Virus record (IMG/VR): IMGVR_UViG_3300035034_003571
Location: 1-64,000 of that record
Source: a virus
DNA length: 64,000 nt
Strand: one strand, 5' to 3'
In this document: positions 1 to 64,000 of the stretch, in pieces
Layout: every line of letters starts with the position of its first letter
How positions within the stretch are numbered: the first letter of the stretch is position 1
Translations under genes and position numbers: made by a program
Notes under the pieces: generated by a model
The model's database searches: none
The model's input: only the letters and a program-made list of their open reading frames with translations
Told to the model about the DNA's origin: nothing

Positions 1-90
1 AACAGATTCTGGAGAAACTACAGGAGAGGAAACAGATTCTGGAGAAACTACAGGAGAGGAAACAGATTCTGGAGAAAATACAGGAGAGGA
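1..90 (+). repeat. 30-bp direct tandem repeat, three copies
   Basis: Three head-to-tail 30-bp units (1-30, 31-60, 61-90) differ only at a few positions in the third. Each encodes a 10-residue acidic unit in the partial plus-strand gene. The period is a multiple of three, so copy-number change would keep the frame. More copies may lie before the window edge. Confidence 0.95.
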
Positions 91-202
91 AACTGAAGAA
101 ATCTATAACGATGGATCTGAAGAAGGAAGCACTACTGCTCCAGAAAGACCCGGAAGAGTGGTTTCATTTGATGATTTTGTATCCAACCAAGAGGAACAAT
201 AG
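2..202 (+). CDS. 3' end of an acidic repeat protein (partial)
   Basis: The frame is open from the window edge to a TAG at 200-202, giving the last 66 residues of a plus-strand gene whose start lies outside the window. It begins with three copies of an acidic decapeptide (TDSGETTGEE, the third with N for T), followed by an acidic Ser/Thr/Glu linker and a C-terminus ending RVVSFDDFVSNQEEQ. The repeats look like a low-complexity linker. I do not recognise the protein. It converges on the minus-strand gene block, and a bidirectional terminator lies between. The FDDFV stretch near the end faintly resembles the F-x-x-F-L motif at the N-termini of several other proteins here, but it is C-terminal and probably unrelated. 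Confidence 0.65.
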   Translation, partial: TDSGETTGEETDSGETTGEETDSGENTGEETEEIYNDGSEEGSTTAPERPGRVVSFDDFVSNQEEQ

Positions 203-221
203 AATAACCAGGTCTTAAACC

Positions 222-259
222 AAAAAAAATCCCAATATTTTAAAATATTGGGATTTTTT
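222..259. terminator. Bidirectional intrinsic terminator
   Basis: A perfect inverted repeat (core tcccaatatttt / aaaatattggga) is flanked by an A-run on the left and a T-run on the right. It can therefore end transcripts from both sides. It lies between the convergent stops at 202 (+) and 271 (-). Confidence 0.85.
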
Positions 260-270
260 ATTGAGATTTT

Positions 271-498
271 TTATTCTCCAGAAGATCTTCCAAGATCTTT
301 CCTTATTAACCTTCTAACATAATCAGAAACTGATGCGGGTTTTTCCCCTTTGGATAAAGAATCTTTAGAAATTTTCTTAGCCAAATCAACAAGGTCTTCG
401 TTACTTAATAAAACTTGTATTTTTTCGGTTTTTTCTTCTTGTTTACTACTAGCTTTCTTTTCTAGAAGTTCTCCTATTGTTAATATATTATTTTTCAT
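271..498 (-). CDS. Small ribbon-helix-helix-like protein
   Basis: A 75-residue charged protein with ATG start. Residues 25-70 read as a short beta-strand (KIQVLLS) followed by two predicted helices, with a C-terminal SVSDYVRRLIRKDL. That pattern is typical of ribbon-helix-helix DNA-binding proteins such as Arc/CopG relatives. The N-terminal 25 residues are polar. It is the last gene of the minus-strand block and lies just downstream of the RimK-like gene, whose stop codon overlaps a GATATATA element. A role as a small transcription regulator is inference; no family was confirmed. Confidence 0.5.
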   Translation of the reverse strand: MKNNILTIGELLEKKASSKQEEKTEKIQVLLSNEDLVDLAKKISKDSLSKGEKPASVSDYVRRLIRKDLGRSSGE

Positions 499-514
499 TA
501 GATCTTAAATTTTT

Positions 515-2023
515 TTATATATCTGATTTTTCTTCAGAATCTTTACTGAATTCTATCCCAGCTTTTCTATCTCCTCTAGAATGTTTTGGAGAAAATCCAG
601 ATTTTGGCTTATCACTTATTATAAAAGCTTTATGAGGATTCACTGTTAGTCCTAAATCTCTCATTAATTTTCTATTAACCAAAAATGGGGTACTTTTTTC
701 GGTTCGGTCCACGGGAGAAACTTTTACCTTATCCATATGGGCATCTCCTATATTAAAAGAAACTTCTACTATAGGTCTTTCGCTTCTATCTCTTCCAACT
801 TCTGCTGTTGAATATCCTACTATTGGGCTTTCCATTTTCACTTCACCTACAGTCCAATGTAAAATTTCGTCCTTTACCTCTATTTCGTCAGCGTGTATAG
901 TACAAGAGGTAGACCCGTTACCAGTATCAAATTTAGCAACCAAGTTACCAATACCGGAAATGGCTACGGTCTCTAAATAGCCGACCTCCATCTCTGTATA
1001 TGTCCAGTTACCTTTATCACTTACGTAATCTATAATAGTATTGACAACGGGTTCATCCATAACTTTAGAAATCCCCTCAGTACCTGGTGAAGAATTAACT
1101 TCTAATATGTAAGGATTTTCGCTTTTTTTATCAATCATTATATCAACTCCACACCAGTGACATCCCATCACATTCGCCGCCTTACAAGCTATTTTTTTTA
1201 TCTCGTCAGTAAGCTCGAATCCTTTAACTTCACCTCCTAAAGAATAATTAGTTCTAAAATCCTTATCTACCGCTTCTCTTTTCATAACGCCAACAACTTC
1301 ACAATTATCTGCACTGTTTAAAGAAAGAGGGTTAAACTTTTTAACTATTATTTGAACTCTAATATCATAATTAGAATCTATTTTTTCCTGAAGTAATATT
1401 TCACTTTCTGGACTTAATTTAGTTATAGTTTGATATACTGATTTTAAAGATGCATAAGAATCTACAATAGATACCCCTATTCCTTGGGATCCTGAAAGTA
1501 GCTTCATTATCACTGGAAATTCCCCGCCTATTTTTTTTAGTCCATCGTCAAGATTTGAAACATCACTAACGATTGCATATCTAGGTATAGGTAATTTTTC
1601 GTTCTCTAAAATAACCGAGGTTAAATATTTATTTTCACAAGCTTCTATTGAGGATAAAGAATTCACACAGAAATATCTGCCCTTTTCTAATTCCCTCATA
1701 ATTTGCTTAGTTTTAGAGTTTTTAACTACCCCTCTTCTAGGAACTATAACAGTATTTTTTGGGTTTATTATTATTTCTGGACTACCCTCATCGGAATCCA
1801 AAATCAGATGTCCGTTATAGAGTTTGTCCATAGTTATGTTATCTACATTAACTACATTACACTCTATAGATCTTTTTTTGCACTCCTCCAAAAAAGATTC
1901 AGAGGTTTTACTTACTCCTTCGGTACCGGAAAGTATTAATAGATTTATTTCGGAGTTTTCTTCAGCTTCATTGAGAAATTGAGAAAAATCCAAAAGTTTA
2001 TTAACATTAAGATTTTTTTGCAT
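515..2023 (-). CDS. RimK-like ATP-grasp ligase fused to RimB-like retropepsin domain
   Basis: A 502-residue two-domain protein. Residues about 130-330 form an ATP-grasp domain of the RimK/LysX type, with the glycine-rich SGSQGIG loop near 177-183 and the metal-binding ILEVNSSPG near 306-314. Such enzymes ligate amino acids, classically glutamate to the C-terminus of ribosomal protein S6. Residues about 345-480 resemble the 'ATP-dependent zinc protease' / RimB retropepsin-like family, with FDTGNGSTS at 365-373 and a downstream TPFLVNRKL. RimB and RimK are usually separate proteins that work together, so this looks like a fusion. The N-terminus holds LDFSQFLNEAE, similar to the T4 capsid-targeting peptide. 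The substrate is unknown. Confidence 0.8.
   Translation of the reverse strand: MQKNLNVNKLLDFSQFLNEAEENSEINLLILSGTEGVSKTSESFLEECKKRSIECNVVNVDNITMDKLYNGHLILDSDEGSPEIIINPKNTVIVPRRGVVKNSKTKQIMRELEKGRYFCVNSLSSIEACENKYLTSVILENEKLPIPRYAIVSDVSNLDDGLKKIGGEFPVIMKLLSGSQGIGVSIVDSYASLKSVYQTITKLSPESEILLQEKIDSNYDIRVQIIVKKFNPLSLNSADNCEVVGVMKREAVDKDFRTNYSLGGEVKGFELTDEIKKIACKAANVMGCHWCGVDIMIDKKSENPYILEVNSSPGTEGISKVMDEPVVNTIIDYVSDKGNWTYTEMEVGYLETVAISGIGNLVAKFDTGNGSTSCTIHADEIEVKDEILHWTVGEVKMESPIVGYSTAEVGRDRSERPIVEVSFNIGDAHMDKVKVSPVDRTEKSTPFLVNRKLMRDLGLTVNPHKAFIISDKPKSGFSPKHSRGDRKAGIEFSKDSEEKSDI
516..523 (-). promoter_or_regulatory. GATATATA element upstream of the RHH-like gene
   Basis: Minus-strand GATATATA, 17 nt before the ATG at 498. 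It overlaps the stop codon of the RimK-like gene. Confidence 0.5.
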
Positions 2024-2045
2024 ATATCCAAAGGATTCTTTATCC

Positions 2046-2053
2046 TATATATC
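2046..2053 (-). promoter_or_regulatory. GATATATA element upstream of the RimK-like gene
   Basis: Minus-strand GATATATA, 22 nt before the ATG at 2023, in the gap after the small gene ending at 2053. A second near-copy, GATATATG, contains the start codon itself. Confidence 0.5.
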
Positions 2054-2241
2054 TAAGTATTCTTTCTTTCCTTTTCTACTTTATCCCTGATTTTTTCTAA
2101 AAATTTAAAAGATTCGCTAGATCCAATTATAGCATCAGATTTCCCTATAAGGGTATTTAGAAACTCTACGTCAGATACACTCTCTGAATGTATTTTTTCT
2201 AGATCTCCAACTTCAGGGAGCATTCTTTTATTGAATCCCAT
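2053..2241 (-). CDS. Hypothetical 62-residue protein downstream of polymerase C-half
   Basis: A charged, helical 62-residue protein. Its ATG follows directly on the TAA of the polymerase C-terminal gene (TAA-ATG, no gap), so it is probably translationally coupled to it. The C-terminal SFKFLEKIRDKVEKERK looks like an amphipathic helix. I recognise no domain. Tight linkage suggests a role in replication, but that is only context. Confidence 0.55.
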   Translation of the reverse strand: MGFNKRMLPEVGDLEKIHSESVSDVEFLNTLIGKSDAIIGSSESFKFLEKIRDKVEKERKNT

Positions 2242-3390
2242 TTACCAAAGAGTGTTAATCATAAATAGATTAGGACTTATTTTATTATAATTCATAACTT
2301 CTATAAACCTGTTTATTGGATCCAAGATAGTTTTAGTAAACTGGTGATCGTAATCGATTGGAGGAGCATATTCATAAGGAAAGGTTCCTTGAGCATATGA
2401 AAATACATTATTTTCCATAGGGCTGTTAGTTTTTACAAAATACATTCTAACTTTTTCTCCGCTACCTAAAAGGGGATATTTATCCTTATATTTAGATTTA
2501 TTCAAAATATAATTATGATATGCACTAGCTCTAACGTGGATCGGACATCCCTTACCAACCTCTAGTGCCGTTGTATCATTAAGCACAAATTTCTCATATC
2601 CTTTCATATTTACAGAATTCGAAATGTTCTCCGGTTCCTGTACCTTAAACTCTTTCTTGATGGCCTTAAGTTCCTGAACGAATTCTCTAAGTTGGAATTT
2701 GCTACCTGCAGCAAATATGAATTTAGTTAGATATCCAAGTTTTTCTCTAACAAATACTGGTGTTCCTCCCTTAACCATTTCTACCCCGGTATACTTAAGG
2801 GTTGATCCTTTTTCAAAATGTTGGCCAGAATCATATACTAGATTCAGTACATATTTTTTCTTACCTAAGAATATCCCATTAGCTGAAAGTGTTTCCAACT
2901 CAAAATCTTGGTAATTGTCAGTTTTACATTTTTCAGCATAAATATCGAAGCATTTTTGTAAATACCCAACTATTCTTTTCTCGTTTAAAGCGAGTATGAA
3001 ATCTTTGGGACTTCCCTCCCATCCTTCGAATGAAGAAACTACTTCCTCAAAAGAAACATAATTGGAATCAGTATCACCATAAACAACCATTGGTTTCTTA
3101 ATTGGCTTTACATTATAGATTCCCAGCTCTTTATGTAAGGCTTCATCTTTATGCCAAAATTCATGGAAATATTTATCTAAGATTTTTTCAGAGTGCTTAA
3201 TTAAATCTTGTCCTTGTAAAGTTACTGCTTCTGCAACATCTGGATTGAAACAAACGAACCAGTTATTACCTATGGCACCATAAATGGAGTTCATAGTTAG
3301 CTTTATTGCCTGTTCTTCATTTTTAAGTTCGTCCCTTCTGGATATTGCTTCATTAATTTTTATTTTAAGCTTTTCTATCTTACTTTCCAT
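2242..3390 (-). CDS. 43B: DNA polymerase, C-terminal half (palm/thumb; gp43B-like)
   Basis: The 382-residue C-terminal part of a family B DNA polymerase. Residues 1-28 are a charged helix that would form the second half of the fingers. Motif B is at 30-38 (K30 ... NSIYG), and motif C, YGDTDS, at 104-109 supplies the two catalytic aspartates D106 and D108. The thumb follows to the C-terminus, whose last residues could bind the clamp. Exonuclease and motif A are missing; they are in the separate gene at 21999-23450. The two parts together give 865 residues, close to the 898 of T4 gp43. No intein sequence is present at its N-terminus, so the halves must assemble non-covalently. A homing endonuclease gene starts divergently 73 bp away. 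Confidence 0.92.
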   Translation of the reverse strand: MESKIEKLKIKINEAISRRDELKNEEQAIKLTMNSIYGAIGNNWFVCFNPDVAEAVTLQGQDLIKHSEKILDKYFHEFWHKDEALHKELGIYNVKPIKKPMVVYGDTDSNYVSFEEVVSSFEGWEGSPKDFILALNEKRIVGYLQKCFDIYAEKCKTDNYQDFELETLSANGIFLGKKKYVLNLVYDSGQHFEKGSTLKYTGVEMVKGGTPVFVREKLGYLTKFIFAAGSKFQLREFVQELKAIKKEFKVQEPENISNSVNMKGYEKFVLNDTTALEVGKGCPIHVRASAYHNYILNKSKYKDKYPLLGSGEKVRMYFVKTNSPMENNVFSYAQGTFPYEYAPPIDYDHQFTKTILDPINRFIEVMNYNKISPNLFMINTLW

Positions 3391-3462
3391 TCAATACATA
3401 AATTAAAATTATATACTTTTATAGATAATTAAGTAATATTGTTTCTATAAAAGCGAAAATTA

Positions 3463-5073
3463 ATGCTACTTGAACGATATATAAGGGGCAATAAAAAAGA
3501 TAGAATGATAATATCAGATTTCCTAAATGATAAGGGTCGAGTTTCATCGACCAGGACCACAAAAAGTTATGTTAAGAAACATTTCTATAAAGAATATTCA
3601 AAAGTGATAAAGCATAGTGAAATGATTGGATTGGAACCGGAAAGATTTTCGGAAGAATTATATCACTATTTAAATAATATACTAGAACCCGTTAAATGTA
3701 AAAAATGTACCGAAAAAATACCGAAATTCACCGGGCTTTTGACGGGGTATTTAGATTATTGTAGTTCTAAATGTTCTAATAGTTCTTTGGTTGTTATGGA
3801 AAAAAAGGAGAGAACCTATATTAAAAAATATGGGGTAGATAATCCTTCTAAATCTAATATAATAAAGAAAAAAATAGAAAATAAATTCATAGAAAATTAC
3901 GGGGGGAATCCATTTACCGTTAAAAAAATTAAAGATCAGATAAAAAAAACCAATCTAATTAAATATGGGAATAAGCATCCAATGGGTAAAGGAAGTAACC
4001 TATATGAAAAATTAGACAATGAAAAATTAGATACATTTCTAAATAAATATAGGCATTTAGAGGTAATTAAAAGAGAATCAAAAAAATGGGGAGAAGTAAC
4101 AATCAAATGTAATGAATGTAATAATAATTTTACTATATCCAAGTGGAATTTACACCAAAGGACAAAATTATTAATAGAAACAAATCCATGTACAATTTGC
4201 AATCCTATCGGATGTATTAAATCTTCAGGAATCGAAGATTTCGTTAGGGCTATATTAGAAAAGAATAAAATTAGATATACTGAAAATGATAGAACTATAT
4301 TGGAAGGTAAGGAGATCGATTTTCTTTTACCTGATCATAATATTGGGATAGAAACAAACGGTTTGTATTGGCATTCAGAAAGATTCAAACATCCGCTATA
4401 TCATCAAGAAAAAACAAATTTAGCTAAAAATAAAGGCTATCTATTGATTCATATATTTGAGGACGAGATTACAAAAAATAAAGAATTAGTAAAAAGTAGA
4501 ATCCTATCTATATTGAACCAAAACAAAAGAATTATTTACGCTAGAAAATGCAGCATAAAAGAAATAGATTCGAAAAAATGTAATGCTTTTTTAATAGAGA
4601 ATCACTTGCAGGGAGCAGCAGGGGCAAAAAAAAGATATGGAATGTTTTATGGTGGTGAATTAGTATCTGTAATGACTTTTGGTTCTCTAAGAAAAAACAT
4701 GGGGAACATAAAAAAAGAAGGGCATTGGGAACTAATAAGGTTTTGTAACCTAAGGGGAATTAGTGTTATTGGAGGGGCTTCCAAATTACTTAGTAAATTC
4801 AAAAAGAATAATACACCCAAGAAATTAGTTACATATTGTGATGCTAGATGGTCCGATGGAGAATTTTATAGAAAATTAGGATTCATATTAGAACATCAAA
4901 GTAAACCTAATTACTGGTACTTTAAAAATGGCATCAGAGAAAATAGATTTAAATATCGAAAGGATCAATTAATAAAAGAAGGATACGATCCTAAAAAATC
5001 CGAAGCTCGGATTATGAACGAGCTCGGATTTTTAAAAATATATGATTCAGGCTCTTATAAATTTTCTATGTAA
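3463..5073 (+). CDS. Free-standing homing endonuclease, Vsr-like nuclease plus GNAT-like domain
   Basis: A 536-residue modular protein on the opposite strand to its neighbours. Residues 78-105 hold a Cys4 zinc-binding knuckle. Residues 118-175 carry repeats of the form KYGxxNPxxSxxIKxK, also found in the endonuclease at 7202-8080. Residues 216-246 hold another Cys4 module. Residues 253-345 form the nuclease, with E258, D286, E297 and YWHSE at 302-306, matching the Vsr/EDxHD homing endonucleases described in fractured phage genes. Residues 350-536 look like an acetyltransferase-fold domain. It lies between the polymerase C-half and the clamp gene, so it is a plausible agent of the polymerase fracture. 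Confidence 0.85.
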   Translation: MLLERYIRGNKKDRMIISDFLNDKGRVSSTRTTKSYVKKHFYKEYSKVIKHSEMIGLEPERFSEELYHYLNNILEPVKCKKCTEKIPKFTGLLTGYLDYCSSKCSNSSLVVMEKKERTYIKKYGVDNPSKSNIIKKKIENKFIENYGGNPFTVKKIKDQIKKTNLIKYGNKHPMGKGSNLYEKLDNEKLDTFLNKYRHLEVIKRESKKWGEVTIKCNECNNNFTISKWNLHQRTKLLIETNPCTICNPIGCIKSSGIEDFVRAILEKNKIRYTENDRTILEGKEIDFLLPDHNIGIETNGLYWHSERFKHPLYHQEKTNLAKNKGYLLIHIFEDEITKNKELVKSRILSILNQNKRIIYARKCSIKEIDSKKCNAFLIENHLQGAAGAKKRYGMFYGGELVSVMTFGSLRKNMGNIKKEGHWELIRFCNLRGISVIGGASKLLSKFKKNNTPKKLVTYCDARWSDGEFYRKLGFILEHQSKPNYWYFKNGIRENRFKYRKDQLIKEGYDPKKSEARIMNELGFLKIYDSGSYKFSM

Positions 5074-5079
5074 TTATTT

Positions 5080-5847
5080 TTACTTAGTTACTAACCCAAC
5101 CGCACAAGAGGTAGTGGTATCGCTAGAAAAAAAGACCATTCTATTTTCATGAACATAACACTCTCCCGTTTCTACGTCAACATATCCTAATTGACTTTTA
5201 TAAATAGAAATCTCTCTAGTCTCACTATTAATATCTATTTCATCCTCCTTTATATTTAACTTAAAATCGAAAGAGTTTCCCTTTACTACTATTTTATCTT
5301 TAAAAACGTCCCATTCCAAAAGTTCGTCCGAATCAGTTTCAAGGTTACATAAAGCTGCAATAGAAGTAAAGTCAGAATTATATAGTTTAAATTTATGGAT
5401 ATAATCCTCCTTAGAATGAACCATTTCTAATACATTATCTTCAACATAAGCTAATAGGCTTAAGTCTGCACAACGTATTTTTATAGTTAGTGTTGGAGAA
5501 ACTAGATTTAATTCAGTTGCTACACAATCACCATCATTTAGGTGGGATAAATTAAGTTCCAAATAGATATCTTCTTCTGTTCTAAAATGCTTAAAAGCAT
5601 CCATTAACTTAGTAACATCCATTATACCTATCTTAACCCTATCAGTTTTTATAAATTCCCAGTCGATCTCTCCGTCGAAAATTTCTGTGTTCTCAACAGC
5701 TGAATACTTCATAACCGCTTTATCCGGGGTATGTACTTTAGAAAAGGTAGTTTCCTCATTAATTTCTAATAAAACACTTTTCTCTATTACTTTTAACTTT
5801 TTAAGGAAAGTAATAAAATTTTGGGGGCTAGTGACTCTTAATTTCAT
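5080..5847 (-). CDS. 45: Probable sliding clamp (gp45-like)
   Basis: A 255-residue protein rich in alternating beta-strands with an acidic character, as expected of a trimeric DNA sliding clamp. It starts MKLRVTSPQNFITFLKKL, and its last strand, VFFSSDTTTSCAVGLV, is placed like the final strand of T4 gp45 (228 residues). It sits between the polymerase C-half and the topoisomerase subunit 52, a replication context. No single motif is decisive because clamps diverge strongly, so the call rests on length, strand pattern and neighbours. A structure prediction should show two clamp domains. It converges with the plus-strand endonuclease, leaving only 6 bp between the stops. Confidence 0.6.
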   Translation of the reverse strand: MKLRVTSPQNFITFLKKLKVIEKSVLLEINEETTFSKVHTPDKAVMKYSAVENTEIFDGEIDWEFIKTDRVKIGIMDVTKLMDAFKHFRTEEDIYLELNLSHLNDGDCVATELNLVSPTLTIKIRCADLSLLAYVEDNVLEMVHSKEDYIHKFKLYNSDFTSIAALCNLETDSDELLEWDVFKDKIVVKGNSFDFKLNIKEDEIDINSETREISIYKSQLGYVDVETGECYVHENRMVFFSSDTTTSCAVGLVTK

Positions 5848-5907
5848 TTTTATTTTTTGTATTTATTCTACTGTATTATTTATGGTTTGTTTCTGGAATT
5901 TCTTTAA

Positions 5908-7212
5908 TTATATTTCATCCTCCTCATCCTGATCTATAACTTCAGTCTCTTCAATCTCTTCCTGGAATATCTCTATCCCGTCTATCTCAGTTTTTTGATC
6001 GTCGTATGATTTTGGGATTAATGAAATAGATTTAGCTCCCTTAGATTTTTTTCTTGTTGAATTTAGTATTTTTTCCTGGGCTTTTATTTTTCTTTTACCA
6101 ATTATTATTAGTTTTTTGGTTTCTATTATCAGGTCTTTTGTTTCTTTTATTACATCATCAGATAATTTAACTATTTGAATCTTAGATAATCTAGCCGATA
6201 TCCATCCCTTAAATCCTTTCAAGAAAGCCAAAATCTCTACATTTTTCCTTTTCTTAGAGCTCATAAAAATTAGAAATTTAAGCTTCGCTTCCAAATATTC
6301 TAACTCATTATCAAAATTAACTAAATCCCTTTCCAGTCTTTTAAGTCTTACAAATTCCAGATGAACTTTAAAAGAATCTAAATAATCCTTCACTGAATCG
6401 AATTCCATAACAGATCCATCCCTAACGAAAACCACATTTTCTCTAACTATAACCCTTCCCATATTTTGAATCCACACACTAGCAGAGTCAAATTCTTGAG
6501 GGCTTATACCTCTTAAGGTAACCTGGATATCACATTTCTTTTTAGATGAATTTTCTATTTTATATGCTATTTCACTTTGGTCTAACTTATTTGTTAACCT
6601 ATTCATAAAACTTTCATATTTAATAAGAGGGGAAAGATCAAAAATTCTAATAGATTTCCTTTTCTTGTTAATCTCTATTCCACTTTCTACTAACCAAGAT
6701 CCTTCTTCATTATTAAATCTAGTAACTTTACCAGAGAAGTCTTTAAAATGAGGCTTTAGTATTTTATTTTTACCCTCTAAATATTCTATTACGTCCTCTC
6801 TTTTTCTGGGAAGTATATTACTCCTGTAGCCAACCGCTATACCAACAACATGTGTAGATATACCAATAGGATATTCTACGTGAAGCCAGTCGTGCCCTCC
6901 TTCTTGATTTTTGATGTTTAGGTCTTGGTGTTCGGATATAGTTTCTTTAGCCCATTTACTTATCCTAACGGAGGTGTATCTAGGAGCAGAAGGAGAAGGG
7001 TTTACTGGGGATCCGAAAAATCCGTCACCTTCTAATACTTGCATATCACAACCAAAGGGTCTAGCTAATTTAGCAATAGCTTTAGCCAATGATGAATTAT
7101 GACTTATTATGTTTGATTTACCTATTGAAAAATTAGAATATTTTTCTACCGTTATATCATAAAATGGTTTTGGCTTAACCAATTTAATTTTCTTTATTGA
7201 TTTAATTTTCAT
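5908..7212 (-). CDS. 52: Topoisomerase II subunit gp52-like, C-terminal part with C-intein
   Basis: A 434-residue protein. Residues 1-39 are the C-terminal half of a split intein ending ISHN, and the extein starts at Ser40. The extein continues SSLAKAIAKLARPFGC, then the gyrase-A-like stretch EGDGFFGS and the catalytic tyrosine in PRYTSVR (Y79). A long coiled coil and an acidic C-terminus follow. The N-terminal 70 extein residues come from 8122-8631. After trans-splicing the product would be about 465 residues (T4 gp52: 442). Its start overlaps the 3' end of the HNH endonuclease gene by 11 bp, so translation is probably coupled. Confidence 0.9.
   Translation of the reverse strand: MKIKSIKKIKLVKPKPFYDITVEKYSNFSIGKSNIISHNSSLAKAIAKLARPFGCDMQVLEGDGFFGSPVNPSPSAPRYTSVRISKWAKETISEHQDLNIKNQEGGHDWLHVEYPIGISTHVVGIAVGYRSNILPRKREDVIEYLEGKNKILKPHFKDFSGKVTRFNNEEGSWLVESGIEINKKRKSIRIFDLSPLIKYESFMNRLTNKLDQSEIAYKIENSSKKKCDIQVTLRGISPQEFDSASVWIQNMGRVIVRENVVFVRDGSVMEFDSVKDYLDSFKVHLEFVRLKRLERDLVNFDNELEYLEAKLKFLIFMSSKKRKNVEILAFLKGFKGWISARLSKIQIVKLSDDVIKETKDLIIETKKLIIIGKRKIKAQEKILNSTRKKSKGAKSISLIPKSYDDQKTEIDGIEIFQEEIEETEVIDQDEEDEI
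7096..7212 (-). mobile_element. Split intein, C-terminal half (subunit 52)
   Basis: 39 residues with block F (FYDITV ... YSNF) and block G ending HN, followed by a +1 serine. It starts MKIKSIKKI, nearly identical to the start of the UvsW C-intein. The N partner is 8122-8421. Confidence 0.9.
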
Positions 7213-8080
7213 TTCTTATGGATTCGTCAAAAAATTTAATTTCTTCTTTAAGTTCTTCTAGTGTTATACTACACGAAGCCCACTTGTTTCTATTTTCACT
7301 AAAAGTTAAAATATCAAGATTGGAAATATGTCCTATTATATCAGGGTTTATATTATTTAAAAATCCTTCGTTTCTAGAAAATTTGTGATCTACCGTTAGC
7401 CAATCATTTTTTTCTAATTTTCTTGATTCCTTTATATTGTCCCAAATTTCTGCCCCAAATTTAAGTTTTGCGAATAATCTCATTTGCGACCATGTAATTT
7501 CATAGACGTTGGCTTCGTATATTTTTCTAAGTGGCCACTTATCCCTAGGTGTCCAAAATCCATTATTCTCTGCACTCTTTCTTTTCTTATCTTTTATCTT
7601 TTTGGATTTGGATGGATTGTCATATCCATATTTTAAAATCCAAGTATCTTTCAATTTATTCTTTACGTCTTCTCTTTGGTATACATTACTAACCCCGTAT
7701 AATTTAACAAGATTTTCTTCCATATTTAACCTAGCAGCGGAATCTTTAGATAAATTATGCTCCGCTCCTGTAGTAGATAATGTAGTTTGTTTTTTCATAT
7801 CAAGAGAGCATTTTTTAGAGCAACACATTCTAAATGCTTTATATTCGAATCCACAAACAAAGCATTTATTATTTAGTTTATTTTTTTTATTTAACTTTGA
7901 ATAAAATTCAGGATACTTATTAAAATTAGCTTTCCATAATTTAAATGAGGATTCGCCGATACCTTCTATTATTATAAATTTATCTCTAGATTTACAAAGG
8001 TTACTACAATACATATAAAAGTTTTTCTTATCTGTATTATATTTTTTACCGCATCCTTTACATATTTTCTTTATCATCAT
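7202..8080 (-). CDS. HNH-type homing endonuclease between the halves of gene 52
   Basis: A 292-residue protein. Two Cys4 zinc knuckles (C7/C10/C25/C29 and C73/C76/C87/C91) precede KYGxxNPxxS-type DNA-binding repeats at about 126-165. The C-terminal nuclease at 228-270 reads VDHKFS...GF.NNI.P...GH..NL....ENR.K, a His-Me finger/HNH arrangement with H232 as probable general base. It lies exactly between the two split-intein halves of gene 52, so it can spread the whole cassette. It has its own GATATATA element and a strong hairpin over its ATG. The endonucleases in the other two fractured genes belong to a different nuclease fold. Confidence 0.85.
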   Translation of the reverse strand: MMIKKICKGCGKKYNTDKKNFYMYCSNLCKSRDKFIIIEGIGESSFKLWKANFNKYPEFYSKLNKKNKLNNKCFVCGFEYKAFRMCCSKKCSLDMKKQTTLSTTGAEHNLSKDSAARLNMEENLVKLYGVSNVYQREDVKNKLKDTWILKYGYDNPSKSKKIKDKKRKSAENNGFWTPRDKWPLRKIYEANVYEITWSQMRLFAKLKFGAEIWDNIKESRKLEKNDWLTVDHKFSRNEGFLNNINPDIIGHISNLDILTFSENRNKWASCSITLEELKEEIKFFDESIRNEN

Positions 8081-8113
8081 GGATTTTTATTTTATTATAT
8101 ATCCGTGATGATA
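8071..8113 (-). promoter_or_regulatory. Start-codon hairpin with promoter element inside (HNH endonuclease)
   Basis: Inverted repeat between 8071-8084 and 8101-8113: 13 of 14 positions pair, with one C·A mismatch. The right arm on the mRNA contains AUCCAUGAUGAUAA, that is the start codon. GATATATA (8096-8103) begins at the end of the left arm, so a transcript initiated from it would lack that arm and leave the start codon open. Confidence 0.7.
8096..8103 (-). promoter_or_regulatory. GATATATA element upstream of the HNH endonuclease
   Basis: Minus-strand GATATATA, 15 nt before the ATG at 8080. It overlaps the end of the left arm of the start-codon hairpin. Confidence 0.6.
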
Positions 8114-8118
8114 AAAAA

Positions 8119-8631
8119 TTAATCTATTTCTTGTATATCTTGTCCACTAATTAAATCTTTAGCTTTTATCCATTCTCCATTCACTAAAAATGGATGATCT
8201 TCGGTACATTTTATAATTTCTCCTGATTCTAATTCTATTTCGAAATATTCAGTATTGAGCTGACCTATTCTCGGACTGTGGCCATAACCGATTACCTCCT
8301 TCCCTGTCTCAACATCCATCGATTTTACTAAAAGGTCTGCATCTGGATTTTTTTCATACCAATCCTTAATTTTTATATATGTTCCGTCTGCTAAATTTAT
8401 TTGCGTTTCCCCGTCTAGGCAGTCCCCGTGATGGTAGAGGCCAGATTTTATAACATTACCTACAAGAGATAATGTTTTGTCGTATTTGATTGGAGAGTTT
8501 TGAAGTACTATTCTTTGTACTGGGGTTAGACCATCATAAAAATTAGGTATTCCTCTGCTTTGTAAAACATAAAGAGCATATCCTCGATATTGGTTATTTA
8601 TTTGGTCACTTATAGATACTGATAATCCCAT
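8119..8631 (-). CDS. 52: Topoisomerase II subunit gp52-like, N-terminal part with N-intein
   Basis: A 170-residue protein. Residues 1-70 are the N-terminus of a type IIA topoisomerase subunit A relative, with YALYVLQSRGIPNFYDGLTP and the DNA-contact sequence GLYHHGD. At Cys71 it changes into an intein N-half of 100 residues running to the stop. Joined to the C-part by trans-splicing, the junction becomes YHHGD-SSLAKAI, matching the gyrase A motif that precedes the catalytic tyrosine. It is upstream of the endonuclease and C-half genes on the same strand. A near-perfect hairpin covers its start codon. Confidence 0.9.
   Translation of the reverse strand: MGLSVSISDQINNQYRGYALYVLQSRGIPNFYDGLTPVQRIVLQNSPIKYDKTLSLVGNVIKSGLYHHGDCLDGETQINLADGTYIKIKDWYEKNPDADLLVKSMDVETGKEVIGYGHSPRIGQLNTEYFEIELESGEIIKCTEDHPFLVNGEWIKAKDLISGQDIQEID
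8122..8421 (-). mobile_element. Split intein, N-terminal half (subunit 52)
   Basis: 100 residues starting with the catalytic Cys (CLDGETQI, block A) and containing TEDHPF (block B). The first residues resemble the gp41-1 class of split inteins found in fractured phage genes. The C partner is 7096-7212. Confidence 0.9.
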
Positions 8632-8665
8632 AAAAGGTTTTTAATTTAAACTTTTTATGGGATTA
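8623..8665 (-). promoter_or_regulatory. Start-codon hairpin of gene 52 N-part
   Basis: Inverted repeat of 14 bp with a single bulged base (8623-8636 with 8651-8665). On the mRNA the right arm is CUUUUAUGGGAUUA and includes the AUG. No T-run follows, so it is not an intrinsic terminator. No GATATATA lies in the loop. Confidence 0.65.
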
Positions 8666-8683
8666 TTAAAGGTAAGTTTCAAA

Positions 8684-9742
8684 TTAGATGTTAATTAGAA
8701 CGTATTTAATTCTCCCTTCTTCCTCAGCAGATACGGTTTTCATTATTTTATCTAAATCCGAAGATTTTTTAACCACTTGACATCCCGCTGACCACGTATT
8801 TATTTTTTCAGATCCATTTGCAGAATGTATTAGAATACTTTTATTTCCGCTTTCCCCCTTTCCAGGACTATATGTATAAAATCTTACAGCCTCGCTTGGG
8901 GTTTTTACTATGCTATACCTTTGAACTTTAGCTCCCTCTCTAGGTCTCATAATTTTCCCCAATTTATCGGAATAAGAAACCTCATATTCATAGATTCCTG
9001 GTTGCATTATTGCAACTCCTTTATTTGCTGGGGAAGCTCCTAGGTATTTATATCTTCTAGAAATCCACCAAGCTCTATAAGGAGCAACCCTAAATCCCAT
9101 TCCAGGAAAGGTGGTACATTCAAAGATTTCTGGGCTTTTACCGGAATTTTTTGGAGGAAGAAGAACCATTGCATCTATAAATCCGTTTGGGACTTCTTTC
9201 CTTTTATCTATATCATTTCTTAGACCTAATAAATTCCAAGAATTTAAGTTAATCTTATTAATAAGTCCTTTATCTTCCAATAATTCCATATAGTCTTTCC
9301 TATCGTATTTAGACCATGAAGAGGAATTAAATTTATAAGCCCCTAATTTATTGAAATCCGGTTTAGTAATTTTGGAAGTACCAACTTCAACTTTAGCTAT
9401 TTTTTCTTCTATTTCTTTTTCTTCACTATTTTTCTTATTGAAAGTAGCTTCGACTTTGTCCCCATCATTAGCAATACTTAATGTAGAATCTTGAAATCCT
9501 CCCATGGCTTCAACCTGTTCTTCAGCTGTATCGTTAAATGCTCCTTTTAAATGGCTAGGTAAATCTCCCTGATCTTTAAGTATTTTCGATAATGTTTCTA
9601 TAAAATCAGTAGGGTTCTCTTCAAGATTTTTGAGTATTTTAGATATTCCACTAGTAGCAATGTTTCCTAACATAGTAGAAATATCCTCATCTAACCGGGA
9701 TTCTAAAAATGCATCAAATTTCTTTATTTTTTTATTATTCAT
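8684..9742 (-). CDS. L,D-transpeptidase-like (YkuD-type) cell-wall protein
   Basis: A 352-residue protein. The C-terminal part (about 190-352) has an L,D-transpeptidase-like active site: H306 in SILIHSANG followed by WSAGC at 317-321 with C321 as candidate nucleophile, resembling the H...S-x-G-C pattern of YkuD domains. The N-terminal 130 residues are helical and acidic. Residues 6-15 (IKKFDAFLES) match the F-x-x-F-L pattern shared with other proteins here and resemble the T4 capsid-targeting peptide. A virion-borne peptidoglycan-modifying role is inferred from that. No signal peptide is visible. Confidence 0.6.
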   Translation of the reverse strand: MNNKKIKKFDAFLESRLDEDISTMLGNIATSGISKILKNLEENPTDFIETLSKILKDQGDLPSHLKGAFNDTAEEQVEAMGGFQDSTLSIANDGDKVEATFNKKNSEEKEIEEKIAKVEVGTSKITKPDFNKLGAYKFNSSSWSKYDRKDYMELLEDKGLINKINLNSWNLLGLRNDIDKRKEVPNGFIDAMVLLPPKNSGKSPEIFECTTFPGMGFRVAPYRAWWISRRYKYLGASPANKGVAIMQPGIYEYEVSYSDKLGKIMRPREGAKVQRYSIVKTPSEAVRFYTYSPGKGESGNKSILIHSANGSEKINTWSAGCQVVKKSSDLDKIMKTVSAEEEGRIKYVLINI

Positions 9743-9749
9743 TTTAGAA

Positions 9750-10046
9750 CTATTTTTTTAGGAAATAAACTATAAGAGAATTTATTATTACTGAAAATCC
9801 ACTACTAAAAAAACCAAAAGCTATCCAGTTTCTAATCGCATCTTCGAAAATAAACCCATTCGGAAAGGGGAAAAAGTTATACATAAGTATACCAACCCAA
9901 AATCCCGAACACATAATACAGGTAAAAAGCTTTCCGAAAACCCTGGCTTTTAGTAAAAGATAATTTCTTATCGGTTCTAGAATAGTTCCGTTTACTATGA
10001 TATTAGTTATAGCCCAACAAAAAAATAAATACAGAAATATTTCCAT
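9750..10046 (-). CDS. Small membrane protein, DUF1360-like
   Basis: A 98-residue hydrophobic protein with about three predicted membrane segments (near 1-20, 38-62 and 72-96). The CIMCSGFWVG motif at about 43-52 is characteristic of DUF1360 proteins, which carry C-x-x-C-x-GFW-x-G. The function of that family is not established. A GATATATA element ends only 4 nt before the ATG. It lies between the DnaJ gene and the transpeptidase-like gene, which suggests late expression with cell-wall genes. Confidence 0.6.
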   Translation of the reverse strand: MEIFLYLFFCWAITNIIVNGTILEPIRNYLLLKARVFGKLFTCIMCSGFWVGILMYNFFPFPNGFIFEDAIRNWIAFGFFSSGFSVIINSLIVYFLKK

Positions 10047-10050
10047 ATCT

Positions 10051-10058
10051 TATATATC
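10051..10058 (-). promoter_or_regulatory. GATATATA element abutting the DUF1360-like start
   Basis: Minus-strand GATATATA ending 4 nt before the ATG at 10046, just after the dnaJ stop. If it is a -10 element the transcript would be nearly leaderless. Confidence 0.45.
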
Positions 10059-11078
10059 TTAAGCTTTTTCTTCTTCCAAAGACTCGTAAAAACTTTCTAA
10101 AATAGATTTTTGATTTTCAGTTAATCCCGAGGGAACCTTAACGTTTACTCTTATGAGTATATCCCCGTTCATCACTCCGTTCAATTCTGGTACACCTTTA
10201 CCTCTTATCCTAAATATTTTCCCAGGCTGAGTTCCTGATGGTATAGATATTTTATAAGTCCCACCAGAAAGGTTGGAAACTTCTATCTCTGACCCTATAC
10301 ATGCTTCTTTAAAGCTTATGTCTTTATTAGCTACTAAATTTATTCCATCCCTTTTATATTCAGCATGAACATATTCTTCTATATTCACTATAGCATCTCC
10401 TGGCTGTCCATTTTTTAAATAGTCACCACCTCCCGGAACTATAAAAGAAAGTCCTGAGTAACTCCCCTTCGGTACATTTATACTAAGGGTTTCTTCATTT
10501 TTAGTGGACCCGGTAGCTTGACATTCGTCACATGCCTCTTTTATTATTTTTCCGGTACCTTGACAAGAATAGCAGGATTGTTCCATTTCCATGGTCCCAT
10601 ATGCAGTATTAACATTTTTAGAAGTTGTTCCTTTACCCCCACATGAAGTACATTCATTGAAAGATTTGTCTTTAGCTCCTGTACCCTCACATTTTTTACA
10701 AGGAGTTTTTCTGTATATTTTAAATTCTTTCTTAGCTCCCTTTAATATTTCCTCTAAAGTTAATTGGAGATTAACATTTATATTTCCCCCTCTTCTACGA
10801 CTTCTATTAGTTCTAGTAGCATTTCTAAACATATTCTCTATGTCTTCGAATGGCATCCCTCCAAAGTTACCCGAGGGCCTATCATATTGCTCTTTCTTTT
10901 TAGGATCCGAAAGAATCTCATATGCTTCAGAAATCTCTTTAAATCTTTCCTCAGAATTTTTATCATCTGGGTTTCTATCCGGATGATTTGCTAAAGCAAG
11001 CTTCCTATATGCTTTTTTGATTTCAGAACTGGTAGATTCTTTAGTAACCCCTAGTATTCTATAGTAATCTTTTTTCAT
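10059..11078 (-). CDS. dnaJ: DnaJ (Hsp40) co-chaperone
   Basis: A complete type I DnaJ. It has a J domain with HPD at 32-34, a Gly/Phe-rich segment, and four CxxCxGxG-type zinc repeats ([24 protein letters not shown] and CDECQATG). C-terminal substrate-binding domains with the usual IPSGTQPG follow. It would stimulate host DnaK in folding or in replisome/virion assembly. The start is set at the ATG at 11078 (339 residues), which overlaps the upstream stop as TAATG. An upstream in-frame TTG at 11099 would add seven residues and overlap the previous gene by 22 bp, so it is less likely. A full-length DnaJ is uncommon among T4-like phages. Confidence 0.93.
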
Positions 11079-11434
11079 TAAAATGAGGATTTTATCCAAT
11101 TTACCAGTCTTTCCTCTGGAGTTAGCTCTGAATAATCTTCCCGATTATCCCATTCTTTTTTAAGGTTTTCGCCTAGTCTTATTATATCAGAACACCTTTC
11201 GAATTCTTCTTTCTTTTCCCAATACTTTAACATTTTTTCTAAAAAAGGTTCCATCTGTGATTTGTCCTTTAGTAGATAAAAAAGATCATTAGAACCAGAA
11301 GATAGTGAATGGAAAAATATGTCCTGAGTTGCTCTCTCTACTTGCAACATTAATAATTTACTTTGAGGGTGTGAAGAATACATACCCCTCCAGTCTGTAA
11401 AATCTGGTAATCTTTGTTCCTCAGAAAATGCCAT
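11078..11434 (-). CDS. Hypothetical 118-residue protein upstream of dnaJ
   Basis: An acidic, helical soluble protein coupled on both sides by TAATG overlaps: its ATG overlaps the stop of the gene above, and its stop overlaps the dnaJ ATG. I recognise no domain. Features visible are a Trp-containing N-terminus ([13 protein letters not shown]) and a C-terminal Asp/Glu-rich helix. The coupling suggests stoichiometric expression with DnaJ, possibly as a client or cofactor, but that is inference. Confidence 0.6.
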
Positions 11435-11697
11435 TAGTTGTTTTTTAATATTTCGTAAACCATTTTATATTTACTTGGGTCTGATAGCGATTCATTATTG
11501 ATCTTATTATCATCCATAAAAGAATCCAAAATTTCTTTTCCAAATTCGTCACACAAAATACTATATTTTATCTTTCCCTCCATTTCCGAATCCCTAGTGT
11601 ATTTAACCCCACACTCATCCAAATCTAATGATAAAAGATCTTTTTCCATGTTTCTGAATGCTTCTATTTCTTCTTCTCCTAATTTTTTATTTTCCAT
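11434..11697 (-). CDS. Hypothetical acidic 87-residue protein
   Basis: A small protein, strongly acidic (many Glu/Asp), mostly helical, with no recognised motif. The start is ATG at 11697, 18 nt after the topoisomerase large-subunit stop. Its stop overlaps the next start (TAATG). It probably belongs to an operon running from the topoisomerase gene to dnaJ. Confidence 0.55.
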   Translation of the reverse strand: MENKKLGEEEIEAFRNMEKDLLSLDLDECGVKYTRDSEMEGKIKYSILCDEFGKEILDSFMDDNKINNESLSDPSKYKMVYEILKNN

Positions 11698-11714
11698 GCT
11701 TTATGTATCGATAT

Positions 11715-13490
11715 TTACTTACTTAGCCAATTCTTTCTAAGCTGAGATGATTTACCAAATGCCATTTCTAGCAAACCTTTGGATTGTCTATCTTGTTTAA
11801 TATTGACTAGTCTTCGGTTTTTCATAATAGTAACCCAGTCATCTTCAGCTAAAGAACCTAACCCTTTTAAATATCTAACATTGGTTACCTTTCCTTTATA
11901 CGATTCAAATTCAGGAATAGAATAGAAATATTTTTTAACTCTATCGCCTATAGAAATTAGTGGGGTTTCAAAATAAAATAGCTTATTCTTTTTTATAATC
12001 CAAGGAAACCACTGAAAAAATAGGTTTATTACCAAAGAAGTAATGTGTGCTCCGTCTGGGTCTTGATCAGCAGCTATAACTATATTTTCATAAGGTATTG
12101 GATTAGTGGGAGATTCAGTATCCAGATTTAATATTTTCATTAATTCTAAGATTTCCACACTTTGTAAATCTGAAATAGTTCTAGCATTTTTTACTTTACC
12201 CTTTAAAGCATATACCCCATCGGTTTTAGGATCCCTTTCCTGTAGTATAGAACCAGCAGCACTTAATCCCTCTACTATAAATAAATTTTTTGGGTTGGAG
12301 GAAGTTGGGGGAACATACTTTTTAGAATATTTTATATTTATTTTCTTTTTAGCCTTTCTTATGTCTTTCAACATAGCGTCTTTCATTCTAGCTTCAACCT
12401 TTTTTTGGATTCTCTTAAATACGTTGGTTCTACTAAATTCTTTTATTTTACTTTCAAATTGAGATAAAATCGGTCTTTCTACTTCCTCTCTTTTAGTAAC
12501 GAATCTAGTTTTATTTTGGTCTCCAAATTTTACTAAAGATGGGGGTAGATTAAGTATTAATAGAAAATCATAAAAGTGATGACCTAAAGAATCCTCCAGA
12601 TATTTGTTTATTTCATCAGAAATTATTTTTTGGTGTATTCCAGTACAGCTAGCACTATTAACAAAAGATAAGGATGAAGATCCTGGGTATAAATTTTCCC
12701 AAATTAATATCTCGCCTATTTTTGTTTTATAAGAAGCCTCTGAAAATACATCAGATTTTATAATTTCAGATTTACCGTCCCATTCAAGGGTTATTTTAAG
12801 CTGATTAGTTTTATCCTCCGATTCTAAAACCCTTTTCTTTAAAACTAGCATACTGTAAAGTATCTCTCTGTCCCATTTACATTTATCAAATACCTTACTC
12901 AAAGGAGTAAAAGAAACCAGAGTCCCTTTAGATCTACCAGAAGACCTAGGACTAACTGAATGGATGTTAGGGATGAAATTTTCCCATTTTTGGGAATAAA
13001 CTTCCTTGTTATTAATAGTTTGAACTAAAAAGGATTCAGATAGTGCATTAACTAAACTAACTCCCATTCCATTCGTTCCTATAAGGGATTCCTCTACTTT
13101 CTCATTTTCAAAATTTGATCCGGCTCTTAACATAGACATAGCAGTAGCAACGTTTGTAAGCCCGCTTTTTCTATTTTTAGAGGAAGCATTAATAAAGCCA
13201 TCGCCAGAATCTTCTATTGTCATCTGATTTGTTTTGGAATTTACTGAAACACTGATAGACTTCATCTTAGTTTTCATTCTCTTAGCTTCGTCAACTGAAT
13301 TTGAAAAAACTTCGTCGAATAACTTATACATCCCCACGGATATACTTCTAGATTCCACGTGAAGTTTAGTATCTTTAATTATTGGAACGTTCTCGTCACT
13401 AACTTTAACCGATCCCACATAAATAGTAGGTCTTTGTATTATATGTTCATGTTCGGATAATACCTTTATTTCCTTAGAAGCTCTGTTCAT
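11715..13490 (-). CDS. 39: Type II topoisomerase large subunit (GyrB/gp39-like)
   Basis: A 591-residue GyrB-type subunit. The GHKL ATPase comprises FDEVFSNSVDEA at 58-69 (E60, N64), EDSGDG at 93-98 and the lid GTNGMGVSLVNALS at 137-150. The TOPRIM domain comprises VEGLSAAGS at 405-413 (E406) and DQDPDGAH at 474-481. It pairs with subunit 52 to form the phage topoisomerase. T4 splits this subunit into gp39 and gp60; here it is a single intact ORF, in contrast to the fractured partner subunit. Confidence 0.95.
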   Translation of the reverse strand: MNRASKEIKVLSEHEHIIQRPTIYVGSVKVSDENVPIIKDTKLHVESRSISVGMYKLFDEVFSNSVDEAKRMKTKMKSISVSVNSKTNQMTIEDSGDGFINASSKNRKSGLTNVATAMSMLRAGSNFENEKVEESLIGTNGMGVSLVNALSESFLVQTINNKEVYSQKWENFIPNIHSVSPRSSGRSKGTLVSFTPLSKVFDKCKWDREILYSMLVLKKRVLESEDKTNQLKITLEWDGKSEIIKSDVFSEASYKTKIGEILIWENLYPGSSSLSFVNSASCTGIHQKIISDEINKYLEDSLGHHFYDFLLILNLPPSLVKFGDQNKTRFVTKREEVERPILSQFESKIKEFSRTNVFKRIQKKVEARMKDAMLKDIRKAKKKINIKYSKKYVPPTSSNPKNLFIVEGLSAAGSILQERDPKTDGVYALKGKVKNARTISDLQSVEILELMKILNLDTESPTNPIPYENIVIAADQDPDGAHITSLVINLFFQWFPWIIKKNKLFYFETPLISIGDRVKKYFYSIPEFESYKGKVTNVRYLKGLGSLAEDDWVTIMKNRRLVNIKQDRQSKGLLEMAFGKSSQLRKNWLSK

Positions 13491-13492
13491 AT

Positions 13493-14728
13493 TTAATTTT
13501 TATCTTGGGATTCTTTTAATTTTTTCATTTTTTCATCAGCCGCATTTTCGAAATTCTTTAAATTCCCAGCCATTCTATTTCTTTCATTTTCAGGAAGGGA
13601 TTTAAAAAATTCAGCATTAACCACAGGTTCTAAATGTTTAAATGCTATATCGGGATTTCCTGCATGGAAAGCTGAAAGGGCAAACTCATCAAGAAATCTC
13701 CATTCCCAGATTTCTTTTTCTATAAATAGTATATCATTACAAGGAGGAGCTTTAAGCCCCATTAATCCGTAGGTAAATGCTAAAATATGTCTATTTTGAT
13801 TCCTTAGAGTCCTCATAGTATGAAAAAGGGCTTCCATTCTCTGCGGTCTATATTCCCAAGCCATTGAATATGAATTAGTAACTTCTACCATGCTATCTTT
13901 TCTAGACTCTTTAAGTCTGGCTATCATATAAAGAGAATAATAAACCTCTTCTTCCCAGCCTCCCATAGAAACTCTTCTTTTATAAGCTTCTATAGATTTA
14001 TCAATTTGTCCAGAATCTCTGTAACTCTGGGCCAAGTAAAATACATATCTGGTATTTTCTGGTTCTTTTTCTAAAGCTCCTTCCAATATTTTAGCATCGC
14101 CTGCATATTTTTCCTGGAGAGAATTGGCTCTTTTTAATGGGCTAATACTAGCTTTAACGAAAGAATTTTGTATCTTTTGATGTTTAGCTTCTTTCCCTGG
14201 TAAATGAAGATATTCATGAAGTACGCCTTTATAAATCCAATCTTGATCAGACCTAACTATTTGGGCTCTAAAATATTGGATTCTATCCAACTTATAAAGA
14301 ATTTGAAATGCATCGGGGGTTTTATCCAATCCAACAAATGGGTTTTTTGTTTCGGGAATAAAGAAATCATCAGCATCTATAATCCATCTATAATCACATA
14401 TACCTTTAGATAATTCCAGACTTTCGGTTCTATTTACTTCGAAATTAACCCAAGGTCTTTCATACAAAGTTCCAGGAATGTCCAATTCCGAGGTAACTCT
14501 ATTTATTACTTCTAGAGTATTATCACTAGACCCTGTATCTACTATAACCCAGTGGGAAATATACGGAGCTGCAGATTTTATGCATTTTTCTATGGTATCC
14601 TCTTCATCTTTTACTATCATTACTAGACAAAGAGATATTTCCTGTTCAGGATCTTTAATTAATGGATTAATTTCTTCTTGAATTTCTATAGTTTCTATTT
14701 CCATAGAATCTTTTTTATTTTCTGACAT
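13493..14728 (-). CDS. Family 2 glycosyltransferase with TPR-like C-terminus
   Basis: A 411-residue protein. Residues 32-130 form a GT-A domain with the start LCLVMIVKDEEDTIEKCI, the VDTGSSDNT nucleotide-binding loop (63-71) and the metal-binding DADD at 118-121. Residues from about 195 onwards are helical and TPR-like (YVFYLAQSYRDSGQIDKSIEAY). Such proteins resemble SunT/SPBc2-type glycosyltransferases. The substrate is not predictable; candidates are modified DNA bases, virion proteins or host glycans. It is probably cytoplasmic as there is no signal or membrane segment. It follows the large topoisomerase gene with a 2-bp gap. Confidence 0.85.
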   Translation of the reverse strand: MSENKKDSMEIETIEIQEEINPLIKDPEQEISLCLVMIVKDEEDTIEKCIKSAAPYISHWVIVDTGSSDNTLEVINRVTSELDIPGTLYERPWVNFEVNRTESLELSKGICDYRWIIDADDFFIPETKNPFVGLDKTPDAFQILYKLDRIQYFRAQIVRSDQDWIYKGVLHEYLHLPGKEAKHQKIQNSFVKASISPLKRANSLQEKYAGDAKILEGALEKEPENTRYVFYLAQSYRDSGQIDKSIEAYKRRVSMGGWEEEVYYSLYMIARLKESRKDSMVEVTNSYSMAWEYRPQRMEALFHTMRTLRNQNRHILAFTYGLMGLKAPPCNDILFIEKEIWEWRFLDEFALSAFHAGNPDIAFKHLEPVVNAEFFKSLPENERNRMAGNLKNFENAADEKMKKLKESQDKN

Positions 14729-14785
14729 AAAATATTTTTATTTACCAAATAATTATTTGGTTATTGTTTATATGAATTTAAATTA

Positions 14786-15391
14786 CTATTGTTCCAGTAC
14801 TATAGAAGAGTCAAAAGGACTTTTAGATTTTTCTAAAATAAAAACAATATCATTATGAGCGTATTTATTACCTTCGAGATTAAAAAAAAGATCCATAGAT
14901 AATTCACCCTCGAGTAAATAACAAACCTCATATCCATCTTCTCTTTCTCCGAATGTTATTACAGAAGGGTTTTCTATGAATGTTAATTCTATCGCTGTGG
15001 TACCATTTTTAGCCGAAACTATTCTAACCAGTAAAAGATCTTCGAAGTCAAAACCAGCAAGATTTTCATACATGAAAGGATAAACTATATAAGCTTCTTG
15101 CTCACTTTCACCTATAGTTATTTGGTCAAGGATTTTTGGAAATAGATATAAAATGTCCTCTTTCACTGAATGAACCGAAGTAATACTTTTAATATCTATT
15201 CTGTAATATAAATAAGGATTTTGAAATCTTCTGGGTTTTATTAAAGATCTGGAAAGCTTTTTTTCTAATCCTTCCGCAAACATTTCCGATAGAGAATTAA
15301 GTTCTGAGTCTTTCTGCGAATATTTTACCCTATTCTTTTCTACTTCTCCGTTGAAATTTTCAAAGAAGGAGTCCAATAAACCTTTATCCAT
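14786..15391 (-). CDS. Hypothetical 201-residue protein
   Basis: The first 70 residues are charged and helical; the rest is a mixed alpha/beta domain ending in short beta-strands. No motif is recognised. It lies between the adenylate kinase and glycosyltransferase genes with short gaps, so it is likely cotranscribed. No transmembrane segment is apparent. Confidence 0.6.
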   Translation of the reverse strand: MDKGLLDSFFENFNGEVEKNRVKYSQKDSELNSLSEMFAEGLEKKLSRSLIKPRRFQNPYLYYRIDIKSITSVHSVKEDILYLFPKILDQITIGESEQEAYIVYPFMYENLAGFDFEDLLLVRIVSAKNGTTAIELTFIENPSVITFGEREDGYEVCYLLEGELSMDLFFNLEGNKYAHNDIVFILEKSKSPFDSSIVLEQ

Positions 15392-15402
15392 GTAAAATAC
15401 TT

Positions 15403-16023
15403 TTAGAAATTAATCTTTTTTATAATAGAATTATAAACTTCCGTTGGGGTTTTTGATGCATTTACTGTGATTGATTTCCTGCTCCTGGAATAAAAATCTA
15501 CTAGAGGAAGAGTTTTTTCTTCATAATCTTTAAACCTTTTCTCTATGATTTTTTCTGACTTGTCATCATCCCTATTTTCCTTTTTCGCTCTTCTAGAGAT
15601 TCTTTCCTTGGCTTTTTCTTCACTAACGTCTAGGTATATTACATGGCTTAGCCCCATACCCATTTTTCCTAATAAAGAGGCCAACCTTTTTCCTTGCTTT
15701 ATAGTTCTGGGGAATCCATCAAATATTACTCCTTTACTTAAGTCACTATCTTTTAGCTTTTCTTTCAGTAACCCTAGTACCATACCATCAGTAAGAAAGT
15801 CTCCCCTTTTCAGGACCTCTTTTATTTCTTTATCCTCACTTTTTCTAGCTAAATCCCCTGTTGATATATGTAATATTCCCTTTTCAGAAGAAAGCTTTTT
15901 TGATACCGTTCCCTTTCCTGAACCCGGAGGTCCTAAGATAATAACTATCTTTCCTATTTCTTCTCTTTGCTTTTTCTTTTCAAAAAGGAAATCCTCGTAA
16001 TTGATTATATTCTCGTTACTCAT
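15403..16023 (-). CDS. adk: Adenylate kinase with N-terminal extension
   Basis: A 206-residue P-loop kinase: GPPGSGKGT at 31-39, HISTGDLAR at about 52-60, DGFPRT at about 101-106 and a compact LID. It interconverts ATP, AMP and ADP and would feed phage nucleotide synthesis together with the reductase and dUTPase nearby. Typical adenylate kinases start only a few residues before the P-loop; here about 22 extra residues precede the first strand. They contain INYEDFLFEK, which fits the recurring F/Y-x-x-F-L-x-E motif and resembles the T4 capsid-targeting sequence. A GATATATA element lies just before the ATG. Confidence 0.9.
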   Translation of the reverse strand: MSNENIINYEDFLFEKKKQREEIGKIVIILGPPGSGKGTVSKKLSSEKGILHISTGDLARKSEDKEIKEVLKRGDFLTDGMVLGLLKEKLKDSDLSKGVIFDGFPRTIKQGKRLASLLGKMGMGLSHVIYLDVSEEKAKERISRRAKKENRDDDKSEKIIEKRFKDYEEKTLPLVDFYSRSRKSITVNASKTPTEVYNSIIKKINF

Positions 16024-16029
16024 GTTATC

Positions 16030-16037
16030 TATATATC
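16030..16037 (-). promoter_or_regulatory. GATATATA element abutting the adenylate kinase start
   Basis: Minus-strand GATATATA ending 6 nt before the ATG at 16023, in the short gap after the HAD gene. Confidence 0.45.
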
Positions 16038-16464
16038 AATCTTTAAAAACTTGTACCGTTTTATTTCTTTCTATTAATTCAGTCCACTTTCCATCATATC
16101 TAGTAGCTCTTACTATATGATTATCTACCCAATGATAATTTCCTCCTCTCGGCTTTCCCATAAGAAGCCCAGAATACTTATAACCATTAGCGGTTAACCA
16201 ATCTTCAGTGACTTTTCTATGCTCTTCTGTTCTGGACGTAAAAAAAGTTATTATATCTCCTCCTTCGTACCAACCATTTATAATCTCTATTGAACCTGGA
16301 TAAGGTAAGCAGGTAACCATTCTTTCAGGCTCCTCATTAGGTATATCATCCGTTATTGTTCCGTCTATATCAATCAGGTAGTTTTTTTTACCTTTTGGTA
16401 AGACGGGACTTATTAAAGCCCCGTCTTTATTTTTAATACTATCTAATTCCATATTAATTAACAT
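16036..16464 (-). CDS. HAD-superfamily phosphatase
   Basis: A 142-residue compact HAD hydrolase: motif I is DIDGT at 32-36 with nucleophile D32 and acid/base D34. Motif II is FFTSRTEEH (75-83). Motif III/IV is KPRGG at 104-108 with D114. There is no large cap domain. Relatives include small nucleotide or polynucleotide 3'-phosphatase-like phage proteins. A role in nucleotide metabolism or nucleic-acid end repair is suggested by the neighbours (nrdJ, adk). The start could be ATG 16464, overlapping the nrdJ stop, or the in-frame ATG at 16452. Confidence 0.8.
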   Translation of the reverse strand: MLINMELDSIKNKDGALISPVLPKGKKNYLIDIDGTITDDIPNEEPERMVTCLPYPGSIEIINGWYEGGDIITFFTSRTEEHRKVTEDWLTANGYKYSGLLMGKPRGGNYHWVDNHIVRATRYDGKWTELIERNKTVQVFKD

Positions 16465-18152
16465 TTACTCCAACCACAGTTGGTACACATTAAGCATCCC
16501 TCTTGATAAGTCATAGTATTTACACCTTTACATTCTTCGCAGTTATCAGTAGATTTTAAATCTTCTGATAGATACTTTTTAAGGGTTCTTCCTATAGCTT
16601 TACTGAAAGATGTTATATTTCCTTCAGCTTTATTTAGCTGTTCAAAAATAAACTGGATAGGGGTACCATGTCTTAGTGCAGTAGATATTAATCTAGTTAA
16701 AGCTTCTTGTTCATCAGTTTCAAAGTTAACCGCAAGATTTTCTATAATTAATCCATTAGAACACTCTAAATTATAATGGCCCCTTTTAACTTTAGTTAAT
16801 CGACCATCTTTTATAGAAGTAGGCAGGTGTATAGATTTTGTCTTAAATGCAAATACTTCGTATGGATCATCGGACATTAACCCAATAATAACTATCCAAC
16901 TATCACCTTTAGATGTAACGTGGTGAATGTCACAAAGTAAAGTTTTTCCCCTAACAGGAGCATCGGTTTTTATTATTTTATTTTCTTCCTTTTTTGAATC
17001 TTCCTTTTTCGTTGAAGAAAGTACTTCTGTCATAGTACCAGCTCTATATGTGGTTCCGCCCTTTACAGTTTTAGTACTGTGTAGATCCTTATAAAGGGTT
17101 TTGAATGATTCGAAAGGATAATCATTAGGAATATTAACAGTTTTAGACATAGCACTATCTATATATTTTGATAATACCCCCATGGTAACAACATGTTCGT
17201 CTATACCAAGTTCAGTTGTAGTAGCTGCCCAAGGTGCTTTTGGATCCCATTCATTAGTTGATTCCAAAGATCTAACGGCGTAATCTTTTACTGTGGTTTC
17301 TCTGAGTAATCCTCTGGAATTATCGAATTTCCAAGTATTTCCTTGGAACTTAACTGATAACAAATTTTCATCTCCTTCTTTAATCCATTCCCATTCGGTA
17401 TCAGATTTGTATGTTTTATTTACCCAATCAACATTTTTAGGGACACTTAATCCTTCTGGTGCATAAGGCATCATACTTGTTCTCACATACTCAGGCATGA
17501 ATACAGGCTCAAGTCCTCCAGATATAACATTAGCAAAAATTGAGGTATTTCCCGTTGGTTGAATAGAAAGTAGATGGGAATTTCTTATTCCAAATTGTTT
17601 TATAAGGGATCTAGTTTTTTCGTCTAGGTTTTTAATAAATTCGCCACTAAGATATTTTTCCTCGTCATACAATCCGAAAACTCCTTTCTCTTCGGCTAAT
17701 ATAGCAGAAGACGAATATGCAGTATTCATTATAAACTTCATAAGGGATTCAGTTAATTCAACAGCTTTTTCTGATCCATATCTAAGTTTCATCATCATTA
17801 AAGCTGAACCATATCCCATGATTCCAAGACCTATTCTTCTTTTGTCTTTGAGATTTTGTCTTTGAGATTCTAACGGAACGTTTGTTACGTCATTAACATT
17901 ATCCATGAATCTAATTGCAATGGGGATGATTTCTTTTAGTTTTCCATAATCCCAGTCATTTTTATTCTTATTTACAAATTGGGTTAGATTCAAAGAACCA
18001 AGAAGACATACCCCACCTATAGGTAACAATTGTTCCCCGCAATTATGTACTAAAAGTCCGTTTGCAAAAAAATTATGGTTATTTTTTACTGTGATGTCAT
18101 AAACATCCTGATTTTCTACGACCTCTATCGATTTTATTTTAATTTCTTTCAT
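16458..18152 (-). CDS. nrdJ: Class II ribonucleotide reductase, C-terminal part with C-intein
   Basis: A 564-residue protein. Residues 1-37 are a C-intein ending VHN. The extein begins CGEQLLPIGGVCLLGSLNL; the first Cys is the thiyl-radical cysteine of the conserved NPCGE motif, which is only rebuilt by trans-splicing. The barrel continues through PTGNTSIFANVISGG. A TSCPD-type domain lies at about 400-520. The tail CEECKGVNTMTYQEGC ... CTNCGWSKC is the Zn-ribbon/redox end typical of adenosylcobalamin-dependent NrdJ. A class II enzyme needs no NrdB and works with or without oxygen. It depends on host or environmental B12. Confidence 0.93.
   Translation of the reverse strand: MKEIKIKSIEVVENQDVYDITVKNNHNFFANGLLVHNCGEQLLPIGGVCLLGSLNLTQFVNKNKNDWDYGKLKEIIPIAIRFMDNVNDVTNVPLESQRQNLKDKRRIGLGIMGYGSALMMMKLRYGSEKAVELTESLMKFIMNTAYSSSAILAEEKGVFGLYDEEKYLSGEFIKNLDEKTRSLIKQFGIRNSHLLSIQPTGNTSIFANVISGGLEPVFMPEYVRTSMMPYAPEGLSVPKNVDWVNKTYKSDTEWEWIKEGDENLLSVKFQGNTWKFDNSRGLLRETTVKDYAVRSLESTNEWDPKAPWAATTTELGIDEHVVTMGVLSKYIDSAMSKTVNIPNDYPFESFKTLYKDLHSTKTVKGGTTYRAGTMTEVLSSTKKEDSKKEENKIIKTDAPVRGKTLLCDIHHVTSKGDSWIVIIGLMSDDPYEVFAFKTKSIHLPTSIKDGRLTKVKRGHYNLECSNGLIIENLAVNFETDEQEALTRLISTALRHGTPIQFIFEQLNKAEGNITSFSKAIGRTLKKYLSEDLKSTDNCEECKGVNTMTYQEGCLMCTNCGWSKC
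18042..18152 (-). mobile_element. Split intein, C-terminal half (NrdJ)
   Basis: 37 residues: MKEIKIKSIEVV..., block F VYDITV ... NHNFFANG, block G LLVHN, then +1 Cys. Very like the C-half of the described NrdJ-1 split intein. The N partner is 18957-19256. Confidence 0.93.
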
Positions 18153-18157
18153 TAATA

Positions 18158-18901
18158 CTATATTTTTTTTAATTTTTTAATTTTCCACTCGTCAAAGTCT
18201 ACTTTAAAATTATCAGTGTATGGTTCTATATCTTCTATTAATACAGTTTCACATTCAACTAATTCTTTTAGTTTATAGAATTTCCATTTTTTAGATTTCC
18301 AATAGCCTTTTATTTCTATTATTTTAATTATTTTATTATTATTTCCAAATACGAAAAAATCAGGTTTATATAATATATTATTTCCAACGTTATATGTTCT
18401 ATATTCTGAATCCCATTTTATATTATTCTTATCTAACCATTTAGCATAAATATATTCCCATGAACTTCTTAACCATACATATTTTTCCATAGATTTATTA
18501 AAATAATAACCTTGTACCCCTCTTGCACTATAAGAAGTTTTTATATTGTACATTACTTTTGGATCAAATGCTCCTCTTTTTTCTGCTATTTGTATTCTTG
18601 CATTTTCCTTTCTTTTATTTCTTAAGAATTTGTTAGCGTGAGTAGAGCTTTTTAATTCAAAATCAAAATGGGAAACCAGAGAATTTCTCATCACTGAATA
18701 TGTTATGGGTAGAGAGTAATCTTTTATCATAGATTTTATTCCCATTCCTATTTTATTATATTTTTCATTCAAAAAATCATAAGTTTCTTTATACCTAATA
18801 TCATTTACTATTTTATTTTTTGAATGTAACCTCCTCGTACCATCCTGAATTTTAAATTTTCCTGATTGTATATCATCAAGAAATTCTCTAATATTTTCCA
18901 T
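18158..18901 (-). CDS. PD-(D/E)XK homing endonuclease between the nrdJ halves
   Basis: About 247 residues from the ATG at 18901; a TTG one codon upstream could also serve. Residues 1-120 are basic and helical, probably DNA-binding. The nuclease is C-terminal: RSSWE (E at about 149), then YKPDF (D about 181) and IIEIKGYW (E about 196, K about 198). This gives the E...D...ExK order of TnsA-like PD-(D/E)XK enzymes. The same RSSWE...DF...YEIK spacing occurs in the endonuclease inside uvsW (32192-33004), so the two are related. It ends 5 nt before the C-half start. A hairpin and a CATATATA element precede the start. Confidence 0.8.
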   Translation of the reverse strand: MENIREFLDDIQSGKFKIQDGTRRLHSKNKIVNDIRYKETYDFLNEKYNKIGMGIKSMIKDYSLPITYSVMRNSLVSHFDFELKSSTHANKFLRNKRKENARIQIAEKRGAFDPKVMYNIKTSYSARGVQGYYFNKSMEKYVWLRSSWEYIYAKWLDKNNIKWDSEYRTYNVGNNILYKPDFFVFGNNNKIIKIIEIKGYWKSKKWKFYKLKELVECETVLIEDIEPYTDNFKVDFDEWKIKKLKKI

Positions 18902-18902
18902 C

Positions 18903-18937
18903 AATCCCTGCGCTTTATTTTATATATGGCAGGGATC
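18903..18937 (-). promoter_or_regulatory. Hairpin with promoter-like element before the nrdJ endonuclease
   Basis: Inverted repeat aatccctgc (18903-18911) / gcagggatc (18929-18937): eight pairs plus a wobble. The right arm on the mRNA ends two bases before the AUG at 18901. The loop opens with CATATATA (18921-18928), a one-base variant of GATATATA, so initiation from it would delete the left arm. Confidence 0.6.
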
Positions 18938-18953
18938 AAAGGTTTTATTATTT

Positions 18954-21383
18954 TTAGTAACTTATAAGTATATCATCTTGGGTTAACTTAGAAGCTTCCG
19001 CCCATCCCCTATTTTTTGTATATACTTTATGGTCCGGAGTTAATTCTAAGGTTTTTCCATCTTCTAAATTCAATTTAATTACATTAGTATCTTTCTTAGA
19101 AAGTCCCCCCCAAGTCATTTCATTTAATTCTACTATATTTTTTTCCTCGTTATATGAATGAATGAGAAATTCCTCCCCTTTATTAAATCTAGCTATAAGA
19201 GAATCCAATCTTATTTCCTCTTTATTAGTTTTTATAATACTACTTCCCACTAAACATGGGTTAGTAGCGCTAATATATTCACAATAATGTAGGTTATTTT
19301 TTTCATTTATAGTATCAGAAAAAAGAATCCCGGGTTCGTTACGATTATACGTAGATTCCATTATTAGATCCCAGAGCTCGTTTGCATTTTCGTATGTTTT
19401 ATAAACTGTGGTAGATAAACCAGCTTTTTTCCATTTTTCCAGATCTCCGTCCCAATCTTTTTTATATTCACTACCGTGCTTTTCGTAATCTGGGAATTCT
19501 AATTCCCATTTGGAATTAGTTTCAACAGCTTTCATAAACGCATCACTAACTAAAAGTGACATATTGAATTTAGTTAATCTACCAGGGGTTTGTTTTGCAG
19601 TAATAAACTCTTCTATATCTGGATGCCAAACAGACATGGTAACCATCTGTGCACCCTTACGAATTTTTACTTTACCTCTAGTTGATTTCCTCCCTGATCC
19701 TGCTGTAATAACTGCTGACTGAGTATCCCACATACTTAACATTTCTACAGCTCCTGGTGATTCGTTTCCAATTCCTCTAATAAAAGCTCCTCTGGGTCTC
19801 ATCGTATCAGAACAAAATCCATATCCACCTTCAGACTTTAAAATTAATGCTTGCCTTTTTAGAGTGTCTAGGATTCCTTCCATAGAATCTTTATCTTCTC
19901 CCATAAATCCATCAACAAAACAATTATGAACAACTACATTATTGACCACGTAGCTTTCGTCTTCTTCTACAGATATATTATACACTTTACCTTCGAAATG
20001 CTTCTCACTTTTATCGAAGCCATTAACTAGAAATATTCTTTCGGAATCTGTAGATTCGTCAATAACTGGTTTTATTCCATTATTAACATAGCCTTTATTT
20101 TTTAACCTTTCGTCTAAGTAAACTTTATTTAAAAGTGGTAATAAATCTGAAGAAAATTCCTTATTTATATAAAGTAAATAACCTTCATTTATACCATTCC
20201 TAATCATTGCAGTTTTCCTACTTGGTATACCTAGCATATTAAGAATAGCTTGAGAGTCATTTATAAGTTTTTCGTTATTTAATCCGAGCTTAATATAGCC
20301 TTTTTTAGTAACGGTTCCGTCAGCATCTATTAAACCAACGATGAAACTTTTTTTAATTTCTAATGAAGAACCCCATATAAATTCAGGAATTTTTTTATTA
20401 GCATACCCCTTTCCACAAGAATTACTTAAAAATAGAGATAATATTGGATTTGACTTTCTTAAATATAAACTACCGTTCGAATTTTCGTTAATGTTTACTG
20501 ATATTCCGAATTTATCTTCTATTATATTTTTTATGGAATTTAAAGATTTTATTTCATCTTGTGCAAATGCTATATTGAAACTATCTGTTAAATAATTACT
20601 GTCAAGATTTTGTTTCCATGTACTTCCATCTCCAACAAACCTACCTATAACATAAGCCAATTCAGAATCAACTACTAAATTTCTTTTAATTTTTGCAGAA
20701 GATCTCGTCTGAACTGCTGTATTACCAGTAACACATTCAGTTAAAGTGGAAATATAATCATCGTCTTTATATACATTATCTATATCAATAAAGTTTGAAA
20801 TATCTATGGTATTTTTATCCATAGTATTATCTGTTAAGAGGACTAACCTATTATTATCTGCTGATTTTTTAAATTTACCATTACCTTGATAAAATGGATG
20901 CTCCTTTGTTACTTCTATTTTATTTGTCAATAAACTAGAAGAATATACATCTATAAGACCTGAATGATCTTTAACCATAGTGGATACTACCTTTCTCCAT
21001 CTTCCTTTATGAGTTAATACTATATCCCCTACTTTTATGTCTATGATTTTTTTATATCCATTATTTGTTAATATCTCGGTTTCTGAGGTAAAACAATTAA
21101 TATAAGTAGTTCCCTTAAGTCCTGTACCTGCATTAGAAGTTATCCTTCCTCCGGGAACGAATTTAAAATCTTCTAAAGCATATAAGAATCTATCTTTCCA
21201 ATAGTCTTTATCTTCTTCTATGCTAGCTAAATTTTCCGATACCCTTTCCTGAGTCCCGTTAATGTCTTCATCTCCGTACCTATAGGTTTGCTCGTAGATT
21301 TCTTTAGCAAAAGAATCTACAAATTCCGTACCCTTTCTAAAGGTTTCCTCTTTTTCCACATTTTTATGCGTCATTTCTTCCAT
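18954..21383 (-). CDS. nrdJ: Class II ribonucleotide reductase, N-terminal part, with full intein and N-intein
   Basis: An 809-residue precursor. Residues 1-96 are the reductase N-terminus, ending TTYIN. Residues 97-487 are a complete intein. From Cys488 the extein resumes CFVDGF; this is the position of the first redox-active cysteine of the active site. The extein runs through SAVITAGSGRKS and stops at ISATNP. The last 100 residues (710-809) are the N-half of a split intein starting CLVGSS. After cis- and trans-splicing with 16458-18152 the mature enzyme would be about 845 residues. Neither half can be active before splicing because both key cysteines are generated at splice junctions. Confidence 0.93.
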   Translation of the reverse strand: MEEMTHKNVEKEETFRKGTEFVDSFAKEIYEQTYRYGDEDINGTQERVSENLASIEEDKDYWKDRFLYALEDFKFVPGGRITSNAGTGLKGTTYINCFTSETEILTNNGYKKIIDIKVGDIVLTHKGRWRKVVSTMVKDHSGLIDVYSSSLLTNKIEVTKEHPFYQGNGKFKKSADNNRLVLLTDNTMDKNTIDISNFIDIDNVYKDDDYISTLTECVTGNTAVQTRSSAKIKRNLVVDSELAYVIGRFVGDGSTWKQNLDSNYLTDSFNIAFAQDEIKSLNSIKNIIEDKFGISVNINENSNGSLYLRKSNPILSLFLSNSCGKGYANKKIPEFIWGSSLEIKKSFIVGLIDADGTVTKKGYIKLGLNNEKLINDSQAILNMLGIPSRKTAMIRNGINEGYLLYINKEFSSDLLPLLNKVYLDERLKNKGYVNNGIKPVIDESTDSERIFLVNGFDKSEKHFEGKVYNISVEEDESYVVNNVVVHNCFVDGFMGEDKDSMEGILDTLKRQALILKSEGGYGFCSDTMRPRGAFIRGIGNESPGAVEMLSMWDTQSAVITAGSGRKSTRGKVKIRKGAQMVTMSVWHPDIEEFITAKQTPGRLTKFNMSLLVSDAFMKAVETNSKWELEFPDYEKHGSEYKKDWDGDLEKWKKAGLSTTVYKTYENANELWDLIMESTYNRNEPGILFSDTINEKNNLHYCEYISATNPCLVGSSIIKTNKEEIRLDSLIARFNKGEEFLIHSYNEEKNIVELNEMTWGGLSKKDTNVIKLNLEDGKTLELTPDHKVYTKNRGWAEASKLTQDDILISY
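18957..19256 (-). mobile_element. Split intein, N-terminal half (NrdJ)
   Basis: 100 residues beginning CLVGSS and containing TPDHKVYTKNRGW near the end, closely like the N-half of the NrdJ-1 split intein. Inserted between NP and CGE of the NPCGE active-site motif. The C partner is 18042-18152. Confidence 0.93.
19923..21095 (-). mobile_element. Intein with LAGLIDADG endonuclease domain in nrdJ
   Basis: A 391-residue in-frame insertion. Block A is CFTSETEIL and block B is TKEHPFY. A LAGLIDADG-type (DOD) endonuclease in the middle shows VIGRFVGDGS (about 245-254) and VGLIDADGTV (349-358). Blocks F/G are VYNISVEEDESYVVN ... VVVHN with +1 Cys. All splicing residues are present, so it should be active. 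It sits directly before the redox-active cysteine of the reductase. Confidence 0.95.
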
Positions 21384-21453
21384 GTAATATCATTTTTTTT
21401 ATTTTTCGATAGTGTAATTTCTTTACTAGCAGCCACTAATAAAGATATAACAG

Positions 21454-21921
21454 TTAATACCCATTTTTTTGTCTATCTTTATTAGCTTGGGCTTTTGCAA
21501 AGTAATAATTATAAGCAGTCTTAGCATCTAATCCTATAGAAGCTGCTGAATTCATAAGAAAGTGCCAAATATCAATCCACTCCATATAAAGTTCCTTCTT
21601 ATCTCCTTCAGATAAATCAGATATAGTTAGATTTTCATATTTACTGAATGCTTTCTTCCATGGCTTCCATACCGCATTCCCGTCACCGTCTTTGATTCCT
21701 CCGAGGGCATCAGTCATTTCGTGAATCTCGTCGATTATTGAATGGTTATTAGTATGCCAGAAATCCATTATCTGTCTGATAGTCATCCCATCAAATTTTA
21801 TACCGTATGTTTTTTCTTGCATTTCTTTCTGATGTTCCATCATATCAGCGAAATGTGTTTTAGATTGTTCGTAAAAATCAGTAATTTCTAAATCTTTACA
21901 TTCATTATCTGTGTTTGCCAT
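21454..21921 (-). CDS. dut: Dimeric dUTPase (all-alpha NTP pyrophosphatase)
   Basis: A 155-residue all-helical protein with the signatures of dimeric dUTPases (dUTPase_2). IIDEIHEMTDALGG at about 69-82 and ELYMEWIDIWHFLMN at about 111-125 provide the metal-binding acidic residues. The C-terminus ends YYFAKAQANKDRQKNGY, the usual K-N-x-R-Q-x-x-GY-like end. It hydrolyses dUTP to dUMP and PPi, keeping uracil out of phage DNA and supplying dUMP for dTMP synthesis. It lies between the reductase and polymerase genes and has its own GATATATA element. Confidence 0.85.
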   Translation of the reverse strand: MANTDNECKDLEITDFYEQSKTHFADMMEHQKEMQEKTYGIKFDGMTIRQIMDFWHTNNHSIIDEIHEMTDALGGIKDGDGNAVWKPWKKAFSKYENLTISDLSEGDKKELYMEWIDIWHFLMNSAASIGLDAKTAYNYYFAKAQANKDRQKNGY

Positions 21922-21957
21922 AAATTTAATTTTAAACTTTTTATCAAACCGGGATTT

Positions 21958-21965
21958 TATATATC
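21958..21965 (-). promoter_or_regulatory. GATATATA element upstream of dUTPase
   Basis: Minus-strand GATATATA, 36 nt before the ATG at 21921, in the gap after the polymerase N-half stop. Confidence 0.55.
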
Positions 21966-21998
21966 GGGGTGGTTTCCGAAAAATCTCCTGATTTTATT

Positions 21999-23450
21999 TT
22001 ATTTTTCTAATTCTTCTAATTCTTTTTTCCACCCATCAATTTGTGAATTTAGCCCAAGCATTTCTTTCTTAGCTTTCTTTCTTTTCGAATACAAATCTTT
22101 AATTATTACTCTCAATATTGGCTCGTCTTTTTCCTTATCAGCAAAATAAGCGCCGGATGAAGATTTTACCCAAGAAGGGTCAGGATTGTTTACATTTTTC
22201 CCCTTATAAACTTCAGGAGAGATCCCCCACTGTACCATGGTATTAGGGTATAGTGAAGCGAAATCATAACAAGCTACCCATTCGTGCAAACCTTTGGTGG
22301 GCTCTTTCACGTAGCCACCGGTAAATTTAACATGAATCTGATCCCTATCCTCTTGAGTAAAGGTTTGTCCTCTTTCTAAGAACTTTTCCAGCATCATAAC
22401 TTCAGTAGCCCAAACTGGCGATAAGGATCTGTCTATTTCCACCTTATTTAATTGAGCTATCTTAAAGAGAGTAGTCATTGTTTTTAGCTTCTGGTCTATG
22501 TAATGAAGTAAGGCACAATCTACTGCATTATAGAACATGAATTTTTCCTTGTCATCATTATATAAATCTCTAAGTGATCCCTCATATTCTATTTTTTTCA
22601 AACCTACTGCCTTTTCACCAACATAGTCTAACCTATTGCTTTCCTTAATCTTTATTGTTCGATCCCACTTTTTATAAATCTCCAAGTAATCCACCATTAA
22701 TAGGTGCATTGGTGTTTGATTTTTACCCATCAATCTTCTGGCTGGTGAAATAATCTTCGGATCTATACCTATTTTAGCACATCTATTTATTAAATAAGGC
22801 CAGTCATATCCAAACCAGTTCCATCCAGTTATTACTGCCATTTTTGGACCCAGCTGTTTAAAGAATGTGTATAACATATCATATTCAGATTCAAATTTCT
22901 GATATTGAAATGTCCATTCGTCTCCGAATTTTTCAAAATGCTTATTTAGATTCTTTTTTATTCTATCTTTCTGCTTGTCCGTAAGATCAACTAGACCCAA
23001 AACGATCATTTTACATTTATCTGTTCCAATCCCTATAGAAAGTACCTTATTTTTAGCAGCCTCTGTATTTAAAGAATCTGCCATTTCGTCAGTCATTTCA
23101 ACCTCGATATCTACAAAATATTTATTAGGGTTTTGAAAATCCCAAAATGGTTTAGTTAATTCCTCGTCTGCACCCATTAAAAGCTCTACCGTTCGGTATT
23201 TGTCATATCTTTGGGTTTTTATTTTTTTAATTGGCTTTTTATCCCAAGTTTCAAATTCTGTAGATTTTCGGGTATCCCTAGGAGAACATTTTTCCCAAAC
23301 AAATTGATCACTAGAATTTATAGGAACATCAGTAAATTCTATTTTTCCTTCTTCACTGAAATGGGAAACATGTAAATATGTTCCTTTGTTTTCTATATTT
23401 ACTAGCATAAGTTTTTTTAAATTAACATGTATCTTATGCCTACTTTTCAT
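21999..23450 (-). CDS. 43A: DNA polymerase, N-terminal half (exonuclease and motif A; gp43A-like)
   Basis: The 483-residue N-terminal part of a family B polymerase. The 3'-5' exonuclease motifs are ExoI FVDIEVE (D114, E116), ExoII NWFGYD (D216) and ExoIII YNAVD (Y307, D311). Palm motif A is DFASLYPN at 396-403. The protein ends in a charged helix (IDGWKKELEELEK), at the point where the T4 fingers helices begin. Motifs B and C are in the separate gene at 2242-3390. The end shows no intein or frameshift signature, so the two chains must associate through the paired fingers helices. Split gp43 is known in some Aeromonas T4-like phages, where endonuclease insertion is the accepted cause. Confidence 0.93.
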   Translation of the reverse strand: MKSRHKIHVNLKKLMLVNIENKGTYLHVSHFSEEGKIEFTDVPINSSDQFVWEKCSPRDTRKSTEFETWDKKPIKKIKTQRYDKYRTVELLMGADEELTKPFWDFQNPNKYFVDIEVEMTDEMADSLNTEAAKNKVLSIGIGTDKCKMIVLGLVDLTDKQKDRIKKNLNKHFEKFGDEWTFQYQKFESEYDMLYTFFKQLGPKMAVITGWNWFGYDWPYLINRCAKIGIDPKIISPARRLMGKNQTPMHLLMVDYLEIYKKWDRTIKIKESNRLDYVGEKAVGLKKIEYEGSLRDLYNDDKEKFMFYNAVDCALLHYIDQKLKTMTTLFKIAQLNKVEIDRSLSPVWATEVMMLEKFLERGQTFTQEDRDQIHVKFTGGYVKEPTKGLHEWVACYDFASLYPNTMVQWGISPEVYKGKNVNNPDPSWVKSSSGAYFADKEKDEPILRVIIKDLYSKRKKAKKEMLGLNSQIDGWKKELEELEK

Positions 23451-23467
23451 TATTATTCCGATCCTTG

Positions 23468-23475
23468 GATATATA
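23468..23475 (+). promoter_or_regulatory. GATATATA element (plus strand) before the 99-residue gene
   Basis: Plus-strand GATATATA ending 4 nt before the ATG at 23480. This is the one site here where the element is reversed, and the gene it precedes is reversed too. The flanks TCCTTG/CATGGA could form a weak stem. Confidence 0.5.
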
Positions 23476-23479
23476 AAAC

Positions 23480-23779
23480 ATGGAAAAATTAAAAAAGTTT
23501 GATGGATTCTTAAATGAATATTGGACTAGTCATGCACCTGGGTCAGTTATAGTACCTGGTGAATGGTATAAAGATGGGGTTAATTCTAGAAACTACAAGC
23601 CAAATAATACAACTATGCCCCATGTAGTTGATCCAATACTAGAAGATTCAGAATTTGAAAAATTTCTAGATTCCATGAGAACCGACGAGGAACTTCTAGG
23701 AAAAATAAAAGGATCCTCAGATCCTTTAGAAATTCTTGATTTAATTAAGAAAGATTTTATTTCAAAAAGAGCTAAGTAG
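23480..23779 (+). CDS. Small protein with capsid-targeting-like N-terminus
   Basis: A 99-residue protein on the plus strand, divergent from the polymerase N-half. It starts MEKLKKFDGFLNEYW, the clearest match here to the T4 capsid-targeting peptide (MKTYQEFIAE): F-x-x-F-L-N-E with a possible L-x-E protease site after residue 13. The rest contains Pro/Asn-rich and acidic segments ending DLIKKDFISKRAK. No domain is recognised. An internal, packaged head protein is a reasonable hypothesis. The minus-strand reading of the same region is shorter and lacks this context. Confidence 0.65.
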   Translation: MEKLKKFDGFLNEYWTSHAPGSVIVPGEWYKDGVNSRNYKPNNTTMPHVVDPILEDSEFEKFLDSMRTDEELLGKIKGSSDPLEILDLIKKDFISKRAK

Positions 23780-23783
23780 CTAT

Positions 23784-24452
23784 TTATATTCTTTTCCAAT
23801 TTTTAAATTTATTGGAATTACTATTACATCTATACCAGACCGTTCTTTTATTTATATTAAATTGTTTAGCACATACGATAGGACTATTAAATATAACAGA
23901 ATTCACGGATATTAATTTTCCTTTTCCGTACATTCCGTTATTTGTTCCTGATATGTCCCTTCCGTTTTTAAATCCATCTTTTAGAGATTTACTCATTTTT
24001 TCTATAGACTCATTATTGAACTTCGTTGGGGACCTTTCGCCACTTAAATATAATTTTTTTAATGTATTTGATATTTTTTCTTTAGTATCCCTACTACATT
24101 TCTTACCCTTTCTGTTAGATATCCTTCCCTTTCTTCCCATAGTTTTATAAATATTAGCTTTATTCGGATGGTTTGATATGGTGTCTCCCCCGCTTCCTCC
24201 ACTAGATATATTATATCCTATTATTCTATCAGTAGAATTATAAAAATTAATCCAACATTTTTCTTGATCCTTCCAATTATCAGGGCTAACTCTTTCTAAA
24301 ACTTCTTTGGTAAAATTATGTTTCCCGTATTTATTTATAGCGCGCTTTATTAGTAACCCACTTCCTGAATAATCATATAAGTTTCTATCTAAAGAATCAA
24401 AACCTATATAAATTTTATTATTTATACTATTTATTATTTTATAAATAATCAC
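23784..24452 (-). CDS. GIY-YIG homing endonuclease
   Basis: A 222-residue protein. The GIY-YIG nuclease at 1-90 starts IYKIINSINNKIYIG, continues with DYSGSG and KYGKHNF, and has a late acidic residue in KDQEKCW. Residues about 110-180 contain NUMOD3-like minor-groove-binding repeats (RKGKKCSRDTKEKIS, MYGKGK). The C-terminal about 45 residues form an HTH-like NUMOD1/IENR1 segment (VCAKQFNINKRTVWYRC). The start codon is GTG at 24452, two bases after the endolysin stop, so translation is probably coupled and weak. It lies between the endolysin and polymerase N-half genes. Confidence 0.9.
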   Translation of the reverse strand: MIIYKIINSINNKIYIGFDSLDRNLYDYSGSGLLIKRAINKYGKHNFTKEVLERVSPDNWKDQEKCWINFYNSTDRIIGYNISSGGSGGDTISNHPNKANIYKTMGRKGRISNRKGKKCSRDTKEKISNTLKKLYLSGERSPTKFNNESIEKMSKSLKDGFKNGRDISGTNNGMYGKGKLISVNSVIFNSPIVCAKQFNINKRTVWYRCNSNSNKFKNWKRI

Positions 24453-24454
24453 GA

Positions 24455-25294
24455 TTAGAAGGAACTGATTAATTTAATTAGCTCTTTTTGTGGAAAACAA
24501 TCAAATTTATCTTTTCTGACATTTGTATGAGTATATAGGCCGGGATATCCTTCTAATGCGTCTTGCTTTATTTCAAAAGGGGATTCTCCAACTTTACTTT
24601 TAGCATCATTAGTTTTTTTTCCAGAAACCCCATCTTCCGTTAATTTCATTCCTCTAGAATCTCTAAATCCATTTCTATTTAGCCACTTTTGAAGTTCTAA
24701 TACACTATTTGTACGTGGGATTCTTAGGTTACTTTTTATTATTTCCTGTTTTAATCCTCTAGATAAATCAATATCAAAGTCTTGGGATATCTTAAAAAGT
24801 AAAGTTTCTAAAGCCTCCAATTGAGCATCGGAATATTTATGATAATAGGTAAACCCTCTAAATTTGTCTCCTAATTCTACAACGTCTTTGTGATTTACTT
24901 CGGTTTTAACATAAGTAAAAAACCTTCCATCATTGGTTACTGTTAAAGGTCCATAGTTACATATTTCAATACCTATGCTTTTTTGGTTAAGAAATGTATT
25001 TTTTCTTGATTTAAGTCCTAAATGATGAGCCCAGTAAGATGGTCTAAATGCTTCGTAAACTACACCGTCCCATTTTGTTTCTCTAGGATTCCTAGTGCTT
25101 TTTCCTCCAATAACGTAGGAAGTTCCAACCCTGATCTTATTCCCACTTCTGCTTCTGTCTTTATTCCACCAATCTATTACCCAATCAGGTCTATGAGAAC
25201 CAGCAGTATGATGTAGATAAATAGTATCCTTTGGCGTACTATTAGGAAAGTATTCAGCATTCGGTAGATGTTTTTCTATAATTTTCAAACTCAT
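24455..25294 (-). CDS. Endolysin: N-acetylmuramoyl-L-alanine amidase with internal wall-binding insert
   Basis: About 279 residues from the ATG at 25294; a TTG directly upstream also fits. It is an Amidase_2/AmpD-type zinc amidase. The first ligands are in IYLHHTAGS (about 26-34). The later ligand pair is in YTHTNVRKDKFDCFPQ near the C-terminus (His about 256 and Cys about 266, ten apart as in AmpD). Between them, at about 195-232, lies a peptidoglycan-binding-like segment (LELQKWLNRNGF ... DGVSGKKTNDA), so the wall-binding unit is inserted inside the catalytic domain. It cleaves the amide between muramic acid and the stem peptide for lysis. No signal peptide is visible. A start-codon hairpin probably delays expression. 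Confidence 0.88.
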   Translation of the reverse strand: MSLKIIEKHLPNAEYFPNSTPKDTIYLHHTAGSHRPDWVIDWWNKDRSRSGNKIRVGTSYVIGGKSTRNPRETKWDGVVYEAFRPSYWAHHLGLKSRKNTFLNQKSIGIEICNYGPLTVTNDGRFFTYVKTEVNHKDVVELGDKFRGFTYYHKYSDAQLEALETLLFKISQDFDIDLSRGLKQEIIKSNLRIPRTNSVLELQKWLNRNGFRDSRGMKLTEDGVSGKKTNDAKSKVGESPFEIKQDALEGYPGLYTHTNVRKDKFDCFPQKELIKLISSF

Positions 25295-25331
25295 CAAGAT
25301 ATAGGTTATTTTTACCTATTATATATCTTGA
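25294..25331 (-). promoter_or_regulatory. Endolysin start hairpin with promoter element
   Basis: Inverted repeat 25294-25306 / 25314-25331: 13 pairs with a 5-nt bulge in the left arm. The right arm reaches the A of the AUG. The GATATATA element (25320-25327) lies in the left arm, so transcripts starting about 7 nt after it begin in the loop and cannot form the hairpin. The layout matches the T4 lysozyme gene. Confidence 0.7.
25320..25327 (-). promoter_or_regulatory. GATATATA element upstream of the endolysin
   Basis: Minus-strand GATATATA, 25 nt before the ATG at 25294, inside the left arm of the start hairpin. Confidence 0.6.
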
Positions 25332-25353
25332 CTAGCTTAAATTTAGAAGGGAT

Positions 25354-25575
25354 CTAAAAAATTCTGGAGGCTTTAAGGTACTTAGAAATTTCCAACTCTA
25401 GCATATCTGAAACCTCGTTAAATTCCAAATCCAGAATAGATGCTAATTTATTAATACAATCTACTCTGTCCAAACTTCCCCTAAATTCAGGATCTTTTTT
25501 TCTGGCTGTTATTTCCGAAGCAATTTCTTTACCTATTCTAGATAGCATTTCTTTACCTCTTTTATCTAAACTCAT
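25354..25575 (-). CDS. Hypothetical 73-residue protein
   Basis: A small, charged, all-helical protein with ATG start. I recognise no motif. It lies between the endolysin hairpin region and a bidirectional terminator, so it appears to start a new transcription unit. Confidence 0.5.
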   Translation of the reverse strand: MSLDKRGKEMLSRIGKEIASEITARKKDPEFRGSLDRVDCINKLASILDLEFNEVSDMLELEISKYLKASRIF

Positions 25576-25603
25576 ATGGATTATTTATTTTAACAAATAT
25601 AAT

Positions 25604-25640
25604 AAAAAAATCCCGTTCAGAATAATGAATGGGTTTTTTT
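25604..25640. terminator. Bidirectional intrinsic terminator
   Basis: Stem cccgttc (25612-25618) / gaatggg (25627-25633), with an A-run on the left and a T-run on the right. On the minus strand it ends the gene at 25653-26279. Confidence 0.8.
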
Positions 25641-25652
25641 ATTATATTATAT

Positions 25653-26279
25653 TTATTTAGATGCGTCCACGATGGTTTCAATCATTCTATTTAAATATGA
25701 ATCATATTTTGGATCTGGTTTTGGCATTCCACCAAACATATACATATTTTCTAAAGCCAGCTTAGCAACTTTTCTTAGATTTTCGTCGTTTTCATTTAGA
25801 ATATTTTCAGATTCTTTTAAAGGTTGATTCTTTTTCATTGCTTCTATAAAAGATCCTATGTCGGATATGATAGAAAGCTTTTTCTTCTTTTTCCCTTTGC
25901 TTTTTTTAGCTGCTGGGGTTCCAACAGTTAAATTATCGAATCTATCACCAGATCCTGGAGATCCGTCGACTCCAGGAGAAGCAACATCACCCATTCCAGG
26001 GGTTGATCCTAAACTAGCGAATCCACCTCCGGATGCTGGCGGTGCTGCAGGTGCCCCACCTTCCATTTCTGCTATTTCGTCATCGCTACAAAATCCGCAA
26101 TCTTCCATAAATGATTTCAGTTCGGATTTTTCTACACAATATTTATTTTCTTCTAACCAAGAATTTAGCTCAGTAAGGAAGTCATTTTCACTTTCCTCCA
26201 TGGGCATTATATCTTGTTCGTGGTCTTTAACACTAACTAGCGTTTTGCCTTTAGTTGAATCTCCTGTTGGGTAAAACAT
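25653..26279 (-). CDS. Hypothetical protein with Gly/Pro/Ala-rich linker
   Basis: 208 residues. An acidic helical N-terminal domain (1-75) contains CGFCSDDEIAEME. A flexible linker (about 76-125) is rich in Gly, Ala, Pro and Ser. A lysine patch (KKSKGKKKKK) and a helical C-terminal domain follow. The build suggests a two-domain adaptor or scaffold-like protein. No family is recognised. It is the last gene before a terminator. Confidence 0.6.
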   Translation of the reverse strand: MFYPTGDSTKGKTLVSVKDHEQDIMPMEESENDFLTELNSWLEENKYCVEKSELKSFMEDCGFCSDDEIAEMEGGAPAAPPASGGGFASLGSTPGMGDVASPGVDGSPGSGDRFDNLTVGTPAAKKSKGKKKKKLSIISDIGSFIEAMKKNQPLKESENILNENDENLRKVAKLALENMYMFGGMPKPDPKYDSYLNRMIETIVDASK

Positions 26280-26284
26280 ATTTA

Positions 26285-26515
26285 TTATTTATTTTTTTGT
26301 AGTACTTCGTTTCTGAAAATACTAGACTTTTTTCCTTTAGAATCAGATATTATATATCCAATAACGTCTCCTCCATTATTAGTAACATTTTCTATTACCT
26401 TTCCTGATTTAGCTTTGGTAGTTAAAATATTCATACCAACTAGATCGTGGTCTGGATTTTTAAGTCCATCGCTGAATCTTACTGAAGTCTTTACTATATT
26501 ATTACAACCACACAT
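26285..26515 (-). CDS. Hypothetical 76-residue protein
   Basis: A small, mostly beta protein with CGCNN near the N-terminus and glycine-containing turns (NNGGDVIGYI). Its ATG overlaps the upstream stop as TAATG, so it is translationally coupled to the DUF5661-like gene. No domain is recognised. Confidence 0.6.
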   Translation of the reverse strand: MCGCNNIVKTSVRFSDGLKNPDHDLVGMNILTTKAKSGKVIENVTNNGGDVIGYIISDSKGKKSSIFRNEVLQKNK

Positions 26516-27543
26516 TACCTAAAATCTCCTCTGTTTTCTTTCCTTCTGAGGTATTGCCAAAGGTAAAGCAGACCTTTCTTATACTCTTTGGGAGTGCTGA
26601 AATTTGAAGGGAATTTTTTAATTACGTTTCCACTCCCCTCTGGAACCTCTTTCCCCTTTTCAGGGTTATACCTTCTTACTACTCCTGTCGGATGTACCGT
26701 ATAGAATACGTTATCATGACCTATTTCTTTTTGCTTATTTTTAGTTCTCTCAAACTTCATTGTATTATTAAGCTCCTGTTGATGTGAAGTATCTTCCTTA
26801 AATCCTAGTTCTAGTAACTGCTCATATTCCTTGGTCTTCCTAACCATATCCAGATTAAGATCCTTTCTAGTTTCTTCTTTATACTCGGATTTTGGTTTAT
26901 ATCTTTTACCTTCACTTAGCCAATCTCTATAATCTTTTAAATTTTCCAAGTTTTTTTTACCTCTTTTTTCTTTTTTCGCATCAACGTCCAGATATGGTCG
27001 AATTTTAGAATCCTCGTCTTCCTCCATTGATGAAAGCTTTTCGTAATATTTAGGGTCTTCAAATATATGATCCGCTGCAATCTCTTTAGCTACCTCCTTA
27101 TCATCAGTGTGCTCTAATTCTACTTTAATTCCATCCTCAAATGCTACTCTTATATCAATAACATCCAAACCATGCTTTTTAGCTAGGGCCTTCATAGTCA
27201 TTCCGTCAGCTAATCCACCTTTAAGTATTTCAGGTTTGATTTCTTTCTGTCTTTCCATATCGTTCCACTCTTCTCTAGAAATATCTCCCATACTTTCTTT
27301 CAGGTGTAATTTTTTATATTTCTTTTTCATTTGAGTTTTTGACATAGGTTTTTTATTCATATCCCAGGAAGTATCGGGATTTGCAATTTTGGCTTTATTT
27401 TTCTGCCAATCACCAAAAAGACCCATCCACCTATTATAAGCTTTCCCTACCATTTTAAATCCAGTATCCCCCGGCTGTATAGCAACCGGGGATACTGGTG
27501 GTAAATAACCTTTAGTTTCTGGACTCTTTTTCTTTTTGGACAT
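26515..27543 (-). CDS. DUF5661-containing protein
   Basis: A 342-residue basic protein. Residues about 104-172 match the DUF5661 pattern: GLADGMTMKALAKKHG, then GIKVELEHT and EIAADHIFEDPKYYEKL. The family occurs in phages and bacteria and has no established function. The flanks are lysine-rich, with a C-terminal conserved-looking part (VFYTVHPTGVVRRY). It is coupled by TAATG at both ends to small neighbours. A nucleic-acid-associated role is possible given the charge, but is not shown. Confidence 0.65.
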   Translation of the reverse strand: MSKKKKSPETKGYLPPVSPVAIQPGDTGFKMVGKAYNRWMGLFGDWQKNKAKIANPDTSWDMNKKPMSKTQMKKKYKKLHLKESMGDISREEWNDMERQKEIKPEILKGGLADGMTMKALAKKHGLDVIDIRVAFEDGIKVELEHTDDKEVAKEIAADHIFEDPKYYEKLSSMEEDEDSKIRPYLDVDAKKEKRGKKNLENLKDYRDWLSEGKRYKPKSEYKEETRKDLNLDMVRKTKEYEQLLELGFKEDTSHQQELNNTMKFERTKNKQKEIGHDNVFYTVHPTGVVRRYNPEKGKEVPEGSGNVIKKFPSNFSTPKEYKKGLLYLWQYLRRKENRGDFR

Positions 27544-27752
27544 TAGTCTAGTACTGCCTCTATTTTTGTTTTAGTTAATTGGGTAGTTTCGTATGATGAA
27601 ACAGAATCGCTAAGATATTCAGATAATTTCTTTTCCGCTTCTATTACGTCCTGAGCTGGTACTAAAAATACCCCCTTAGTAACGATATCCGCTCCTGTTC
27701 TTTGATTTGTCTCGCCCGTAGCGAAATCTACTTTAGCTGTATAATATGCCAT
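27543..27752 (-). CDS. Small DUF4494-like protein
   Basis: 69 residues with the layout of phage DUF4494 proteins: a first strand YYTAKVDF, a hairpin containing a Gly, then FLVPAQDVIEAEKKLSEYL and a final strand KTKIEAVLD. The function is unknown. It is the first gene of a short coupled run (27752 to 26285), preceded by a terminator and a GATATATA element placed back to back. Confidence 0.5.
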   Translation of the reverse strand: MAYYTAKVDFATGETNQRTGADIVTKGVFLVPAQDVIEAEKKLSEYLSDSVSSYETTQLTKTKIEAVLD

Positions 27753-27779
27753 TTTAATTCTTGTTTTAAATAGTTATTG

Positions 27780-27787
27780 TATATATC
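27780..27787 (-). promoter_or_regulatory. GATATATA element directly after a terminator
   Basis: Minus-strand GATATATA, 27 nt before the ATG at 27752. It begins at the base right after the terminator T-run. Confidence 0.6.
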
Positions 27788-27818
27788 AAAAAAAAGGACA
27801 GAATAATTTATTCTGTCC
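27788..27818 (-). terminator. Terminator of the histone-like gene
   Basis: Near-perfect hairpin ggacagaataa (27796-27806) / ttattctgtcc (27808-27818), followed on the minus strand by eight T's (27795-27788). It ends the transcript of the Hc1-like gene. Confidence 0.9.
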
Positions 27819-27841
27819 CGTTATTATTTAAGAATAAGCAA

Positions 27842-28018
27842 TTACGCGTTATTCTTAGCAGTCTGTACTTCAACTCTAAGATCCTGAGCTAGTTTTTTTA
27901 CTTCCTGCATTGCTTGCCTTACTCTCGTACCAGCACTTTTGTTTCCGTTACTTGAAAACTTATCAACATCGGCTTGAGTCGAGTCTAGTAAAGCTTTCAT
28001 TCTTTCAAATGTTTCCAT
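27842..28018 (-). CDS. Histone H1-like protein (Hc1 family)
   Basis: A 58-residue ORF from the ATG at 28018 to the TAA at 27842-27844. It reads METFERMKALLDSTQADVDK, then KFSSNGNKSAGTRVRQAM, QEVKKLAQDLRVEVQTAK and NNA. The GN-x-x-AGTR-x-R-x-A-x-Q-x-x-K-x-LAQ-x-x-R pattern is that of the small Hc1-like histones common in Bacteroidota. It would bind DNA and may compact phage DNA or affect host nucleoid structure. It has its own strong terminator and no upstream coupling, so it is an independent unit. It is the best single pointer to the host phylum. Confidence 0.85.
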   Translation of the reverse strand: METFERMKALLDSTQADVDKFSSNGNKSAGTRVRQAMQEVKKLAQDLRVEVQTAKNNA

Positions 28019-28080
28019 AATCTTTTTTTATTAATTAATATATTTGGATTTATTATATGACTATTAAAATAAAAAGTTCC

Positions 28081-30696
28081 CTATCTTGCTAATAATATAA
28101 GGTTTTCGTGAGATCCTTGTTGGATATTCCATTCCTCACCTAGATAAGAAATAGCTATAGACTTCATATATTCTATATAATCGCCGTCGAAATCAAGATT
28201 GTCTTGAAGCTCGTCATATATTCTGGTTACCTTAGGTTCATCTTCCAAGTGATCTAATATACATTTAGAAATACTGTGGTATATTCTAGAAACCTCAGAT
28301 TCAGTTACTTCAATCTTATTCTTATTTAATAAAGGAGGCTCACCGGTTCCCCTAGAAAGGTCTTGCATTTTTTCTAAGGACATTTCATTCATTCCCATAA
28401 CAAAGTAAGAATTTTTAGGGCCCTCTATAGCTTCATACTCAGAATAGTTACCTATCTGAAGGTGAATTCCGAGTTCGCCGTCTTCTTTTTCGTCTCTATC
28501 TATTATAAAAAAATAATGTACCCGATCATCGTCTTTAATTTTAAAAAATGGGCTGGTACCAAATCCACTAGCCTCTTCTAGGTTATGATCCTTAAAGCTA
28601 ATAGTGTTTCTATTTTTCTTGAACGTATTAAAATCTGATACTATTTTTCCCATTTTATTAATTTGCTTTTTGCTTTCCTCTTTAGATATAGGCTTTCCTA
28701 AAAAGGAAGCTAGATCTTGCATTTGTTCTATTGTTTCGTTAAGAAGCAATGTTGGATCTATATTATTTTCTACTTCATTAACATTAACCTTAACCATTGG
28801 GGATAACATATTAAATAAGGAAGAGATTTCCGGAGTTACTAATTTTTTAAATCCGCTAAAATTGTCGTCAGCTAATTTAGTTCTAACTTCAGTCCCTGAA
28901 GTTTTTCTAGGGGTTTTGAATATTTTAAACTTTTCTCCTACTAATCCAGAAATGTCAGTATTTTTTAAATAATCAAGTTGCTTTTTATAATCTTCTTCCC
29001 GATCTTCTCCGCATCCAAGTAAATTTATTTTATATCCTTTAGAATCCAATTCTTCTATAACGCTTCCTAAAAACCCTCTATTGAATACAGAAAATTCCTT
29101 TATAGCATCATTCTCTCTTTTAACTGATTCCATGTATTTATTTACTGTATCAAGATCGAATGGAGATTTTCCAGATTTATTATGTCCTGGATGTACTACA
29201 GCTACATAAGTATCCAATTCATTTTCCTCTTTCATAGCTTTAGCCATTTCCAGATGTCCTTTATGGAATGGTTGCATTCTTCCTATGATTAAGTTTATTC
29301 CATTTTTAGATTTGGTTTGCTCTTTATAACTTTCGTCCTGGTCTTCTATGGTTTCTATTGCGTCCCTAAATTCATTAAAGGAATAAAATATCCCATCATT
29401 ATCTAGTTCGTCTTCATCTTCATCTTCTTCAGTTACATATTCAACTTTATTATCAAGAAAATTACTTTGGAACGTAGAAAAGGAAGGGATTTCAGATTCT
29501 TTTACACCTTCGGGTTTTTCCTTTTTCTCTATATAGGAATTTATTTTATTTACTACCCCGTTAAAGTGCTCTACAACTTCCTTTGTAATTATTCCACCTG
29601 CTCTTTTTCTTATCTTTCTAAAGGAATTAAGCATTAATTTAAATAAAGACTCGTAAGAATCGTCTTTTTTAATTAGTTCTTCTACCCTTTCATCTTTTAA
29701 GCTATCTCTATTTAATCTAAATTCTTCCCTTTTTAAATAATCGGGTTCTTGAAAATCTATATCTTTATATTTTTCACCATATTCAGAAAGAAATTCAACG
29801 AAAACATCTGACATAAAAGAAACATACCTTTCGTCCTCTTTATTTCCCTCTAATTTAAATGATCTGATTCCTCTTTCCAATAGGAAATTCATAACATCCA
29901 TCAAAGCTATCCCTAAATAATCACTAGGTTTTTTCCTAATATTATCTTTAGATTTCTGTTTAGCAACCGCAGTAAAAACAGGATCAACCATTTTAGCTAA
30001 AACCGGTTCTTCGTTATCTTCTAATTCACCAAATCTAAAAACTATACCCTCTATAGCTTTATCTATATTATCATTCAAAGCGGTTTTATCCAATTCTGGG
30101 TTTAATACCCCAAGTATGAAAGAAACGAAGCTATCGGTCTTAAATTTTTCAACCAATCTAGAAAAAGGAGTTTCTAAAAATTCTAATATTCTATTTTTTT
30201 GTGTATCGTTAAGTTTACCCTGAAATATTATCGGAGGCCTTTCAACACCTAGTAAATCCGCAAAGTTATCAAGTTCACCTTTATCTTGTATGGTTTTTTC
30301 TACTTTACCTAAATCATTTTTTACATGTACGTAAGAAAGAATGAGATTATTTTTAGGTAATCTATCATAAGAAATCTCGACTGGTTTTAAATTAGAAAAG
30401 TATTCTAGCCCAAATCTCCATCCTCTAGGGATTTTTTCTATTATACGAGGAGATAAAGATTCTAAATAATTTATAGGCTTTTCGTAATATTTGGAAATAG
30501 TACGATCTACCATAGTTATAGGACTTTTCTGATTCTTCTTATAATATTTAAATTTCCCAGAATCCCTATCCCGCTCGAAATTAAATGAAGATCCGTCCAT
30601 TTTTTCATTAACAGTAACAAAAGAATCGAAAAGTTTCTCTACGAAATTTTTACCCTTTTTGTTGTAAATATCATATAAATGATTTATTCCCGCCAT
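28081..30696 (-). CDS. Nucleic-acid ligase-like domain fused to NMN adenylyltransferase
   Basis: 871 residues, at least three parts. Residues 1-255 carry the nucleotidyltransferase motifs of RNA/DNA ligases: motif I EKMDGSS (K32), motif III RFGLEYF (94-100), motif IV EGIVFRF (216-222) and motif V-like LAKMV...KQKSK (233-250). Residues 260-460 are helical and end in an acidic stretch. Residues 466-625 are an NMNAT/NadM-type cytidylyltransferase-like domain with GRMQPFHKGH (472-481) and the TSGTEVR signature (599-605). Residues 640-871 form an unrecognised C-terminal domain. The two halves could handle AMP/NAD chemistry in concert. The substrate of the ligase is unknown. Confidence 0.8.
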   Translation of the reverse strand: MAGINHLYDIYNKKGKNFVEKLFDSFVTVNEKMDGSSFNFERDRDSGKFKYYKKNQKSPITMVDRTISKYYEKPINYLESLSPRIIEKIPRGWRFGLEYFSNLKPVEISYDRLPKNNLILSYVHVKNDLGKVEKTIQDKGELDNFADLLGVERPPIIFQGKLNDTQKNRILEFLETPFSRLVEKFKTDSFVSFILGVLNPELDKTALNDNIDKAIEGIVFRFGELEDNEEPVLAKMVDPVFTAVAKQKSKDNIRKKPSDYLGIALMDVMNFLLERGIRSFKLEGNKEDERYVSFMSDVFVEFLSEYGEKYKDIDFQEPDYLKREEFRLNRDSLKDERVEELIKKDDSYESLFKLMLNSFRKIRKRAGGIITKEVVEHFNGVVNKINSYIEKKEKPEGVKESEIPSFSTFQSNFLDNKVEYVTEEDEDEDELDNDGIFYSFNEFRDAIETIEDQDESYKEQTKSKNGINLIIGRMQPFHKGHLEMAKAMKEENELDTYVAVVHPGHNKSGKSPFDLDTVNKYMESVKRENDAIKEFSVFNRGFLGSVIEELDSKGYKINLLGCGEDREEDYKKQLDYLKNTDISGLVGEKFKIFKTPRKTSGTEVRTKLADDNFSGFKKLVTPEISSLFNMLSPMVKVNVNEVENNIDPTLLLNETIEQMQDLASFLGKPISKEESKKQINKMGKIVSDFNTFKKNRNTISFKDHNLEEASGFGTSPFFKIKDDDRVHYFFIIDRDEKEDGELGIHLQIGNYSEYEAIEGPKNSYFVMGMNEMSLEKMQDLSRGTGEPPLLNKNKIEVTESEVSRIYHSISKCILDHLEDEPKVTRIYDELQDNLDFDGDYIEYMKSIAISYLGEEWNIQQGSHENLILLAR

Positions 30697-30713
30697 TAAG
30701 CTAGTTTTATAGT

Positions 30714-31214
30714 TTATATCGAACGAGTGTCCGAGTATTTTTTTAATATTCCTTTAGCATACTCAGACCACATTTTTTCATCCGCAGTTGCATTTTTATC
30801 TAATCTATCAAAATTATAATGATCGCCAAACCTTTTCTTTCCCTTAGTTTTAAATTCATTATAGACTTTTTCTATTTCAGAATCTTGATATGATTTATTA
30901 TTAGCTAGGTTTTCTTTTGCCCATCTATCTATATTCTTTCTCTTATTTCGATGATAGTAATTATAATCTCTTCTATCCTCTACCCAATCCATACCAAAGT
31001 CACGAGAAATACTTTTTCCAACCTTAGCTATAGATTTTAAAATATTACCCAAAAAAGCTATAGTAGCATCTTCAGTAGAATCGTCTCCAGTTCTAGAAAA
31101 TTGTATCCTATCTCCTCCTCTATCAATATTCTGGAGAAATGACTGGAAAGTACTTGGTTTATTACTTTCGTTTATATAATGAGAATGCTCATTAAAATCT
31201 CTCAAATTTTCCAT
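30714..31214 (-). CDS. Hypothetical basic 166-residue protein
   Basis: It starts MENLRDFNEHSHYINES, a loose match to the capsid-targeting-like N-termini (F followed by INE). The C-terminal half is basic and rich in aromatic residues (RDYNYYHRNKRKNIDRW). No domain is recognised. If the N-terminal peptide is a real targeting signal, this would be a small internal DNA-associated head protein. A GATATATA element lies 21 nt upstream. Confidence 0.6.
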   Translation of the reverse strand: MENLRDFNEHSHYINESNKPSTFQSFLQNIDRGGDRIQFSRTGDDSTEDATIAFLGNILKSIAKVGKSISRDFGMDWVEDRRDYNYYHRNKRKNIDRWAKENLANNKSYQDSEIEKVYNEFKTKGKKRFGDHYNFDRLDKNATADEKMWSEYAKGILKKYSDTRSI

Positions 31215-31235
31215 CTATTCAATTCTAATTTTATG

Positions 31236-31243
31236 TATATATC
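31236..31243 (-). promoter_or_regulatory. GATATATA element upstream of the 166-residue protein
   Basis: Minus-strand GATATATA, 21 nt before the ATG at 31214, just after the uvsW C-half stop. Confidence 0.55.
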
Positions 31244-31256
31244 AAAAAAATGATAA

Positions 31257-32195
31257 CTATAGTTTTACTTTATAAATTTTATAGTCAAACATCTCCTTTT
31301 TATAGATATCTATTCTCGCTTTACTGTGCTTCATTAGATAGTTTTCAAATTTCCTAGTGCTAAAATCGTCAACAAAATCTATTACATTAACAAATTCCTT
31401 ACCCTCCATCTTCCGCATTCCCCTACCTAAACTTTGCTTTATGAGTACCTCACTTTTATATGATTCAACCAAATAAATATTATGTATATTGTTAATAGAA
31501 ATTCCTGTAGAAAATGTACCATATGTAGCAACTAAAACTTTATTGCTACCCGTTCCCATTCTATTTTTATACTCTTCCCTTAAATTTTCACTAGTTTCTC
31601 CTTCTACGTAAAATGCTTCTTTTTCAGCATTTTTTTCTCTTAATAAATTCCATATTTGTTTTCCATATTCATCTTTAACTGACTGGAAAAGCACTAGTGA
31701 ATTTTTAGTAGATCTAGATATCATATCCACGATATAATTCAACCTTTCTCTACTTTGAATAACTAATTTTCTTTCAATGTTATAAAGATCGTTACCTTCT
31801 AAATCATTAGAACCATTTTTTAGATCGGCTAGTTTTTCTTTATATTCTTTACTAAGCCAATCCATCTGGACAATCTTAATATTAACCGGAGTAGCATGAT
31901 TTTGTTCAAAAAGGAATTTTGGAGAGATTTCAACTATTAAAGGTCCCAAAAATTGTTGGATAGTTAAATGGTCAGCAGAATCTCTTTTTGTTAGGGTTCC
32001 AGTTAATCCGAACCTCCATTCAGAGTGCATGCACTTGGATATAATTTTTTTGATAGACATCGAATTGGTCTGATGACAATTACTAACCAACACTTCATTA
32101 GCTATATAATTATGATTTTTATTATCTGGCGATTTTATTCTTAGATTATAAACATCTCCCGAATAGTCAATTTTTTTAATGCTTTTAATTTTCAT
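31257..32195 (-). CDS. uvsW: UvsW helicase, C-terminal part with C-intein
   Basis: 312 residues. Residues 1-39 are a C-intein ending VLVSN (Ser instead of the usual His before the final Asn). The extein starts CHQTNS, the second half of the DECH box. It continues with motif III GLTGT (63-67), a second RecA-like domain and motif VI QSLGRGMRK. Together with 235 N-terminal extein residues this gives 508 residues, close to T4 UvsW (503). UvsW unwinds R-loops and branched DNA and helps switch replication from origin to recombination mode. The start overlaps the endonuclease stop as ATGA. Confidence 0.93.
   Translation of the reverse strand: MKIKSIKKIDYSGDVYNLRIKSPDNKNHNYIANEVLVSNCHQTNSMSIKKIISKCMHSEWRFGLTGTLTKRDSADHLTIQQFLGPLIVEISPKFLFEQNHATPVNIKIVQMDWLSKEYKEKLADLKNGSNDLEGNDLYNIERKLVIQSRERLNYIVDMISRSTKNSLVLFQSVKDEYGKQIWNLLREKNAEKEAFYVEGETSENLREEYKNRMGTGSNKVLVATYGTFSTGISINNIHNIYLVESYKSEVLIKQSLGRGMRKMEGKEFVNVIDFVDDFSTRKFENYLMKHSKARIDIYKKEMFDYKIYKVKL
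32079..32195 (-). mobile_element. Split intein, C-terminal half (UvsW)
   Basis: 39 residues starting MKIKSIKKI, with NHNYIANEVLVSN at the end and +1 Cys. The penultimate residue is Ser rather than His, which may slow Asn cyclisation. The N partner is 33026-33313. Confidence 0.9.
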
Positions 32196-33004
32196 CTATT
32201 TATAGATTTTTCGATTAACTGGGAAATTCTAATTTCTTCGGGTTGGTATATTAAATTTTTACGATCGTAATTTTCAATCATCCATTCTTCTGTAATATAA
32301 ATATATTCGAATCCATTTTCTTTACACCAGACAATAGCCGCACTTTCTTTATCCTTATTATCCTTAATTTTTATATTTGGTTTAATCTCATATAATATTG
32401 AATTTTTAAGATCTGAAAAGTCAACTATATAATTTCTATTTTTTTCTTTAATTGAATCATAGTATTTAATTCTTATATTTTCATAGCATAAACCCGGATT
32501 CATTATATAAAAATATGCCTCCCAAGAAGATCTGACCTTTATTATTTTTGAGTTTATAATTACGTTTATTCTGCTATGACACCAAGAATTCGTTACCGCA
32601 GGAGTAAAAATCCCCCTTTCTATCTTATTTTTAACTATGAAAGAAAGTTTTTCTTTCATACTATTTTTAGTTTCTTTTGTCATCCGATGGGAAGTATTAT
32701 TCTCTCTCTGTTTCTGCGAAAAGTCTTTATCTGCACATTCTCTTGAACAAAATGGGTTTAATTTCCACCTGGATCCGTTTTTATTCTTTTTATCTTTTTT
32801 GCACCCATTCCTTTTACATATTCCAGTATCCTCGTCGATATACAAAAGAATTTTATAAATAGTATCTATTTTATCGGGAATTATAAAATTCCCTAATAAT
32901 TTTAAATTTAATATTACTCTTTTGTCAAGATCAGGTTCTCTATTAATATTAGTTTGAATTAATTTATGTGGATTTTCTCTTATATATTTTCTTAATCTTC
33001 TCAA
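32192..33004 (-). CDS. PD-(D/E)XK homing endonuclease between the uvsW halves
   Basis: A 270-residue protein. A helical N-terminus is followed by a Cys4 zinc knuckle (C63, C68, C86, C90) and a basic region. The nuclease domain shows RSSWE (E162), IVDF (D195) and LYEIKP (E206, K208), then a C-terminal CKENGFEYIYITEEWM. This matches the nuclease in nrdJ (18158-18901) in motif order and spacing. The apparent start is TTG at 33004; no ATG lies in frame just upstream, though ATA at 33010 is possible. Its stop overlaps the C-half start. A GATATATA element in a weak bulged stem precedes it. Confidence 0.8.
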   Translation of the reverse strand: MRRLRKYIRENPHKLIQTNINREPDLDKRVILNLKLLGNFIIPDKIDTIYKILLYIDEDTGICKRNGCKKDKKNKNGSRWKLNPFCSRECADKDFSQKQRENNTSHRMTKETKNSMKEKLSFIVKNKIERGIFTPAVTNSWCHSRINVIINSKIIKVRSSWEAYFYIMNPGLCYENIRIKYYDSIKEKNRNYIVDFSDLKNSILYEIKPNIKIKDNKDKESAAIVWCKENGFEYIYITEEWMIENYDRKNLIYQPEEIRISQLIEKSINR

Positions 33005-33022
33005 TTGTATGATGGGGTTTAT

Positions 33023-34018
33023 TTATATATCCCAAAGCTCATCAGACAAATTCAAATCCTCCACTTTTTTCCAATCTCCGTTAATTAACTTAACTTTATG
33101 ATTCCCGGTAAGTTTAAGAACTTTTCCACCTTTAGTTTCTATTTCATATATTTGATGTCCTTTATTTAAATTTTTATAAATATATTCAACCTCACGAATT
33201 TCTTTTTCTCCTGTATCCTCATTGATAGTATATACCATCTGCCCTTCATTCACATATTGGATATCTTGAGACTTCCCGTTAGCTAGCAAAACTTTAGAGG
33301 TAGGATGTAAACACTCATCAACAAAAACCGCATCCACATCAGTAAAAAAGGATTCGTCCTTTTTTACTAAGGACTGAAATGTACCCATTATTATATCACA
33401 TCCTTCTCTTAACTTACTTCCTCCTCCAATTTGCTGTATTTTAGATCCCTTTAAATCGGATAATCCATAATCATCAAAATCATCAGATCCCTGAAAAACT
33501 AAATTAGTATTAGGTACTATTACCATAAACTTTTTAATTAGTTTATGAGACTTTAAATAAGCAAATATCATGAAAGAAATTAAGGTCTTTCCCGATGATG
33601 TTGCTATTTCGGATACTGAATATTTATATTTAATTATCTTCCATGCAGCATGTACTTGATAGTCTCTTGGGATTATTTCTTTACCTTCAAAAAATTCATC
33701 TACCCATTCCTGAAAATCCTCTAATGTTAGATCCTTTACAAAAAGATCCTCTAATCCTTCTATCTGAATATCTATATCGTATTGCTCTCCTATATCATAA
33801 ACTTCTTTCCAAAGTCCAATAGAAACCTTCCAAAATCCCCCTTTCTTATCAACGAAGCAAATATTACCATCCCAGATTTTCTTTTTAACTAATGGATGAA
33901 AAAACCAGTTATTTATTTTTTTAGTCAAGGAAAGCTCCAGCTGCCTTTTTTCAAGCTCATCTTCCGCCGAAAGGAGTATTAACCATTTTTTATCTTCTGA
34001 TAGCTTGAACTTTAACAT
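33023..34018 (-). CDS. uvsW: UvsW helicase, N-terminal part with N-intein
   Basis: 331 residues. Residues 1-110 are the UvsW N-terminal domain. The helicase core then begins with IPRDYQ (Q-motif-like) and a Walker A-type ATSSGKT at 139-145, and reaches the DExH box FVDE at 232-235. At C236 the protein switches to a 96-residue intein N-half running to the stop. The DECHQ box is thus rebuilt only on trans-splicing with 31257-32195. The gene starts directly after the preceding stop (TAA-ATG). Confidence 0.93.
   Translation of the reverse strand: MLKFKLSEDKKWLILLSAEDELEKRQLELSLTKKINNWFFHPLVKKKIWDGNICFVDKKGGFWKVSIGLWKEVYDIGEQYDIDIQIEGLEDLFVKDLTLEDFQEWVDEFFEGKEIIPRDYQVHAAWKIIKYKYSVSEIATSSGKTLISFMIFAYLKSHKLIKKFMVIVPNTNLVFQGSDDFDDYGLSDLKGSKIQQIGGGSKLREGCDIIMGTFQSLVKKDESFFTDVDAVFVDECLHPTSKVLLANGKSQDIQYVNEGQMVYTINEDTGEKEIREVEYIYKNLNKGHQIYEIETKGGKVLKLTGNHKVKLINGDWKKVEDLNLSDELWDI
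33024..33031 (-). promoter_or_regulatory. GATATATA element upstream of the uvsW endonuclease
   Basis: Minus-strand GATATATA, 19 nt before the TTG at 33004, overlapping the stop of the uvsW N-part. Flanking GAUG-GGG and CCC-CAUC could pair around it with a 6-nt bulge. Confidence 0.5.
33026..33313 (-). mobile_element. Split intein, N-terminal half (UvsW)
   Basis: 96 residues starting CLHPTSKVLL, with the block B equivalent TGNHKVKL. Inserted between DE and CHQ of the helicase DECHQ box. Confidence 0.92.
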
Positions 34019-34312
34019 TTATTTTCTTCCTAATAATTCATCATATAGATACTCAGCTTTGTCATATACGTAGTCTACATCATCTAAAACCAAAGAAAAA
34101 TCCTCGGCTTCCATTGTTCCTTGATTCCATGCAGACCAAGATCTAGTACAAAACATGGGATCTTCACCTATTATATTTCTAACTAACACCAAATATTCTT
34201 CTTGCTCCTTGTCGCTGAGATCCTTAAATTTTTTATGAAGATCCATAGATTTTAGATCTTTTAGTAAACCTTCTGTTTCGAGGTTTTCATTAAAGCTTTT
34301 TATATTTTCCAC
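34019..34312 (-). CDS. Hypothetical 97-residue protein, GTG start
   Basis: An acidic, helical protein upstream of uvsW. The start codon is GTG at 34312, 4 nt after a GATATATA element. It begins MENIKSFNENLETE, a loose member of the F-containing N-termini seen on other proteins here. No domain is recognised. It lies between the UvsY-like and UvsW genes, a position that in T4 holds small uvsY-linked ORFs. Confidence 0.6.
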   Translation of the reverse strand: MENIKSFNENLETEGLLKDLKSMDLHKKFKDLSDKEQEEYLVLVRNIIGEDPMFCTRSWSAWNQGTMEAEDFSLVLDDVDYVYDKAEYLYDELLGRK

Positions 34313-34316
34313 TATC

Positions 34317-34324
34317 TATATATC
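34317..34324 (-). promoter_or_regulatory. GATATATA element abutting the GTG start at 34312
   Basis: Minus-strand GATATATA ending 4 nt before the GTG, just after the UvsY-like stop. Confidence 0.45.
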
Positions 34325-34774
34325 CTATTTTATAGTACTAGCTCTTAAATATTCTTCTAGAGCTATTCGGCTCTTTATACCATAGAGCATATGATCAACA
34401 GTTTGTATAGTTTGATCTATAAATTTTCTATGGCTTTCTACTAAATCAACTTTTTCACTTAAATGAGAAATGTCACCTTCTATTAAAACCTTTTTTTCGT
34501 TAGCTTGGTATCTAACGTCGTTATTTTCAGAATAATGTCTAAGTAGTCTAGTATTTTCGCTTCTTATTTTCGTATTTAGCTTAGTAACAATGGAGGCTAG
34601 TTTATAACTATACTCAAGTAAAACTTGCCTTTGGGTAAATAAATCAACCTGTGCTTTTGCGACTGTATTAATAGCTCTAATATTTTCCGCTAACGATCGT
34701 ATTTTTTCTTTCCATTCTTCTCTCTCCTTTACAAAAAGCTCCTGGTAGTCTAATTTAGTTTCATCCTTTTCCAT
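34325..34774 (-). CDS. uvsY: UvsY-like recombination mediator
   Basis: A 149-residue all-helical, charged protein. Its pattern follows T4 UvsY (137 residues): a long first helix, a middle segment ending LRHYSENNDVRYQANEKKVLIEGD (close in spacing to T4 DEFSMDRYEKSEMKTVLSAD), then a helix, HMLYGIKSRIALEEYLRAS, like T4 ALDAIKSRGFAIKHIQDM. UvsY loads UvsX recombinase onto gp32-coated ssDNA. Placement beside uvsW, primase and gp32 agrees. UvsX itself is not in the window. Similarity was judged by eye only. Confidence 0.6.
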   Translation of the reverse strand: MEKDETKLDYQELFVKEREEWKEKIRSLAENIRAINTVAKAQVDLFTQRQVLLEYSYKLASIVTKLNTKIRSENTRLLRHYSENNDVRYQANEKKVLIEGDISHLSEKVDLVESHRKFIDQTIQTVDHMLYGIKSRIALEEYLRASTIK

Positions 34775-34776
34775 AT

Positions 34777-35007
34777 TTAAAATAATCCTTTATTCACTTT
34801 TTTATTCTTCTTAATGTCTACTACTTTAGTTACGGTTTTGCATTTATTTTTTGGCATTTTTATTTCCATTTCAAGCATATTATCAAGATCTACTGATTCC
34901 AAACTATTCACAAGCTTTATTGGGTATTTCAGCTTGGGTTCACTATCTTTATCTATAGAAGACTCCCACGATTCGGTTTCGTCTTTATTTAGTGAAATAT
35001 CAGGCAT
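34777..35007 (-). CDS. Hypothetical 76-residue protein overlapping primase
   Basis: An N-terminal acidic half and a C-terminal lysine-rich half (KNKCKTVTKVVDIKKNKKVNK). Its ATG overlaps the 3' end of the primase gene by 8 bp, and it ends 2 bp before the UvsY-like gene, so it is part of a tight replication operon. No motif is recognised. Confidence 0.55.
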   Translation of the reverse strand: MPDISLNKDETESWESSIDKDSEPKLKYPIKLVNSLESVDLDNMLEMEIKMPKNKCKTVTKVVDIKKNKKVNKGLF

Positions 35008-36064
35008 TTATAAAATATCTTAGGTCTAATTTATCTTCAGTAAAATATTCATCCAATCTTTTTATTTTCTTACCAGTTCTTCTTAGGTTATTAACAAGCT
35101 CGTTTAAGTCCCATTTTTTTCTGGTATCCATATTATGATCATCTAGAAATTTAGCCCAATTGAATACACTAAATCCTTTAGATAACCTTTCCACAGATTT
35201 TTCTTTTCCTGCCTTATCCCAATCGTCCCAATATCTTAACCCATCTAATTCAAAAGGAAATTTATTCTCTATTGAACATAAAGCAACTGAATTATACCAA
35301 AGCCAAGAATCCATAGGTCCTTCAAAAATTGTTATGGTTTGATCAAAATTTATCATACCCACATTAAATACATGAGATATAGGATCAACTTTTTTACACT
35401 CTTCTATAAAATCTTGATCCTTACTTTTTAGAAGCTTCTGCCAGATCCCACTAAGTTTATAAGTATAATACTTAGCCCCACCTTTTTTAGAGCTCATATT
35501 TCTTACCTGTAATCCAAGAATTTTATTATTTTTTGTTAAGTTAAATAGATAAAGATTTTCTTTCTTTGGGTCCCAAGCGAATTTATTATCCGGTTTTTGG
35601 TTTCTTCTTTTTATATAGGATAGTATCTTAGAATTTCCAACATCTACCAAATTTAAAGAGTCCATAAAAAACTTCCTATCTATCAGATATTTTTCTATGT
35701 CAGTATCAAAAAATAAAGAAATGTCTATGTCTCCGTAATATGACCTTCTTTTTTCTTTGGTTTCTCTTATTACGTTTCTTAGATTGGTTTTTTCTGATGG
35801 AGTTAATCTACCATAAACCCCAAAATCTTTATAGAAATTTTCACCGTCCCTATATACCCCACATCCTCCGTTATAGCACTTATAAGCGCTAGTGTCTAAA
35901 TAGAAATTTCCTCTCTTTTTATGGGTATTATCACTATCCCCGCAATAAGGACAGGAAAAATTTAATCTATTTCCCGCGGGATAAACTATTTGTTTTCCTG
36001 GGTCTGCCGGGAATTCTTTACGTAAAAGATCTTCAATAAGACCCTTTTGCTTAGATGGCTCCAT
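35000..36064 (-). CDS. 61: DNA primase (gp61-like)
   Basis: A 354-residue DnaG-type primase (T4 gp61: 342). The N-terminal zinc ribbon has C38, C41, C63 and C68 (SCPYCGDS ... KCYNGGCG). The RNA-polymerase domain follows. The TOPRIM residues are IFEGPMDSW (E248) and DDWDKAG (280-286). It makes the RNA primers for lagging-strand synthesis and would associate with a replicative helicase not present in this window. A strong terminator separates it from gene 32 upstream. Confidence 0.93.
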   Translation of the reverse strand: MEPSKQKGLIEDLLRKEFPADPGKQIVYPAGNRLNFSCPYCGDSDNTHKKRGNFYLDTSAYKCYNGGCGVYRDGENFYKDFGVYGRLTPSEKTNLRNVIRETKEKRRSYYGDIDISLFFDTDIEKYLIDRKFFMDSLNLVDVGNSKILSYIKRRNQKPDNKFAWDPKKENLYLFNLTKNNKILGLQVRNMSSKKGGAKYYTYKLSGIWQKLLKSKDQDFIEECKKVDPISHVFNVGMINFDQTITIFEGPMDSWLWYNSVALCSIENKFPFELDGLRYWDDWDKAGKEKSVERLSKGFSVFNWAKFLDDHNMDTRKKWDLNELVNNLRRTGKKIKRLDEYFTEDKLDLRYFINA

Positions 36065-36083
36065 TAAAAATATTTTGGATTAA

Positions 36084-36112
36084 AAAGGGCTTCCCTTTTG
36101 AGGAAGCCCTTT
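36084..36112 (-). terminator. Terminator after gene 32
   Basis: Perfect 11-bp stem aaagggcttcc / ggaagcccttt with a 7-nt loop, followed on the minus strand by a T-run. It would isolate gene 32 mRNA from the primase operon and fits the high, separate expression needed for an ssDNA-binding protein. Confidence 0.9.
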
Positions 36113-36128
36113 ATTTAATTTGAACCTA

Positions 36129-37097
36129 TTAAAGATCCTTATATAAATCATCCAAAGATGATGCTGTTTCTGCTGTAGCTGGAGCACTTACAGGCGTTGC
36201 TGCAGGTGCCGAGTTTCCAACATTTGTAGAAGAAGCTTCCTTATAAAAGTTGTCCTCTCTAACGTCCGTTGCAGGTGGACTTTGAGCTGGTGGTGCTGAA
36301 GGTGGCGAAGCTTTTGCTCCTCCTATTACCTCATTTACTACTCTAGCGTCAGGAACTGTGTTTTTAATTATTTCCATAACCTTATTAGTAGTTTCTGTGT
36401 CCCAGTCTTGGTATGCGAAAGATGAAAGGTTTTGTGGCCCTGTTTTTAGATAATCAATAATAGTTGCCATATCCTCCTGATTCTTTTGCATTGGTCTTCC
36501 CTCGATTTCTATCGGAGCTCTATCTCCAACGAATGAACATTGGTCATAGTTATTCCATTCTCCAACTTTTCTAACCGAAAGAGAAAATACCTTACCATTA
36601 AATAAATCAAATGGGTTAACAGGATCTCCATAGCTAGGTTTTAGCTGAGCCTCCAACTTTTCATTAAGTTTTTTACCATATTTAAAGATTACTATTTTAC
36701 CTTCAAGTTCAGGATTGTTAGAATCTTTTATTACCTGGATTAGGGAATAGTAGTCTTCCTTCCTAGAAAAGTTTTTAGCTAAATCTTGGTCTGCAGCTGA
36801 GTTGGAATTTTTAAGTTTCCAAAACATATCCTTTAAAATGGATTTTTTACCTACTGTTGATGGACAATCTACAGGAAGCCCGTTTCCTGTTGTTGGATCT
36901 GTCAAATAGACATAATATTTATGTATTTTTGATAATTCCGGATCTGCCTGGTTAGGTAGAAATCTTACTAAAGAAGAATATACTCCGTCTTTACCGTTTT
37001 CTGGATATGGCTTATAAAAGCCTGAATCTTTACCGCTTTCTGGTTTTTTGTCGACGAACATTTCTCCGTCGAGATTAAAAATGTCTAATTCACTCAT
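36129..37097 (-). CDS. 32: Single-stranded DNA-binding protein (gp32)
   Basis: A 322-residue protein with T4 gp32 organisation. The N-terminal region contains basic and aromatic residues. The OB-fold core includes FLPNQADPEL, the cysteine-containing LPVDCPSTVGKKSILKDMFWKLK and VFSLSVRKVGEWNNYDQCSF. A Pro/Ala/Ser-rich linker follows, then an acidic tail ending LDDLYKDL that normally recruits partner proteins. It coats ssDNA during replication, repair and recombination. The start shows AAAAGGAAATT before the ATG, an SD-like stretch unusual for this window. Confidence 0.92.
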   Translation of the reverse strand: MSELDIFNLDGEMFVDKKPESGKDSGFYKPYPENGKDGVYSSLVRFLPNQADPELSKIHKYYVYLTDPTTGNGLPVDCPSTVGKKSILKDMFWKLKNSNSAADQDLAKNFSRKEDYYSLIQVIKDSNNPELEGKIVIFKYGKKLNEKLEAQLKPSYGDPVNPFDLFNGKVFSLSVRKVGEWNNYDQCSFVGDRAPIEIEGRPMQKNQEDMATIIDYLKTGPQNLSSFAYQDWDTETTNKVMEIIKNTVPDARVVNEVIGGAKASPPSAPPAQSPPATDVREDNFYKEASSTNVGNSAPAATPVSAPATAETASSLDDLYKDL

Positions 37098-37184
37098 AAT
37101 TTCCTTTTGTTTTGTTTTTTTGTTTTCCTTTAAATTTTCCTTAAAGTCCTAATTATACCGTCAAATCTGAAATAGGTTTCGAAT

Positions 37185-37859
37185 CTATTCCGATTTATTT
37201 TCTACTTCGGATAATAAGTAGAGTGCAATCCAAGAAGCATCCACCAAATCATCTATTGGCTTATTTACTGCTTTTTTTGGAGTTATCCATTCATGTTCAT
37301 TTTCTTTTAATAATTTAGTAAAAGAATTTAAGGTTTCCCCCACGAAGCCAGATTCATATAATGCCCTATAAAGCTGGTCTTTTTTTGCATTACCCTTGAC
37401 AGCGAACTTTTTTATAGATGTAGGTGAGTATACAAAGAATTTGTCAGATCCGATTTTTCCTACAATTCGTTCTCTAAGAAGGGCTGTTGCCATTGATATG
37501 TCGATTAAAGCATTACCATTAGAGGCAAAACTTAAACCTTCCATCGCTACCATAAACTCGTTATCACCAACCTCTTCCAGGATAGAATCCCAAAGGTTGT
37601 TGACAATTATTAGAAAGTAATCTATCTTTATACGCTCTCTATCTGAATATTCTTTGGGCATTTTAGCCTTTTCCATGAATAGAAGATTATATAAATCAGG
37701 ACTCTCATCTAATATGTGATAAGGTTTGATCGGATTTTTTTTATGGGATTCAGCAGTTCTATCAGATCTGGTTAAAGAACCCCATTTAATAAAGTCTTTT
37801 TTGTCTATTATTGCGTAAGCAGGAGACGAGATAGAGAAATCTATACCAACGTAAAGCAT
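37185..37859 (-). CDS. RuvC-like Holliday junction nuclease
   Basis: A 224-residue RNase H-fold nuclease. GIDFSISSPA (D7) opens the first strand, AMEGLSF has E107, and PIDDLVDASWIALYL carries D203/D204 and D207. The middle TSIKKFAVKGNAKKDQ matches the RuvC-type helix preceding the last acidic residues. It probably resolves branched DNA before packaging, the role endonuclease VII (gp49) has in T4; no gp49 is seen here. It sits upstream of gene 32. Confidence 0.85.
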   Translation of the reverse strand: MLYVGIDFSISSPAYAIIDKKDFIKWGSLTRSDRTAESHKKNPIKPYHILDESPDLYNLLFMEKAKMPKEYSDRERIKIDYFLIIVNNLWDSILEEVGDNEFMVAMEGLSFASNGNALIDISMATALLRERIVGKIGSDKFFVYSPTSIKKFAVKGNAKKDQLYRALYESGFVGETLNSFTKLLKENEHEWITPKKAVNKPIDDLVDASWIALYLLSEVENKSE

Positions 37860-37877
37860 AAAATTTTAAATTGGGTA

Positions 37878-38159
37878 TTACTTAGATTTTTTATCTTTAG
37901 CTTTTTCTTCTTTAGCAAGTTCTCCGGTGTTTGTAACTACATTTTGTCCTACCTTTCCGGTAAAATTGTAATTTTTAGATAACTTATCAAAGCAAGCTTT
38001 CATTTGCTTTTCCGTTAAACATCCAACCAAGTCGTTCAAAACTCTTTGATCGTTTCCTGCTGCAGCAACTAATTGGTTTTTCATATGTTCATTCTCACTC
38101 ATAAGTGGTTGCCCATATTTCATTTCATTTACTGCTTTTAAGTCTGAAAATTTTCTCAT
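37878..38159 (-). CDS. Hypothetical 93-residue protein
   Basis: A helical protein starting MRKFSDLKAVNEMKYG and ending in a lysine-rich tail (EEKAKDKKSK). The central part, VLNDLVGCLTEKQMKACFDKL, is a helix pair with two Cys. No domain is recognised. A GATATATA element lies 20 nt before the ATG. Confidence 0.6.
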   Translation of the reverse strand: MRKFSDLKAVNEMKYGQPLMSENEHMKNQLVAAAGNDQRVLNDLVGCLTEKQMKACFDKLSKNYNFTGKVGQNVVTNTGELAKEEKAKDKKSK

Positions 38160-38179
38160 TTTAATGAATTTGTTTGGTG

Positions 38180-38187
38180 TATATATC
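38180..38187 (-). promoter_or_regulatory. GATATATA element upstream of the 93-residue gene
   Basis: Minus-strand GATATATA, 20 nt before the ATG at 38159, at the border between the virion gene block and the replication block. Confidence 0.55.
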
Positions 38188-38192
38188 TAAAT

Positions 38193-38759
38193 TTATTTAT
38201 GGTCTCGATCAAATTCTAAATCAATGTCTATATAATTTGCTGTAAAGTTTATAGTAAATGATGTATCCTGTGGATCGTACTGAGTAGCGTTCATTTCCAA
38301 TTCAGAAAATCCCGCGAAAAGAACTTCACTAAATTTTAAAGATACCATTATATTTCCTTCATTATCCAAAAGTCTTAATGGAAGGCTTTGGATGAACAGG
38401 TCCTCGTTTTTAAAGTTTAGAAAATATAAAACGGTTTCCATAAAAACCCAATAATTTATAAAACCATCAACGACTCTAAAAGAAATACTAAAGTCTTTAT
38501 TAAATAGATCCTGTACAGGTATAGAATTTTTATACTTTATTATCTTACCAAGCTTCCTTACTTGCTGAACACTATCCATAGTTAAGGAAGGCATCGAAAC
38601 GCTTTGAATTGTAGAATTTAAAAAATCCTGAACGTTATCATAAGGTATAGGCTGCTTTTTTATATAGTCCTCGTACTTTTTTTTAATCCTATCAGGAAAA
38701 AATCCTTTAGGGAATATAAAGTAATATGAGCTAGCTCTGGTATTTAATATATTAGCCAT
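38193..38759 (-). CDS. Probable tail tube/baseplate-fold structural protein
   Basis: 188 residues, beta-rich. The layout is like tail-tube-fold proteins of contractile tails: a SVSMPSLTMD segment, FSISFRVVDGFINYWVFMETVLYF in the middle (inserted-partner helix plus strand) and a C-terminal strand pair, TSFTINFTANYIDIDLEF. T4 gp19/gp54-type proteins share this fold, but the sequence alone does not choose between them. It is coupled by TAATG to the 872-residue gene upstream. Confidence 0.5.
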   Translation of the reverse strand: MANILNTRASSYYFIFPKGFFPDRIKKKYEDYIKKQPIPYDNVQDFLNSTIQSVSMPSLTMDSVQQVRKLGKIIKYKNSIPVQDLFNKDFSISFRVVDGFINYWVFMETVLYFLNFKNEDLFIQSLPLRLLDNEGNIMVSLKFSEVLFAGFSELEMNATQYDPQDTSFTINFTANYIDIDLEFDRDHK

Positions 38760-41377
38760 TATAGTTCTTCAAATGATATCTGTCCTGTTGATGGAGGGGG
38801 ATTAGTATTTCTATCTCCACCTTTTATTAATAAAGCTTCTATATCAGAAGCACTTATTATACCTTCTGCTGCCTTCCCAAAATCCTCAGCAGTTAAGTTA
38901 GGGTATATTATATAACCATCATTTCCAGGAACCATAAAATAATTATAGATTCCCTGATGAGTCCATTCAGCGCAATCAAATGCATAAATGAGAGCTGCAA
39001 CAGAATTAATTAATGCGTCCCCAGTAAATGGTCCGCTAGGGTTAACGTTTATAACACTTTGAGTATTAACAGGGGAAAGAGTACTGTCCGCATTTCCATC
39101 AGAAGGATTTATTGTTAAAACAGAAGGGGTTTTAGTAACCTTTGTTTGACCAAGTCCTGGGACCACATCTCTAATTTGTGAATCTGTCCTTTCTGTTGGT
39201 TGGGTATCTACCCTATCCGCGACTTCCCTAATACTTCTTCTTTCTACCTGGTTTTCATTATTATCTTCTTTCCAGATCCCTCTATATAAAACAGATGCTG
39301 ACCCAAATTCAATGACTTGCTTTTTTGGATTTTTTGGAAGGGGTACTTCTTTTCTGAATGCTTCCTCTCTGAGGGAAGATTCTCTTTCTTTGCTTCTAGA
39401 TATTTCATTAACCGGAGATATCCTCGAATCTACCGGAGATCTAGAGGAACTGTCGGAAATCCGATTAGAAGAAACAGCATTTGAAACTGAACTCCTGGTT
39501 ATGGAGTTAGGTTCATATCCGATTTCTCTGGAAGTTGTATTTCTTGATACTGAAGGTTCCCTAACTATAGAATTATCGGAGGAAGCTCTTCCAACTTCAC
39601 TTCTTTCAAAAGCAATCTCTTTAGATAATTCGTCTTTCTGTCTAGTAGTTTTTTCTTCTTTATTTTTAACTAAAGGAATATTAGATATGTAATAATTCTC
39701 ATTAGTAAAATTTAATATTTTTTCGGATAATACCTCTTCTACCAGAAATGCTATTTGTCCCTTAGCTGGATTGGCTATATTTTTATTGACTAGACTTGGT
39801 ATTGTTAACTTTTTGCCTTTATCGTCTATAAAAACTAACTTATAATCTCCGGAGCTAGATAAATCTATCTCGTTTGGAACACCGTCTTTCCCCTGAGTAT
39901 AAAAAGTAAACTTATAGTAATTATCGAAAGGGGCTATTTTTATTATGGCCTTTCCTTTACCATATATCTCTCCGGTTGAAGTTTCTCTATCAACAACCAA
40001 TTGGGGAAGTCTGGATAGGGGATCTGACGTGGAAGATACTTTTAAATTAGAAAGAGAAGTTGTTACGTCTAATTGCTGTATAAAAACATTAGCATATTTT
40101 ACTATCTCAAGTGTAACGTTTTCTTCTATAGTTTGATTTAACTGTATAGAGGGTTGGTCATAAACTTTATTATAAACCTTATGTAATACTGGATTTTCCG
40201 AAATTTGCAATGGGGTTATTTTGGTTCCATATCTACCTGGAGACTCGGAAGTATAACTGCTTATTCTTATAACGCTAGTATTATCTTTATTATTAACCAA
40301 TGACATAGTATACCTTAAAATAAAGCTATTAGCCACTGATGAGTTTCTTACTATCGGTCTAAATAGATTTGGTACATCATATGCAGTAGTTTGATTATTA
40401 CTGAAATTTGATGTCTCTATAAAAGCTGTTCCTATTTGCTCTATAACCTCAATTTGGTGGTATATAAAATAGCTATTTCCTATGGAATTTTGGAATAATA
40501 TAAAATCCTCTATAAACCCTCCATTATCAGTAGCAAAATATTCGAAAAATTCACCGGAATCTGAAGGCTTGATAACTGCACCCACGTTTTTAAATGGATT
40601 TTCTTGCTCCAAAGAAAAGGTTGCTCTATTTGCAGTCCCGTATTTAGGATATCCGTTGAAATCGCTAATGGAATTTACTTCATCCACAAATATTCTCATT
40701 GGAGAAGATGAGTTAAATCCGGTCCCGCTTTTACTTAATAATGATGCTAGAGTTGATGGTTTATTTGAATCAGTAGCAGCATTATATTTATTCTGCATAT
40801 CCAGTAAATTAGGAATCTTAATCTCTATATACTTATCATAGATATTAGCCCCTATATTAATGGGGGATGTATTTAGAGTATAAACTTCCTGAGTACCTTT
40901 TTTTATTAGTATTGAAGCTACTGTAACATAAGATCCGTCTTGATCCTCATATTTAATAGAATTAATAAGTCCATCTATATTATTTAGGTTATATCCAGCT
41001 CTGATATGAAATCTAACTGAATCATAAATCACGTTTATATTGGAAGGAAATATTACCGGAAGATCGACAGTTGAAGTTAAATTATTATCGAAATCATTAA
41101 AAGCAATAACTAGGTTAGAATCTAAGGTTACGTAATTACTTCCGTCGATTTTTATAACACTATTTTCATTCGTATTGTTAGTTAAATCTATATCCTCAGT
41201 TGGATTTAATACTTGTATATCATTTTCTAGATAACCATTTACTATTTTTTGATAACCTACTGTATTTGTTCCCGTATTTACTGGATAGGTTTCCGGAGTT
41301 GGTGCGTCTGCATACCTAAATTCCATAAGCATATATGGAGTCAATGTTGCGTATTTAGATGATGTAGTAAATGCCAT
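38759..41377 (-). CDS. Large virion/baseplate-associated protein, Ser/Arg-rich middle
   Basis: 872 residues. The N-terminal about 550 residues are beta-rich with repeated N/T/S turns. Residues about 570-690 form a low-complexity Ser/Arg/Glu region, probably a flexible linker. The C-terminus (about 780-872) is a small folded domain with FDCAEWTHQGIYNYF. No family is recognised. Position in the tail gene block and size support a structural role. The stop of this gene is directly coupled to the tail-tube-like gene. Confidence 0.6.
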   Translation of the reverse strand: MAFTTSSKYATLTPYMLMEFRYADAPTPETYPVNTGTNTVGYQKIVNGYLENDIQVLNPTEDIDLTNNTNENSVIKIDGSNYVTLDSNLVIAFNDFDNNLTSTVDLPVIFPSNINVIYDSVRFHIRAGYNLNNIDGLINSIKYEDQDGSYVTVASILIKKGTQEVYTLNTSPINIGANIYDKYIEIKIPNLLDMQNKYNAATDSNKPSTLASLLSKSGTGFNSSSPMRIFVDEVNSISDFNGYPKYGTANRATFSLEQENPFKNVGAVIKPSDSGEFFEYFATDNGGFIEDFILFQNSIGNSYFIYHQIEVIEQIGTAFIETSNFSNNQTTAYDVPNLFRPIVRNSSVANSFILRYTMSLVNNKDNTSVIRISSYTSESPGRYGTKITPLQISENPVLHKVYNKVYDQPSIQLNQTIEENVTLEIVKYANVFIQQLDVTTSLSNLKVSSTSDPLSRLPQLVVDRETSTGEIYGKGKAIIKIAPFDNYYKFTFYTQGKDGVPNEIDLSSSGDYKLVFIDDKGKKLTIPSLVNKNIANPAKGQIAFLVEEVLSEKILNFTNENYYISNIPLVKNKEEKTTRQKDELSKEIAFERSEVGRASSDNSIVREPSVSRNTTSREIGYEPNSITRSSVSNAVSSNRISDSSSRSPVDSRISPVNEISRSKERESSLREEAFRKEVPLPKNPKKQVIEFGSASVLYRGIWKEDNNENQVERRSIREVADRVDTQPTERTDSQIRDVVPGLGQTKVTKTPSVLTINPSDGNADSTLSPVNTQSVINVNPSGPFTGDALINSVAALIYAFDCAEWTHQGIYNYFMVPGNDGYIIYPNLTAEDFGKAAEGIISASDIEALLIKGGDRNTNPPPSTGQISFEEL

Positions 41378-41389
41378 TAATATCTTTAT

Positions 41390-42190
41390 TTATTTTCCGA
41401 ACTGTAAAAATTTAGGACTGTAATTTAAGCCAAGTCCAATATAAGGTCCAGTTGAATATCCATCTTTAGAAAATGCCATTCCGTATCCTACATTTAAACC
41501 TAACCCGAATTCTTTTCTGTTAGCTTTTAAAGCCTCTTTGGAATCAGAATCAGTTATATCTATCGCCTGGATATCTTCAAAGGATAGATTTGGATATTCA
41601 GTATAAAGTCTTATAAAGGTCCTTTTACTTTTAGGGTCCCTAAATAATCCTGTTTTAATATCTATTTTTTGTGTTATGTCTAGCTTATATTCACCAAAAA
41701 CTACAGGATTCAAAGTATCCGAACAATCCAAAGAATATGGGACTCCACCTATTAATCTGAATGCATTAGCTCCAGGGAGCTCTGGGTTATAATCAAATAT
41801 TAATTTTCCAGTAGAATCGTTAATATTAAAAACATTACTAGGAGCTACTATTATGGTATCTCTGTATTTTATTACCGTTCTAATTATAACTTTTGGTGGT
41901 TTACTTCTTTCAAACTGTAGCTCATTATAAAGATCTCTATTTTCCCTTTTTAATTCAGCTTGTGTTTTTTCAAATGCAGATTTTTCTACTAATAGAGTAT
42001 TTTTTTCTGAAGTGATTATCCTAACGCTATCCTTCAAAGCTAGGTAATTACCCAGCCTCCTATCAGATTCTATTCTTTCTTTAGCTATATTATTACATCC
42101 TCTCAAATAAAAAAGCGAAAGAATTCCTATAAGAATATAAGGGAATATCCTAGAATTTAAAAATTTCCATATGAAGTTTAAAAAAATCAT
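41390..42190 (-). CDS. Membrane-anchored coiled-coil protein with beta end (spanin-like, DUF6808-like)
   Basis: 266 residues. One transmembrane helix at about 12-28 (IFPYILIGILSLFYL) is followed by a coiled coil (about 34-95), then VIIRTVIKYRDTIIVAP. The C-terminal beta region ends GLGLNVGYGMAF ... GPYIGLGLNYSP, like outer-membrane strands. This N-in, periplasm-spanning architecture fits inner-membrane spanins or the DUF6808-type proteins of Bacteroidetes phages. It would join inner and outer membrane during lysis. Its start overlaps the upstream gene (ATGA). Confidence 0.55.
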   Translation of the reverse strand: MIFLNFIWKFLNSRIFPYILIGILSLFYLRGCNNIAKERIESDRRLGNYLALKDSVRIITSEKNTLLVEKSAFEKTQAELKRENRDLYNELQFERSKPPKVIIRTVIKYRDTIIVAPSNVFNINDSTGKLIFDYNPELPGANAFRLIGGVPYSLDCSDTLNPVVFGEYKLDITQKIDIKTGLFRDPKSKRTFIRLYTEYPNLSFEDIQAIDITDSDSKEALKANRKEFGLGLNVGYGMAFSKDGYSTGPYIGLGLNYSPKFLQFGK

Positions 42191-42453
42191 TTATTTTTTC
42201 CCTTATCTTCAGAAAGTATCCATTTATTTTTAATAGGATCAAATTTACCAGGTCCGTATATTTTTTCTAAATTAGAAAAGAATTCAAGCTCTTCACTTCT
42301 CATTTTATTTAAAGATTCGGATAAATCTATGGCTCTCGTTTTAACTTTTTTTATCTTTGAATGACACTCGTCCATTTCATTTCGAATGTTAGTATATCCT
42401 TCGATCATTTCTTCAATTTTCTCGAAGTGTTCGTTTTCTATGTTTCTTTCCAT
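42187..42453 (-). CDS. Hypothetical coiled-coil 88-residue protein
   Basis: An acidic/basic heptad-like helix pair (residues 8-70), with C-terminal GPGKFDPIKNKWILSEDKGK. It is coupled by ATGA to the spanin-like gene and may form a complex with it. The upstream AATATATAAAAC resembles, but does not match, the GATATATA element. No family is recognised. Confidence 0.55.
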   Translation of the reverse strand: MERNIENEHFEKIEEMIEGYTNIRNEMDECHSKIKKVKTRAIDLSESLNKMRSEELEFFSNLEKIYGPGKFDPIKNKWILSEDKGKNK

Positions 42454-42500
42454 GTTTTATATATTCATTAAATTTTATTCTCTTTAAAAATATGTGAATC

Positions 42501-44186
42501 TTACCCATCTAATGGTAAATCATCAGTTGGTAAAGGAGAGGAATCAACAGAAGCTGATGACATATTTAGAATCCCGGAGGAATCTACGGTTCTATAAAAT
42601 GCCCTTTTACCTCCGCTGTAATAAACAAGCTCAAAAGTTTGGGCAGGGCGGTCAAATGTTATTATATTATCCGAAAATGCATCAGGTCTTCTGTATATTA
42701 TACCACCAAATCTGAGATTTGATGTTGAATAAAATGGATTTTTATTCCTTCTATAATAAAATCTATAGGGTACAGTAACATCACCACTCCAAACCCCGCT
42801 AAGATTTAATTCTTCTCCGGTTTTGACTCTAACCCAAACTGCATTTTCTTCCGGACCAGTGGGGCCTGAGGAATTATTAGTCTCTAGTGATATTCCTCTC
42901 TTAGAATAGTATGTGGAATTTCTTAGGTCAACTACTGAATATTGGGTACCTGATTTTGTTTTATTACTATATGAAACAATAGCGTTATTATTCCCTCTAA
43001 CCGGATAAGATCCGGTAGCTCCTGGGAATCCGTTTTTAATATACGGAAGATTTAAATTTATATTATCTGGATTTATTCTAACTATTTCTGTTCTAAATGA
43101 ACCTTCCCCCTTATTTTGTTCCTTTGATCTAAAATCTTCCAATACTATAGATTCTGTTACTGTATCTAAGTTTGATAGAGAATAGGAGGAGGTTTCCATT
43201 ACTGATGAACTTGGAATTGACGTAATAACAGAAACTCTAGGTCTATATAGCTGCGGGCCTCCGCCTTTACTTGCTATTATAGAATCTTCACTATTAATTT
43301 CTAAACCTCTGTCAAATTTACTTAGAGTGGAATTTACTATAAAGTTCGTGGATTTACTTTCAAAGCTTCCTTCTAAATCAATAATTGCTCTTCCGTCTCC
43401 GGATTTAAAATAAATATCTCCTGTGGAATTTACTAAAAACCTAGAAACTGTAGTTAATTCTACGTTTCCGTTTTCAGAAGCTAAAATTTCTTTAGAGCCA
43501 GCTAATAAGCTTAAATCATTTCCAGACTCAAACCTTAGACTCCCTGAAGATCTATAATCTAATCCATAATTTTCTGAAGCTGTTGCACCCCAATATATGG
43601 AAGGGGGTTGTGAGTCAGAATAGTTTAATTTAGAAAAAGTAAATATAGGAAGCTCTGATTCACCGGAGGTTACGAGTCTAAGCTTGGAATAATTTGGATT
43701 TATGTTACTTTCCTCTAAAAATACGTTACTTAATACCAATGTTTCCTTCCAAGGGGATGAATAATTGGAAGGTATAATAGCATCCTTATTATTTATTCCT
43801 CCAGCTCCTAAGATTTCTTGAAAATTAGTAAATATAGAACTTTTAGAAAGCGTTTCATTGGTAAATACCCAACTGGAGCCGTCATAAAAATAAATAAAAT
43901 CTGAACCGGTTGGTCCAGGAGAGGTATTTATCCAATAATCATACACATTCAAATCATCACCTGTTGGTGGAGAGTCTTGTTTGTACCAATTACTAGCTTT
44001 TTCACCCGTTATTCCGGTAACCCCTTTAGATCCAATCGGTCCTGTAGTTCCCATGGGTCCATTTGGTCCTATATCACCAACATATCCTATTCCATGGAAT
44101 AAAACCTGATCAAAGTTAATATTTACTTTATCTACAATCTTATCCTGATTGTCGTTATCTTCAATATATTTAAAATTAATTTTCAT
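42501..44186 (-). CDS. Collagen-like fibre protein (paralogue 3)
   Basis: 561 residues. The N-terminus has VDKVNINFDQV, a short collagen-like Gly-x-y tract (about 38-60) and an NWYKQDSPP ... YDYWINTSP ... WVF segment. A long beta-rich shaft follows, with a C-terminal globular part. The same order occurs in the next two genes, so these three arose by duplication. Probably a trimeric short fibre or spike attached to the baseplate. Coupled by ATGA to the gene upstream. Confidence 0.75.
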   Translation of the reverse strand: MKINFKYIEDNDNQDKIVDKVNINFDQVLFHGIGYVGDIGPNGPMGTTGPIGSKGVTGITGEKASNWYKQDSPPTGDDLNVYDYWINTSPGPTGSDFIYFYDGSSWVFTNETLSKSSIFTNFQEILGAGGINNKDAIIPSNYSSPWKETLVLSNVFLEESNINPNYSKLRLVTSGESELPIFTFSKLNYSDSQPPSIYWGATASENYGLDYRSSGSLRFESGNDLSLLAGSKEILASENGNVELTTVSRFLVNSTGDIYFKSGDGRAIIDLEGSFESKSTNFIVNSTLSKFDRGLEINSEDSIIASKGGGPQLYRPRVSVITSIPSSSVMETSSYSLSNLDTVTESIVLEDFRSKEQNKGEGSFRTEIVRINPDNINLNLPYIKNGFPGATGSYPVRGNNNAIVSYSNKTKSGTQYSVVDLRNSTYYSKRGISLETNNSSGPTGPEENAVWVRVKTGEELNLSGVWSGDVTVPYRFYYRRNKNPFYSTSNLRFGGIIYRRPDAFSDNIITFDRPAQTFELVYYSGGKRAFYRTVDSSGILNMSSASVDSSPLPTDDLPLDG

Positions 44187-45796
44187 ATTTCAAGTACTCC
44201 AGTTTGTATTCCCCCAGTTAAACCATAAGCTTCATAATAAAGCCCATAATCTATAGCTTCCTCTGGATCCTCTCCGAAGGCTATTCTAGTTATATCTTTT
44301 TTATAATTAACTAAATGAAAATCTATGACGAAAGCGGAACCTCTTATATTATCCCATTCCCCCTCATTCCCGGGTCTAGGATAATAATTACTAGCCCCTG
44401 TTCCACCACCAATTCCAACAGCAGTAAATCCTTGGGATTCACTAGAAGTTTTTACACTGAATGATATACATTTATCTATTCCCATATAATATTCGGAAAG
44501 CTCGCTTACGTTAACATATAATGCTCTATTAATTATAGAGAAATTAGTAGTAACTATAATATCTTCCTCTCCATCCCAATCAATCCTACCAAATAAAGAT
44601 TCCCCCGTTGCAGTTGAAGGGTATATTGCATGCCAATTATAGGTAATAGAATTATAAGCCCCGTGGGTTTCAGTAGATTGGTTAGTCTGATCTCTCCGAA
44701 TTCCAGTTTTTCTAGAAATTTTCATTTCTCCCTTTTGATCCAATCTAAGATAATTAGTAGATCCTAATTTAGAATTCCAAAGGTTTCCACTCCCAGAATT
44801 TTTATTAACTGTTATTCCTATCCCACCCCCTCGAGTATCTAAATAATTTTCAACTGATAGAGATTGTTTATCATAGCCTTCAGTTACGGTAGAAACATTA
44901 ATTGGTGAAGCTAAAGATGAGGAATCGTCAAATAATCCAATCCCAGTGGAAAAATTAGAAGATGTTATTCTTAGAGTATTGTTTCCCGATCCCTCGAGAT
45001 CAGTCATTATTACATCCCCAGTAGTATTAATTTCCATACCACCAACAAAAATATCTGCAGAACCCGATTGGGATTCTAATATAACTTTTCCTGAATTGGA
45101 ATTAAGTTTTAAATTTCCACCTATTTCGAATTTAATTCCTCCCCTTCTTATGGACCAAGATAAATCATAAGTATTATTAGAAACCGAATCTTCTCCCCAT
45201 TCAAATATGGGACTTTTATCGTAACTTCCTGTACCCCCACCAGCTTTAGAAAATTCTAATAAAGGTTGAGTTAATTGATCAAAGTCAGTGGAGGATCCAG
45301 GAGAGGTTTCTAATACAACTCTTGAATACTGAGGGTTTAGTTTATCTGCATCTGGGGTTGAACTATTAAGGACAAATGTATTTGTGGATGGATTAGATGA
45401 ACTTTGAACCAAAGCATCCTTAAAATCTGGTCCCTCTACTCCCGAGAGCCTTTTAAATTGCTCATCCGCCTTTAGATTAAAATTTTGGTAAACCCAAACA
45501 GAATCTGAAAGTAAATAAACCTTATTAAGATCAGCTATATTTACCCAATAGTCACCATCTAAAGCATCAGAAGGTTCCAAAGGATCTAAAAACCATAGAG
45601 ATCCCCTTTCTCCTCTAAGACCTTTAGATCCCAAAGGTCCAATAGGACCCATTTTCCCAGGATATCCTATTTCACCATTTCTTCCATAAGGACCCCCAAA
45701 AAAATCTTGTACATCAGAAAAATTTTGGTTTATCTTATCAGAAAATGTTTCCTGAGACTCACCCTGATTTATTCTATTTAATTTTAATTCGTCCAT
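44183..45796 (-). CDS. Collagen-like fibre protein (paralogue 2)
   Basis: 537 residues. SDKINQNFSDV, a Gly-x-y tract (about 38-65, GPIGPLGSKGLRGERG), then SLWFLDP ... GDYWVNIAD ... WVYQN and a beta-rich shaft (KLNSNSGKVILESQSGSADI). The C-terminal domain differs from its paralogues, which suggests receptor-binding or chaperone-like variation. It is flanked by paralogues on both sides. Confidence 0.75.
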   Translation of the reverse strand: MDELKLNRINQGESQETFSDKINQNFSDVQDFFGGPYGRNGEIGYPGKMGPIGPLGSKGLRGERGSLWFLDPLEPSDALDGDYWVNIADLNKVYLLSDSVWVYQNFNLKADEQFKRLSGVEGPDFKDALVQSSSNPSTNTFVLNSSTPDADKLNPQYSRVVLETSPGSSTDFDQLTQPLLEFSKAGGGTGSYDKSPIFEWGEDSVSNNTYDLSWSIRRGGIKFEIGGNLKLNSNSGKVILESQSGSADIFVGGMEINTTGDVIMTDLEGSGNNTLRITSSNFSTGIGLFDDSSSLASPINVSTVTEGYDKQSLSVENYLDTRGGGIGITVNKNSGSGNLWNSKLGSTNYLRLDQKGEMKISRKTGIRRDQTNQSTETHGAYNSITYNWHAIYPSTATGESLFGRIDWDGEEDIIVTTNFSIINRALYVNVSELSEYYMGIDKCISFSVKTSSESQGFTAVGIGGGTGASNYYPRPGNEGEWDNIRGSAFVIDFHLVNYKKDITRIAFGEDPEEAIDYGLYYEAYGLTGGIQTGVLEI

Positions 45797-45813
45797 TCAA
45801 CTTATATATTCTA

Positions 45814-47490
45814 TTAATTTTGGGTAGTAAAAAATCCGCATCCATCAGAGCTTTTAAAATGAATTAAATCACCATCAGCTAAATGTCCGCTGACTTGTTT
45901 TATGATAGTAACCTCGACAAAGTTAGTTCCGTTTGGAAAATCGTGGACGTATGTACGGGGAGCTGTATAATCATTAAATACAAAAGAATTAAATGGGGCC
46001 ACTAAAGTAACCCCAAAACTGTCTATTTTACGGGATGTACTTGCACTTCTTATTGTGAACTTTAATGTTTCTCCGATATTTTTTAAGTTATTTAAATATG
46101 ATATTCCGTCAGTAATATTTAATTGCAAACCAACTCCGAACATACTATCATCAGGAATTCCGCTAGGGTTTATTATTATTTCATTTTTATCGTTGGCAAA
46201 TGAAGTTTTTTTGGATGACACAGGTTCTATATAATCTATGTTACCAAAAAGGTACCATGTTCTACTTTGGCCGAAATTGGAATTAGTGTTATCGGAAAGC
46301 TCGTTTACCAAAGTGAAACCATTAGATTCCTTAGGGAAATATATAGATCCTGCAGAAGAAATAGAAAATTTATCTTCCTTGATCTCATCCTCAAGAGTTT
46401 CTATTTTTAATAGATAATTTTCTGGCTTATATCCAAGTAAGCCTTTAGTAAAAGATCCACCTCCTAGAGAAACCTCTAGAGTACCAGATCCTTCCTGTAC
46501 TGTATCAATTTTAGAAGAAACTCTAATAGCTGGAAAGTTTGGATTTCCTTGAGAATCTATATCTAAACTATTATTCAACTGTATTCTATTAGAAGATGCT
46601 ATATCATGCTCGATATTTCTATAAGAAGGCTTATAAAAGCCATCAGGGGAAGACATTAGAAAAGATCCACCTGAAGTTATTTGAAATGGATCAGGGCTAT
46701 TAGAACTTGTACCAAAAGTAAATCCGGAAGAAGCTCTTACATTAACCTCGCCATTTACATTGAAAATCATATCATGCCTTACGGAATCACTAACATCCAA
46801 AGTTTGTATATTTAATTTGGAATTTGGTGCTAAAAAAGTAATATCCGAATTATTATCGCTTGGGTTAGTAAAACTTATTCTAGGATGGCTTAAATAATCA
46901 GAGGGTGTTCCGTCCGAAAGATCCCCTCTAGAAAATTCCAAAAGCGAGTTCTCCCCAGAGATTTCAGAATCAGTGGATATAAGAAACATGGAATGCAAAG
47001 GATTTGAATTCATCTGACCCAAAGTGGTATCGGAAAAATTAAAAGTAGTACTTTCATTTAGATTTTTATAGAATATAGCGCTAGCTGCAGTAGCTCCTGA
47101 AATATTTTCTATATTTTCTAACCTTCCAAATTGAGAATTTGAAGAAAGGTTTATCCCCGTTTCTACCCAGCCTAATTCTGAAAACTTTTTAAGTAAAGAA
47201 GTGCTACCAAATGTATCAATCCAATAATCCCCATTAACCATCACATTTCCTGGTCCTCCTTGAGGCGAAGAATCTCCTACAAACCATCTAGTTCCTCTAA
47301 TACCCTGATTACCGGTAGGTCCTTGATCGCCTGGTAATCCGATCTGGCCTGTAGCTCCTGTAGCTCCCCTTGATCCCAAATTACCTCCCTGAAGGTAATG
47401 GAGACCTACGAAATTTGAATTTATTTTATCAACCAAGGCATTTTGAGAATCAGTCGGTAATATTTTTTGTATTTTTGGGTCCCTTCTCAT
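45814..47490 (-). CDS. Collagen-like fibre protein (paralogue 1)
   Basis: 558 residues. VDKINSNFVGL, a Gly-x-y tract (about 40-66, GATGATGQIGLPGDQGPTG), TRWFVGD ... NGDYWIDTF ... WVE, then a beta-rich shaft and a distinct C-terminal domain. Follows the 1801-residue structural gene. The shared N-terminal IN-x-NF segment probably docks the three fibres at equivalent sites. Confidence 0.75.
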   Translation of the reverse strand: MRRDPKIQKILPTDSQNALVDKINSNFVGLHYLQGGNLGSRGATGATGQIGLPGDQGPTGNQGIRGTRWFVGDSSPQGGPGNVMVNGDYWIDTFGSTSLLKKFSELGWVETGINLSSNSQFGRLENIENISGATAASAIFYKNLNESTTFNFSDTTLGQMNSNPLHSMFLISTDSEISGENSLLEFSRGDLSDGTPSDYLSHPRISFTNPSDNNSDITFLAPNSKLNIQTLDVSDSVRHDMIFNVNGEVNVRASSGFTFGTSSNSPDPFQITSGGSFLMSSPDGFYKPSYRNIEHDIASSNRIQLNNSLDIDSQGNPNFPAIRVSSKIDTVQEGSGTLEVSLGGGSFTKGLLGYKPENYLLKIETLEDEIKEDKFSISSAGSIYFPKESNGFTLVNELSDNTNSNFGQSRTWYLFGNIDYIEPVSSKKTSFANDKNEIIINPSGIPDDSMFGVGLQLNITDGISYLNNLKNIGETLKFTIRSASTSRKIDSFGVTLVAPFNSFVFNDYTAPRTYVHDFPNGTNFVEVTIIKQVSGHLADGDLIHFKSSDGCGFFTTQN

Positions 47491-47492
47491 TA

Positions 47493-50400
47493 TTATATTT
47501 TATTTATATTAAAGCTGAAATTAATAGAAGTAAATTCAGAAGGGTTTAGCCTATAATCAAATTCGAAAATTAGATCGCTTCTTTTTGTTAGAGTAAAGTT
47601 TTTATCACTTATATAACCTGTTCTAGATCGATAAGATGGAAGTATATCACCTCTAACAGATAAGTTACTTTCTTCAAATTCACTACCTAAAGATTTTATA
47701 TAAACATTAATTCCATTAGACTCAAAAATTGGAACTACATTCAAATCAATATATTCTAGTATATCATCCTCTATACTAGAAGGATCTCCAACTCCATATT
47801 CTGATATTATATGATTAACAAAATCTTTTTCTACCCCAGAATTTAATAGATATCTTTTTAACATTCTATCCATTCTAATAACCCCGGCTACATATAGAAT
47901 CTCGTCTTGCTTAAATGGATCTACTGTATTTTGCCAAAAAACTTCAACATCAGGGAAAATATCCTCGTCCATTTTTGTAATATCAACTCCAACAAAAACC
48001 TTCGGAATTTGTCCTATCCCAGATGCATTTTGGGTTTGAGTAAGGTTTTGTATAGCCTTAGAACTTTTTCTGGCTGTAGTATTTATAAAATTAATATTAG
48101 TATCTCCTTCAAATTTAGAAACCTCCATTCCTATAAAATTATTTATCCTAATATTATCGGGGGTTTTCATTATTTTTGATCCAAAGAAACTCTTGGTTTC
48201 CTTCATAGATCTTGTACCTGCAACCGGAGTTTTATCGCTAGTTGTTGTATATAAGTTATAGTATCCAGGATCCCAAGAAGATTGGAAAATAGGAAAGTCT
48301 TTTCTATCTATAGGAGTTTCGTCTATTAGAGGGTATACAGGACCTTCAGGAAGATCCTTGCTATCGGATAGAATATTTTCATCGAAAGAAACTTTTGTAT
48401 AATTTAGATTTTTAATTTTCCCAAATCCACTTTTGTTAGAACCAAAGGTTGTATTTCTGAAGGATAAATCTTTACTTGGATCTCCAGTAACAAAATCTAA
48501 TTTATCGTTATTGAACATAATTACTTTCCTAGCTATAGGTTCATAAAACCCGCTAAACCTTAGCATATCAGATTTTAAAGTTAGAGAATTTTGGAGGCTA
48601 TAAGATGTTATTTGATCCTTTCCTATTTTTTGAGGGCCTTCAGTACTTGTTTGTGAAAATACGCCAGTTTGTTTTCTATAATATGTTGGGGATTCTATAT
48701 TTAAAATAAACTGATCCTCTGTAACTACTGTTTTAAGATTTTCAGTATCCCACGAATAGGTTTTATATTTTATATAAGAATCCGATGAATTTATTCTTTT
48801 GGCTATTTGTCCCATAGAAATTCTAGAGGTTATTGGGGGAAAATATCCTTCCCCTCCGTCAACTTGATAAACAGGTTTTTCGTTATATAAAGCCTTAGAT
48901 CCGGCTGGAATAGATACCCCTCCAGTTAAACCTAAAAATGGTATATCAAAAGAATAATTACTATCCAACTTTCCAAATTCTATAAAATTCTTAGAGATTC
49001 CTATAGGCCATGGATATGTTGAAGAATTTCCAGGTACTGAAAAACTACCCTCTGAGGTGGAATTTTTATTAGAACCTTCAGAATAGGTTAATTTAATTTC
49101 CTCCCTAAGGTCAGTATCATATTCAGGATTTTCTATAATATAGACTCTACCCGGAGATATTATAGAATCTACAAAGCTATCTGAGGAATAACTTAAATCC
49201 AAACCTACGCTAAGTTTTATAGAATCTATTTTATTTAACTGAAGACTATTAGTATTCAAATATAGCTTTTTTTTGTCACTAAGGGAATATAAAAGGGTAT
49301 AGTCTACCACAGAAGAAGATTTGGTTCTAAAAGAACTAAGTTCATTTAATCTATAGTCTTCTATAACAACAGTTATTAAGAATGTTATAGATTTTTGTGT
49401 AGTGTTTTCAAGAATCTCATATTTTACAGGAGGTTGTATATCATTACTTTCCGAAACTACCTTCAATATGGAGGTAAATCTATATCCCTCATACCCACGG
49501 TAATTAGAAATAAAATTTCTAGGATCTCCCTTTCCTATATCGGTAAGATTAGATTTCTTTTTAATAACATATTTAACCCCTCTAAATACAACCTCGTAAA
49601 ATCCACCAGATTCGTCATATGAAAAGGTTCCAAAAAATTCTTTAGTTAAACCAGAAGCATTTGAATAATCTCCAGGATAATCTAATGAAGAAACAGTAAA
49701 AATACTGCTAAAATATGAAGCATTTTCGGGATCCGCGTCAAGTAGTATATTATAATCTGGAGCCTCTGGTAAATAATTTTTTTGATTATTCACCTCTTCT
49801 ATTGGATATTCCGTTGGTAAGGATTCTAATATGTACCCTTCATGAGTTAAGTAAGACGGGTCCGCTTCTTCCCTATCTATAGATGGAGAAAAATTAGTAG
49901 GAGAAAATGCAGGAGAAGAATTAAGTCTATATGGATTTCCTCTCGCATCGGTACCACCAGCTAGTGACCATTTATTTATATAAGGAACTATCCTAGAAAT
50001 ATTTGAAGTCTCTATATTATAATTTTCATTCAGATACTCGTATTCAGTATTTAATTTACCAACATTAAATAAAGTAAACTTGCTTTCATTAATTGAGGTT
50101 TTTATATCATCTATAGCTTCTATTCCATAAAATCCACTAAATAATTCTAAATTAGCCTCATATTTAACCGCATCCCCATATTGACCTGGTCCTGTATACT
50201 CCAATTGGGTATAAGGACCTGCAACTACTATAGATTTAAATCCTTTGTTTGCCTCTACAAAAAAATCGATTCCGCTGACTCCTTCGAAAACATCACCAGA
50301 ATTATAAAAAATGTTATTATATCTTATACTTCCACTTTTTACATAATAAGGTATATTGGTTTTTATAATTCCCTTCTGACCTGCTTTAATGTAGTAATAT

Positions 50401-52898
50401 CTATTGGTTTCCGCTAATGGAGTATTAGAATAATTAGAAGACCAGAAATCGAAATCGAAATCTTTAATATCGAAGAAAGTAAAAACACCAACATTTAAAG
50501 AGGTTGGTTCAAATACACTTACTTTAGAATCTGATCCTAATTTAGGGATCGCTCTGATATTTTCCAGGTTGGCCACACGTAGCAACTCATAGTTTTTAAA
50601 TCCTGTAACTACCCCAGTTTCGTCCTCCACTGCGTAATCTACTAACCTATCTATACTTAATATTTTTACGAACCCTTTATCAGTTTGAATGTAATTTCCT
50701 ACCTTTATTATAGAATCATCTGTTTTAGAAAATGCTATTCTATTATTTGAACTTGATGTTCCACCACTAAAAGAAATGTTAGAATTTATTTCAGAAAAAT
50801 CCAAATCTTTTATAGATCCATACCCACTATCATTTTGAAAAGTTTTATATTCAACCCAATCTCCGGAAATATATTCTAGGTAATTATCGGAAGAATCTAT
50901 AACTATATCCCCATCTGAATATATGAATTCGGGATCTAAAAGACCTAAATATTTTTCAGCAAATTTTGGATAATCATAAAATACTGAAATACTGAAATCA
51001 GCATTTATATTTTCTCCAGAAACATTAGTTCTCAAAATGGAAGATCCAGATACGCTCGCGGAATCCAACCTATAACCAGCGAAATCTCTAACAAGAGAAG
51101 AAAAAGAATTGGCTATATCACTAGGGTTACCTGAGTAAGGATTAAAAACCCTAGATCCACCGAAGTTAGAAAAAGACCCTTTGATCCACTCAATTACTCC
51201 GGAATAATCTCCAGAATATATAAGATCAAATTTTCTATCACCTTCTGAATAAATCCCACCAGACCAAAAAAGCTTAAAAGCTATAGCTTTAGGTAAGTCA
51301 TAAATTTTATTAAATTTTATTTCTGTGTAGTCATATCCTTCAGTTTTTAATTTTATTACCTTTAAAGATGCTAAAAATTTATCTACTCCAGTAAAATTTA
51401 AAAGATCAGTCTTGGAGTCAGATATTACTAAATTTCCACTAGATTCGTCTAAATTACCTTCATTAGTAAATCCGGTCGCCCCCAAAGAACCATAGGAATA
51501 ATTTTTATCTGAAGGATCGTAATTTTCGATTCTTTTTAAACTATGGAATTTTTCATTCTTATCAGTTATATAATAAAGTTTACTTTTATCGTTTATATTA
51601 GAATCATCAGATCCTGGAACCCATCCGTCGGAATTTTCATAATACAATCTAACGCCAGAATTACTAGTTACTTCGTACGGAGTATTATTGAAATAATATC
51701 CTACATTATTTCTTCTAGGTTTAGGTAAGTTGTTATTTCCTTCAGAATCCTTATTGATATAATAAGAATTCCCATCCATTCTAAAATTTCCCAAATCGTT
51801 TCGGGAAACATACATTCCAAAATATCTGTTAATAGAATAAAGATCTGAATCTTTATCATCAAAAGCAAATTCTAAATTTATTATATTGCTAGAAATTATC
51901 CCGTTTCTAGAAAATCCCTCGGTTATATAGGATTCAAAATCTATCATGGGGGTAGACTCAGGGGATTTAAAATAATCATACAGTAATTCCCCTGCTTTAC
52001 TGTATATTCCATTCTTATAATCTACTCCATGATAGTAAGTATATGAATTCTCTCCGAAATTTATATCTATAGGTCCTTTGGGAAAGGATTTATCATTTAT
52101 TATAGATCTTATATAATCTCCTATCAAAGTACCCTCTCTTAGATCGAATGTTTCTATAACGGACGAATCATTTAATATTTTATCGTTAAAGTAATTTTCT
52201 ACGTCATTAACTTTATCCTGGAATTTTAATTCTTCCATAAGGGATACTTTACCTTCACCTGCTATTATGGAATATTCATTTCCTCCAAGGTTATCCCCGG
52301 TAAAAAAACTTCCAGCTTCATAAACTTGTGGATTACCAAACGAGTCACTACCATAGGATACAGAAAATGCTTCTCCATCAGGATCTTGTATTACTTTATA
52401 TTCCTTACCGTCTTCTATATTACTAAAATCAACATTAGTTGAATAAGGATAAGAGATTGGATTTGGTGTTTTAAAAATTACAAAAAATTCAGGGAGTTCA
52501 TTTTTTAGCCAAAGTGGAGCGAAATATGAAAATGGTTCATCGTAGTTTTTATCAACTAAGGTACTAGCTCCAGATCCATAAAAGAAATCATACTGGAGTG
52601 AATAATCGTCTGAACTTTTTTTTTCTCCCTCTGTTTTTTTTGAAACATCGAATAAAATTTCAGGCTTTAAATTACCTTCATCTAAAAATTCATAAAGATC
52701 AGTAGAATATGAATTATTACCATTTATTTTATAATTTTTAAATTTATCGCTAGATAAAGTTTGGTTAGCATTTATAGAATTCAAATAAGCTCCTCCAGAA
52801 GAATCCACAGTTATCTTTATATTACCAGTTAACAATGGATTTGTACGGGTAACTAAAAAAGATGTATTATAATCAAAAAGTTTGGATTTTTCAGCCAT
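47493..52898 (-). CDS. Very large virion structural protein
   Basis: 1801 residues, the largest gene here. It is beta-rich, with many Ser/Asn/Gly/Tyr and aromatic residues and no transmembrane segment. It begins with LFDYNTSFLVTRTNPLLTGNIKI. Repeated patterns of short strands and DG/SG turns suggest many stacked beta domains. No catalytic motif is recognised. Its place among fibre and baseplate genes suggests a baseplate or tail-fibre hub. An enzymatic function cannot be excluded. Confidence 0.65.
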   Translation of the reverse strand: MAEKSKLFDYNTSFLVTRTNPLLTGNIKITVDSSGGAYLNSINANQTLSSDKFKNYKINGNNSYSTDLYEFLDEGNLKPEILFDVSKKTEGEKKSSDDYSLQYDFFYGSGASTLVDKNYDEPFSYFAPLWLKNELPEFFVIFKTPNPISYPYSTNVDFSNIEDGKEYKVIQDPDGEAFSVSYGSDSFGNPQVYEAGSFFTGDNLGGNEYSIIAGEGKVSLMEELKFQDKVNDVENYFNDKILNDSSVIETFDLREGTLIGDYIRSIINDKSFPKGPIDINFGENSYTYYHGVDYKNGIYSKAGELLYDYFKSPESTPMIDFESYITEGFSRNGIISSNIINLEFAFDDKDSDLYSINRYFGMYVSRNDLGNFRMDGNSYYINKDSEGNNNLPKPRRNNVGYYFNNTPYEVTSNSGVRLYYENSDGWVPGSDDSNINDKSKLYYITDKNEKFHSLKRIENYDPSDKNYSYGSLGATGFTNEGNLDESSGNLVISDSKTDLLNFTGVDKFLASLKVIKLKTEGYDYTEIKFNKIYDLPKAIAFKLFWSGGIYSEGDRKFDLIYSGDYSGVIEWIKGSFSNFGGSRVFNPYSGNPSDIANSFSSLVRDFAGYRLDSASVSGSSILRTNVSGENINADFSISVFYDYPKFAEKYLGLLDPEFIYSDGDIVIDSSDNYLEYISGDWVEYKTFQNDSGYGSIKDLDFSEINSNISFSGGTSSSNNRIAFSKTDDSIIKVGNYIQTDKGFVKILSIDRLVDYAVEDETGVVTGFKNYELLRVANLENIRAIPKLGSDSKVSVFEPTSLNVGVFTFFDIKDFDFDFWSSNYSNTPLAETNRYYYIKAGQKGIIKTNIPYYVKSGSIRYNNIFYNSGDVFEGVSGIDFFVEANKGFKSIVVAGPYTQLEYTGPGQYGDAVKYEANLELFSGFYGIEAIDDIKTSINESKFTLFNVGKLNTEYEYLNENYNIETSNISRIVPYINKWSLAGGTDARGNPYRLNSSPAFSPTNFSPSIDREEADPSYLTHEGYILESLPTEYPIEEVNNQKNYLPEAPDYNILLDADPENASYFSSIFTVSSLDYPGDYSNASGLTKEFFGTFSYDESGGFYEVVFRGVKYVIKKKSNLTDIGKGDPRNFISNYRGYEGYRFTSILKVVSESNDIQPPVKYEILENTTQKSITFLITVVIEDYRLNELSSFRTKSSSVVDYTLLYSLSDKKKLYLNTNSLQLNKIDSIKLSVGLDLSYSSDSFVDSIISPGRVYIIENPEYDTDLREEIKLTYSEGSNKNSTSEGSFSVPGNSSTYPWPIGISKNFIEFGKLDSNYSFDIPFLGLTGGVSIPAGSKALYNEKPVYQVDGGEGYFPPITSRISMGQIAKRINSSDSYIKYKTYSWDTENLKTVVTEDQFILNIESPTYYRKQTGVFSQTSTEGPQKIGKDQITSYSLQNSLTLKSDMLRFSGFYEPIARKVIMFNNDKLDFVTGDPSKDLSFRNTTFGSNKSGFGKIKNLNYTKVSFDENILSDSKDLPEGPVYPLIDETPIDRKDFPIFQSSWDPGYYNLYTTTSDKTPVAGTRSMKETKSFFGSKIMKTPDNIRINNFIGMEVSKFEGDTNINFINTTARKSSKAIQNLTQTQNASGIGQIPKVFVGVDITKMDEDIFPDVEVFWQNTVDPFKQDEILYVAGVIRMDRMLKRYLLNSGVEKDFVNHIISEYGVGDPSSIEDDILEYIDLNVVPIFESNGINVYIKSLGSEFEESNLSVRGDILPSYRSRTGYISDKNFTLTKRSDLIFEFDYRLNPSEFTSINFSFNINKI

Positions 52899-52915
52899 TT
52901 ATATCTTTATTAATT

Positions 52916-55900
52916 TTAAACGCTTAATCTTGATTCAAAGAAATTAGGAGAAACTAAAGTATCATTTTTATATTTCCCTGTTACCTCTACGTCAAATGAA
53001 AAAGTATTTTCGTTATTAACTTTTATGTCTATACCAATTCTTTTGGTATAAGTAACATTACTTAAAGCCCCCTCAGACCTAAACCCCCCAATATTTCCTA
53101 ATTTATCTGTTGATCTAAATTGATAAATCAAAGGAATATTAATAGAATTTTCAATTCCGAAAGGTAAGGTTTTTTTAGCAAGTGATGTACTACCTTCTAC
53201 TTGTACATCTCTAAAAGATTTCGGGGCTAGATATAAATAGGATCCACAAGAATACCTTCCTATTAAATATTCATCGTCCTGTTGAAATCCTAGCTTATTA
53301 GCATACATTGAATCACTTCTAGATGCTGCTGTACCCCCACTAACAAAAGGAATGTTGTTATTTTCATATTCCAATTGTTTATAGTATCCAGTTGAAGAAG
53401 TATCTAGATAAAAATGGTTTGAATGTCTAAATGCTGGATATACTAAAACCCCGTCGCTATAGTCAGGTTTAACTAAGTCCAAAAAGTCTGGGCCTTCTCC
53501 AGAATTAATTGCTGGATGGTCCTTATGTATACAGAATTCCGAAAGGGTTCCGTTACCTAAAGCTACCTGATCTCCGGGAGCACCTGTATATCCTCCATTC
53601 CATACAGACCCATCAGATCCCCCGTTAACTGAGGGAGTTATAACAGGAGAAAATGGAATTAAAGATTCACCATTAAGAGGTATTAGGGAAGTTCCCACGT
53701 TTATACCACCATATGAATAGGAACCATTATAAGCATTACTTTGAGGTAAATATAAATCTAAATCATATCCAACTGACTTAAATCTTGGGTATATGAATTG
53801 ACTAAAAGAATTCCCAGATGCAAAGGGAGGTGCCTGTCTATATGAGGTATTTTCCGCTACCCCCTCCTGATCAACAATATCGGAGCTAGAAAGAGAAGTT
53901 ATTGAAATGGGAACTTTACTATATTTTAGATTCTCGTTATAATCAGGAACGCTAGATATAGAATCAGCCGCTAATAAATCTTGTCCACCTGGTGTAAGGG
54001 TTGATAGCTCTAAATCAGAAGCTGCGGCATTAACCAATTGTAAATTATAAACCTTAGCAGCAATCTTTCCAGCGTCTGTTGTAGTCGGAGAAGTAAATAT
54101 TTGATTGTAGAATCCAGCAGTTAATTTTATAGTATCACCTGGGGAAACTTTTATGGGTTCGTTTTCTCCATCGGTAATATAAACTTCCAAAATCCCTTTA
54201 GCCTTATCTATTGTAGCTTTTATGCTATTTATTTCATTAGTAAGTTCTTGCATTTTATCAAATAAATTGATAGGATTTCCGGCGCTATCATAAAACCCAC
54301 TAGATATACTATTAGCCCTGTGAGTAAATAGAGCATCTCCGGATGTAAATTGGTCTGATAAATGGTCCAGCAATCCTAATGAAGCTAAATCCTCTTTTAT
54401 TTTAATAACAGCCTTATCTTCAGCATTGGATAGTACAGAAAATTCTAATGTGTTTGTAGAAACTTCCTCGGGGAATGTAATTATTATAGATGAAGACCAG
54501 TCTGATTTTAAAGGATTTTCTGGCCAGCCGGCTTCCGAAACAGACATTACCTGAAGCTCTACCTGTTCACCTTTAGTTATAGGAATATCTATTTGATTTA
54601 TATTTACTTTTTCCGCATTTCCTGTATCTTCTTCGTCCCAAATATAAGTTCCTTTAGAAGAATCGTATGATTTTTGTCTAATGTCACTTTTTTCTATAAT
54701 CCAATTACTATAAGAACCTTCCTTGGATTGACCATCAGCGCTTTTATACTTTAGTGAAGATGCCGGTTGAGAAGAACCAGATTCACTAAGGTATCTATAT
54801 CTTTTAATAAATTGGATAACCTCTTGATTACCCGTTTTATCACTAACTTTAGCATTAGGGATATCAAAAAATCCTCTTACTTTATATTTAGGTTTTTCTA
54901 ATATCTGTGGGGTATCTAATGTTTTTACCGCAATTTCCTCAACGGTTGTGTTATATAAGGTTTGCTTTTGAGCTTTTTCTTCAGTAAGTGAATTTAACTT
55001 TGCTTCTATTGCTTTTGGGTTCGAGCTTTCCTTTGGCTGTGAACTAGGGCTTATAGAAGACGATGAAGAAAATCCCTTATTTAATTGACTTTTAGTTTTT
55101 TCTATAGATTTATCTAAGGTTTTCATTTCGTTCTTTAGAACGGATTTAACTGCTACCTTTTCAAATAAAGTTTTAGAGCTTATAGAATCAGTTAATTGTT
55201 TGTTTATTTGAATTACCTGAAAGCTATCCGGATCTAATACAGGAGCATCTGGAGATAAACCATATATTGAAGGAATAGTCTTTTCTTTAGCCATTCCTAA
55301 AAAGATCTGTCCCATATCTGAAACCTGGTCTTTATAAAAAGTAGCTAGGTCCTGTACGGTACCCTGGTTATTTATGGTTAATTCACTACTAAAAAATGTA
55401 ATACCTATAGAAAATTCAGATCCTACTATATTAAAATTGTCGTCAATTACCTTAAAAAATACACCTTGTCTTTCGTCAAATCCTACATTTACCTGGATCT
55501 CTCTTTGGCTAAACTCAGAAGAAGATATTTCTAATACATCAGATCCGATGGAAACCGGTTGATATCCAGTAATCCTTTTAAGTTGAACTGAGCTTTCATC
55601 TCTATTTACAGATGTTATTTCATATTTAGATCCATTATCAGTAACTAAATAATCACCAACATCTAATGATTTACCATTCTTTATGTCAGAAAGAACATCA
55701 GAATAATTTAGAGTATTTAGTCTATAATTTCTTCTAGTTTCAATTACAACATTTCCATTAATGTCTTTATTTCTTACTTCATCGTCATAAAACGCCAAAA
55801 CTCCAAAAGATCCTACATTTCTTAAAACTCTAAGCGGAAGATCCACTATATCTTCGTCTATATAGTAACCTATACCTTGATCTTCTAATTCCTGAATGTA

Positions 55901-56446
55901 CTCGTCGTGCTCTATATCGTTTTTCCCTTTTATATTCTCATCAAAATAAGTTTTTTGTTCGTTAGTTTGGGTATTTGCTATAATTCTTTTTACTACAACT
56001 CTATCAGCATCCTTACTGATTTGTTCGTCTACATTTACTTTAACGAATAATAAAGGATTCAAAAAGGATTCAAAAAACCAGTTATCCTTTATCGCAAAAG
56101 TAGAAGGGATCGGTAAATTAGTAAGTTTAGCCGGTTCCCTTATTGGCTGAACTTTATATATTTGGGCATAAGTTCCGTCTGGATTTCTTACCGTAGAAAA
56201 ATTATCGCCCAGGCCAGATAAGGCTTGAATATTAGAATCTAGCCTTTTTATCTGACTTCTAAGATATCCGTATGCTGGTAAAGATGCACTAACCGGAAGT
56301 CCGTTTTCATCAAGCATTTCGATCTCCACCGTATCCTTAGTAGAAGTTGCTACCTCATTAAGCCCATTTATTATCTCCAAAGAATTTTTTTGAAGTCTCA
56401 TAAATTGAGCTACTAATGAGCTTATAGAATTTTTTGTTCCTGACAT
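52916..56446 (-). CDS. Virion structural protein with fibronectin-III-like domain
   Basis: 1176 residues. The N-terminus is helical and describes a coiled region (SSLVAQFMRLQKNSLEIINGL). A beta-rich region follows, then a coiled-coil/Ser-rich stretch (about 440-500). A domain at about 545-670 has QVELQVMSVSEAGWPENPLK followed by SIIITFPEE, resembling FN3 modules of tail proteins. The C-terminal third is beta-rich and has aromatic turns, perhaps a host-binding part. Probably a tail or baseplate component. Confidence 0.6.
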   Translation of the reverse strand: MSGTKNSISSLVAQFMRLQKNSLEIINGLNEVATSTKDTVEIEMLDENGLPVSASLPAYGYLRSQIKRLDSNIQALSGLGDNFSTVRNPDGTYAQIYKVQPIREPAKLTNLPIPSTFAIKDNWFFESFLNPLLFVKVNVDEQISKDADRVVVKRIIANTQTNEQKTYFDENIKGKNDIEHDEYIQELEDQGIGYYIDEDIVDLPLRVLRNVGSFGVLAFYDDEVRNKDINGNVVIETRRNYRLNTLNYSDVLSDIKNGKSLDVGDYLVTDNGSKYEITSVNRDESSVQLKRITGYQPVSIGSDVLEISSSEFSQREIQVNVGFDERQGVFFKVIDDNFNIVGSEFSIGITFFSSELTINNQGTVQDLATFYKDQVSDMGQIFLGMAKEKTIPSIYGLSPDAPVLDPDSFQVIQINKQLTDSISSKTLFEKVAVKSVLKNEMKTLDKSIEKTKSQLNKGFSSSSSISPSSQPKESSNPKAIEAKLNSLTEEKAQKQTLYNTTVEEIAVKTLDTPQILEKPKYKVRGFFDIPNAKVSDKTGNQEVIQFIKRYRYLSESGSSQPASSLKYKSADGQSKEGSYSNWIIEKSDIRQKSYDSSKGTYIWDEEDTGNAEKVNINQIDIPITKGEQVELQVMSVSEAGWPENPLKSDWSSSIIITFPEEVSTNTLEFSVLSNAEDKAVIKIKEDLASLGLLDHLSDQFTSGDALFTHRANSISSGFYDSAGNPINLFDKMQELTNEINSIKATIDKAKGILEVYITDGENEPIKVSPGDTIKLTAGFYNQIFTSPTTTDAGKIAAKVYNLQLVNAAASDLELSTLTPGGQDLLAADSISSVPDYNENLKYSKVPISITSLSSSDIVDQEGVAENTSYRQAPPFASGNSFSQFIYPRFKSVGYDLDLYLPQSNAYNGSYSYGGINVGTSLIPLNGESLIPFSPVITPSVNGGSDGSVWNGGYTGAPGDQVALGNGTLSEFCIHKDHPAINSGEGPDFLDLVKPDYSDGVLVYPAFRHSNHFYLDTSSTGYYKQLEYENNNIPFVSGGTAASRSDSMYANKLGFQQDDEYLIGRYSCGSYLYLAPKSFRDVQVEGSTSLAKKTLPFGIENSINIPLIYQFRSTDKLGNIGGFRSEGALSNVTYTKRIGIDIKVNNENTFSFDVEVTGKYKNDTLVSPNFFESRLSV

Positions 56447-56463
56447 TTTTTATTTACTTTTTC

Positions 56464-58653
56464 TTATGTATTATTAGTTAAACTCTGGCCTATTACATCA
56501 ACCTGGAATTTATATTCTTTTTCGTCTATACAAACTATTTCAATCACTGGCTTATATGCAAAATCTATAAAAATATCCTCATCTAAGCTAATTAAAAATT
56601 TAGAATATTGTGTTCCAACTGGATTAGATTCTGGATATTTCCCCGTCGAATCAGTATAAAAATTAATGAAGTATTGTCCTGGGTAAATATCATCTCCGAA
56701 AGAAAATCTAAACTTCTGTCCTCTTTTCCACTTCTGAAGAGTATCGTCAATTCTTATTAGAATATCAGATTCTAATTGTATTGGATTTCCCCCGTTTACA
56801 TGTTTAAAATAATTACCAAATTCATTTAGAGTAACTATATTTATATTCTCTGTACTAAGTGTACCATATCCTTTATTATTTCCGATATTAAATCCCTGAG
56901 TGGAATTACTAATAGTTACTTGGTTTTCTACACTTCTATCTACATTAGTACCTATTCCCTGTTTAATAGAATCTAGGTCATATGAGATTTTAGCGGAGGT
57001 TTCATTATTTATAATAGCCCTTATTAGATCATAATTTTGGTTAATTAGACCCATGATTGACTTTGTATTGGAAAATAAAGCTTGGTTTGCTGCTAAATTT
57101 CCCTCAATAGCTTCTATTCTTCTGTCGAAATTAACCGCAGTAGATGTGGATAATGTAATATCCTCTAAATTGGTTAATCTTTCTTCCATTTTAATTATTC
57201 CGGTAGCGGAGTCATTTAAAGTTTCACTAGCATCTTGAAGGACATTTAATGAATCCATGAACATGGTCAAAGAAAATGGTGAATAATCATTAATGGCTTG
57301 TTCTACTCCTGCCTGATCTATATCAGTTTCGAATTTAATATTTAATTTAAGACCCCAGCTATTACCATTCAGCTTTGTTACTAAATTCGGTTTATATTTT
57401 TTCAGTCTAGGTATGAAAGTATCTCCTTCTGTTACAACATCATCTAAAAATAAAACTCCATATAGGTTAGTAGCAAAGTCTCCGGGACTTGCGGGATCGT
57501 ATACATCATAATAAACCAATACTGCATTGAATTCAAAATCCTGTGCTATAGCTGTAGAGTTAAATTCCTCTATAGTGGTTATTCCGGGGTTTTCTAATAT
57601 CTCTTTATATGAATCTGGATCGAAGTCTATACCAATTGAGTCCAATTGAGTCCTAGCATATATTAATTCGTTACCGTTATTAGATTTAGTAATGATTAAA
57701 GATGCAGGTTCTGTAAATAGTTCGTCAGTATAGTAAGTATTAGGGGTATCTCTAGGAGTATACCAATTTCCTGATCCTGTCGCTCCATCTATTGTATCCT
57801 CAAAAGTTACTGAAGGTGCTCCCAAAACATCGCTATCAAAAATAGCCAAAGTAGTAAGGCCGCTAGGGTTTACTTCATCGTAAGATCTTCCGTTTATATA
57901 TTCCCTATCTAGAGGGTCCGTTGGTAAATTCTGCCAAGAAAAATCCGGAAAGTAATTAGAATCTAAAACATTTTTAAATAATATAGTAGGTGTTCCCCCG
58001 TCTTTAGTTGGTACATGTACATAAACTTCGGAATATGTGTTATTTTTATTTTTTACCGAATTTACTATATCCAGATTACCTACATATTTAACTACGTTAT
58101 TATAATTAGCCCCAGTCAATCCAAAAGATCCAGTACCCCCTGTTGGGTCACCTTCTACATATCTTTTTTCAGTCTGGGGTAAATCATTTACTACTAAAAC
58201 AGTTTCTTGATCTAGTGATTCTGAAACCTGGTCTTCAGATGCTGGTTGAAACCTTATTGCCCCCGTTTCCTTTAACCATTTAAAAAATATTCTTTCCGAT
58301 ATATTTTGTTTAATTTCTTGATCGTATTCATCACTACCGATAATTGTACTTTCTACATTTAAGCAATAGCTTTGGAAACTTTGGGAAAAGTCTATATTTC
58401 CGTCCCCAGTTATTATTTTTCCTGCGCTAGTAGAAAAATCTAAAAAAGCACCATCTGGTCCATTAAGTTTAACTTTATTATCTAAAGAGCTTGCGCTATC
58501 TATATCAGGGATATCTAATAAAGCAAACTTCGAAAATTTGAATTTATTTGTAGAATTATTGAAAGTAGTAGTTATATCTTCAGCTGAAGAAGAGAAACTG
58601 TAAAATGTTCCTCCTTGGACTTGTAGGGGTCTTATAAAAGGGGTCTTAGCCAT
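56464..58653 (-). CDS. Virion structural protein (baseplate/fibre)
   Basis: 729 residues. The N-terminus, TPFIRPLQVQGGTFYSFSSSAEDI, leads into beta-rich domains; a helical stretch at about 505-560 (RLTNLEDI ... RRIEAIEGNLAANQALF) may form a trimeric coiled coil. The C-terminal domain is beta-rich (FRFSFGDDIYPGQYFINFY). No family is recognised. It lies between two other structural genes on the same strand. Confidence 0.6.
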   Translation of the reverse strand: MAKTPFIRPLQVQGGTFYSFSSSAEDITTTFNNSTNKFKFSKFALLDIPDIDSASSLDNKVKLNGPDGAFLDFSTSAGKIITGDGNIDFSQSFQSYCLNVESTIIGSDEYDQEIKQNISERIFFKWLKETGAIRFQPASEDQVSESLDQETVLVVNDLPQTEKRYVEGDPTGGTGSFGLTGANYNNVVKYVGNLDIVNSVKNKNNTYSEVYVHVPTKDGGTPTILFKNVLDSNYFPDFSWQNLPTDPLDREYINGRSYDEVNPSGLTTLAIFDSDVLGAPSVTFEDTIDGATGSGNWYTPRDTPNTYYTDELFTEPASLIITKSNNGNELIYARTQLDSIGIDFDPDSYKEILENPGITTIEEFNSTAIAQDFEFNAVLVYYDVYDPASPGDFATNLYGVLFLDDVVTEGDTFIPRLKKYKPNLVTKLNGNSWGLKLNIKFETDIDQAGVEQAINDYSPFSLTMFMDSLNVLQDASETLNDSATGIIKMEERLTNLEDITLSTSTAVNFDRRIEAIEGNLAANQALFSNTKSIMGLINQNYDLIRAIINNETSAKISYDLDSIKQGIGTNVDRSVENQVTISNSTQGFNIGNNKGYGTLSTENINIVTLNEFGNYFKHVNGGNPIQLESDILIRIDDTLQKWKRGQKFRFSFGDDIYPGQYFINFYTDSTGKYPESNPVGTQYSKFLISLDEDIFIDFAYKPVIEIVCIDEKEYKFQVDVIGQSLTNNT

Positions 58654-58680
58654 TCTGTTTATTCTTTTTAGTTTAAATTA

Positions 58681-59577
58681 TTATACAATATTGTATGCAG
58701 ATAAAATGACCCACGAACCTTTTTGTGTAACGGAAGCCTGGTCTATCCTAGGTTCCCATAATAATTTCATTGATGATCTGTAAGCAAACCCAGAAGCAAT
58801 TGTTAATCCTGCTGCGTCCCATCCACCTTGTGAACCGTTAGTATTAAATCCAGTATATACTCCTCCAGTAAGTCCGGTAACTATCGTTCCTCCAGCATCA
58901 TTAGTATTTATTAAGGTTAACTCAAATCCTGCAGGTAATGCTGATACAGTAGAACCATCTCCAACGCTTATCATAAATCCCCCAGTACTACCACAATCTG
59001 CGTATATTACGTTTTCCTGCCCCGTTATTTCATAAGGAGTAACTGGGGTTGTTACATATCCTCCTCCATGAGGAAAAGATGCATTATCACTATCAGGAAA
59101 ATCTGATCCTGCGGTTAGCCCAGAATTTATAACTAGGCTATTATTTACTATACTTCCAGCGGGACCTAATGTCATTTGACCATTTATAATTGCTTCTCCT
59201 CCGAAAGATGTTGTAGATCCAGTAGAAAAGGAAATAGAATTTGACATAGAAACTGGACCATTGAGGTTAACCTGTCCGGAAGTAGTAAGTACTTGAGTAC
59301 TTAAGGCAACAAATGCGCCCGCTCCCGAAGAATTAATAGTAGCTGTAGCTGTTCCAGATGCTGGAAATGTTAGATTATTAAATAATCCTGATTTAGCTGA
59401 TACCTTTCCCGTTGTGGTTTCGGTTAAATCTAAAATTCCGTTATTAGTATCTATACCAAAAACATCAGCATATCCATTGATCCAATTTCCAAGGATGTTA
59501 AAATTCGAGTTAACTCTATTTCTAGATCCCGATATTCCATCTGATCCTTTTACTTCAGTTATATTGACTGTTGCCAT
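58681..59577 (-). CDS. Fibre-like beta-rich structural protein
   Basis: 298 residues, rich in Gly, Ser, Thr and Asn. The N-terminus, GSRNRVNSNFNILGNWING, resembles the IN-x-NF segment of the collagen-like fibres. Residues 50-170 look like a repetitive beta-helical shaft (SGQVNLNGPVSMSNSISF). The C-terminal domain ends GSWVILSAYNIV. Probably a short fibre or decoration protein. It is transcribed divergently from phoH. Confidence 0.65.
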   Translation of the reverse strand: MATVNITEVKGSDGISGSRNRVNSNFNILGNWINGYADVFGIDTNNGILDLTETTTGKVSAKSGLFNNLTFPASGTATATINSSGAGAFVALSTQVLTTSGQVNLNGPVSMSNSISFSTGSTTSFGGEAIINGQMTLGPAGSIVNNSLVINSGLTAGSDFPDSDNASFPHGGGYVTTPVTPYEITGQENVIYADCGSTGGFMISVGDGSTVSALPAGFELTLINTNDAGGTIVTGLTGGVYTGFNTNGSQGGWDAAGLTIASGFAYRSSMKLLWEPRIDQASVTQKGSWVILSAYNIV

Positions 59578-59612
59578 TTCTTTTAATGTTTTTTTATTAT
59601 TCTAATTTCAAA

Positions 59613-59620
59613 TATATATC
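59613..59620 (-). promoter_or_regulatory. GATATATA element upstream of the fibre-like gene
   Basis: Minus-strand GATATATA, 35 nt before the ATG at 59577, in the divergent gap before phoH. Confidence 0.55.
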
Positions 59621-59671
59621 CTACCACGACAAACAAGAAAAATTCTATAAAAATAGTGGGTTATAAAAAAT

Positions 59672-60445
59672 ATGGCAAGGAAAAAGCGTTTATCCGATGA
59701 AGAATTATACTTCGAACTAGGAAGTATGGACGAGCAAAAAAAAGAAACTCAAGAAAAGGTTTCCAATAAAGAGGCCCGTTACATTGACTCTAGTCTAAAA
59801 AAAATAAAACTAAATGAATCACAAGAAAAATTATTTCAAATTTATAAAGAGAATAAAATAATCTTTGTATTTGGTCCAGCAGGAACAGCAAAAACATTCA
59901 CAGCTTGCTACTGTGGATTAGATTCATTAACAAACGATCCAGCAATATCAAAAATACTTCTAATAAAACCTACAATAGAAGCTAGTAAGTCTTTAGGATA
60001 TTTACCCGGTGACGAAAAGGAAAAAACAGACCCTTTTATGTATTCATATTACGATAACTTGGCAAAAATCGTAGGACCAACCAAGTTGGGAATTATGCTT
60101 AATCAAAATAATACAATAAAAGTAGAAAACCTCCAGTACATGAGAGGAAGAACTTTTGATAATGCTGTAATATTATTAGACGAAGCTCAAAATTGCAACT
60201 ATAAGGAAATCATGCTAGCTATTACTAGGTTAGGAAAGAATTCAAAAATGGTAATATTTGGTGACACCTCTCAGTATGACATCAGGGAAAAAGACGTAGC
60301 TTTAAAGAAGTTCTTTAAACTGTTCCAAAACTTAAAAGATGTGGGAGTCTTTGAATTTGAGAAAAAAGACATCGTTAGATCCCCTATATTAATAGAAATT
60401 ACTGAAGTCTACGAAAAGTGGAGGATTGAAAACAATCTAGATTAA
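59672..60445 (+). CDS. phoH: PhoH-like P-loop ATPase
   Basis: A 257-residue PhoH domain protein. Walker A is GPAGTAKT at 68-75, Walker B is ILLDEAQN at about 166-173, and a sensor-like IFGDTSQYD follows. About 45 charged residues precede the ATPase. PhoH is frequent in marine phages and is often treated as phosphate-starvation-linked, but its molecular role (helicase/RNA ATPase) is not settled. It is one of the few plus-strand genes here, and its stop overlaps the stop of the 1179-residue gene by 4 bp. Confidence 0.93.
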   Translation: MARKKRLSDEELYFELGSMDEQKKETQEKVSNKEARYIDSSLKKIKLNESQEKLFQIYKENKIIFVFGPAGTAKTFTACYCGLDSLTNDPAISKILLIKPTIEASKSLGYLPGDEKEKTDPFMYSYYDNLAKIVGPTKLGIMLNQNNTIKVENLQYMRGRTFDNAVILLDEAQNCNYKEIMLAITRLGKNSKMVIFGDTSQYDIREKDVALKKFFKLFQNLKDVGVFEFEKKDIVRSPILIEITEVYEKWRIENNLD

Positions 60446-63400
60446 TCCTTATCATTAAAAGTAGCATCCGGATTATCTTTTAGAAATACGCCAGATCCAA
60501 AGGGGACTCTGGCTTTTTCTTCTATTTCATCTTTTTGAGCTTCCAAATCTTTCGACATTCTATAAAAAGAATCATCTTTAGTACTAGATCTTTTTGGGTA
60601 TCCATAATCTTCTGAATTAATTATCCCAGGATCACTATCCTCTACTTTTCTTTCTAAATGATTTATAACTTCTATAAATGCAGTTTTTGATATCTCATAT
60701 ACATTACCTTTAGAATCTTCTATAGAATTATAGATTGTATATAGTCCCGCTTCATTAAATGTGAATATAAAATATGGAGAATTTTTAATGTCTAATAATT
60801 CCTCTCCAGTCTTCTGATTACTCAAAACCCACCTATTCGAACTTTTACCAAATATATTAGAATCGTAATTACTAAAGAATATAGTAGACATTAAAGGAAC
60901 CGACATATTTTTTCCGTCCCTGTGTAAGTCCGCCCATTTCCATGGGTTCGTTCCATAGTTTGATATAATTGAACCCATAGATTTCCCCGTTTTTACTTCA
61001 GGAGCTAAGGAAAGTCCTATAAATATTTCATCTCCGTCTCCTATATTTTTCCCAGTATAAAATAAATCTCCTTCATCTGAATCTGTATAAGAAAATCCAT
61101 CTATTGTAAATCCACTAGGTCCCAGAGAGGATAAATTATAATAATCCGAATTGCCTCCATCTAGTCCAGTTTTTAGCATAGTCCCTCCGCTGGCACCAAA
61201 ATAAACAGAATGAGTGTAAGAAGAAGATACGGACGAGCTTTCTATTCCGAAAGAAATCCCGGAATCTACTTCCACGTCATAAGAGCCTATAAATTTTATA
61301 TCCCCTGCTGGTTCTATAGTTATTATTCCTGTTCCATATTCAGTTTCTATAATATTAGATTCTTGTCCGAATATTGTTGAAGTAGGCCCAGTTATCGCTT
61401 GAAATATATAATGTCTATCTAATCCAGAAGAACTCGATATGGAGTTTTCATCAATTATAGTTTCACTTATTCCACTATCTATATAATTTTCGTTGGAATC
61501 TATCAGAATGTAAAACCCATAATTTCCGGAAGTAATTCCAGCCCCTATTTCAAAGTCTCCGAAAGAAAATGAAGTAGAATTTGCAATTCCTGTTATTAAG
61601 GAGGTTCCGTTACTTTTCTCTGTACTTATCCCATTTATTTTAACATTATTTCCTGGACCTATACCAGAATTAATATCCATCGTAGACTTTAAATTTAACT
61701 CTTTATCTAATTTTAAATAAATGCTAGTTTCACCCAAAGTACCCTTATTTCCTCCTATTACCCCAGGTAATCCAATAATATCAAAGTATCCATTATTTTC
61801 TCCAGAATATGTATATAATACAGATCCAGTTCCGCCGAGGTTAGCTGAAATCTTTATATCATTTTTTGTTATTTCTAATTTGGGGGTAGTTATAAAATTA
61901 GGATCGTCAATATTAGTTGGGAAATGTCTGAATTTTTTTAGAAAGTAATTACTTTTTAATGAATTAGGATCTGATAAATCTATTCCTCCTAATGAGGTTT
62001 CAGTTCCTATATTACAATCAATTTCCATTATGAATATCCCTGAATCTCCTCCACTTGGATCATACCAAGAAGGGATAAAAGGAGAAGACGTTCCTCCAGT
62101 ATATTCAGATAGGATCCAGGGATAATCACCGGTTGCTCCCTGTATATTTGATGAATTGATATTAGAGATTCCTATTGCAGAACCAATAGGCCCTCCGCCG
62201 GATGCACCTCCAGGGTAATTACCATATACAAATTCACCAGCTTCGATATTATTTTTATATCCCCCAAGTATATAAACAGATTCGTTATTTTCTGAATTTT
62301 TTATGTCATAGATGTATGTAGAATCTCCTCTAACCTTATTATAGCCCTTCAATTGACCTAATTTATTATAATAAACAATCAATCCCATTTCAGATGGTAT
62401 TGGTGAACCTGAAGTAGAGTTTGTATTATTAACAATTTCCTCGGTTCCGTCAGCTTTTATACCCAAATTTATTGAAGACGCAGCCGGTAAACTAATACCA
62501 ACAATATAAATATCTCCTATGACGTTCACACTAATATTGCTGGCAGAAGAAATGTCTGTCGATCCAGTTAATCCAGTTAATCCAGTTATCCAGGTATTTG
62601 AAGGAATTTTTCTCGATTCTTTTAATTCAAAATAATCTGGGATTTCGCTTTTGTTCCAATATTCTTGCTTTCCTGCACTACCGTCAGCAACATCAGAAAT
62701 AGGAACACTAAGGAATAAATTACGCCTATCTAATCCTGGATTATCCCCAGCAAGGTAAAGATCCTGATATGTCCTCCAAGAAGGATATTCCCAAGAATAT
62801 TTATCAACCTTTGGGGTTTTTAATCCATCTGATGGAGTATGGTATATAAAATTCCATCCAGTAGCACCAATATTTTTAGCTGATGCATATACATGAGGCG
62901 TTATAAAATTAAATAAAGAAATGTCATTTAAACATGTTATTAGAATTTCGTCTGGGTAATATGTAGTTTCTTTATTTTTTGATTTTTTCCAAAAAGATAT
63001 AATTTCGGTAACTTGATCACTAGGGATTTCAGAGTTACTTTCAGTATAATTTACAATGATATCTCCATTAAAGTAAAAAAGCCCATTACCATTTTCGTTA
63101 TATCCATCACCTACCGTGAAAAATACTTGTCCGTTAGAAGATGCTTTTACTATAAATATTTCAGATGGAGAAGGAATATCGGAATTCGAAGAGTTCCAAA
63201 CTTTATATTCACCCTCAGAGGAAAGGAAAACTAATCCCTCCTTAGTACCAATCCATAAATTCCCATCCTCATCAAAATCTAAACTATATACTACCGAAGA
63301 AGGTAATCCGGAATTTCCGGAATTTAATATTTTAACAGAGCCTAGAGTATTACCAACATCTAAAAGGTCTAATTCCACTCTGGAACTCCCCCCATTAAAT

Positions 63401-63981
63401 ATTAATATACCTATTTCTGTAGCTACCCAATATTCATAAGAATTTCCTTCAATACCTTTAGCTTTTATATCATATGTGTGATTCCATGTATAACCTTCTA
63501 ATATTTCAGACCATTTATTTAAGGATTCTTCATACCTATATAAATACCCTCCTGTTGCTCCAGAGGATCCTGTTGCTCCTGTAACTCCTACACCTCCGTT
63601 AAGCTCCGTTATAAAAGCTAAAGTTTCTCCTCCAAAAGGGCTTGAATAAATTTTACTAACCTCGTAAGAATCTCCGGTAATACCTAAATCTTCTAAACCC
63701 CAAGTTTCTGAATCTTGAGAATATTCGCCGGTAAGTTTAAAAACGATTACATCAGAAACATAAGGAGCAGTAGCACAACCAACCCATTTATTTCCTATCG
63801 GGTCTATTGAGATTGATCTAGTGTCTAAATAATATGGAGAATTACTAGGAACTGCGGAATTTGTAAAATTATATTTATTAAAAACCGATCCGTCGTATTT
63901 TACTACATCTGCTCCAGTAATCCAGATATCATTGGATCTATCTATACTAATATCTGTTATTATATTTCCTAAATTTGCCAT
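60442..63981 (-). CDS. Tail-fibre/tip protein with N-terminal beta-propeller repeats
   Basis: 1179 residues. The N-terminal about 330 residues contain propeller-type repeats like those of two-component-sensor Reg_prop domains: ISIDRSNDIWITGADVVKYD, ISIDPIGNKWVGCA and SLDFDEDGNLWIGTKEGLVFL. The middle and C-terminal parts are Gly/Ser-rich and beta-rich with several Gly-Ala-Thr-Gly turns. The C-terminus is charged and partly helical. A ligand-binding propeller at a fibre tip is plausible. The start has AGGAGGAAG 9 nt upstream, a clear Shine-Dalgarno sequence. Confidence 0.7.
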   Translation of the reverse strand: MANLGNIITDISIDRSNDIWITGADVVKYDGSVFNKYNFTNSAVPSNSPYYLDTRSISIDPIGNKWVGCATAPYVSDVIVFKLTGEYSQDSETWGLEDLGITGDSYEVSKIYSSPFGGETLAFITELNGGVGVTGATGSSGATGGYLYRYEESLNKWSEILEGYTWNHTYDIKAKGIEGNSYEYWVATEIGILIFNGGSSRVELDLLDVGNTLGSVKILNSGNSGLPSSVVYSLDFDEDGNLWIGTKEGLVFLSSEGEYKVWNSSNSDIPSPSEIFIVKASSNGQVFFTVGDGYNENGNGLFYFNGDIIVNYTESNSEIPSDQVTEIISFWKKSKNKETTYYPDEILITCLNDISLFNFITPHVYASAKNIGATGWNFIYHTPSDGLKTPKVDKYSWEYPSWRTYQDLYLAGDNPGLDRRNLFLSVPISDVADGSAGKQEYWNKSEIPDYFELKESRKIPSNTWITGLTGLTGSTDISSASNISVNVIGDIYIVGISLPAASSINLGIKADGTEEIVNNTNSTSGSPIPSEMGLIVYYNKLGQLKGYNKVRGDSTYIYDIKNSENNESVYILGGYKNNIEAGEFVYGNYPGGASGGGPIGSAIGISNINSSNIQGATGDYPWILSEYTGGTSSPFIPSWYDPSGGDSGIFIMEIDCNIGTETSLGGIDLSDPNSLKSNYFLKKFRHFPTNIDDPNFITTPKLEITKNDIKISANLGGTGSVLYTYSGENNGYFDIIGLPGVIGGNKGTLGETSIYLKLDKELNLKSTMDINSGIGPGNNVKINGISTEKSNGTSLITGIANSTSFSFGDFEIGAGITSGNYGFYILIDSNENYIDSGISETIIDENSISSSSGLDRHYIFQAITGPTSTIFGQESNIIETEYGTGIITIEPAGDIKFIGSYDVEVDSGISFGIESSSVSSSYTHSVYFGASGGTMLKTGLDGGNSDYYNLSSLGPSGFTIDGFSYTDSDEGDLFYTGKNIGDGDEIFIGLSLAPEVKTGKSMGSIISNYGTNPWKWADLHRDGKNMSVPLMSTIFFSNYDSNIFGKSSNRWVLSNQKTGEELLDIKNSPYFIFTFNEAGLYTIYNSIEDSKGNVYEISKTAFIEVINHLERKVEDSDPGIINSEDYGYPKRSSTKDDSFYRMSKDLEAQKDEIEEKARVPFGSGVFLKDNPDATFNDKD

Positions 63982-63986
63982 TATAA

Positions 63987-63996
63987 GCTTCCTCCT
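63987..63996 (-). promoter_or_regulatory. Strong Shine-Dalgarno sequence before the propeller gene
   Basis: Minus-strand TAGGAGGAAG followed by about 6 nt and the ATG at 63981. Most other starts in the window have A/T-rich leaders with no such motif, so this gene stands out. Confidence 0.7.
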
Positions 63997-64000
63997 ATTT

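What the first reader, a model, noticed from the sequence alone, without database searches (positions are those of the whole stretch)
16458..21383. nrdJ broken twice, each time at a catalytic cysteine
A full LAGLIDADG intein (19923-21095) ends directly before Cys488 (IN|CFVDGF), the position of the redox-active cysteine. A split intein interrupts NP|CGE, so the thiyl-radical Cys is the +1 residue at the start of the C-extein. The enzyme cannot exist until one cis- and one trans-splicing reaction are complete. A separate nuclease ORF lies between the halves. Combining a nuclease-bearing cis intein and a fractured-gene split intein in one reductase is notable.
Basis: partly seen in the sequence, partly recalled or inferred. 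Interest (0 to 1): 0.85.

Follow-up and report, generated by a model that had tools for sequence, protein, structure and literature searches.

The report
Phage reductase gene twice interrupted by inteins
In this phage the gene for the DNA-building-block enzyme ribonucleotide reductase is interrupted at two catalytic cysteines, once by an ordinary self-splicing intein and once by a split intein with a nuclease gene between its halves; each kind is already known, but a copy of the nuclease's presumed target recurs beside the nuclease gene in most related loci and suggests how it controls itself.

Summary
A class II reductase (NrdJ, 845 aa after splicing) carries a 391-aa LAGLIDADG intein before Cys97 and a split intein at NP|C before Cys319, the thiyl-radical cysteine, with a 247-aa nuclease gene between the halves.

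It is ordinary in kind. The split part is a 'fractured gene' of the NrdJ-1 type. Nearly all close relatives of the nuclease (28 viral-contig rows, 22 distinct regions besides the window) sit between split-intein halves at this reductase site. The nuclease is 41-46% identical to copies in reductases whose exteins are only about 33-34% identical, so the cassette moves laterally. Relatives carry the cis intein alone, a contiguous mini-intein, unrelated inteins, or nothing. Other reductases are broken two or three times. Topoisomerase and UvsW in this window are fractured likewise.

New lead: just upstream of the nuclease, 16 of 23 distinct loci carry an inverted copy of the Asn-Pro-Cys coding target (about 0.2 expected). 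In the window it lies in a hairpin that also pairs the start codon. I-TevI of phage T4 has such an operator and hairpin. Autorepression is the likely reading, unproven. The native -1 proline is a second puzzle, because it blocks splicing of the characterised NrdJ-1 intein.

The parts
21096..21383 (-). NrdJ extein 1 (residues 1-96)
   Evidence: ORF and in-silico splice; aligns with LR756502 and others
19923..21095 (-). cis intein, 391 aa, two LAGLIDADG motifs; +1 residue Cys97 (redox cysteine)
   Evidence: Pfam LAGLIDADG_3 2.5e-12; intein_Cterm 9.8e-7; homologue 48% identical at the same site in L054
19257..19922 (-). NrdJ extein 2 (residues 97-318, ends ...SATNP)
   Evidence: PF02867 3.7e-48
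18957..19256 (-). split intein N-half (IntN, 100 aa); stop codon 18954-18956
   Evidence: intein_Nterm 1.9e-07; joined IntN+IntC matches the NrdJ-1 structure 8ubs, E 1.7e-19
18898..18942 (-). predicted RNA hairpin over the start codon of the nuclease gene
   Evidence: -17.7 kcal/mol, z -4.6, 0 of 200 shuffles fold as well
18903..18911 (+). inverted copy of the Asn-Pro-Cys coding target (AATCCCTGC on + strand)
   Evidence: exact in 16 of 23 distinct cassette loci; shuffles mean 0.2, maximum 3
18158..18901 (-). free-standing nuclease, 247 aa, PD-(D/E)XK/TnsA-like (SSWE...PDF...EIK)
   Evidence: conserved in 15 relatives; AlphaFold pLDDT 88.9, Foldseek best match TnsA, probability 0.95 but E 0.066; phrog_945 endonuclease
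18042..18152 (-). split intein C-half (IntC, 37 aa)
   Evidence: intein_Cterm 1.2e-11
16458..18041 (-). NrdJ extein 3 (residues 319-845), begins CGE; C-terminal cysteine-rich tail of class II enzymes
   Evidence: PF02867 5.7e-50 and TSCPD 4.8e-08; NrdJ_Z best NCBIfam match; Cys319 aligns with Tm Cys322
5908..8631 (-). second fractured gene: topoisomerase II subunit A-like, IntN 8421-8122, nuclease-like ORF 8080-7202, IntC 7212-7096
31257..34018 (-). third fractured gene: UvsW-like helicase, IntN 33313-33026, TnsA-like nuclease 33004-32192, IntC 32195-32079
   Evidence: same arrangement in Salmonella phage S16

Best explanation
The phage nrdJ gene hosts two unrelated selfish elements. At Cys97 sits a conventional cis intein with its own LAGLIDADG homing endonuclease. 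At NP|Cys319 sits a mobile 'fractured' cassette: IntN, then a separate nuclease gene, then IntC. Each half of the reductase is translated with its intein half. IntN and IntC associate and trans-splice, with the future thiyl-radical Cys319 itself acting as the +1 nucleophile, while the cis intein excises before Cys97. Together these give an intact 845-aa class II reductase. The nuclease probably cuts intein-free nrdJ alleles at the Asn-Pro-Cys codons during mixed infection, and repair copies the whole cassette. Expression of the nuclease is probably held down by a hairpin over its start codon and by its own binding to a target-like operator beside its start. Shown: anatomy, conserved motifs, site fidelity, lateral transfer, hairpin prediction and target-like motif. 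Inferred: splicing, cutting, homing, repression.
For: Intact motifs and domains. Nearly all nuclease relatives with HMM E below 1e-50 (28 rows, 22 distinct besides the window) lie at NP|C or NPC| of reductase genes next to split-intein halves. The nuclease is 46, 41 and 45% identical to L093-L095 while the exteins are only 32-34% identical, which vertical descent does not give. Close relatives (about 60-73% identical) have an empty site, e.g. LR756502 and L012, or other inteins there: L088 contiguous mini-intein, LR756501 HNH intein, L087 LAGLIDADG intein. L054 has the cis intein alone. Target-like motif and hairpin; T4 precedent: PMC2988022.
Against: Nothing here shows splicing, cutting or homing directly. 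-1 Pro blocks splicing of the characterised NrdJ-1 intein (PMC13123727), so these NP|C inteins must differ or splice slowly. Foldseek support for the nuclease fold is weak in E-value (0.066). The exact motif also occurs inside the nuclease ORF in 2 of 28 control stretches.
Confidence: 0.9

Rival explanations
1. The two halves assemble into an active reductase without trans-splicing, as the split NrdA of Aeromonas phage Aeh1 does.
For: Aeh1 precedent (PMC2988022); reported -1 Pro block for NrdJ-1 splicing.
Against: All splicing motifs are conserved here and across the cassette loci; without splicing the radical cysteine would sit behind a 37-aa intein tail. In Aeh1 no intein halves are present.
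Confidence: 0.06
2. The inteins are kept as a control device: splicing at catalytic cysteines times or redox-gates the reductase.
For: Both +1 residues are catalytic cysteines; a redox-responsive DnaB intein is in the literature (title in the reference list seen).
Against: Occupancy is sporadic and interchangeable: empty in close relatives and filled by unrelated inteins in others, as expected of parasites and not of a conserved switch.
Confidence: 0.07
3. A decayed pseudogene or an assembly artefact.
For: Two ORFs where one is usual; metagenomic assembly.
Against: All three ORFs are open and conserved; the same layout recurs in more than 20 distinct viral regions; two more genes in the record are fractured alike.
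Confidence: 0.01
4. The inverted Asn-Pro-Cys motif is only part of a ribosome-binding hairpin, not a nuclease operator.
For: In the window, L093, L094, L095 and L112 it abuts the start codon and forms the 3' arm of the stem; AGGGA and AAGGA resemble a Shine-Dalgarno sequence.
Against: In L099, L101, L102, L104, L105, L106 and L107 it lies upstream of the start, apart from any ribosome-binding site, and L099 has four copies. The matches vary at the target's codon wobble positions. Few genes of this phage use a Shine-Dalgarno sequence (4 of 45).
Confidence: 0.35

Closest known systems
Fractured genes with split inteins (Dassa et al. 2009, Nucleic Acids Res 37:2560) and the NrdJ-1 split intein
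   Same: Conserved enzyme gene broken by a split intein with a free-standing nuclease gene in the break; reductase host; NrdJ-1 is the best solved match (8ubs, E 1.7e-19).
   Different: NrdJ-1 splices at NPC|SEI with an obligate +1 Ser (PMC13123727); here it is NP|CGE with +1 Cys and -1 Pro. The nuclease is TnsA-like, whereas Dassa et al. stress a Vsr-like family (from memory; paper not held).
LAGLIDADG cis inteins of ribonucleotide reductases (RIR1)
   Same: Domain order, motifs and insertion before a catalytic cysteine; direct homologue in L054 (48%) at the same site.
   Different: Shares its gene with a split intein.
Phage reductases with several insertions (Campylobacter phage IBB_35 NrdA; Bacillus phage SPbeta NrdE)
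   Same: More than one splicing element in one reductase gene (PMC3322345, PMC3653736).
   Different: Those pair two inteins, or an intron and an intein; here a cis intein with a split intein.
I-TevI, I-TevII, I-TevIII and mobE regulation in T4-like phages
   Same: Target-like operator beside the nuclease gene and an RNA hairpin at its translation start (PMC2988022).
   Different: Those lie in introns or between genes, with larger known operators (15/20 nt identity for I-TevI); here a 9-12 nt inverted target copy inside a split-intein cassette, and no clear T4-type late promoter in the window copy.

Membership tests
Class II ribonucleotide reductase (NrdJ) | Barrel with radical Cys, second redox Cys, Asn and Glu (Tm Cys322, Cys333, Asn320, Glu324) | tested here: met
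   Cys319, Cys330, Asn317, Glu321 align
Class II ribonucleotide reductase (NrdJ) | First redox Cys (Tm Cys134) | tested here: met
   Cys97 opens PF02867 and is invariant in relatives; it lies just outside the phmmer alignment, so equivalence rests on family alignment
Class II ribonucleotide reductase (NrdJ) | NrdJ_Z is the best family; no NrdB partner needed | tested here: met
   TIGR02504 best for both halves, though each half scores below the full-length cut-off; no PF00268 in the record
Class II ribonucleotide reductase (NrdJ) | Adenosylcobalamin dependence and enzyme activity | not testable with these tools
   needs biochemistry
Fractured gene with split intein | IntN and IntC with splicing motifs on separate ORFs at one extein position | tested here: met
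Fractured gene with split intein | Free-standing nuclease gene between the halves | tested here: met
   247-aa ORF, SSWE/PDF/EIK motifs, TnsA-like model
Fractured gene with split intein | Trans-splicing activity | not testable with these tools
   needs expression of the halves
NrdJ-1 split intein | Insertion NPC|S with +1 Ser | tested here: not met
   NP|C with +1 Cys; homologous, but a sister type one codon away; L097, L123 and L127 have NPC|S
Vsr-like (EDxHD) fractured-gene nuclease | EDxHD-type nuclease in the break | tested here: not met
   TnsA-like PD-(D/E)XK instead
I-TevI-type autorepression | Target-like operator beside the nuclease start | tested here: met
   sequence level only: 16 of 23 loci against 0.2 expected
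I-TevI-type autorepression | Nuclease binds operator and represses its promoter | not testable with these tools
   needs binding and reporter assays
LAGLIDADG intein | Hint splicing domain with two LAGLIDADG motifs | tested here: met

The most novel reading that the evidence does not exclude
The fractured-reductase cassette carries its own regulatory copy of its homing target. The nuclease binds an inverted Asn-Pro-Cys coding sequence beside its start codon and represses itself, as I-TevI does; in a subset of loci, including this window, the copy is built into a hairpin that also closes the start codon. If so, the operator reads out the nuclease's recognition core (AAYCCNTGY, wobble positions free). 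Fractured genes and T4 group I introns would then have arrived at the same self-control.
Probability: 0.5. Interest if true: 0.65.

Novelty: new member of a known kind. Interest (0 to 1): 0.48.

Why it matters
The locus shows one essential active site being claimed by two different splicing parasites. Its relatives display empty, contiguous, split and multiply split states of the same codon, a natural series for how split inteins arise. The target-like motif gives a direct, cheap test of whether fractured-gene nucleases regulate themselves, and predicts their recognition core. The NP|C inteins are candidates for splicing after a -1 proline, which the well-studied NrdJ-1 intein does not tolerate.

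Tried and rejected
Searching viral contigs with the cis intein alone found no relative; L054 was found through its extein. A scan of bacterial and archaeal genomes with the nuclease alignment found none, so there is no host evidence from that side. The Dassa 2009 paper is not held, so I could not check whether the target-like motif was already noted there. Searches for papers on RIR1 intein plus proline gave nothing. A T4-type late promoter as a general rule in this phage was rejected: TATAAATA occurs upstream of 3 of 45 genes (about 0.5 expected) and not exactly in the nrdJ gap. Target-like motifs at other fractured sites were not convincing: topoisomerase p 0.02-0.03 forward; UvsW, L068 and L010 not significant. 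A group I intron guide sequence as the source of the inverted motif was considered and dropped, because nothing needs RNA splicing here and the proline wobble position often mismatches the locus's own target.

Full report
Observation. On the minus strand the reductase is encoded in two ORFs, 21383-18954 and 18152-16458, with a nuclease ORF (18901-18158) between them. Removing the cis intein (21095-19923) and joining at NP|CGE gives 845 residues. Both halves are best matched by the class II reductase model NrdJ_Z. Phmmer against T. maritima NrdJ aligns Asn317, Cys319, Glu321 and Cys330 with Asn320, Cys322, Glu324 and Cys333. Cys97 opens the barrel domain and is one of only three cysteines invariant among five relatives.

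Intein integrity. The cis intein has C1, TKEH, two LAGLIDADG motifs with their acidic residues, and VVHN|C. The split intein has C1, TPDH, NFFANG and LLVHN|C. Its closest solved relative is NrdJ-1 (8ubs, E 1.7e-19). NrdJ-1, however, sits one codon downstream (NPC|SEI) and needs a +1 Ser (PMC13123727). Here the radical cysteine itself is the +1 nucleophile. The same paper reports that -1 Pro disrupts the first splicing step of NrdJ-1. In the window and in most distinct relatives the native -1 residue is Pro, so these inteins must cope with it. From memory, the Mth RIR1 cis intein also has a native -1 Pro; I could not confirm this here.

Relatives of the nuclease. Two viral-contig scans gave a sharp split. 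Loci whose nuclease scores below 1e-50 (28 rows besides the window, 22 distinct after removing duplicated regions) lie at NP|C or NPC| of reductase genes with IntN and/or IntC alongside, where the contig extends far enough. Weaker relatives (E above 1e-25) show no intein halves. The window nuclease is 46, 41 and 45% identical to those of L093-L095, although the reductase exteins are only 32-34% identical. Reductases 59-73% identical to the window's lack the cassette. Nuclease genes normally evolve faster than their host enzymes, so this is lateral movement of the cassette.

States of the two sites. Within the window's own NrdJ clade I see: both sites filled (window); Cys97 intein only (L054, homologous, 48%; L067, a different intein); NP|C filled by a contiguous mini-intein 53% identical to IntN+IntC (L088), by an HNH intein (LR756501) or by LAGLIDADG inteins (L087, L007); a split intein with another type of nuclease at the PTGN site (L068); and empty (LR756502 and most of the 80 loci, a list that favours uninterrupted copies). 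Among more distant reductases L098, L099, L100, L105 and L126 carry two or three insertions. Two inteins in one phage NrdA are already published (PMC3322345). Double interruption is therefore co-occurrence of two independent parasites at favoured codons.

The rest of the window. A topoisomerase subunit (8631-5908) and a UvsW-like helicase (34018-31257) are fractured in the same way. The UvsW arrangement also occurs in Salmonella phage S16. No further intein was found in the 131-kb record. The portal protein and UvsW are closest to unannotated 460-735 kb phages and Lak phages, so the record may be part of a larger genome. The leader sequences are A-rich with few Shine-Dalgarno sites (4 of 45), which would suit a Bacteroidota host; this is inference.

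Nuclease. Sixteen sequences share WLRSSWEYIYAKWL, PDF and EIKG. The model (pLDDT 88.9) finds TnsA first in the PDB, with probability 0.95 but an E-value of only 0.066, so PD-(D/E)XK/TnsA-like is likely but not firmly shown. It is not the EDxHD (Vsr-like) type seen in L068 and LR756500.

Target-like motif. Between IntN and the nuclease start I noticed an inverted copy of the codons for Asn-Pro-Cys (RCANGGRTT on the gene strand). In 23 distinct loci it is exact in 16 and within one mismatch in 20. First-order shuffles give means of 0.2 (maximum 3) and 3.9 (maximum 9). Controls: 0 of 27 N-extein stretches and 2 of 28 stretches inside the nuclease gene. The pattern was noticed in the first 15 loci; of the eight loci added afterwards, five carry it exactly. 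In the window it spans 18903-18911 and forms one arm of a hairpin (18898-18942; -17.7 kcal/mol, z -4.6) that pairs the start codon. L093, L094, L095, L112 and L126 have comparable hairpins, z -4.1 to -8.7. In L099, L101, L102 and L104-L107 the motif lies upstream of the start, so it is not merely a ribosome-binding element. In T4, I-TevI binds an operator resembling its homing site and represses its own late promoter, and hairpins close the translation starts of I-TevI and mobE (PMC2988022). Autorepression is the natural reading; its weak points are the short motif and the absence of binding data.

Verdict. It is a new member of a known kind, with one new and testable regulatory lead.

Noticed in passing
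window 23450-21999 (-) and 3390-2242 (-): B-family DNA polymerase is encoded in two pieces about 18 kb apart, broken just before the NSxYG motif; no intein halves, but charged helical-looking tails on both pieces. GIY-YIG-like (24452-23784) and EDxHD-type (3463-5073) nuclease genes lie beside the pieces. Split gene 43 is known in Aeromonas phage 25.
   Followed up: partly
window 8631-5908 (-): Topoisomerase II subunit A-like gene fractured by a split intein (GD|SS) with a nuclease-like ORF between; its gap holds a forward near-copy of the target (TATCATCACGG against TACCATCACGG, p about 0.03).
   Followed up: partly
window 34018-31257 (-); L092: UvsW-like helicase fractured at DE|CH with a TnsA-like nuclease; the halves are separate PHROG families and the same layout is in Salmonella phage S16, where it is annotated only as helicase plus hypothetical protein.
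   Followed up: partly
L004 16334-15855 (-): The phage's own gp4-like head-completion protein shares the RSSWEY motif with the homing nuclease (E 2e-4 in a single comparison); PHROG 218 'head closure' also matches the nuclease. A common ancestor is possible.
   Followed up: partly
L011 3807-4909 (crAss-like phage cr108_1): nrdJ is split just after the NPCG codons around a separate ORF (annotated hypothetical protein) in the break, without intein halves; probably a group I intron.
   Followed up: no
L098: One reductase broken by three split inteins in a row; to function it would need three trans-splicing events.
   Followed up: partly
L126 1191-6371: Reductase broken twice by split inteins, once with an EDxHD-type and once with a TnsA-like nuclease in the gap.
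   Followed up: partly
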